From: a virus
Reading direction: 5' to 3' (one strand)
IMG/VR virus record: IMGVR_UViG_3300023178_000247
Location: 1 to 25,310 of that record
DNA length: 25,310 bases
Part shown: piece after piece, positions 1-25,310 of the stretch
Layout: the number at the start of each line of letters is the position of its first letter
How positions within the stretch are numbered: position 1 is the first letter of the stretch
Position numbers and translations under genes: made by a program
The notes under the pieces: model-generated
What the model was told of the DNA's origin: nothing
What the model saw: only the letters and a program-made list of their open reading frames with translations
Database searches by the model: none

Positions 1-443
1 CTGTGCATTATTTAGGAAATGCTTTCCCACACAACTATGCAGATGCTTGGGATGATGACCGTGGTATGATGATATTGGATCGTGAGAACGATGCAGAACC
101 AGAGTATATCAACTGGCCAGAGTGTCCTAAGTATAGAACTATCGGATTGAAACAACTATTAGAAGATACAGACAATATTATAAAGCCAAAAATGTATCTG
201 CGTGTGACAATTGATGTTCCTATCTCATTTGAAGAAGCAACTTTTATTAAAGAAACATTTGTGAATCAATATAAGTGTAGAGAAATATCACTTATTCCAC
301 AAAAACAAATGGAAGAAATTACAACAGACGTTGATATTCAACAGTTTGAAAGTGTAGATCAAATTGTAAGTGGAGAAATATCAGCAATAGATTCGGAACA
401 ATTCAACAAAAAGATGTTATTAGACATCTACAACGAGCTATAA
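1..443 (+). CDS. 47: gp47-like recombination nuclease subunit (SbcD/Mre11 family), C-terminal part
   Basis: The 5' end lies outside the window; the open frame is entered at base 3 and gives 147 codons including the stop. It resembles the C-terminal part of T4 gp47, the Mre11/SbcD-type nuclease subunit that works with gp46 in recombination-dependent replication and host DNA degradation. The visible stretch begins with YLGNAFPHNYADAWDDDRGM, which fits the end of the phosphoesterase domain, followed by a capping region rich in acidic residues. The metal-binding motifs would lie upstream and cannot be checked. The stop codon overlaps the first base of the next gene (TAATG at 441-445), so the two subunits are probably translationally coupled. 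The identification rests on this fragment plus the adjacent, unmistakable gp46. Confidence 0.85.
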   Translation, partial: VHYLGNAFPHNYADAWDDDRGMMILDRENDAEPEYINWPECPKYRTIGLKQLLEDTDNIIKPKMYLRVTIDVPISFEEATFIKETFVNQYKCREISLIPQKQMEEITTDVDIQQFESVDQIVSGEISAIDSEQFNKKMLLDIYNEL

Positions 444-2215
444 TGATAAAAATTAAAGATTTAACAGTAAAAAACTTTATGAGCGTGGGTAATCAAACTC
501 AGGCTGTAGATTTCAACAAGGAACAACTAACACTTGTGCTTGGAGAGAATCTTGATCAAGGCGGCGATGACGCAGGATCGAGAAATGGTACGGGCAAAAC
601 CACAATCATAAACGCCCTCAGTTATGCTCTGTATGGAGTTGCCCTTACCAACATTAAAAGAAACAATCTGATTAACAAGACTAACGGCAAAGGAATGTTA
701 GTCACACTCCATTTTGAAAAAGATGGTATAGATTATCGTATTGAAAGAGGACGTTCTCCTAATGTTTTGAAGTTTTATGTTAATGACCAAGAACAAGACA
801 TGGATGATCTTAGCCAAGGTGATAGTAGAAAGACCCAAGAATCTATACGTGATTTGCTAAACATGAGTCACGACATGTTTAAGCATGTTGTAGCACTAAA
901 CACCTATTCTGAACCATTCTTGAGTATGAAGCAGAATGATCAACGTGCTATTATTGAGCAACTGTTAGGTATTACTATACTATCTGAAAAAGCAGAAACA
1001 CTTAAAGAACAGATGCGTCTTACTCGTGAAGCAATAACAGAAGAAAATGCAAAAATACAAGGTATACAAAATGCAAACGAAAAAATTCAGGACACTATTG
1101 AAAGTCTACGCAATACGCAACGAGCTTGGTTAAGCAAGCAACAACAAGATGTAGACAGACTACAGAAAAATATTGACGAATTAGAGCATTTAGACATTGA
1201 TGAAGAGCTTGAAAAGCATGAAAAATTACAAAGTTGGACAGAACTAAACAATGCAATTACGGCTCTTAATAAAGAAAAAAGCACACTTGACTCAGCACTG
1301 CTACGTGCTACTAAGTCAGTAGAAAAAGCAGAAAAAGACATCGCAAATTTAGAAGATGCTACCTGTTATACCTGCGGACAAGCACTGCATGATGATAAAA
1401 AAGCAGAACTTGAAGAAAGAAAAGCAAAAGAACTTGCAGATGCGCAGGCATACTATAAAGAAGTTGCAGACAAACTTAAAGATGTTGTAGATGGTCTTGA
1501 AGAAATAGGTGACATAAACGGACGTCCTGACACATTTTATGAAACTGCCAAAGAAGCATATGAACATCGCAACAATGTTGACAGTTTGAAGCAGAGTTTA
1601 GAAAACAAACGTGCTGAACAAGATCCATATGATGCACAGATCAAAGAATTACAACAAACTGCTATTCAAGAAATAGACTGGACACCTGTAAACGATCTCA
1701 ATGATTTTAAAGAGCATCAAGAATTTCTCTACAAACTGCTAACAAACAAAGATTCATTTATTCGTAAAAAGATTATTGAACAGAATTTAGCATATTTAAA
1801 CAATCGTCTTACATATTATATTGTAAAACTTGGACTGCCACATCAAGTGGTGTTCCAAAATGATCTTGCTGTTGAAATTACACAGTTAGGTCAAGACTTG
1901 GACTTTGATAACTTGTCAAGAGGTGAGCGCAATAGACTAATACTAGGACTAAGTTTTGCATTCCGAGATGTTTGGGAAAGTTTGTATCAAAATATTAACT
2001 TACTATTCATTGACGAATTAATTGATTCAGGTATGGACACAGCAGGCGTTGAAAATTCGCTGAGCATACTTAAGAAAATGGGCAGAGAACGACACAAAAA
2101 TGTATTCTTGATTTCACACAAGGATGAACTTGTAGGCCGCGTTAATCATGTGCTCAAGGTTGTAAAAGAAAACGGTTATACAAGTTATGCAAACGACATT
2201 GAAATTGTCGAGTAA
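443..2215 (+). CDS. 46: gp46-like recombination ATPase subunit (SbcC/Rad50 family)
   Basis: The 590-residue product is a full-length SMC-type ATPase, the partner of gp47. It has a Walker A motif, GSRNGTGKTT, at about residues 45-54. A long charged coiled coil spans about residues 175-420 and is interrupted by a zinc hook, CYTC, at 308-311. The ABC signature LSRGERNR lies near 491-498 and Walker B, LLFIDE, near 520-525. In T4 the gp46/gp47 complex resects DNA ends and is needed for recombination-driven replication; the same role is inferred here. The ATG at 443 overlaps the gp47 stop by one base. The length is close to T4 gp46 (560 residues). All ATPase motifs look intact, so the gene is probably functional. 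Confidence 0.96.
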   Translation: MIKIKDLTVKNFMSVGNQTQAVDFNKEQLTLVLGENLDQGGDDAGSRNGTGKTTIINALSYALYGVALTNIKRNNLINKTNGKGMLVTLHFEKDGIDYRIERGRSPNVLKFYVNDQEQDMDDLSQGDSRKTQESIRDLLNMSHDMFKHVVALNTYSEPFLSMKQNDQRAIIEQLLGITILSEKAETLKEQMRLTREAITEENAKIQGIQNANEKIQDTIESLRNTQRAWLSKQQQDVDRLQKNIDELEHLDIDEELEKHEKLQSWTELNNAITALNKEKSTLDSALLRATKSVEKAEKDIANLEDATCYTCGQALHDDKKAELEERKAKELADAQAYYKEVADKLKDVVDGLEEIGDINGRPDTFYETAKEAYEHRNNVDSLKQSLENKRAEQDPYDAQIKELQQTAIQEIDWTPVNDLNDFKEHQEFLYKLLTNKDSFIRKKIIEQNLAYLNNRLTYYIVKLGLPHQVVFQNDLAVEITQLGQDLDFDNLSRGERNRLILGLSFAFRDVWESLYQNINLLFIDELIDSGMDTAGVENSLSILKKMGRERHKNVFLISHKDELVGRVNHVLKVVKENGYTSYANDIEIVE

Positions 2216-2223
2216 GGAAAAAA

Positions 2224-2502
2224 GTGATTGATTTTATAATTTTTGGAATAATAGACAACGCAGTAATGATACTAGGTGCTATGACTGGCCTTAGTGTTGA
2301 AAAATATCTGCCTAAGCCGTTTCAACAAGGTATAGGAACTGTTATAGGTGCTGGTATAGGAAACGCTGTAAGCGATTTTATGGGCGGAGCAGGTACTGCT
2401 AGTTGGGATCTTGCATTTGGTACAGCATTTGGTTGTATTATTGGACTAGTGTTTATTCCAATTTTTCAAATGGCTAAAAAACTATACAATGGCAGAAATT
2501 AA
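2224..2502 (+). CDS. small conserved-looking membrane protein
   Basis: This encodes 92 residues starting at GTG, with AGGA at 2215-2218 as ribosome-binding site. It has two strongly hydrophobic segments: one near the N-terminus (FIIFGIIDNAVMILGAMTGL) and one near residues 62-82 (GTAFGCIIGLVFIPIF). A glycine-rich stretch (IGTVIGAGIGNAVSDFMGG) lies between them. The pattern suggests a two-helix inner-membrane protein. I recall similar small proteins next to gp46 in marine T4-like phages, but the function is unknown. It overlaps the next gene by 14 bases, so the two are probably coupled. A holin-like role cannot be excluded, but nothing specific supports it. Confidence 0.7.
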   Translation: MIDFIIFGIIDNAVMILGAMTGLSVEKYLPKPFQQGIGTVIGAGIGNAVSDFMGGAGTASWDLAFGTAFGCIIGLVFIPIFQMAKKLYNGRN

Positions 2503-2698
2503 AGACGACATACATGACCAATTGACCAAGGCATACATGGAGTACTTCAAAGAAAATGAAAAATTTGAAGCACGAAACAGTGTGCGTACACATGCAGCCG
2601 CTCGTAGATGGTTGCGTGAGATACGCAGATTGGCAAAATTACGCAGTATAGAAATACACGAAAAGCACAAAACCAAAAAAGACCAAGGCACTGAATAG
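2489..2698 (+). CDS. small basic conserved-looking protein
   Basis: This encodes 69 residues, starting at ATG inside the end of the preceding gene. It is predicted to be mostly helical. The N-terminal half (IHDQLTKAYMEYFKENEKFE) is mixed charge and the C-terminal half is very basic (RTHAAARRWLREIRRLAKLR, then KHKTKKD). Similar short proteins occur in T4-like cyanophages downstream of gp46, from memory and without a known role. The basic tail would allow nucleic-acid binding, but that is only an inference. An open frame of 69 codons on the opposite strand over the same bases has no plausible context and was not called. Confidence 0.7.
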   Translation: MAEIKDDIHDQLTKAYMEYFKENEKFEARNSVRTHAAARRWLREIRRLAKLRSIEIHEKHKTKKDQGTE

Positions 2699-2716
2699 GC
2701 ACGGGTAAGTATCCAT

Positions 2717-3151
2717 ATGCAATGGACTTATCAAGGAAAACAAGTTGAAGAAATTCCGCAAGGAGTTGAAGGCTTTGTTTACTTGATAACCAATACTACC
2801 AATAATCGCAAATACATAGGCAAAAAACTAGCCAAATTCAAAACTACCAAGCCACCACTCAAAGGCAAGAAAAACAAAAGACGCGGAACTAAAGAATCAG
2901 ACTGGAGAGACTATTGGGGATCTTCAGATCATTTGATAGCAGACGTCAAGCGATTAGGCCCAGACAAGTTTACTAGAGAAATACTTCACTATTGTCCCAG
3001 CAGAGGCGTACTAAGCTATTTAGAGGCAAAGGAACAATTCGACCGAAGAGTTTTAGAGACAGATGAGTATTACAACGGAATTATTAATGTGCGGGTCGGA
3101 AGTTCCAAAGTATTAAAAGAATATTTACAGGCAAACAAGAACACTGTTTGA
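2717..3151 (+). CDS. GIY-YIG-type endonuclease, small
   Basis: The 144-residue product has a variant GIY-YIG core: GFVYLITN near residues 19-26, then NNRKYIGKK near 30-38. A WRDYWGSS segment follows near residues 63-70, and a glutamate in YLEAKEQFDRR near residues 101-111 matches the usual metal-binding Glu. Such domains make single- or double-strand DNA cuts. In T4-like phages they occur as free-standing homing enzymes (Seg family) and as small nucleases without a separate DNA-binding domain. This protein is at the short end, with no obvious extra binding domain. The start ATG at 2717 has only a weak ribosome-binding site. The stop touches a hairpin and a GC-rich, apparently structured RNA region, which could be linked to its function or target. 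Confidence 0.8.
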   Translation: MQWTYQGKQVEEIPQGVEGFVYLITNTTNNRKYIGKKLAKFKTTKPPLKGKKNKRRGTKESDWRDYWGSSDHLIADVKRLGPDKFTREILHYCPSRGVLSYLEAKEQFDRRVLETDEYYNGIINVRVGSSKVLKEYLQANKNTV

Positions 3152-3167
3152 TCGAGGTTGCTCGATC
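3150..3167 (+). terminator. stop-codon-overlapping hairpin
   Basis: A perfect 7-bp hairpin, GATCGAG-GTTG-CTCGATC, begins in the stop codon of the nuclease gene. There is no T-run after it (CTCCAAG follows). It is therefore either a weak or RNA-processing terminator, or the first helix of the structured RNA that follows. Confidence 0.4.
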
Positions 3168-3480
3168 CTCCAAGATTCTGCGTGAAAGATCGCCGATGGG
3201 TGTGGAGAAGTTCAACAGGCTGTATGCTACAAAAACTCCTTGCAAAGGAACGAAGCGGGAGGTAGCGAAGCGATCCGCAGCGCGGTAAAACGGTTGCGCA
3301 GATTTTCTTCGTGATGTCGACGTAGGTTGGGAAAGGTCAGAGCCCAGTAGCAGAGTCAAACACCTACTTCCGGTCTCGGCTGTGACGAACTCACATGAAG
3401 TTTTCGAGATGATGGAACCGCTGTGTAGGTTCCGTCTGACTGAAACAATCTACATGAAGCATTAGTGCTTCGCACTTAAT
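3168..3480 (+). ncRNA. candidate large structured RNA, family not recognised
   Basis: No convincing gene lies here and base composition is clearly GC-richer than the flanks. Many complementary segments nest without conflict. In the first domain 3177-3184 pairs with 3295-3302 and encloses 3188-3193/3270-3275, then 3226-3230/3262-3266, then hairpin 3237-3241/3245-3249; a side hairpin is 3275-3278/3282-3285. The second domain is 3322-3327/3362-3367 enclosing 3328-3331/3343-3346. The third is 3374-3378/3405-3409 enclosing 3381-3385/3391-3395. Hairpins 3414-3419/3428-3433 and 3464-3468/3472-3476 follow. Two G-U pairs (3183-3296, 3184-3295) would be A-C mismatches on the other strand, favouring + strand transcription. 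I saw no tRNA, tmRNA, RNase P or group I intron signature. Pairings were found by eye. Confidence 0.6.
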
Positions 3481-3496
3481 CATATCAAATAATAAA

Positions 3497-3545
3497 GTGT
3501 TGAGCGCAAGCGAAACACAAATGAGCTTTAGCTCATTTCTTATTA
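3497..3545 (+). terminator. double hairpin, probable terminator, possibly bidirectional
   Basis: Two hairpins stand side by side. The first is GTGTT (3497-3501) with AACAC (3514-3518), capped by GC-GCAA-GC with flanking GA/GA. The second is a perfect 8-bp stem AAATGAGC (3519-3526) with GCTCATTT (3531-3538) and loop TTTA, followed by T-rich CTTATTAT. It would end rightward transcripts from the nuclease/structured RNA. Because the A-rich and T-rich flanks are symmetric, it could also end the leftward transcript of the 3622-3858 gene. Confidence 0.6.
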
Positions 3546-3621
3546 TCTATATACAACATCCATACTAACACTAGGGTTAACAAAACAAAATAAACTATTG
3601 GCTCGCACATCTGATCACTAT

Positions 3622-3858
3622 TTAGTGCAAATCTGGATCTCTTCCAAAGCCTGGTTTAACTGTAGAATGTTGTGTTTCTATTATTTCGTACTCTGCATGT
3701 GGGTTTTGTAATTGCAACATCTGTAAGGTCTCGTTGGCTTGACTTACATCAAGCAGTTTGTCAACAACAACTTCACGTGTTCTTGCATCAATGATATGCC
3801 AATGAGTATACATATTATATGTGTCCTGCCCAATGACTACAATCATCATGTGGATCAT
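3622..3858 (-). CDS. small hypothetical protein (minus strand)
   Basis: The frame holds 78 codons from the ATG at 3858, but the likely start is debatable. No ribosome-binding site precedes 3858. The internal ATG at 3813 (MYTHWHIIDARTREVV, 63 residues) has AGGA about nine bases upstream. The sequence THWHIIDARTREVVVDKLLD and the rest (QANETLQMLQLQNPHAEYEI) look like a compact alpha/beta protein of ordinary composition; I do not recognise a family. It lies between two head-on regions and ends towards the terminator-like hairpins at 3497-3545. A candidate late-type promoter (AGTAAATA on the minus strand, 3889-3882) lies upstream. Confidence 0.55.
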   Translation of the reverse strand: MIHMMIVVIGQDTYNMYTHWHIIDARTREVVVDKLLDVSQANETLQMLQLQNPHAEYEIIETQHSTVKPGFGRDPDLH

Positions 3859-3881
3859 CTATTTCACTATCCATAGTAGAT

Positions 3882-3889
3882 TATTTACT
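3882..3889 (-). promoter_or_regulatory. possible late promoter for the small minus-strand gene
   Basis: Read on the minus strand the site is AGTAAATA followed by AT. It matches the ATAAATA core of the other candidate late promoters except for one base, and lies 23 bases before the first possible start. It stands back-to-back with the + strand site at 3904. Confidence 0.35.
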
Positions 3890-3903
3890 ATCTTTGTCAC
3901 TGT

Positions 3904-3913
3904 GATAAATAAT
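3904..3913 (+). promoter_or_regulatory. T4-type late promoter
   Basis: GATAAATAAT resembles the T4 late promoter element TATAAATA recognised by the phage sigma factor gp55. It lies 26 bases upstream of the ATG at 3939, a fitting distance for a short leader. The same core occurs ahead of several other structural genes in this window. Confidence 0.6.
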
Positions 3914-3938
3914 ATTACTTAATGATTGGACTGTATCA

Positions 3939-5003
3939 ATGAAAGTATATCAAATAACCGAAGCTAATCCTATCCAGTTAGATTTGCCTTTGCCTGGCGG
4001 CTCTGGCAAAGCCCCTCAGGTTTCTATTAAAAAAGTCGGCAATCTTTTCAACATATTTCATCCTGATGGCACAGTTATCGGAACAGTGAACAATAGAGCT
4101 GAAGCAGCATTTGCTAAAACAAAACTAAATTATGCAGTAAACAAACATGGCATAGACTCCAAACAGTTTAATAGTGCAATCAAGCAACTAAGCGGGTTTG
4201 GAAGTCCTATTGGTATGAAAACAGGAGAACCTAAAGGAAAAATAGGTAAGGCTAAAGGAAAAATAGGTAAAGTGCTAGACAAAATTCCAGGCGGCAGCAA
4301 AGTAGCAGGTATAGGATCTAAAATGCTAGCCATTGCGGCAAGAACAATAGTAGGAAAAATAGTTTTTACAATACTTGCAGTTGACGATATTCTTGATGAC
4401 GCTGATGGTTGGGCTAATGCATATATGGCAAATGGCTGTAAAGTAAACAAACAAACTGATGCATACGAAGTAAAAATCAAAGACACTATTACTGAAAATA
4501 TATTATTTTATGCAACCGGTGTGGTTGGTGCGGCCACCGGTGTAATTGGTAGATTAGCTATGCTTTTAGCACTTTTACCTATAGCAGGTTGGATAGCAAC
4601 TGCCCTAGCTTGGGTAGGATCAGCAGTGTTAGCAAGTATAGTAGCAAAACTACTGTCAAAAACATCTGTTGCAGAATGGATAGCTGACAAGTTCATAGGC
4701 ACTATGTTTGGTCCTGAAACACTAAAAATGATTAGTTTTCCTGAATGTCCAAACGAAAGCCTGCAAGAAGATTGGGAAAGAGGAATACTTGAAGACATTG
4801 CACAACTACAAGAAAAAAGAACAGCTACTTCCAATGCTCTTGCTAAAAAAGCAGCCGCAGAAATTAAAGATACATTCCTATCAGATCCAGAACTAATGAA
4901 AGTGTTAAAAGCCACTAAGAAAGCTGTAGACGCTGGAGAAATTGATAAACTTCCTAAGGGTGGTAAACAAGCTGCCCAAGCAATTAAAGCAAAGGCATCT
5001 TAG
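3939..5003 (+). CDS. putative internal (capsid-packaged, injected) protein with membrane helices
   Basis: The 354-residue product has no family I recognise. It begins MKVYQITEANP, closely parallel to the T4 internal-protein leader (MKTYQEFIAE|A in IPIII), with the gp21 cleavage consensus (I/L)-x-E at ITE|A, residues 6-9. That suggests a head-packaged protein trimmed by the prohead protease and ejected with DNA. Residues 97-112 hold a basic seven-residue tandem repeat (PKGKIGKAKGKIGK). Hydrophobic, glycine/alanine-rich segments lie at about 126-148 and 187-238 and could form membrane helices. The C-terminus is charged and helical. A late promoter lies at 3904; the ribosome-binding site is weak. 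Its last 20 bases overlap the end of the opposing gp51-like gene. A structural membrane-interacting tail protein is the alternative. Confidence 0.8.
   Translation: MKVYQITEANPIQLDLPLPGGSGKAPQVSIKKVGNLFNIFHPDGTVIGTVNNRAEAAFAKTKLNYAVNKHGIDSKQFNSAIKQLSGFGSPIGMKTGEPKGKIGKAKGKIGKVLDKIPGGSKVAGIGSKMLAIAARTIVGKIVFTILAVDDILDDADGWANAYMANGCKVNKQTDAYEVKIKDTITENILFYATGVVGAATGVIGRLAMLLALLPIAGWIATALAWVGSAVLASIVAKLLSKTSVAEWIADKFIGTMFGPETLKMISFPECPNESLQEDWERGILEDIAQLQEKRTATSNALAKKAAAEIKDTFLSDPELMKVLKATKKAVDAGEIDKLPKGGKQAAQAIKAKAS
4231..4270 (+). repeat. 21-nt period tandem repeat inside the internal-protein gene
   Basis: The 19-base unit CTAAAGGAAAAATAGGTAA occurs at 4231-4249 and 4252-4270. It encodes two copies of a basic seven-residue unit, KGKIGKA / KGKIGKV. 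The copies are identical at DNA level, suggesting a recent duplication. Confidence 0.85.
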
Positions 5004-5268
5004 TATCTTTAACTACATCAATATTTTCTTTGATAATTCTATTTAGAATTTCTTTGTCATCGTTAGTAATAGTATACATTAAATCATTGTATGAAAAACT
5101 ACCACGCATGTACCAGCCTATTTTATAAGCATCGTATTTGATTTGTTTGATTTCGTTTTCTAGAGTTTTGTCTAGCTCAATAATTTCAGATTCCTCGAGC
5201 GACTGGATCCTTGACCGAAAAAACTTGAAAAGTCCACATTGATTTTGCTCTTGTATTCGTGGGCGCAT
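4984..5268 (-). CDS. 51: gp51-like baseplate hub assembly protein; possible frameshift partner of gp26
   Basis: The frame reads leftward and ends in ...VVKDTKMPLL. Its recognisable part is AYKIGWYMRGSFSYNDLM followed by a helical tail (DKEILNRIIKENIDVVKDTK), which I associate with small gp51-type proteins after gp26 in marine T4-like phages; in T4 gp51 acts in baseplate hub assembly. The chosen ATG at 5268 has GGGGA just upstream; a GTG at 5283 is the alternative. Both starts lie far inside gp26 (97-base overlap for 5268), and the residues encoded in the overlap look poorly gene-like. A perfect slippery site T TTT TTC at 5223-5217 would move gp26 ribosomes into exactly this frame. It is much shorter than T4 gp51 (249 residues). 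The end overlaps the convergent 3939-5003 gene by 20 bases. Confidence 0.65.
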   Translation of the reverse strand: MRPRIQEQNQCGLFKFFRSRIQSLEESEIIELDKTLENEIKQIKYDAYKIGWYMRGSFSYNDLMYTITNDDKEILNRIIKENIDVVKDTKMPLL

Positions 5269-6041
5269 TCTTCCCCGCCACACTGTAAATCAAATGACGG
5301 TAAAGTCCATCCATCTGAAATTTCTTTAATTTTTGCTTGTAGTTCTTTATAAAACACTGCATCATTATTGGCTATAAAATCTAATATCGCAGATCTATCA
5401 GCTTCGCTGTCTGTTCCGTCTGTGATACTATCAATATATGATACAGCTAGTCTTAGTGTGACATTTGTCATTTTTGTCAGCACTTCTTGAAGCATTTTGT
5501 CTTTTTCTTCCTGCTTCATATCACTACTGTTGATCTGCATGACTTGTCTTTCAAGCATGTATTGTTCTTTTTGAAATTCTGTAGTAGTTTTATATTTGAT
5601 AGGAGCAATTTTTACAGTTAATTCTCCCATTTCTATTTGTCCTGTAATTTTATGATCGGAAAAACTTTCAAGCAGTTTGCCAAGACTTACTGTACTTTGA
5701 TTGGTTTCGTTGCATTTTGGACAATTTGTTTCTATAGGTAGATCATCACCGTAGGTTGCTATTCGTAATGCTAACAAGATATAGTCCATATCATATCCAA
5801 CTAGTGCCCACGGATTTAAAATTGCAGGTATGCAACTTTGAATTACTCTTACTGTTGCTTCACCTGAAAATAAAGCATCGGGTGTTTTTAATATTATTTC
5901 ATCCATAGCAGTCATACCATAGACAGCTAAGTTTGTGGCTTGCATATCTTGTAGGACTGTATTGTCATAAAACTGACCGCCACTTGGTAAATCAATAAAG
6001 ATTTTCGGCTGTCTTTTGTGTTTTTCTAATAATTTTGACAT
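5172..6041 (-). CDS. 26: gp26-like baseplate hub assembly protein
   Basis: The 289-residue product starts at the ATG at 6041, which has AGGA seven bases upstream; the further upstream in-frame ATG at 6071 lies at the promoter and has no such site. The N-terminus has FIDLPSGGQFYD (residues 15-26) followed by AVYGMTAMDEIILKTPDALF (39-58), the pattern I know from gp26 homologues of marine T4-like phages. A cysteine pair CPKC (107-110) and a later CGGEEC (254-259) could form a zinc site. T4 gp26 is needed to assemble the central baseplate hub and is shorter (208 residues). The last ~97 bases overlap the gp51-like frame, with a slippery heptamer at codons 274-275. It is transcribed against the tape-measure gene from a facing promoter. 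Confidence 0.8.
   Translation of the reverse strand: MSKLLEKHKRQPKIFIDLPSGGQFYDNTVLQDMQATNLAVYGMTAMDEIILKTPDALFSGEATVRVIQSCIPAILNPWALVGYDMDYILLALRIATYGDDLPIETNCPKCNETNQSTVSLGKLLESFSDHKITGQIEMGELTVKIAPIKYKTTTEFQKEQYMLERQVMQINSSDMKQEEKDKMLQEVLTKMTNVTLRLAVSYIDSITDGTDSEADRSAILDFIANNDAVFYKELQAKIKEISDGWTLPSFDLQCGGEECAHEYKSKINVDFSSFFGQGSSRSRNLKLLS
5217..5223 (-). promoter_or_regulatory. candidate -1 ribosomal frameshift site (T TTT TTC)
   Basis: On the minus strand gp26 is read as AGT TTT TTC GGT, which presents the canonical X XXY YYZ heptamer in frame. Slippage by -1 enters the gp51-like frame (TTT TTT CGG) and would give a fusion of about 350 residues. Only a weak interrupted downstream stem (AGTCGCTC with GAGCTAGAC) is visible. 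Confidence 0.5.
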
Positions 6042-6052
6042 CTTAATCCTTG

Positions 6053-6060
6053 CATAAATA
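6053..6060 (+). promoter_or_regulatory. late promoter for the tape-measure-like gene
   Basis: CATAAATA followed by GT matches the late element and lies about 50 bases before the ATG at 6110. It faces a minus-strand copy at 6079-6072, so the two polymerase footprints must overlap. Confidence 0.55.
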
Positions 6061-6071
6061 GTTATATACAA

Positions 6072-6079
6072 TATTTATG
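6072..6079 (-). promoter_or_regulatory. late promoter for gp26/gp51
   Basis: On the minus strand the sequence is CATAAATATT, lying 31 bases before the gp26 ATG at 6041. Its predicted start point is within a few bases of that of the opposing + strand promoter. Confidence 0.55.
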
Positions 6080-6109
6080 ACCGCAAAAAACACGGTTTAA
6101 GGAATCTGA

Positions 6110-8326
6110 ATGGCATTAGAAAGAGAAGATCGCGAAGCAATAGTAGAAGCTATCCAAGCAGGATTTAAGTCTGTTGGTAATGCACAAACTACAGGCGGCG
6201 GCGGTAGTACGGGCGGCGGAGGCGGCGGCGGTAGTTCTACAGTGTACAAAACTGCAAACGATGCAGTAGATGGTTTCGGAAAAGTTTTAGCACAAGGCGG
6301 CAACAGTATTACTACATTTTCTAAAGAAATAGCTGATATTTTACCAAGTTTCGCCGGAACAATAGCAGGTGTAGGTACTAGTATTGCTGGATACCTAGAA
6401 GATACACAAGGTGCATTTCAAGGACTTAGCAAAGTTGGTATTGGCCTAAACGGAAATCTAGGTGATTTAAGAGTACAAGCAGCAAAAACAAGAATGCCAC
6501 TAGATCAATTTGCAGGAATAGTATCCGCAAATTCACAAGCTCTTGTTGGTTTAGGAGGTAATGCTACTGACGGTGCTAAACGTTTTGCAGAACTTTCTGA
6601 TGTAATGTTCCGTGACGGAGCCATTGATGGTTTTATGAATCTAGGTTATAGTCTAGAAGAATCAAATGAATTTATCTTAAAAAATACACAGCTACTTAGA
6701 CGTCAAGCTCTACAAACAGGAATGAGCGATCAAGAACAAATCAAAGCTGCATCCGAACTTGCAAAAAACATGACTGTGGTTGCCAAACTAACTGGTAAAG
6801 ATGCAAAACAAATGCAAGATGAAATGATGGCTAAACAGCGTGACGGTGCAACACAGGCAAGTTTGCGTTTAATGGAAATGGACGGAGTTTCAAATGCTAC
6901 ACAAACATTTGGCGAAGTACAAAACATTTTATCATCTGGATCAAAAACACTACAGAATTTATTTTCAGATCAAGTACAAGCAAACGCTCCTCTTACAGAA
7001 GCAACTCAAAACTATGCAGCTGTAAACCAAGAAGCAGCAGCACTAGCACAACAGGCTAGAGATGCTATGGCACGTGGTGATAAAGAACGTGCAATGGAAT
7101 TAGCTAAACAGGCAGTAGCAGCTGAACAAGAATTTGCTAGTAGTAGGCAAGGTTTACAAATTGCTAGGTTTGCACAAATAAATGAAGTTGCACAAGCACA
7201 AGCAAATGTTCTTGAAGAAACAGGTGACTTGATTGATGCTACAAAAGCAGTAATTGATAAGATTAAAAAAAATACAGGCGTAGAACTTTCAATGAGAGAA
7301 GCCTTTGTGCAAAATCTAGAAACTATAAACACCAACATGGAAACGCAGATGTCCGGAAATCAACAAGGACAAGATGCGTTAAATGCAGTCAACAAAGCAC
7401 AGGTTGGTTTATCAAATACAGTATCAGACGCAAACCAAAAGATAGGTGAACAAATACAAACAAACAGTGTTTTGCTAGAAGGATTTTCACAAGTCGAAGG
7501 AGAAATAGGAAAAAAAGCCAAAGAAGCAATGGGTACTATAATTGATGGACTAAACAATCTAGTGCCTGGTACTACTCTTTCTGAAAATATTCCATTGATA
7601 CAAATGTTTGCAACAGAATTAGAAGCAGCAGGCAAAGATGTTGACGCTATTGTAGCCAATTTAAAAACATTAACTGATGCAACTGCAACACAAGAAGAAA
7701 AAAATCTAGCAAGAGATAAATTGCTTGCCGCTGAAGTAATAAACACATCAGGACAAATAACAGCAGCCTTTGCAAAAGAACTACAAAATATCAGAGAGGA
7801 TAATCAAGTCACCCAATCTCAAGCAGGAAATAACGATGAAGGAAGTTCTCTTTCATTAATAGGACGTATGTGGAATAGTATCAGCAGTTGGTTTGGTGAT
7901 GACGAAAACAGCAACATGAGCGGATCTGGCGGATTTAAAGATTTTGGCCAAGGATCTGCACAGCTATTACACGACCTAGAAGCTATTGTTCCTGCTAAAT
8001 CTCCAGAGGGACAACTGTTAGGAATGGCCAATAGTGGAGCATTAAGCAATCTATTAGCTGATCTAAGCGGTGGAAAGTTTGATCCTACACAGCTTGCCAA
8101 CGAAATGGCAACAACAGGTGTACCTATGTCAGAAGCTGCACAAACAACTATGGCTATGGCAAATACAAGCAAAACCGGTGCAACTAGTGAAGATTCTCTT
8201 GACAACCTGAACCAAAGTGTGCTACAATTAGTAGAAATAAATAAAAGAACGCTTGAAACTGCAAATAGACAACTGAAAGCAACCAAAGGTCTTGATGGAA
8301 ATCTAATGCAAAGCGTAGGAATTTAA
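6110..8326 (+). CDS. large virion protein, probable tail tape measure (gp29-like position)
   Basis: The 738-residue product starts at an ATG with AAGGAA nearby (6099-6104). After a short helical start comes a glycine linker (TTGGGGSTGGGGGGGSS, about residues 28-44). Next are a hydrophobic segment near 76-97 (DILPSFAGTIAGVGTSIAGY) and several hundred residues rich in alanine, glutamine and charged residues, with long helical/coiled-coil stretches (for example EAAALAQQARDAMARGDKER). This architecture, and the position beside gp26/gp51 hub-assembly genes, fits a tape measure that sets tail length. Direct similarity to T4 gp29 (590 residues) cannot be confirmed by eye. A different large structural protein remains possible. 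The stop is one base from the portal start. Confidence 0.65.
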   Translation: MALEREDREAIVEAIQAGFKSVGNAQTTGGGGSTGGGGGGGSSTVYKTANDAVDGFGKVLAQGGNSITTFSKEIADILPSFAGTIAGVGTSIAGYLEDTQGAFQGLSKVGIGLNGNLGDLRVQAAKTRMPLDQFAGIVSANSQALVGLGGNATDGAKRFAELSDVMFRDGAIDGFMNLGYSLEESNEFILKNTQLLRRQALQTGMSDQEQIKAASELAKNMTVVAKLTGKDAKQMQDEMMAKQRDGATQASLRLMEMDGVSNATQTFGEVQNILSSGSKTLQNLFSDQVQANAPLTEATQNYAAVNQEAAALAQQARDAMARGDKERAMELAKQAVAAEQEFASSRQGLQIARFAQINEVAQAQANVLEETGDLIDATKAVIDKIKKNTGVELSMREAFVQNLETINTNMETQMSGNQQGQDALNAVNKAQVGLSNTVSDANQKIGEQIQTNSVLLEGFSQVEGEIGKKAKEAMGTIIDGLNNLVPGTTLSENIPLIQMFATELEAAGKDVDAIVANLKTLTDATATQEEKNLARDKLLAAEVINTSGQITAAFAKELQNIREDNQVTQSQAGNNDEGSSLSLIGRMWNSISSWFGDDENSNMSGSGGFKDFGQGSAQLLHDLEAIVPAKSPEGQLLGMANSGALSNLLADLSGGKFDPTQLANEMATTGVPMSEAAQTTMAMANTSKTGATSEDSLDNLNQSVLQLVEINKRTLETANRQLKATKGLDGNLMQSVGI

Positions 8327-8327
8327 A

Positions 8328-10082
8328 ATGAGTTGGAAAAAATACTTTACTCCGGTAGACGGAGGAGACAATACAGCAGGTAGCTACTCTCCTATATCGG
8401 GTAAGACAGCAAGCACCAGACCAGGTCCTGCAAGGACAAACTACAACAGCTATCTACCAGATGTATATACAGGAACACCTAATCGTATTGATCGTTATGG
8501 TCAGTACAATACTATGGATCTTGACAGTGAAGTAAATGCAGCTCTTGATATACTTGCAGAATTTTGTACACAAAAGAATCGAAAAAACGAAACACACTTT
8601 GATTTTAAATTTTACAAAGATGCAACTAATTCTGAAGTACAAATACTTTCACAATATCTAAAACAATGGTACAAACTAAACAACTTTGAAAATAGAATGT
8701 TTCGTATATTCCGTAATGTTTTCAAATACGGAGATGGATTCTTTCTAAGAGATCCAGAAACAAAAAAACTATTTCATGTTGATCCTGGTAAAGTGCAAAG
8801 AATTATTGTTAATGAGTCAGAAGGCAAAATTCCTGAACAGTACGTAATTAAAGATGTTCAGTTTAATTTTAAAGACATGGTAGCTACAAAGCCATTACAG
8901 ACCAACGGTAATATTACAGGCGGAGGCAGTGGATATTACGAAGGCGGCGTTCGTGGCATGGTAGGAAATTATCCAAGTCCAAGTGGATCACGTTTTACTA
9001 TTGAAGACGGTGAAGTAAGTGTTGATGCAAAACACATGGTGCATCTAAGTTTGTCAGAAGGATTAGATAACAATTATCCTTTTGGTAATTCATTACTAGA
9101 AACAATCTTTAAAGTATACAAACAAAAAGAATTATTAGAAGATGCAATTATTATCTATCGTGTGCAAAGAGCACCTGAACGCAGAGTGTTTTATGTTGAT
9201 GTAGGTAATATGCCAAGTCACCTTGCTATGCAGTTTGTGGAACGTGTAAAAACAGAAATACATCAAAGGCGTATTCCATCAAAAACAGGTGGAGGCACAA
9301 ATGTAATTGATTCAGCATACAATCCTCTGTCAACAAACGAAGACTACTTCTTCCCACAAACAGCAGAAGGTAGAGGATCAAAAGTTGAAACACTACCTGG
9401 AGGTACTAATCTTGGAGAGATTGATGATCTAAGATACTTTACTAATAAACTTGTTCGTGGTCTCCGTATACCAAGTTCATACTTACCTACTGGCGCAGAC
9501 GATAGTCAAGCAAGCTATAATGATGGCAGGGTTGGCACAGCATTTATTCAAGAATTAAGATTTAACACATATTGTATACGTCTACAAAATTTACTTGTGG
9601 AAGAATTTGATCAAGAATTTAAAAAATACTTACTAGAAAAAGGTGTTAATATTGATACTGGCATGTTTGATATTAAATTTGAACCACCACAAAACTTTGC
9701 AGCATATAGACAAACAGAATTAGATAATCAACGTATTAGTAGTTTTGCACAAGTACAGGCTATACCATTTATTTCTAACCGTTTTGCATTAAAACGATTC
9801 TTAGGATTAAGTGAAGAAGACCTAGCTGAAAATGAACGTATGTGGAGAGAAGAAAATGATGAAACACTTACACCACCTCCAGGTGATCAAGCAGGAGAAA
9901 TGCGTAGTGTAGGAATTTCTAGTGCAGGAATTAGTGCAGACATTGCAGGAGCAGAAGATCAAGCCAGCGTTGAAGGTGAAGGTGAAGATGCTGGTGCAGG
10001 AGATTCACCAGAATCTGCAGCAGGTGATGCGGCCGCGGCAGAAGCACCAGCAGGTGACGAAGGTGGCGAAGGAACAATATAG
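8328..10082 (+). CDS. 20: portal vertex protein gp20
   Basis: The 584-residue product is recognisably the T4-type portal, the dodecameric ring at the head vertex through which DNA is packaged and to which the neck attaches. Typical segments include DLDSEVNAALDILAEFCTQ (about 65-83), YGDGFFLRDPETKKLFHVDP (about 138-157), QRAPERRVFYVDVGNMP (about 282-298), LRYFTNKLVRGLRIPSSYLP (about 366-385) and EFDQEFKKYL (about 423-432). The final ~50 residues are low-complexity, acidic and Ala/Gly-rich. Length is slightly above T4 gp20 (524 residues), mainly from this tail and the flexible N-terminus. AGGA lies about ten bases before the ATG, inside the end of the previous gene. Confidence 0.96.
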   Translation: MSWKKYFTPVDGGDNTAGSYSPISGKTASTRPGPARTNYNSYLPDVYTGTPNRIDRYGQYNTMDLDSEVNAALDILAEFCTQKNRKNETHFDFKFYKDATNSEVQILSQYLKQWYKLNNFENRMFRIFRNVFKYGDGFFLRDPETKKLFHVDPGKVQRIIVNESEGKIPEQYVIKDVQFNFKDMVATKPLQTNGNITGGGSGYYEGGVRGMVGNYPSPSGSRFTIEDGEVSVDAKHMVHLSLSEGLDNNYPFGNSLLETIFKVYKQKELLEDAIIIYRVQRAPERRVFYVDVGNMPSHLAMQFVERVKTEIHQRRIPSKTGGGTNVIDSAYNPLSTNEDYFFPQTAEGRGSKVETLPGGTNLGEIDDLRYFTNKLVRGLRIPSSYLPTGADDSQASYNDGRVGTAFIQELRFNTYCIRLQNLLVEEFDQEFKKYLLEKGVNIDTGMFDIKFEPPQNFAAYRQTELDNQRISSFAQVQAIPFISNRFALKRFLGLSEEDLAENERMWREENDETLTPPPGDQAGEMRSVGISSAGISADIAGAEDQASVEGEGEDAGAGDSPESAAGDAAAAEAPAGDEGGEGTI

Positions 10083-10094
10083 GTAAATAATAAT

Positions 10095-10341
10095 ATGATA
10101 CTGAGAGAACTTTTTTATTATGATAAAGAAACACTTGAACCTGTTGAAGACAACAGATATGATCCTCAGTATGACCAATCGGTAGTAGAACTAGACGACA
10201 CGCAAAACAAGACTTACTCTCGCCCAGATAAATCGTGCAAGAAAAGCAAGCGAATTACATACAGAAGAAAAAGCAAAAGAAATAGATTTTATAAGACAAA
10301 TGTATGGTATTGCAGCGCAAGCACAGGCTGGCGGAGTATGA
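10095..10341 (+). pseudogene. conserved small head-region gene split by a frameshift
   Basis: The first frame (ATG 10095) reads MILRELFYYDKETLEPVEDN up to about codon 35 (VVELDDT). From 10201 the neighbouring frame continues naturally as RKTRLTLAQINRARKASELH, then EKAKEIDFIRQMYGIAAQAQ and AGGV, stopping at 10341. Joined, this is the small protein I know from marine T4-like phages between portal and prohead protease, where it is a single frame containing D-T-R-K-T/P-R-L-T-L. Restoring two bases (an AC unit at about 10199-10201) would give DDTRKTRLTL. The unshifted frame runs to 10361 but its tail (SCKKSKRITYRRKSK...) is a basic, serine-rich translation artefact. The next gene starts three bases after 10341, which supports 10341 as the true end. 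Confidence 0.75.
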
Positions 10342-10344
10342 TAA

Positions 10345-11100
10345 TTGGCCAAAATAGATAAAAGACAATATTCTAAAGAGCAGTGGCACGAAATCCGTGA
10401 ACAACGCAAAGCTGAAAAAGAACAAAGACGTATTAAAAAACGTCAAGATATAGTAGTTCCCGAAGCACCAAAACAAAAAAATAATCATCATATAGCATTT
10501 GTAATAGGCAATGGTACAAGCAGATCGCCTATAGATATAGAACGATTATCTCCTGTAGGTAAAATATATGGATGTAATGCAATGTACAGGTCATTTGCAC
10601 CAGATTATCTAGTCGCTGTTGATGCAAAAATGGTCCTAGAAATTGCAAAAACAGGATATCAAAAGAAACATCAACTTTGGACAAACCCAAACAGAGCATA
10701 CAATAGAATTCCAAACTTAAATTTATTCAATCCTTCAAAAGGATGGAGCTCAGGACCAACTGCATTGTGGTTAGCTAGTCAACATCAATACGAAATAATA
10801 TATATTTTAGGATTTGACTACAAGGGTTTAGAGAAAGGCTCTAAATTTAACAATCTTTTTGCTGATACTCCTAACTATAAAAAAAGTACCGATGGTGCAA
10901 CATTCTTCGGCAATTGGCTAAGGCAAACAGCTAGTGTATTGAAACAACATAGTCATATACAATATGTAAGAGTTATACAGCCAGATAACTACAAGCCCGA
11001 GGAACTAAATAAGTTTGATAATTTTAAAACTATTTCAGTTGATGATTTCATGAAAATCTTCCAACTTTTGCCCAGATCGAGTGAAAATGGCTCGTTTTGA
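10345..11100 (+). CDS. hypothetical protein with GNGTSR motif, nucleotide-binding-like fold possible
   Basis: The 251-residue product starts at TTG, three bases after the end of the preceding frame, with GGAG upstream (10332-10335). A charged N-terminal helix (KEQWHEIREQRKAEKEQRRI) is followed by IAFVIGNGTSRSPIDIERL (about 50-68), then KIYGCNAMYRSFAPDYLVAV (about 73-92). Later segments are GWSSGPTALWLASQHQYEII (about 133-152) with YILGFDYKG, and GATFFGNWLRQTASVL. The alternation of hydrophobic strands and glycine turns suggests a Rossmann-like alpha/beta domain. It faintly recalls DUF115 / MptE-like proteins, which I cannot confirm. The gene separates portal from prohead genes, where T4 has only gp67 and gp68. 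A terminator hairpin overlaps its stop. Confidence 0.8.
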   Translation: MAKIDKRQYSKEQWHEIREQRKAEKEQRRIKKRQDIVVPEAPKQKNNHHIAFVIGNGTSRSPIDIERLSPVGKIYGCNAMYRSFAPDYLVAVDAKMVLEIAKTGYQKKHQLWTNPNRAYNRIPNLNLFNPSKGWSSGPTALWLASQHQYEIIYILGFDYKGLEKGSKFNNLFADTPNYKKSTDGATFFGNWLRQTASVLKQHSHIQYVRVIQPDNYKPEELNKFDNFKTISVDDFMKIFQLLPRSSENGSF

Positions 11101-11117
11101 GCCTATTTCTATACGCT
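11089..11117 (+). terminator. terminator overlapping the stop codon
   Basis: GGCTC (11089-11093), loop GTTTT, GAGCC (11099-11103) form a 5-bp stem containing the TGA stop, followed by TATTTCTATACG and a T6 run (about 11118-11123). The T-run is somewhat far from the stem, so termination may be partial. Confidence 0.45.
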
Positions 11118-11130
11118 TTTTTCCCTAAAA

Positions 11131-11140
11131 TGTAAATACT
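11131..11140 (+). promoter_or_regulatory. possible late promoter for the prohead/capsid genes
   Basis: TGTAAATACT differs from the TATAAATA element at one position and lies 44 bases before the ATG of the gp67-like gene. It follows the terminator hairpin, as expected at the start of a new unit covering 11184-15102. No further promoter-like site was seen ahead of gp21, gp22 or gp23. Confidence 0.45.
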
Positions 11141-11183
11141 AATGACAGCCTTACCATAGGTATAACATTTATAGGAGATAAAA

Positions 11184-12179
11184 ATGGCAAAATCAAATAA
11201 ATTTGAAGAGATGCTAGAGCATCTCGTAAATAATGACCGCGCAAAAGCGGAAGAATTATTCCACGAAATTGTAGTAGAAAAGTCAAGAGACATCTACGAA
11301 AATCTACTTGCTGACGATGTAGAAGACAAAGAAGTAGAAGAAAAAGCAAAAGATGAAGACAAAGACGTTGAAGAAGCATCAAAAGATGAAGACAAAGACG
11401 TTGAAGAAGCAGCTAAGGACGAAGAAAAAGACGACGAAGATGACAAAGACGTTAAAGAAGACTTTGACTTAGACGAATTTGAAGTTGAAGGCGATGACGA
11501 CATGGGCGGAGACATGGACATGGACATGGATGCACCAATGGGCGGAGACGCTGAAGATGACATGGCAATGGACATGGGCGACGGCGAAGGCGAAGGCGAC
11601 GACGATGCTCCAGCTACACAAGGCGATATTAAAGATTTAGAAGCTGAGTTAGAAGATCTTAAAGCAGAATTCGAAGAAATCATCAAAGACAAAGAAGATG
11701 GTGGAGAAGAAAGCGAAGACGACGAAGCTGAAATGGATATGGGCGACGAAGAAGGTGAAGAAGAAGCACCTGAAGAAGAAGCAGTCGCTTATGAAGCTTC
11801 AGACGAAGAAGTAGACGAAGCAGATGACGAAGAAACTGACGAAGCTACTGAAAAGTCTGCAGGCGAGCAGATGCGCGAATATGTTGAAAAAGTGACAGCA
11901 AAAATGGGCGATAACGGTGACAACACTAAATCTCCAGTAGCTGGCAAAAATGACATGGGCGGCACAAGCTCAAACTTGGTACAAGGCGGTGACGGCGGAA
12001 GCGGCGGCACAAAAGGTGGTCTTGCAGCTCCAACTACAAAGGAAGATAATGCAGGTAATGTAAATGTTCCTGGTGGTAAAGCAAGCAAGTCTATGACGTC
12101 TATGCCAAAAGGCCACGGCGCTGAGAAAAAAGGCGCAGGCGATGCGGCTCCCGATAAAAAATCAATGATCGGAAGCTAA
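11184..12179 (+). CDS. 67: gp67-like acidic prohead core protein
   Basis: The 331-residue product is extraordinarily acidic. A conserved-looking N-terminal helix domain (NKFEEMLEHLVNNDRAKAEE, then FHEIVVEKSRDIYENLL, residues 5-42) is followed by imperfect KDEDKDVEEA repeats (about 56-90). Then comes a low-complexity D/E/M/G region, a helical segment (KDLEAELEDLKAEFEEIIKD, about 151-170), more acidic sequence, and a glycine/serine-rich, basic C-terminus. Position just before the prohead protease and composition fit the small acidic core proteins gp67/gp68 of T4, which form the scaffold core and are cleaved by gp21. It is far longer than T4 gp67 (80 residues). A strong AGGAG lies at 11173-11177. 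Antisense frames here are mirror artefacts of the acidic repeats. Confidence 0.7.
   Translation: MAKSNKFEEMLEHLVNNDRAKAEELFHEIVVEKSRDIYENLLADDVEDKEVEEKAKDEDKDVEEASKDEDKDVEEAAKDEEKDDEDDKDVKEDFDLDEFEVEGDDDMGGDMDMDMDAPMGGDAEDDMAMDMGDGEGEGDDDAPATQGDIKDLEAELEDLKAEFEEIIKDKEDGGEESEDDEAEMDMGDEEGEEEAPEEEAVAYEASDEEVDEADDEETDEATEKSAGEQMREYVEKVTAKMGDNGDNTKSPVAGKNDMGGTSSNLVQGGDGGSGGTKGGLAAPTTKEDNAGNVNVPGGKASKSMTSMPKGHGAEKKGAGDAAPDKKSMIGS
11348..11410 (+). repeat. 33-nt tandem repeat in the acidic core-protein gene
   Basis: A 30-base unit beginning AAAAGATGAAGACAAAGACG is identical at 11348-11377 and 11381-11410. It encodes the 11-residue repeat KDEDKDVEEA plus S or A, and a third, diverged copy follows from about 11414. 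Confidence 0.85.
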
Positions 12180-12189
12180 GGACTTGAAG

Positions 12190-12816
12190 ATGGGCAATTA
12201 CTTACGAGAGCACCTGACATTCGACCAAGCTCAAATGGTGGTTGAGAATGCCAATGAAGGCAAAGATCTTTTTATGAAAGGTATTTGTATTCAAGGGGGT
12301 GTACGCAATGCGAACCAACGTGTATATCCTGTAAATGAAATTGGCAGGGCTGTCAAAACTCTCAATGATCAAGTAAGCGGAGGATACAGTGTTCTTGGTG
12401 AGGTTGATCATCCTGAAGGTCTTAACATTAACCTGGACAGAGTCAGTCACATGATTACCGAAATGTGGATGGATGGTCCAAATGGTTATGGAAAAATGAA
12501 AATTTTACCAACACCGATGGGACAACTAGTTAAAACAATGCTTGAAAGCGGAGTTAAACTAGGCGTCTCGTCAAGAGGTTCTGGTAATGTAAAAGAAGAT
12601 GGTAGCGGCGAAGTCAGTGATTTTGAAATCATAACTGTTGACGTTGTTGCACAACCAAGTGCTCCTGGGGCGTATCCTACGCCAATCTATGAACACTTGA
12701 TGAATGCCAGAGGTGGCTATAAGGCTTATGAAATAGCACAGGCAACAAAAGAAGATAAAAAGGCTCAAAAGTACTTAAGAGAATCGTTGGTTAATATAAT
12801 CAACCGACTCCAATAA
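12190..12816 (+). CDS. 21: prohead core scaffold protease gp21
   Basis: The 208-residue product is the T4-type maturation protease, a serine protease with a herpesvirus-assemblin-like fold. It is activated inside the prohead and cleaves after (I/L)-x-E in core and shell proteins. The visible catalytic signature is His74 in GEVDHPE and Ser127/128 in GVSSRGSG; DFEIITVDVVAQPSAPGAYP (144-163) is also typical. I chose ATG 12190, which has AAGGA seven bases upstream, over the in-frame TTG at 12184, which is only one base from that site. Length matches T4 gp21 (212 residues). Expected substrates in this window are the gp67-like protein, gp22, gp23 and the 3939-5003 internal protein. Confidence 0.95.
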   Translation: MGNYLREHLTFDQAQMVVENANEGKDLFMKGICIQGGVRNANQRVYPVNEIGRAVKTLNDQVSGGYSVLGEVDHPEGLNINLDRVSHMITEMWMDGPNGYGKMKILPTPMGQLVKTMLESGVKLGVSSRGSGNVKEDGSGEVSDFEIITVDVVAQPSAPGAYPTPIYEHLMNARGGYKAYEIAQATKEDKKAQKYLRESLVNIINRLQ

Positions 12817-12829
12817 TAAGGAGAAACAA

Positions 12830-13921
12830 ATGTTGGATGCACTAAAGACACTTTTTGAAAATGATGTAGTTTCCGAAGAAGTGCGCCACGAAATCGAAGA
12901 AGCATGGAATGCTAAAGTCAAAGAAAATCGTCAACAGGTGACTGCTGAACTCCGTGAAGAGTTTGCTCAGAAATATGATCATGATAAAAAAGTTATGGTC
13001 GAAGCTATTGATACAATGCTTTCTGAGCGTCTAGCTTCAGAAATTGAAGAATTTGCTGAAGATAGAAAACAACTTGCAGAAGCAAAAGCAAAATATGTTG
13101 TTGCTATGCGAGAAAATGCTGGTCTACTTAAAACTTTTGTAGTTGATCAACTATCAAAAGAAGTAGGAGAGCTACACGAAGATCAGAAATCTATGGCTAA
13201 CAAGTTTAAAATGCTTGAAGATTTCGTTGTAGAATCACTTGCAAAAGAAATTGCAGAGTTCAACGAAGACAAAAAAGACCTAGCAGAAACTAAAGTAAGA
13301 CTAGTACGTGAAGCTAAGTCACACTTCAACAAGTTAAAAACACAATTTGTTGAAAAGAGTGCTGATAAAGTAGCTAAAATTACTGACAAAGTTCTTAACA
13401 GAGAAATTGGTCAGCTAAAAGAAGATATTGAATCAGCTCGTAAAAATGACTTTGGTCGCAAACTATTTGAAGCATTTGCATCAGAATATGCTAATTCTTA
13501 TCTAAATGAGAAATCAGAAACATCTAAACTATTAAAAGTAGTTGAGTTGAAAGATAAGCAGTTAGCTGAAGCAAAAGTTCAAGTTGCTAAAAAGCAAAAA
13601 ATAGCTGAAAGCAAAGACGAAGAAATTCGTAAAATTTCAGATGCGGCTAAAAGAAACAAAACTATTAATGAACTAATTGCTCCTTTATCAAAGGATCAAA
13701 AGGGCATTATGGAAGATTTACTGGAAAGCGTTCAAACTGATAGACTTCAGTCTGCGTTTGACAAATACCTACCGGCAGTAATAGACGGTAAAACTCCAGC
13801 AAAGAAGGCAGTAATTACAGAAGGCAAAGAAATAACAGGCAATAGAGAAGAAACTAACGTTAGTGACAAAGCAAGTGATAATAACGTAATTGAATTACGT
13901 AAACTTGCTGGATTAAATTAA
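12830..13921 (+). CDS. 22: prohead scaffold protein gp22
   Basis: The 363-residue product is almost entirely charged helix, as expected for the main scaffold protein that forms the core around which gp23 assembles and that gp21 later digests to peptides. Three internal copies of an L-x-x-E-(I/V)-x-E-(F/L)-x-E-D-x-K element occur at about residues 68-80, 108-120 and 138-149. Several L-A-E tripeptides (QLAEAK, DLAETK) are candidate gp21 cut sites. The C-terminus ELRKLAGLN is typical of cyanophage-type gp22. The ribosome-binding leader AAGGAGAAACAAATG is nearly identical to those of gp23 and the 15287 gene. T4 gp22 is 269 residues, so this one is longer. Confidence 0.92.
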   Translation: MLDALKTLFENDVVSEEVRHEIEEAWNAKVKENRQQVTAELREEFAQKYDHDKKVMVEAIDTMLSERLASEIEEFAEDRKQLAEAKAKYVVAMRENAGLLKTFVVDQLSKEVGELHEDQKSMANKFKMLEDFVVESLAKEIAEFNEDKKDLAETKVRLVREAKSHFNKLKTQFVEKSADKVAKITDKVLNREIGQLKEDIESARKNDFGRKLFEAFASEYANSYLNEKSETSKLLKVVELKDKQLAEAKVQVAKKQKIAESKDEEIRKISDAAKRNKTINELIAPLSKDQKGIMEDLLESVQTDRLQSAFDKYLPAVIDGKTPAKKAVITEGKEITGNREETNVSDKASDNNVIELRKLAGLN

Positions 13922-13932
13922 GGAGAAACCAA

Positions 13933-15102
13933 ATGTCAGAACTATTAGAAAGTCGCTGGCAGGATACAAAGACTGCACTTCTTGAAGGCCTATCAGGCAC
14001 AAAGAAACAGGTGATGGCAACCACTCTAGAAAATACAAGATCGTATTTGGCAGAGACTGCTACAGCTGGTGCAACTTCTGCCGGTAATGTTGCAACTCTT
14101 AACAGAGTTATTTTACCCGTCATCAGACGTGTAATGCCAACAGTCATTGCAAATGAACTAGTTGGTGTCCAGCCTATGACTGGACCAGTGGGTCAGATCC
14201 ACACACTAAGAGTACGCTACTCAGACACAGTTGGCTCAGGCGCAAGCGGAGCAGTAGCTGGTGAGGAAGCTCTTAGCCCATTCAAGATTGCTGAATCTTA
14301 TTCAGGTGACGGTACAAATGCTCCGGCATCAACTGCATCACTTGAAGGTAGTGCTGGAAACAGACTATCAATTCAGATCTTGAAGCAAACTGTAGAAGCA
14401 AAGACTAGAAAGCTATCAGCTCGCTGGACTTTTGAATCTGCACAGGACGCTCAGTCACAGCATGGTATCGACGTTGAAGCAGAAATTATGGCTGCTTTAG
14501 CACAAGAAATTACTGCTGAAATTGATCAAGAGATCCTAGGTTCACTATCTACATTAGCAGGAACAGGAACTGATACATACGATCAGGCTGCTGTATCTGG
14601 TACAGCTACATTTGTTGGTGACGAGCATGCTGCTTTAGCAGTTCTAATCAACAGAGCGGCTAACAGAATTGCACAGCGTACACGTAGAGGCGCAGGAAAC
14701 TGGGCTGTTGTATCTCCAGCAACTTTAACAGTGCTACAGAGTGCTACAACTTCAGCGTTTGCAAGAACAACTGAAGGTTCATTTGAAGCACCTACAAACA
14801 CTAAGTTTGTTGGAACACTAAACAACGCAATGAAAGTATATGTAAACACATATGCTGCAGATGACGATGTTCTAGTAGGATACAAAGGTTCAAGCGAATC
14901 AGACGCTGCAGCGTTCTACTGCCCATACATTCCATTAATGAGCAGTGGCGTTGTACTTGATCCATCAACATTCGAACCAGTTGTGAGCTTCATGACTAGA
15001 TACGGATATGTTGAGTTATCAAACACAGCTTCATCGCTTGGTAATGCTGCTGACTACCTAGAAAAGGTAGAAGTGACAGCTGCAAACCTAAGCTTCAGCT
15101 AA
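13933..15102 (+). CDS. 23: major capsid protein gp23
   Basis: The 389-residue product carries clear T4-type capsid sequence: LPVIRRVMPTVIANELVGVQ with PMTGPVGQIHTLRVRYS, and near the end YCPYIPLMSSGVVLDPSTFE with PVVSFMTRYGYVE. A candidate maturation site is YLAE|TATAG at residues 38-42, which follows the (I/L)-x-E rule; T4 gp23 is cut after Glu65. The protein is distinctly shorter than T4 gp23 (521 residues), which suggests reduction of the surface insertion domain and loops. It has a strong AAGGAG start leader 12 bases after the scaffold gene, and a strong terminator follows. Confidence 0.97.
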   Translation: MSELLESRWQDTKTALLEGLSGTKKQVMATTLENTRSYLAETATAGATSAGNVATLNRVILPVIRRVMPTVIANELVGVQPMTGPVGQIHTLRVRYSDTVGSGASGAVAGEEALSPFKIAESYSGDGTNAPASTASLEGSAGNRLSIQILKQTVEAKTRKLSARWTFESAQDAQSQHGIDVEAEIMAALAQEITAEIDQEILGSLSTLAGTGTDTYDQAAVSGTATFVGDEHAALAVLINRAANRIAQRTRRGAGNWAVVSPATLTVLQSATTSAFARTTEGSFEAPTNTKFVGTLNNAMKVYVNTYAADDDVLVGYKGSSESDAAAFYCPYIPLMSSGVVLDPSTFEPVVSFMTRYGYVELSNTASSLGNAADYLEKVEVTAANLSFS

Positions 15103-15124
15103 GTTTTATTAGCAATTATAAATC

Positions 15125-15154
15125 AAAAAGGGCGGCTTATGTCGCCCTTTTTTT
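15125..15154 (+). terminator. strong intrinsic terminator after the capsid gene
   Basis: A-run, then GGGCGGC (15130-15136), loop TTAT, GTCGCCC (15141-15147), then seven T. The 7-bp GC-rich stem (one G-U pair) can be extended by A-T pairs. It is the clearest terminator in the window and closes the head-gene unit. Confidence 0.92.
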
Positions 15155-15183
15155 ATGACTTTTTAATCTATTGTGAATACATT

Positions 15184-15193
15184 GATAAATACA
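15184..15193 (+). promoter_or_regulatory. T4-type late promoter
   Basis: GATAAATACA, preceded by TT, shares TTGATAAATAC with the site at 21766. It lies about 30 bases after the capsid terminator and 103 bases before the next ATG, leaving a long structured leader. Confidence 0.65.
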
Positions 15194-15204
15194 TATGTCA
15201 GATA

Positions 15205-15270
15205 GCGAGCCGCAAGGCGGACTTATGCTGAAACCAACAGCGTAGCACCTAGAACGTGCATCGGGCTCTA
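15205..15270 (+). promoter_or_regulatory. structured 5' leader of the MGRPINK gene
   Basis: Three hairpins follow each other: CCGC-AAG-GCGG (15210-15220); a 7-bp stem TATGCTG/CAGCGTA (15224-15230 with 15238-15244, one G-U, loop AAACCAA); and GCAC/GTGC (15245-15248 with 15256-15259, loop CTAGAAC). A possible closing helix GAGCC (15207-15211)/GGCTC (15264-15268) competes with the first hairpin. The ribosome-binding site lies just downstream. No known riboswitch was recognised; mRNA stabilisation or translational control is a guess. Confidence 0.5.
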
Positions 15271-15286
15271 ATAAAGGAGAAAACAA

Positions 15287-15742
15287 ATGGGAAGACCTAT
15301 TAACAAAGATAAAATTGGATACGGTACAGGCCGTATTGCTGTAAGCAGACACAACTTGTCTGGTTCAGAAGCAACAACAGCAGCACATATTGTAAAACAA
15401 ATCGGAGATGCTAAGTTTATGATCAGATTAGATTCTGACGCAACTGGTACATTTTCACCTGCTCCAGGATCAGCAGCAAGTGACACAGTTTGCACACTTA
15501 CAACAGCAGGAAATGCAAGTATGCCAACTGCTTCGTTTAGAATTGATGCAACTGGTTCAGACTCAACTGTATATCAAGTTTCTAAATTAAGAAACAGAAC
15601 TGTACAAATTGAAGGTTCTGCAGGTGGCGCAACTGTTGCTAACGCCGACAACGTAATTTACGGTATTGGTATTGACAACAGCGACGGTGAAAATGCTTCA
15701 GTACCTAACGCAGTACTAAGTGTTAACTTACCTAAGCAGTAA
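15287..15742 (+). CDS. virion structural protein, MGRPINK family
   Basis: The 151-residue product starts MGRPINKDKIGYGTGRIAVS. This N-terminus is a common hallmark of a virion protein in marine T4-like phages, from memory. The rest is rich in small residues and beta strands (AKFMIRLDSDATGTFSPAPG, then PTASFRIDATGSDSTVYQV), ending in VLSVNLPKQ. A role as an abundant head- or tail-decorating protein is plausible given its position after gp23, its own late promoter and its strong AAAGGAGAAAAC start leader, but it is not proven. No catalytic motif is visible. Confidence 0.75.
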   Translation: MGRPINKDKIGYGTGRIAVSRHNLSGSEATTAAHIVKQIGDAKFMIRLDSDATGTFSPAPGSAASDTVCTLTTAGNASMPTASFRIDATGSDSTVYQVSKLRNRTVQIEGSAGGATVANADNVIYGIGIDNSDGENASVPNAVLSVNLPKQ

Positions 15743-15750
15743 ATATTAAA

Positions 15751-15777
15751 AATGTAGGGGTGTAATACCCCTACATT
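15751..15777 (+). terminator. 11-bp intercistronic hairpin
   Basis: AATGTAGGGGT (15751-15761), loop GTAAT, ACCCCTACATT (15767-15777) form a perfect 11-bp stem between two fibre-region genes. No T-run follows (AAAAGGAATT, which holds the next ribosome-binding site). It may protect the upstream mRNA or end transcripts only partly. Confidence 0.6.
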
Positions 15778-15791
15778 AAAAGGAATTATAG

Positions 15792-16832
15792 ATGTCAAAA
15801 GTTGTAAGTGTAGAAAACGGTAATTATACAATTAAATCAGAATCTGGTGGACAGATTATTCTTGACACAGCTCGAGGATCTTTTACAGACGGATTACCAT
15901 CTGGTACTGTTGTTGTAAGAGGAAGTTTAGAAGTAGAAGGAACAACAACTACAGTTGAAAGCAACGATACATTAATAAACGATAATATTCTTACACTCAA
16001 CAATGGACAACAAGGTGCAGGAATAAGTGCATCAAAAAATTATCAATCAGGAATTGAGATTGACAGAGGTTCAGAACCAACTGCAAGATTTGTTTTTGAT
16101 GACTCTGTAAGTTGGGATATAGGTGGAGATTCTGGTACAGGTGGATTTAAAATTTACACAGGTAGTACAGGTAAAGCACCTTTAGTTGTTGACGGTATTA
16201 AATCTAATGCAGCACTGTTTATTGATACAGGAAACAATGCAATTAGTGTCACCAATGCTACAAATTATGAAGAAAGTGTTTTCCAATATGCTGGCGGAGT
16301 AATGACTGGCGGACCATTAGATGATGATCTTATTCCTAATGCAAAAGCAGTAGTTGATTATGTAGCTTTTAGTTCGTCAACAGACCTACAAGATAGAATA
16401 GAAGAAGGCACTGATGCTACAAAAACTTTTGTAGAAGCTCGAGATTTTGAAATTACAAATAATCCAAGTGTAATTATTGCTGGTGTGGAAACAGACCTTA
16501 ACAATGCACAAGTGTATATTTTTGCAGATAGAACCCATATAGAAGACATAAGAATTTCAGACAATAAAATATCAACTACAAGTAGTAATGAGAATTTAAT
16601 TTTAGAAGCTGCTGGAACTGGAGGTATTCAAGTAAATGATAATTTACAAATCACAGAAACTCCTGCTATTGATGATCTTCTAGTAGATCCTGTTAAACCT
16701 GCAGAAGGAATTTTATTGTATTCTAAAACCCAAGCAAATGGTGGAAGTGGTTTATATTTTGTAAATAAGAGTGATACAAGAGATGAATTAGTAAGCAACA
16801 ACAGGTCATTGTTATATGGCATGTTATTTTAA
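15792..16832 (+). CDS. tail fibre / virion surface protein with beta repeats
   Basis: The 346-residue product starts at ATG with AAGGA upstream. The N-terminal part (GNYTIKSESGGQIILDTARG, then VVVRGSLEVEGTTTTVESND, about 10-60) is the type of strand-turn sequence found in phage fibre shafts. Residues about 256-283 (ISDNKISTTSSNENLILEAA followed by GTG) match the shaft repeat that recurs in the two large downstream fibres. The C-terminus (EGILLYSKTQ, GSGLYFVNKSDTRDELV) looks like a small folded cap. It is probably part of a fibre or baseplate-attached adhesin. The exact T4 equivalent cannot be assigned. Confidence 0.7.
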   Translation: MSKVVSVENGNYTIKSESGGQIILDTARGSFTDGLPSGTVVVRGSLEVEGTTTTVESNDTLINDNILTLNNGQQGAGISASKNYQSGIEIDRGSEPTARFVFDDSVSWDIGGDSGTGGFKIYTGSTGKAPLVVDGIKSNAALFIDTGNNAISVTNATNYEESVFQYAGGVMTGGPLDDDLIPNAKAVVDYVAFSSSTDLQDRIEEGTDATKTFVEARDFEITNNPSVIIAGVETDLNNAQVYIFADRTHIEDIRISDNKISTTSSNENLILEAAGTGGIQVNDNLQITETPAIDDLLVDPVKPAEGILLYSKTQANGGSGLYFVNKSDTRDELVSNNRSLLYGMLF

Positions 16833-16841
16833 GGAAAACAA

Positions 16842-17168
16842 ATGGCAATAGTAAATCAAAGAATGACAGGAACACAAGACGATGTAATAACAGTTCCAGC
16901 AAGCACAAGATATGCTATTACTAATGTAATGGTTTGTAATAATGCAGGATCAGGATCACAAAATTTTGATATGCATTTAATACAAAACTCAGGCGGATCT
17001 CCAGGCACATTAGATAATAATGTGACTAGAGTTATAAACAATTTAAATCTTCCGGCAGGTGAAACTTTTACATTTGATAGCGAAAAAATTGTGTTAGAAG
17101 CTGGCGATAAACTAAGTTTTGTTGGTCACCAAGATCTAGCAGCTACAGTTAGTTATTTGGAGGTATAA
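16842..17168 (+). CDS. small beta-sandwich-like virion protein
   Basis: The 108-residue product has AAGGA before its ATG. The sequence alternates strands and turns: RYAITNVMVCNNAGSGSQNF, then TRVINNLNLPAGETFTFDSE, then KIVLEAGDKLSFVG and a final TVSYLEV. The pattern 'lpaGetftfd-EkivLe-GD' is one I associate with small tail/fibre-associated proteins of marine phages, without a defined function. Its stop overlaps the next start by one base (TAATG at 17166-17170), so the two proteins are probably made together. Confidence 0.7.
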   Translation: MAIVNQRMTGTQDDVITVPASTRYAITNVMVCNNAGSGSQNFDMHLIQNSGGSPGTLDNNVTRVINNLNLPAGETFTFDSEKIVLEAGDKLSFVGHQDLAATVSYLEV

Positions 17169-17962
17169 TGCGCTTAATTAAAGCTCAAAACACTAACTTG
17201 AGAAACATCTACGGCAAAGGGGTAAAGTATGACGTAGATGACCAAGTCATTCTGGACAGTACAAATGCTGTTATGGTTCCAAAAGGAACAACTGCTCAAA
17301 GACCTTCCTCCCCATATGACGGACACTTACGTTATAACACAGACGATGCTAGATTTGAAATGTATGAAGATGGTGCTTGGTACGGTGTAAGAAGTGCTGC
17401 TCCTGTACCTATTGTACAACAAAATGTAGGATCAGGCGATGCTAATGAAACTATTTTTGGCCCATTAGAAAGTGGCGATAGTGATTATCCTGTGCCTACA
17501 GCGGCACAAAATATTTTAGTTTTTGTTGAAAACGTATATCAAGTTTCAGGAACTAACTACACTCTAATACAAAATCCAGGAAATCAAAATACAATAACAA
17601 GTATTGTAAGTGTTGGTGCAACTACTGTTATAGAAACAGCAACAGCACACGGTTATACTACAGATGATTTAATTTATATTACAGAAGTAGAAAGCACTGT
17701 TGATGACGCTATTGAAAATCTTAACACAGACGATTCAAGTTCACCTGGCAGTCATACTATTGTAAGCATACCATCTGCAACAAGAATAGAAGTTGGTGTT
17801 GATACTTCAGGTGGAAATACTGCACAATATGTACCTAGTAGCGGTGAAATATTTAGAGCAGGTACATCTACAGGTCCTTATCTACCTGGTTGGTACTTAC
17901 AATTTACATCAGCACCTGATCTAGACAAACCTATTACTGTTGTGCATAACTTCGACAAATAA
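17168..17962 (+). CDS. tail fibre-associated structural protein
   Basis: The 264-residue product begins MRLIKAQNTNLRNIYGKGVK. It soon contains the module VPKGTTAQRPSSPYDGHLRY followed by NTDDARFEMYEDGAWYGV (residues about 37-75). The same module occurs near the end of both large fibres, here at the N-terminal side. The middle and end are strand-rich with many Thr, Ser and Gly (NTITSIVSVGATTVIETATA, about 137-156), finishing WYLQFTSAPDLDKPITVVHN. It is likely an adaptor or a short fibre. Translation is coupled to the previous gene by a one-base overlap, and GGAGG precedes the start. Confidence 0.7.
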   Translation: MRLIKAQNTNLRNIYGKGVKYDVDDQVILDSTNAVMVPKGTTAQRPSSPYDGHLRYNTDDARFEMYEDGAWYGVRSAAPVPIVQQNVGSGDANETIFGPLESGDSDYPVPTAAQNILVFVENVYQVSGTNYTLIQNPGNQNTITSIVSVGATTVIETATAHGYTTDDLIYITEVESTVDDAIENLNTDDSSSPGSHTIVSIPSATRIEVGVDTSGGNTAQYVPSSGEIFRAGTSTGPYLPGWYLQFTSAPDLDKPITVVHNFDK

Positions 17963-17964
17963 GC

Positions 17965-17974
17965 AATAAATACT
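17965..17974 (+). promoter_or_regulatory. possible late promoter for the large fibre gene
   Basis: AATAAATACT matches the late core, but it sits only 17 bases before the GTG at 17991. The transcript would start close to the ribosome-binding site AGGAG (17980-17984), giving an almost leaderless mRNA. Confidence 0.35.
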
Positions 17975-17990
17975 GTGTCAGGAGATTAAT

Positions 17991-20900
17991 GTGGCACAAG
18001 TAGGTAGAATATCTGGTCCTTTATTAGTAGCAAATTTAGAACGCAACGGCAACAACCTTGCGTTTAGAAACACACTTGATACTACACAACTGTTATTTTT
18101 AGATGTTGTAAATGGTAAAATAGGTGTAGCAAGAAATGCACCATCAGTAGAATTACACACACAAGGTGATTTAAGAAGCACAGATTTTACAAGTGTATCA
18201 GATGCAGCTATTGCTAATTTTAATATTACAACAAATAATATAAATGTAAACAGCGGAGATATAAATCTTAACGCCGGTTCTGCTATTGTTTTAAGCAATT
18301 TGCAAACAAATAATATAAAAATTACAGACAATACTATCCATACTCTTTCCGATGAAAACATAGTTTTTGACCCTAATGGCACAGGAACTGTAGAAATACA
18401 AGCAAATGCAACTGTGTCAGGTAATGTACATGCAACTGGCAATATTACTTCTGATGGTAATTTAATACTAGGTAATGATGCAAACGATGATGTATTTTTT
18501 AATGCTGATGTCACATCTAATATTATACCTGCAGCAAACAATGTGTACAGTCTAGGTACTAACACAAAAAGATGGAAGTACCTTTGGTCAAGTTTATTAA
18601 ACGGTGAAAGCACAGTTGCAGGTGATGTTAATGTTGGTACTATAGCACCTTTAACTTTAAGACAAGGTAATATTTTTTATGTGTCAACACAAGGTGATGA
18701 TACAAATTCTGGAGACCATCCACAAGATCCTTTTAAAACAATTAAAGCTGCACTAGATGCAGCAGATGCAAGTTCCGCAGGACCTATTACCATTCATGTT
18801 TTTTCTGGAGGATACGAAGAACAAACTCCTTTAGTTGTGCCTTCTAATGTCACTATCAAAGGAGATGATTTTAGAAACACTATTGTTAGACCTGAAAGTG
18901 CTAATCAAAGCGAAGATGTATTTCACTTAAACGGTGAAACCACAATATCAAATATTACAATCAAAGACTTTTATTACGACAGTGGTAATGATACAGGATA
19001 TGCATTTAGATTCGCACCAAATACTGTTATATCTACTAGAAGTCCATATATCCAAAATGTCACAGTAATTACTCAGGGTACAACTACTAGTGCAAGCGAT
19101 CCTAGAGGATTTGCAAGTGGAGACGCAGGTAAAGGAGCACTAATAGATGGAGCAGACGTATTAAGTGCAAGCAATGAAGCAAGTATGTTATTTCACAGTG
19201 CAACATTTATTACACCTGGTGTTGATGCAATAACAATGACAAACGGAGTAAGAGTAGAATGGTTAAACTCGTTTACATATTTTGCTAATAGAGGATTATA
19301 TGCAAAGAATGGTGCAACTGGACATCTAAGCACTGATGGATCTACTGTTCAGTACGGGGCAGAAATTAGAAGCATAGGATCTGCTAGTGTATATGGAAAT
19401 ATAGGTGCTGAAGCAGACGGCAACGATTGTATTATGTATCTTATAGCGCATAACTTTGCTTACATAGGTGCAGGTAAATTTGTTGATAACGATCCAAGTA
19501 GAGCAATACAATCCCAAGAAGTTATAGAACAAAATAGCGGTAAGATTTATCATGTATCACAAGACCACGGCGGAGATTTTAGAGTTGGAGATCAATTTTT
19601 TATTGATTTTGATACTGGACAAACAAGTTTAACACTTACTGCTGCACAGTTTGATAGTTTACAATCACTAACTGTAGCAACAGACGGTGGAGAAACTATT
19701 ATAACACCATCTTTTATAGATGTAGGAAACTTTAGACTTAGTGGTAATACAATAGAAACACTAAGCGGTGAAATGCAAGTATCTGCTGATTCAACTAATG
19801 AAGTTAAATTTTTAGGTGATGTACAATTTCCAAAAAATCTAAGCATTACAGGAAATCTTAGTGTTGGTAGAGAGCTTATAACTATAGGCGACACATTTGG
19901 TGTAGACACGGTTAATTTTGATGCAGACATAAACAGCGATGTTTATCCAGCAACAAGTGGTTATTATAATTTAGGCTCCAACAATAACAAATGGCTTAGT
20001 GGTTATTTTTCTGAATTGAATATAAGTGATGTAAGATTTGTTGATACAACTATAACTACCAATATTAGTAATTCTAATTTAGAATTTATTGCTAACGGTA
20101 CTGGTAGAATTGTACCGGATAGTGATGTTTTGGGTCAACAAGATATGACAGTAAGCGGCAATACAAGTTTACAAAACTTAACTTTATCTGGCAATATAAC
20201 GCCAATCGGAAATTTTTCTATAAGCGGAACTTTCTCAAACACAGGCGACTTGTCATTAACACAAAATTTAAGTGTGCCACAACAAGTGCAATTTGAAAAT
20301 TTTAACATTAATGATAACACTATTCAAACTACAAGTTCTAACAGTGATTTTGAATTGATAGCAAATGGCACAGGTAGTATAGTATTTCCAAACAATAATG
20401 TTTTGTTTGATCAATCAATGGAAGTTAAAGGCACTACAACATTAAGCAACCTAAATATTATCAACACATTTAACACAGACCTTTCAACAGGTAATATTGA
20501 AATATTTGACAATGTCATTACAACTACAGAGTCTAACAGTGATTTAGATTTGAGATATAATGGTACAGGATCAGTAAATTTAGAAAGTATTGGATTCAAA
20601 AGAAATCAAATCAAAAGCAACGAAACAGATGATTCAACAACTTCTACTTTAAATTTAAACGTAAATGATAGTGTTGAACTTACTTCTACTGATGCTTTAG
20701 TTTTACCACAAGGAACAAATGCAGAAAGAAACAATAACAAAGGTGACTTAAGATTTAATAATCAGTTTAATGTTTTTGAATTATACGTAGACAGCACTGT
20801 AGGATTAGGCGGAATATATTCTGATAATTTAGATACAAGAGTAATTGCAAGTGCTACAAATAATCAATTATTATTTACAACCAATAATTCATTACGAGCT

Positions 20901-21746
20901 TCAGTAGACAGTGACGGTGTGAATGCAAACACTTTTAGAGTAGATGATATTTTAATTGATGAAAACAATATAAAAACCACAGAATCAAACAGTGATCTAG
21001 AATTAAGACCATATCCAGAACATACTGTTAGTGGTGATAGATACTATCAATTTACGTCAACTGAAGTTAATCAAGCATCTGCAGGAGCAAATACTGGATT
21101 TTATTTGCAATATGATGCGTCACCAGGTCCTTACACTTACACTTCAAGTTTTGATAGTTCACAAACTTGGGGTATAAATTTTTCTGAATTAGAATCAGGC
21201 ACAAAGTTTGGAATGCCTGGTCGTGTAGTGTTTAATGCAAATGATTATGTAAAAATAGAAAATGACGATATAGTAATTGTATTTCAATATACAGGCACAG
21301 CAACCTTTGGTGGAACCGGAAGAACATTTTACAGACCTTTTACACTCGTATACAGTTCATTAGACACATATGATTTATCAGGTAAAACATTTACAATTAC
21401 TAGAGGAAGTGTTCATACAACTCCTGGCACAGTAATAGTTGATGACATAAAAGTTGACGACAATAGTATTATTAACACAACTAACGATAGCAACACAATA
21501 CTGTCTGCTACTGGTATAGGGTATTGGCAATTTGCAGGATCAGGTGCTGTTAGATTACCAGCAGGAACAGATGCACAAAGACCAAGTTATACACCTGAAA
21601 TTGGATTTTCAAGAGTAAACACAGACTCCGGAGAATTGGAAACTTGGAACGGCACAGAGTGGCAAACAGCGGCTGGAACATTTGATAATATTAGTGTTGC
21701 TGACATGGAAGAAGAAGCTCTTGTGCAGTCATTAATCTATGGTTAA
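17991..21746 (+). CDS. large tail fibre protein with beta-helix domain
   Basis: The 1251-residue product starts at GTG with AGGAG seven bases upstream. Residues 1-55 (VGRISGPLLVANLERNGNNL) match the start of the next gene's product and are probably the virion-anchoring part. A pectate-lyase-like beta helix begins near 226 (FYVSTQGDDTNSGDHPQDPF) and runs to about 525. Elsewhere the shaft is built of repeats of the form D-N-x-I-x-T-T-x-S-N-S-D-x-E-L-x-x-N-G-T-G-S; clear copies are encoded near 18330, 20045, 20310, 20510 and 20965. Towards the end are two LP-x-GT-x-A-(Q/E)-R modules, the last with TDSGELETWNGTEWQTA, and a short tail ADMEEEALVQSLIYG. It probably acts as a host-binding fibre, with the beta helix binding or cutting surface polysaccharide. 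No catalytic residues were identified. Confidence 0.85.
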   Translation: MAQVGRISGPLLVANLERNGNNLAFRNTLDTTQLLFLDVVNGKIGVARNAPSVELHTQGDLRSTDFTSVSDAAIANFNITTNNINVNSGDINLNAGSAIVLSNLQTNNIKITDNTIHTLSDENIVFDPNGTGTVEIQANATVSGNVHATGNITSDGNLILGNDANDDVFFNADVTSNIIPAANNVYSLGTNTKRWKYLWSSLLNGESTVAGDVNVGTIAPLTLRQGNIFYVSTQGDDTNSGDHPQDPFKTIKAALDAADASSAGPITIHVFSGGYEEQTPLVVPSNVTIKGDDFRNTIVRPESANQSEDVFHLNGETTISNITIKDFYYDSGNDTGYAFRFAPNTVISTRSPYIQNVTVITQGTTTSASDPRGFASGDAGKGALIDGADVLSASNEASMLFHSATFITPGVDAITMTNGVRVEWLNSFTYFANRGLYAKNGATGHLSTDGSTVQYGAEIRSIGSASVYGNIGAEADGNDCIMYLIAHNFAYIGAGKFVDNDPSRAIQSQEVIEQNSGKIYHVSQDHGGDFRVGDQFFIDFDTGQTSLTLTAAQFDSLQSLTVATDGGETIITPSFIDVGNFRLSGNTIETLSGEMQVSADSTNEVKFLGDVQFPKNLSITGNLSVGRELITIGDTFGVDTVNFDADINSDVYPATSGYYNLGSNNNKWLSGYFSELNISDVRFVDTTITTNISNSNLEFIANGTGRIVPDSDVLGQQDMTVSGNTSLQNLTLSGNITPIGNFSISGTFSNTGDLSLTQNLSVPQQVQFENFNINDNTIQTTSSNSDFELIANGTGSIVFPNNNVLFDQSMEVKGTTTLSNLNIINTFNTDLSTGNIEIFDNVITTTESNSDLDLRYNGTGSVNLESIGFKRNQIKSNETDDSTTSTLNLNVNDSVELTSTDALVLPQGTNAERNNNKGDLRFNNQFNVFELYVDSTVGLGGIYSDNLDTRVIASATNNQLLFTTNNSLRASVDSDGVNANTFRVDDILIDENNIKTTESNSDLELRPYPEHTVSGDRYYQFTSTEVNQASAGANTGFYLQYDASPGPYTYTSSFDSSQTWGINFSELESGTKFGMPGRVVFNANDYVKIENDDIVIVFQYTGTATFGGTGRTFYRPFTLVYSSLDTYDLSGKTFTITRGSVHTTPGTVIVDDIKVDDNSIINTTNDSNTILSATGIGYWQFAGSGAVRLPAGTDAQRPSYTPEIGFSRVNTDSGELETWNGTEWQTAAGTFDNISVADMEEEALVQSLIYG

Positions 21747-21765
21747 CTAGAACAAATTCAACTTA

Positions 21766-21777
21766 TTGATAAATACT
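21766..21777 (+). promoter_or_regulatory. T4-type late promoter
   Basis: TTGATAAATACT shares eleven bases with the site at 15182 and lies after the stop of the first fibre gene, 105 bases before the next ATG. It gives the second fibre its own transcript with a long leader. Confidence 0.65.
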
Positions 21778-21782
21778 ATTAA

Positions 21783-21866
21783 CGCTACAAAGTGATAGGC
21801 CAAATCCGTAGCGGGACAAACTGTGGTCAACCCGCAATGTAAGGTGGTTGGAGGGACAGGATCCCC
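21783..21866 (+). promoter_or_regulatory. structured 5' leader of the second fibre gene
   Basis: CGCTAC (21783-21788) can pair with GTAGCG (21808-21813). GCGGG (21811-21815) can pair with CCCGC (21831-21835). The two helices share 21811-21813, so they are alternatives or stack with an offset. A third hairpin, GGGA-CAGGA-TCCC (21853-21865), ends 7 bases before AAGGAG. No known riboswitch was recognised. Confidence 0.45.
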
Positions 21867-21882
21867 GTGTTAAGGAGTAGAG

Positions 21883-24800
21883 ATGGCAGTTGGTCGTATA
21901 TCTGGTCCTCTCTTAAAGTCGAATCTCGTAAGAAACGGGATTGATCTGGCTTTTGAGACGGACTTATTATATTTGGATGTTAATAACCAGCGTATTGGTA
22001 TTAAGACAAGTTCTCCTCAACACGAGTTAGACGTAGTAGGTTCAACAAGAACAACAAATTTAACAGCTACAAATAGTGCAGATCTTGCTGATGTAAACAT
22101 TGTTGGCAACACTATTTCAACTGATCAAGCATTTCTAAATCTAGGCACGCTAGACAACGTTGTTTATCAAAACAAATTGAGAGTAGACAGTATTGATATT
22201 GAAGGCAATACAATAAGTTCTAATGATTCTAATGCAAATATCGAACTAAGACCTAACGGCACAGGAACTGTGCAAATACAGTCAAACATGAATGTATCAG
22301 GTAATTTACACGCAACAGGAAGTATAACAGCTGATGGTGATATAGTATTAGGAGATCAAAATACAGATACAATTATATTTAATGCAGAAATTGCCAGCAA
22401 CATTGTTCCAGATGCAACAAACACTTATCAACTAGGTACTGATCCAGCAACAGGCGGAAGTCAATGGCGAGATATATATGTTAATAACTTTAATGCTTCT
22501 GCTATTACAACAGATGCACTTACTGTAAATGGTATAGACTTAATTAGTAAACACGGCAATATATATTATGTTGCTGAAAATGGCAATGACTCAAATGACG
22601 GTGATCATCCGCAAGCACCTTTTGCAAGTATAAAACATGCACTTTCTCAAGCAACTGACGGCGACACAGTTCATGTATATCCAGGAGAATACACAGAAGC
22701 GTTTCCGTTAACAATTCCTGTAGGTGTCACACTAAAAGGACACAGTATTAGAAGTGTAAATGTTTCGCCGACTACAGAAACAAGATATAACGATGCTATT
22801 TTAGTAAATGGCGAAAGTACTGTAGAAGATCTTACACTGAAAAATTTCTACAGTGGAGGCAATTATTTTGCAATTACAGAAATAGTAGATGCAGACACAT
22901 TCAAAGTAAATGTAGGAACAACTGCTCAAGCACATGCATATGTAAGTGGCGGTACAGTTGACTTTAGCGACAGCACTGCACCTTTGAATGTAAGTTCAGC
23001 TTCTTATAACGAAACTACAGGAGTGTTAACTATCACAACAGATGCTCCACACGACAGTTATGTAGGGCACAGTGTATTCATTTCAAATTTAACATTTAGT
23101 TGTAATGGAGACAATAGAGTTTTTCCAGATAACGGTTGGGGTTTCAGATTTGCAACTGACTTTGAAGTCACTACACGTTCACCATATATTAGAAACGTCA
23201 CAGTAATAACCAAAGGCACTACTCTTACAGCAGATGATCCTAGAGGATTTTTGTCAGGAGATGCTGGCAAAGGTGCTCTTGTAGATGGAGCATATGCGAC
23301 TGCTGACAGTAGAGAAGCAGCAATGTTATTCCATAGCGTGACATTTATTACCCCAGGTGTGGACGGTTTGGTTGCCACTAATGGTGCAAGAATTGAATGG
23401 TTGAACTGTTTCACATATTTTGCTAACAGGGGACTACATGCATTTGATAGCAATGCAGGTTTAGCATACGATGGTAAAACCAAAATTAGATTAAGTGGAA
23501 TAACAGGAACTTTCCAAGCAGGAGATACTGTGACATTTACGTCAACAGATGCATCAACAGTTGTTGCAGTCACAGTCGAAAGTGTAGATAATGGCATACT
23601 AACACTTGATGGTAAAAACACAGACTTGTTAGGTTTTGATTTTACACCTCAAAGCATTAGTGGTGCTCCTAGTGGTGCAAGTGCAACAACTATAGAAAAT
23701 GTTGATGTAAGAGATTTTGGCGCAGAAGTGCGTATGATTGGTAGTGCTAATGTTTATGGTAATTTTGGTTTAGTAGGAGACGGTGAAGGTGTAATTGTTT
23801 ACGCTATTGGACAGAATTTAGCATACATAGGAAATGGCAAAGAAGTTTCAAACGATCCAGAAAGTGTAAATCAAGCAAATGAAGTTGTAGAAACTAATGG
23901 AGCTAAGGTTAGATTTAGTAGTGTTGACCACAAGGGTGATTTCCGCGTAGGTGATTTATTTCATGTAAATCAAGAAGACGGCACAGTTGATTTTGCTGCA
24001 ACTAGTTTGAATATTAGTTTGACTGAAGGAGCAACTTTTACAGATGGAAGTAATACTACTTTTGTAAACGGTGAAAGAATTGATACAGGAAATATAAGAC
24101 TACAAGGTAATACAATAACAACTACAGCTGGAGATCTTATATTAGATAGCACAAGTGATAATATTGCAATTCAAAATAATGTATCTGTTGATGGTAATGT
24201 AGACGTCACTGGAGATGTCACAATAGGAGGAAATATTACACTTGGTGACAGTGGCGATGACAATATACAGATTGTTGCTGGAATAGCATCAGATCTCCGT
24301 CCTAATATTACAAGTAGATTTAGTTTAGGAACAAGTTCACAAACATGGGGTAATTTATTTGTAGATCAAGTTTTTATTGATGATTTAGAAATAAACACAA
24401 ATTACATTAGAACAACTACATCAAATGCTGATCTAGAATTAAGAGCTAATGGTACAGGTAGTGTTGTATTTCCTAATAACGATTTTATTATTTCAAATAA
24501 TTTAGAAGTACAAGGTACATCTAATCTAGGCGATTTGCAAATAAACGGTACAATGTCGCTCACAGGCGATATATCACAAACAGGAGATACTACTATAGAC
24601 GGAAGTGTTTCCGTAGGAACTAATTTAACTGTAGGTGCAAGAGCTGATTTTGAAAATATTTCCATAGCAGGAAACACAATTAGCACACAAGATAGCAATA
24701 GCGATTTAGAACTAATAGCTAGTGGAACAGGCAAGATATACATGCCTAATAATGATGTCTTAATCAATAATAATTTAACTGTTTTAGGTGACTTCAGTTT

Positions 24801-25310
24801 AGCAAACGCTACAAGTTCAGGTACCACATCTGCTAATAAATTTGATACAGGTGACATTGTAATATCACAAAACTTCATTACAACTACAAATAGTAATAGT
24901 GATCTAGAACTTAGAGCTGCTGGTACTGGTAGCATAGTAATAGATGATTTAACTATACAAAGTAATACTATAAGTGCAGTTAATAACCTTGAAATACAAG
25001 CCAATACAATAAACATTGATGGCACAGGTGCTATAAATCTTCCTTCAGGAACTGTTGCACAAAGACCTACAGCGACACCTGGAGCATTTAGATTCAACAC
25101 AGATGATAATTATTTTGAAGGATACAACGGTTCAAATTGGATTAGACTAGACGGTTTGCAGGATTTAGATGGTGATACACGTATAACAGCAGAACTTACT
25201 CCTGGCGCAAATGATGCTACTATTAGATTTTATGTTGAAAACCAAGTAGTTGCTGATATTAACAAAAACAGATTTAATACAAATAGACTAACCGTAGATG
25301 AGATAGAAAT
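21883..25310 (+). CDS. second large tail fibre protein, paralogue of the 17991 gene, 3' end outside window
   Basis: The frame opens at ATG 21883 with AAGGAG upstream and stays open to the window end, 1142 complete codons. The start MAVGRISGPLLKSNLVRNG mirrors the preceding fibre. A beta-helix domain begins near 225 (GNIYYVAENGNDSNDGDHPQ, then APFASIKHAL) and runs to about 690. It includes an extra insert near 330-415 and another near 525-605 that the first fibre lacks. Shared segments include the TRSPYIRNVTVITKGTT and DPRGFLSGDAGKGALVDGA stretches. Shaft repeats with N-G-T-G or A-G-T-G cores are encoded near 22210, 24405, 24675 and 24880. The module LPSGTVAQRPTATPGAFRFN plus FEGYNGSNW lies near 1050. 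Probably a host-recognition fibre made together with the first one. Confidence 0.88.
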   Translation, partial: MAVGRISGPLLKSNLVRNGIDLAFETDLLYLDVNNQRIGIKTSSPQHELDVVGSTRTTNLTATNSADLADVNIVGNTISTDQAFLNLGTLDNVVYQNKLRVDSIDIEGNTISSNDSNANIELRPNGTGTVQIQSNMNVSGNLHATGSITADGDIVLGDQNTDTIIFNAEIASNIVPDATNTYQLGTDPATGGSQWRDIYVNNFNASAITTDALTVNGIDLISKHGNIYYVAENGNDSNDGDHPQAPFASIKHALSQATDGDTVHVYPGEYTEAFPLTIPVGVTLKGHSIRSVNVSPTTETRYNDAILVNGESTVEDLTLKNFYSGGNYFAITEIVDADTFKVNVGTTAQAHAYVSGGTVDFSDSTAPLNVSSASYNETTGVLTITTDAPHDSYVGHSVFISNLTFSCNGDNRVFPDNGWGFRFATDFEVTTRSPYIRNVTVITKGTTLTADDPRGFLSGDAGKGALVDGAYATADSREAAMLFHSVTFITPGVDGLVATNGARIEWLNCFTYFANRGLHAFDSNAGLAYDGKTKIRLSGITGTFQAGDTVTFTSTDASTVVAVTVESVDNGILTLDGKNTDLLGFDFTPQSISGAPSGASATTIENVDVRDFGAEVRMIGSANVYGNFGLVGDGEGVIVYAIGQNLAYIGNGKEVSNDPESVNQANEVVETNGAKVRFSSVDHKGDFRVGDLFHVNQEDGTVDFAATSLNISLTEGATFTDGSNTTFVNGERIDTGNIRLQGNTITTTAGDLILDSTSDNIAIQNNVSVDGNVDVTGDVTIGGNITLGDSGDDNIQIVAGIASDLRPNITSRFSLGTSSQTWGNLFVDQVFIDDLEINTNYIRTTTSNADLELRANGTGSVVFPNNDFIISNNLEVQGTSNLGDLQINGTMSLTGDISQTGDTTIDGSVSVGTNLTVGARADFENISIAGNTISTQDSNSDLELIASGTGKIYMPNNDVLINNNLTVLGDFSLANATSSGTTSANKFDTGDIVISQNFITTTNSNSDLELRAAGTGSIVIDDLTIQSNTISAVNNLEIQANTINIDGTGAINLPSGTVAQRPTATPGAFRFNTDDNYFEGYNGSNWIRLDGLQDLDGDTRITAELTPGANDATIRFYVENQVVADINKNRFNTNRLTVDEIE

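What the first reader, a model, noticed from the sequence alone, without database searches (positions are those of the whole stretch)
3150..3545. Unrecognised ~330-nt structured RNA beside a GIY-YIG nuclease
A gene-free, GC-rich island contains at least ten helices that nest without conflict, including long-range ones (3177-3184/3295-3302, 3188-3193/3270-3275, 3226-3230/3262-3266). G-U pairs mark the + strand as the transcribed one. It ends at a double hairpin resembling a terminator. Its size and multi-domain layout recall the large ornate phage RNAs (GOLLD/ROOL type) or a mobile ribozyme remnant near a homing-type nuclease, but I see no diagnostic motif of any known class. Large RNAs kept in compact phage genomes usually do something important.
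Basis: partly seen in the sequence, partly recalled or inferred. Interest (0 to 1): 0.8.

Follow-up and report, generated by a model that had tools for sequence, protein, structure and literature searches.

The report
Large two-headed noncoding RNA of phages
Beside a nuclease gene, a marine phage (probably with a very large genome) carries a roughly 410-letter noncoding RNA that hundreds of uncultured aquatic phages share; its folding is proven by compensating mutations, and it shows the same 6-9-letter word twice, in lineage-specific versions that always match, so it probably grips one partner at two points, but nobody yet knows which.

Summary
Window 3130-3540 (+) is a conserved noncoding RNA gene. 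It has many homologues in aquatic phage contigs of up to 331 kb, always at one syntenic place (gp47-gp46-small ORF-SegE-like GIY-YIG-RNA) and one copy per genome. Covariation is strong: in 47 relatives, 165 double-changed pair cells against 56 in shuffles. Strand evidence is clear: 125 G-U against 1 A-C cells. A long-range helix (3225-3230/3347-3352) and 3322-3327/3362-3367 form a pseudoknot. Folding energy is no better than shuffled (z -0.6), so the energy test would have missed it. Rfam has no match in the window, but sister RNAs at the same locus carry Rfam's Polynucleobacter-1 (RF01718) as their 5' domain and share the window's 3' core, so this is a divergent, larger form of that orphan family. 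The 3' half displays the same word twice (ACATGAAG, 59 nt apart). The word differs between lineages, yet the copies matched in 75 of 75 representatives and in 23 new RNAs found afterwards. I infer a trans-acting RNA with two equivalent binding heads; the partner is unknown. There is no evidence for a mobile ribozyme or GOLLD/ROOL membership.

The parts
2717..3151 (+). SegE-like GIY-YIG endonuclease gene, always upstream of the RNA on the same strand
   Evidence: Pfam PF19835 SegE_GIY-YIG E 7e-35; 92 of 92 RNA loci with enough upstream DNA carry it
3130..3540 (+). noncoding RNA gene, about 410 nt; 5' end approximate (conserved AGGCA...ACACTGTTT element before P1), 3' end at the terminator-like hairpin
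   Evidence: homologues, covariation, strand, discrete unit when moved away from GIY-YIG
3150..3167 (+). helix P1 GATCGAG/CTCGATC directly at the GIY-YIG stop codon
   Evidence: covarying variants AATCAAG/CTTGATT, GATCTAG/CTAGATC, GGTCGAG/CTCGACT (stems were selected by pairing there, so supportive only)
3168..3207 (+). helix P2 region (3168-3171/3204-3207) of the 5' domain; in sister lineages this domain is replaced by Polynucleobacter-1 (RF01718)
   Evidence: read from aligned relatives; not tested statistically in the window
3225..3352 (+). long-range helix Px 3225-3230/3347-3352
   Evidence: all six pairs show compensatory double changes; 87% of cells paired
3236..3261 (+). hairpin Hc 3236-3239/3258-3261 with invariant GGAACGAAG in the loop
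   Evidence: 98.9% paired, 3 of 4 pairs compensatory
3265..3312 (+). variable hairpin insert Hd (3265-3270/3307-3312), 18-123 nt long in relatives (anchor to anchor)
   Evidence: terminal stem 5.6 pairs against 2.9 after shuffling the halves, 0 of 2000 shuffles reach it; lengths not multiples of 3
3322..3367 (+). helix Py 3322-3327/3362-3367, crosses Px to make an H-type pseudoknot; encloses hairpin Pb 3328-3331/3343-3346
   Evidence: 99% paired, few but compensatory changes
3393..3400 (+). word copy 1, ACATGAAG
   Evidence: core of the word matches copy 2 in every representative
3411..3436 (+). hairpin Ha GATGGAACC/GGTTCCGTC
   Evidence: 99.3% paired in group A; kept with different sequence in the other groups
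3452..3459 (+). word copy 2, ACATGAAG, 59 nt after copy 1
3464..3476 (+). UUC-loop hairpin Hf after word copy 2
   Evidence: present in most relatives, compensatory changes (alignment there is loose)
3497..3518 (+). tail hairpin with conserved TTGAGCG-NN-AGCGAAA motif (3500-3515)
   Evidence: at most one match per locus, in 193 of 476 loci; single GAGCGNNNGCGA match in the window
3519..3538 (+). terminator-like hairpin AAATGAGC TTTA GCTCATTT with T-rich tail
   Evidence: stem sequence varies with pairing kept in relatives

Best explanation
SHOWN: this is an autonomous noncoding RNA gene of about 410 nt, encoded on the + strand, inherited vertically in a clade of aquatic T4-like phages, several with genomes or contigs over 260 kb. 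It has a variable 5' domain, a pseudoknotted core (Px crossing Py), and a 3' part in which one module, [helix 3' strand]-GRYU-N6-7-AUCU-word, occurs twice and displays the same 6-9 nt word. INFERRED: the folded core holds the two words as equivalent reading heads that grip one common ligand in trans at two points. Base pairing with a nucleic acid of phage or host seems likelier than a protein, because the word changes freely between close lineages while the two copies stay alike. By binding it, the RNA sequesters or brings together that ligand during infection, like a two-site sponge or scaffold. The GIY-YIG gene is a constant neighbour, not necessarily a working partner.
For: Homologues and synteny; covariation and strand; one copy per genome. 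Word copies alike in 75 of 75 representatives, allowing a one-base register shift in group D and one base difference in one sequence, with 11 different word pairs; permutation over the distinct pairs gave none of 20000 shuffles as high. Out-of-sample: a model trained on the marine groups found the RNA in a freshwater clade fetched only through PA5oct gp46 (E down to 2e-6), and all 23 distinct RNAs there have matching words, including new ones, GGATAAT(G) and AGATGAAGT. The RNA as a whole moves as a unit when a gene separates it from GIY-YIG. No consistent internal complement to the word, so the partner is probably outside.
Against: No partner found: the word and its complement are not enriched in the phage genomes, and no gene start in five genomes shares an antisense site. 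No transcript data were available. Words of 6-9 nt are short for guiding. Two identical words could instead be protein-binding sites, or be needed for something at DNA level.
Confidence: 0.5

Rival explanations
1. Cis-acting element: the structure is the 3' UTR of the GIY-YIG mRNA (stability or autoregulation by the nuclease binding the two words).
For: The RNA begins at the stop codon in the window; its core lies about 250-430 nt after GIY-YIG in most loci, same strand, 92 of 92 and 47 of 47 loci; Weinberg 2010 lists Polynucleobacter-1 as possibly cis-regulatory.
Against: In 8 freshwater loci the RNA core lies 1.1-1.3 kb from the GIY-YIG stop, and in the two examined the whole RNA is separated from it by another gene; it is much larger and more elaborate than needed; the GIY-YIG gene exists without it (Melnitz).
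Confidence: 0.17
2. Ornate structural RNA that assembles into a multimer or particle, in the manner of GOLLD/ROOL.
For: Multi-domain pseudoknotted phage RNA; jumbo-phage relatives Phosso and PA5oct have 0.9-1.2 kb gene-free, strongly folding stretches at the corresponding place.
Against: No Rfam similarity; smaller; no recurring self-complementary intermolecular contact in the words.
Confidence: 0.12
3. Guide RNA for the adjacent SegE-like GIY-YIG nuclease: the two words direct paired nicks.
For: Strict co-occurrence; variable words inside an invariant scaffold.
Against: SegE-like enzymes are usually RNA-free (general knowledge); the gene occurs without the RNA; words very short; linkage is also explained by whole-locus synteny.
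Confidence: 0.05
4. Mobile ribozyme or intron remnant.
For: Homing-type nuclease neighbour; pseudoknot.
Against: Fixed locus, single copy, no interrupted gene, no intron family match; helices maintained.
Confidence: 0.03
5. DNA-level element (replication origin, packaging or recombination site) whose single strand happens to fold.
For: Direct repeats; lies between recombination genes gp46/gp47 and virion genes.
Against: 125 G-U against 1 A-C cells shows selection on the + strand as RNA; a terminator-like hairpin closes the unit.
Confidence: 0.04

Closest known systems
Polynucleobacter-1 RNA (Rfam RF01718; Weinberg et al. 2010, PMC2864571)
   Same: The same locus in sister phages (L025 1465-1611, 107.8 bits; L076 contig, 64.1 bits) carries it as the 5' domain of the RNA, directly after GIY-YIG; those RNAs share the window's 3' core and tail motif.
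   Different: The window has no match even at E 10; RF01718 covers 141 nt of a 400-500 nt RNA, was listed as Burkholderiales/fresh water and possibly cis-regulatory, and its duplicated-word 3' half was not described in the text read.
GOLLD and ROOL RNAs
   Same: Large multi-domain noncoding RNAs, often of phages (general knowledge; PMC12286853 found, only its abstract seen).
   Different: No covariance-model match; about 410 nt; fixed place beside gp46/GIY-YIG.
Large gene-free structured regions of Sinorhizobium phage Phosso and Pseudomonas phage PA5oct
   Same: Corresponding place downstream of gp46; Phosso folds far better than shuffles (z -5.5) and has an 11-nt direct repeat 66 nt apart near its 3' end.
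   Different: Two to three times longer; no sequence-model match; no GIY-YIG there.
HEARO/IscB omega RNA and other nuclease-linked RNAs
   Same: RNA next to a nuclease gene.
   Different: GIY-YIG of SegE type instead of IscB; no Rfam match.

Membership tests
Polynucleobacter-1 (RF01718) | covariance model score at or above 37 bits | tested here: not met
   no match in the window at E<=5 or in 3140-3560 at E<=10
Polynucleobacter-1 (RF01718) | homology of the rest of the RNA with loci that do carry RF01718 | tested here: met
   profile from group A alone finds L292 (E 6e-6), L395 (9e-6, contig of L076, which carries RF01718), L400 (1e-4) and L353 (0.013, contig of L025, which carries RF01718) at the syntenic place; same tail motif
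GOLLD / ROOL / OLE | Rfam covariance-model match | tested here: not met
GOLLD / ROOL / OLE | homo-oligomeric assembly | not testable with these tools
   needs gel or cryo-EM
Group I / group II intron or other self-splicing RNA | Rfam match to intron families and an interrupted gene | tested here: not met
   no match; lies between genes at one fixed locus
tmRNA (as reported in Melnitz phages) | ARAGORN or Rfam tmRNA detection | tested here: not met
Sequence-guided or two-site sponge RNA (functional analogy) | complementary target | tested here: inconclusive
   no enrichment or shared antisense site; hosts not searched

The most novel reading that the evidence does not exclude
The RNA and the neighbouring SegE-like GIY-YIG protein form a two-component, RNA-guided system in which the two identical, lineage-specific words steer the nuclease (or a host factor) to matching nucleic acid: a guide architecture unlike CRISPR, TnpB/IscB or bridge RNAs.
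Probability: 0.05. Interest if true: 0.95.

Novelty: new variant of a known kind. Interest (0 to 1): 0.68.

Why it matters
It turns an orphan 141-nt Rfam motif of unknown role into the end piece of a much larger, vertically kept RNA gene of widespread aquatic phages, and gives it a striking, testable signature: two identical words that change together. Finding the ligand of those words would show what large phage noncoding RNAs do, which is an open question also for GOLLD and ROOL. It also warns that folding-energy tests miss such RNAs.

Tried and rejected
(1) Folding energy: not significant for the window (z -0.59 on +, -1.14 on -), so not used as evidence. (2) Rfam at permissive thresholds: nothing credible in the RNA. 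(3) tmRNA/tRNA idea after reading the Melnitz paper (PMC9004378): none. (4) Internal partner of the repeat word: no consistent complement. (5) Word as a genome-wide motif: counts near expectation in five phage contigs. (6) Antisense to gene starts: 5 families, none in two genomes. (7) Pseudoknot Pz GGTCA(3335-3339)/TGACT(3437-3441): perfect but nearly invariant in group A and not above shuffles across groups; left out of the conclusions. (8) Conserved antisense ORF in the RNA region (cluster -4): rejected, because insert lengths are not multiples of three and conservation follows the helices. (9) Sequence homology with the Phosso/PA5oct gap regions: none; similarity is only of place, folding and a direct repeat. 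(10) Conserved promoter before the RNA: AT-rich ATAGGCA-like context seen but not consistent; no TATAAATA in the window. (11) Cultured phage carrying the RNA: none by blastn.

Full report
Checking the observation. The stretch between the GIY-YIG stop (3151) and the next ORF is gene-free, GC-rich and full of helices. Its folding energy is not remarkable: -101.9 kcal/mol against -98.8 +/- 5.3 for shuffles, z -0.59. Comparative evidence is decisive. The GIY-YIG protein as query gave 80 related viral contigs, and blastn of the RNA hits downstream of GIY-YIG in most of them. A conserved 3' pattern, TGACTNAAACAATCTACATGA, gave more than a hundred further loci. All 92 loci with at least about 470 nt upstream have the GIY-YIG gene just upstream on the same strand.

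Structure. On 47 divergent group A sequences a hand-drawn structure with 43 pairs in 8 helices has 165 cells changed on both sides, against 56 in shuffles and at most 56 in slid controls, and a covariation score of 0.26 against 0.12. The long-range helix Px (3225-3230/3347-3352) shows compensatory changes at all six pairs, hairpin Hc at three of four, and Ha and Py are 99% paired. Px and Py cross, giving an H-type pseudoknot. RNAalifold independently recovers Hc, Py, Pb and Ha. Leaving out the two loosely aligned helices, G-U cells number 125 and A-C cells 1, so the + strand is the RNA. The 3' end carries a motif, TTGAGCG-NN-AGCGAAA, found at most once per locus, in 193 loci, followed by a terminator-like hairpin.

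Where it lives. Neighbourhoods of 128 loci show one prevailing order: gp47, gp46, a small ORF, GIY-YIG, RNA, then baseplate-region genes. It is therefore inherited in place, not moving. A model of the 3' core (R1) finds one confident copy per phage genome or contig searched, in contigs of up to 331 kb. In 84,980 bacterial and archaeal genomes the exact pattern occurs twice, on 335 kb and 153 kb contigs of one MAG; the one read shows the GIY-YIG-RNA order. gp46 of the window is closest among cultured phages to Sinorhizobium phage Phosso (469 kb) and the Pseudomonas PA5oct group (287 kb). The window itself is a 25 kb fragment, so its own genome size is not known.

Independent test. Using PA5oct gp46 as query brought in a freshwater clade that had played no part in building the model. 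R1 found the RNA in 30 of 38 loci searched (best E 2e-6). In this set 47 loci have both RNA and GIY-YIG (about 50% identical to the window's) and none has RNA without it; four have GIY-YIG and at least 800 nt after it but no detected RNA. In 8 loci the RNA core lies 1.1-1.3 kb from GIY-YIG; in the two examined, a protein-coding gene stands between, and the complete RNA aligns as one 400-nt block beyond it. It is thus a discrete gene, not just a 3' UTR.

The two words. The RNA contains ACATGAAG twice, at 3393-3400 and 3452-3459. Across lineages the core of this word becomes AGATAA, AGATGA, GCATGA, GAATAA, TGTCAA, TGCCAA, TGTGAA, GGTGAA, ATATGA or TGATRA, always matching between the copies (with a one-base register shift in group D; TGATGA/TGATAA differ at one base); the permutation test over distinct pairs gave none of 20000 shuffles as high. 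The freshwater set confirmed it in 23 of 23 distinct RNAs with new words, GGATAAT and AGATGAAGT. The flanks are also similar (UGRCY-N-AUCU), so the 3' half looks like an internal duplication (reading of the alignments). No part of the RNA is consistently complementary to the word, the word is not enriched in the genomes, and no conserved antisense site near gene starts was found.

Relation to known RNAs. The window and several sister groups match no Rfam family at this locus. In one sister group the 5' domain at exactly this place is Polynucleobacter-1, RF01718: L025 107.8 bits and the L076 contig 64.1 bits. That a profile made only from group A finds the 3' core of those same RNAs (E 6e-6 to 0.013), with shared synteny and tail motif, shows homology. 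RF01718 was described in 2010 as a motif of Burkholderiales and fresh water, possibly cis-regulatory (PMC2864571). I therefore file the window as a divergent, larger relative, not as a member by score.

Mechanism. Shown: a real, vertically kept, single-copy, + strand noncoding RNA with a pseudoknotted core and two equal words. Inferred: the words are equivalent heads gripping one ligand in trans. Base pairing is favoured because words change freely but together. Not shown: expression, ligand, effect on infection. The GIY-YIG link may be only synteny: the SegE-like gene is found without the RNA in Melnitz phages, and Phosso and PA5oct have large gene-free structured stretches at the matching place without GIY-YIG. 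Whether those are the same RNA grown larger is open: the sequence model does not match, but Phosso has an 11-nt direct repeat 66 nt apart near its 3' end.

Noticed in passing
window 15206-15289 (+): Rfam freshwater-2 RNA (RF02980, 71 bits, E 2.7e-9) ending at the start of the ORF 15287-15742, just after the capsid-like gene: a second structured RNA in the same phage.
   Followed up: no
window 15117-15182 (-), also 15115-15229 (+): Strong hairpin AAAGGGCGGCTTATGTCGCCCTTTTT that looks like a bidirectional terminator; explains weak Rfam sRNA hits (STnc350, sraA, MicX).
   Followed up: no
L428 9440-10400 (Sinorhizobium phage Phosso) and L427 9190-10500 (Pseudomonas phage PA5oct): Gene-free, highly folded 0.9-1.2 kb stretches at the matching place downstream of gp46 in cultured jumbo phages; Phosso z -5.5. 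Likely large unannotated RNAs; the PA5oct record has short doubtful ORFs called inside.
   Followed up: partly
L025 1465-1611; contig of L076: Rfam Polynucleobacter-1 RNA lies in aquatic phages directly after the GIY-YIG gene and is the 5' domain of a longer RNA.
   Followed up: yes
L487 7988-9000, L494 7983-8950: A roughly 1 kb protein gene (possibly a GDSL/SGNH-like hydrolase, by eye only) stands between GIY-YIG and the intact RNA.
   Followed up: partly
window 17991-21746 and 21883-25308: Two large paralogous ORFs sharing the start (M..VGRISGPLL..NL.RNG) and many repeated ISTTxSNxDLEL.A.GTG units: tail-fibre-like proteins with internal repeats.
   Followed up: no
window 2717-3151; many phage records: The SegE-like GIY-YIG family is widely annotated as 'NAD synthetase' in phage records and PHROG 447, apparently a propagated misannotation.
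   Followed up: no
L469, L470: Contigs of 335 kb and 153 kb in a Neomarinimicrobiota MAG (PBPT01) carry this RNA; L469 shows the GIY-YIG-RNA order, so the bin probably contains phage genomes.
   Followed up: partly

Follow-up and report, generated by a model that had tools for sequence, protein, structure and literature searches.

The window, by which we mean the whole 25,310-nt stretch of viral DNA analysed here, very probably carries a tail-assembly chaperone (TAC) gene of the T4 superfamily that is expressed by -1 programmed ribosomal frameshifting, giving a short form (TAC-N) and a 352-residue fusion (TAC-NC). Genes for the portal protein (gp20), a gp46-like protein, the head protease and the major capsid protein (gp23) are present in the window and place it in the T4 superfamily. 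The putative chaperone gene belongs to the gp26 family and is joined by a second frame on the same strand:

5172..6041, minus strand: gp26-family gene, short form (TAC-N), an open reading frame of 289 aa with ATG start and TAG stop
5217..5223, minus strand: T TTT TTC slippery heptamer in the gp26 frame, read from the sequence
4984..5223, minus strand: -1 frame past the slip site (TAC-C), 79 codons including both Phe codons of the site, plus stop, from translation

A gp26-family gene with an in-frame slippery heptamer

Near the 3' end of gp26 the codons read AGT TTT TTC GGT, so that T TTT TTC, a -1 heptamer of the form X XXY YYZ, stands in the gp26 frame at 5223-5217 (-), just as the earlier note had reported from the letters. 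The note had also placed the downstream frame exactly in the -1 register, and its translation agrees: this frame is free of stops from 5289 to the stop at 4984 (-) and, from the slip site, translates as FFRSRIQSLEESEII... over 79 open codons. Residues 1-275 of gp26 are common to the short form and the fusion, to which the -1 frame would add 77 residues to reach the 352 of TAC-NC.

The gp26 protein matches PF12322 (T4_baseplate) in Pfam (E 2.7e-11) and PHROG 150 (baseplate hub) in PHROGs (E 1.7e-12), and PF12322 was found in the gp26-family genes of 46 out of 46 relatives. In a library of viral models, those of T4-like baseplate hub assembly proteins match its AlphaFold model (pLDDT 85), with E values down to 2.4e-19. 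Model confidence falls away from residue 277, directly past Phe-Phe 274-275, which is compatible with a non-conserved unshifted tail. Fold and profile comparison with the PDB gave no match for gp26 and no solved chaperone fold. The fold also resembles uncharacterised proteins of 450-690 aa from the giant phages RP12 and RSF1 of Ralstonia and Special G and phiEaH2 of Erwinia (E about 1e-5 to 1e-3); judging from the models, these proteins are possibly distant relatives of gp26.

The C-part is modelled as helical (pLDDT 91). Its sequence has no significant match to T4 gp51, to phrog_634 or to other PHROGs, and Foldseek against viral models returned nothing below E 0.1. In hhalign, the window C-part reached 7% when paired with the cyanophage C-part and 0.2% with T4 gp51; the cyanophage C-part paired with T4 gp51 reached 90%. 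Relatives of the window C-part are the C-parts of phages of the RaK2, Munch and PA5oct types. The name gp51 given to this frame earlier is not supported by sequence; the C-part is gp51-like by position and register only.

The neighbouring gene, at 6110-8326, had been described as tape-measure-like. Neither Pfam nor PHROGs gave a tape-measure match for its 738-aa product, and that description is not supported; the protein that PA5oct has at this place carries a structural annotation based on mass spectrometry. Elsewhere in the window, a SegE-like GIY-YIG protein is encoded at 2717-3151 (+) (PF19835, E 7.4e-35), possibly a homing endonuclease by this domain match.

The heptamer and the -1 register are conserved among relatives

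Taken alone, a single TTTTTTC has no significance: the window contains 13 copies, with 13.2 expected from shuffled sequence, which is what a chance origin of both heptamer and open frame has in its favour. Conservation is decisive, and we collected relatives by tblastn and contig scans, obtaining 109 usable loci, 68 of them distinct; T4 gp26 as scan query recovered only 6 loci. TTTTTTC stands in register near the end of gp26 in 109 of 109 related loci, with gp26 identity down to 23%, the outcome that the earlier note had named beforehand as the check on its proposal. The named relatives, namely Agrobacterium Atu_ph07, Sinorhizobium Phosso, Pseudomonas PA5oct, Salmonella Munch, Klebsiella RaK2, Salicola SCTP-2 and Serratia BF, share 23-28% identity with the window gp26. 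The records of these seven annotate the fusion in no case, and the second frame appears in them as a shorter separate gene or is absent.

The frame past the slip is exactly 79 codons long in 61 of the 68 distinct relatives, and in all 61 of these equal-length relatives the codon directly past the slip encodes Arg. By contrast, the unshifted tail of gp26 varies in length, its stop lying 10 to 49 nt from the start of the heptamer across the 68 loci, so that what has been conserved is the -1 frame. An in-register TTTTTTC is also found in 80 of 80 cyanophage-type contigs. In a second branch (P-SSM2, S-PM2, HTVC008M, Cr30, phiM12, KVP40 and phiW-14), to which these contigs are related, TTTTTT(C/T) occupies the equivalent place, and each phage has one PF12322 gene followed by a phrog_634 (gp51) domain in the -1 frame. 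Seven complete genomes of relatives likewise hold a single PF12322 gene; the window record itself covers only 25 kb.

The in-register heptamer is kept in every relative with the gp26/downstream-frame arrangement, two excepted, which refutes coincidence and leaves it a negligible probability. The two exceptions have a C-part-like open frame in +1 instead of -1, each as a single case. LR756508 (gp26 stop at 3760), a locus of the first survey, has no heptamer and no T-run, reading TTT CTA, and Rhodothermus phage RM378 (gp26 stop at 2041) has a run of seven T in TCC TTT TTT TGG. The two C-parts gave no significant match.

A run of T might also produce the fusion by slippage of RNA polymerase, and the 7- or 8-T runs of HTVC008M, Cr30, phiM12 and RM378 would suit that mechanism. 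In the window and its relatives, however, there are exactly six T in the run and then a C, a run short for polymerase slippage, and the X XXY YYZ register that ribosomes require is kept without exception in the group. We consider a transcriptional origin of the fusion very improbable. The conserved heptamer together with the conserved -1 frame points strongly to programmed ribosomal frameshifting.

Synonymous constraint at the slip site and candidate stimulators

Conservation at synonymous sites, which the earlier note had also asked for, is evident, and synonymous constraint is highest at the slip codons. Codon homozygosity is 0.86 for the codon before the Phe pair (0.39 expected) and 1.0 and 1.0 for the two Phe codons (0.76 expected). 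Given each gene's own codon usage, finding T in front of the Phe pair and TTT for its first Phe throughout the 68 has a probability of about 10^-24, and TTC for the second Phe throughout contributes a further 10^-51; both figures take the lineages as independent and are thereby overstated, and the Arg codon of the -1 frame also dictates the C of the second Phe. Downstream of the site, substitutions track the codon positions of the -1 frame (0.34, 0.21, 0.45).

Synonymous constraint is also seen further downstream, in one stretch of the 61 equal-length relatives, at +24, +27 and +33:

5186..5199, minus strand: conserved downstream stretch, +24 to +37 from the heptamer, CTCGAGGAATCTGA, candidate stimulatory element

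At +33, Ser is encoded by TCT in 49 of 52 cases, with a background of 0.21. TCT is retained in 27 of 30 relatives where the gp26 frame is already over, so this codon bias suggests a signal at the RNA level. No significant downstream hairpin was predicted in the window (z 0.35), the mean fold z over the 68 relatives was -0.9, and no consensus RNA structure was found in the 61. A Shine-Dalgarno-like stimulator was seen in only one of 68 members of the window's group. In the cyanophage-type loci (L041, L042 and L139-L218), a sequence resembling GGAGG lies some 10 nt upstream of the heptamer, a distance equal to the known spacing of the dnaX stimulator, and GAG stands upstream of the slip in 33 of 35 distinct cyanophage genes (background 0.27).

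Start codons of the -1 frame

The downstream frame might instead be a small gene with its own start, for example coupled to termination of gp26, with the T-run kept for Phe-Phe. The window does offer possible starts in the -1 frame, a GTG at 5283 and an ATG at 5268, which lie deep within gp26 as the earlier note had described them:

5266..5268, minus strand: ATG of the -1 frame inside gp26, the sole ATG before the conserved part

Start codons are likewise found within 10 codons past the slip in all cyanophage-type members, and an ATG lies 3 codons past it in Atu_ph07 and Phosso. The ATG at 5268, however, is not conserved, being missing from most relatives, and we think that it is not used. In 38 of 68 lineages the -1 frame, taken from where it opens as far as 25 codons beyond the slip, contains no ATG, GTG or TTG, just 12 of 68 have an ATG by codon +12, and in Munch a -1 stop directly precedes the heptamer, so that independent initiation cannot be general. 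Nor does Phe-Phe require TTTTTTC, as T4 gp26 encodes the pair by TTC TTT, and coding constraint of the -1 frame begins at the slip itself with the invariant Arg. A separate start as the general mechanism thus appears already untenable for the lineages that have no start at all, and we rate this explanation as improbable; in cyanophage-type members, Atu_ph07 and Phosso, independent initiation is possible as an addition. The reading first offered for this locus, a -1 frameshift that joins gp26 to the next frame after the logic of G/GT, finds support in the conserved heptamer and register and in the many relatives with no other start.

Relation to T4, lambda and published frameshifted TAC genes

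In T4, genes 26 and 51 are divergently transcribed, which rules out a frameshift in T4 itself. Both T4 proteins match PF12322 over the whole domain and gp51 has an extra C-terminal part that matches phrog_634, so the short and long forms are here two genes. On these matches, we take genes 26 and 51 to be divergent paralogues that encode the short and the long form separately. T4 gp26/gp51 thus resemble the window gene in having a short and a long form with the PF12322 domain, but differ in being two divergent genes without frameshift, and the Phe-Phe codons of T4 gp26 form no heptamer.

Frameshifting is reportedly conserved in several T4-like groups, with T4 itself said to use genes 26 and 51, according to Vladimirov, Gautam and Davidson in 2022. 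The T4 proteins gp26 and gp51 were listed among the hub assembly chaperones in a 2010 review (PMC3004832), and a 2016 review described G-T frameshifting as conserved in long-tailed phages 'except T4' (PMC5009743). T4-like phages with separate short and fused long TAC genes are attributed to Vladimirov, Gautam & Davidson 2022 in a passage of PMC10885494, and a passage of PMC12846349 credits the same work with poly-T -1 sites in the TAC-N genes of T4-like phages. The earlier note knew of no described frameshift between gp26 and gp51 in T4; going by that attribution, a frameshift of this kind is not new. Frameshifted TAC genes of T4-like phages are already published, and the window adds a new, well-supported case to them without being a discovery. 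As described in the PMC12846349 passage, these genes share with the window a PF12322-type TAC-N whose 3' end holds a poly-T -1 slippery site; unlike them, the window branch has a C-part without significant alignment to gp51. Lambda G/GT is comparable in that a -1 slip close to the 3' end of one gene yields both a short and a long product (PMC5009743), whereas no relation in sequence or fold to the window gene is established and the neighbourhood of the latter yielded no tape-measure gene.

Proposed mechanism and significance

In the mechanism that we propose, the majority of ribosomes would continue to the gp26 stop and release the 289-residue short form (TAC-N). A minority would slip back by one base on T TTT TTC, decode Arg (CGG) next and end 77 codons later, producing the 352-residue TAC-NC with its predicted helical C-terminal domain. 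Both slippage in vivo and its rate are what we infer. By analogy with lambda gpG/gpGT, the short form in many copies and the long form in few may bind the tape-measure protein and bring in tube subunits, and would not stay in the particle; this chaperone role is suggested by the lambda comparison and by the reported hub-chaperone role of T4 gp26/gp51.

A more far-reaching reading, which we regard as doubtful, would have a TAC-C of separate origin from gp51 in the marine/jumbo branch and a new kind of stimulator there, the short +24 to +37 stretch in place of a hairpin or Shine-Dalgarno sequence, with the distant relatives RM378 and LR756508 having changed to a +1 shift. What is new here is the member group, the jumbo-phage records without the fusion, the conserved downstream element and the two apparent +1 exceptions.

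Our result for the window agrees with T4, the 'exception' of the 2016 review, having the same short/long pair by way of a duplicated gene. With it, the range of frameshifted tail-chaperone genes widens to a large environmental group and also to jumbo phages for which the database entries break up the second frame, shorten it or leave it out.
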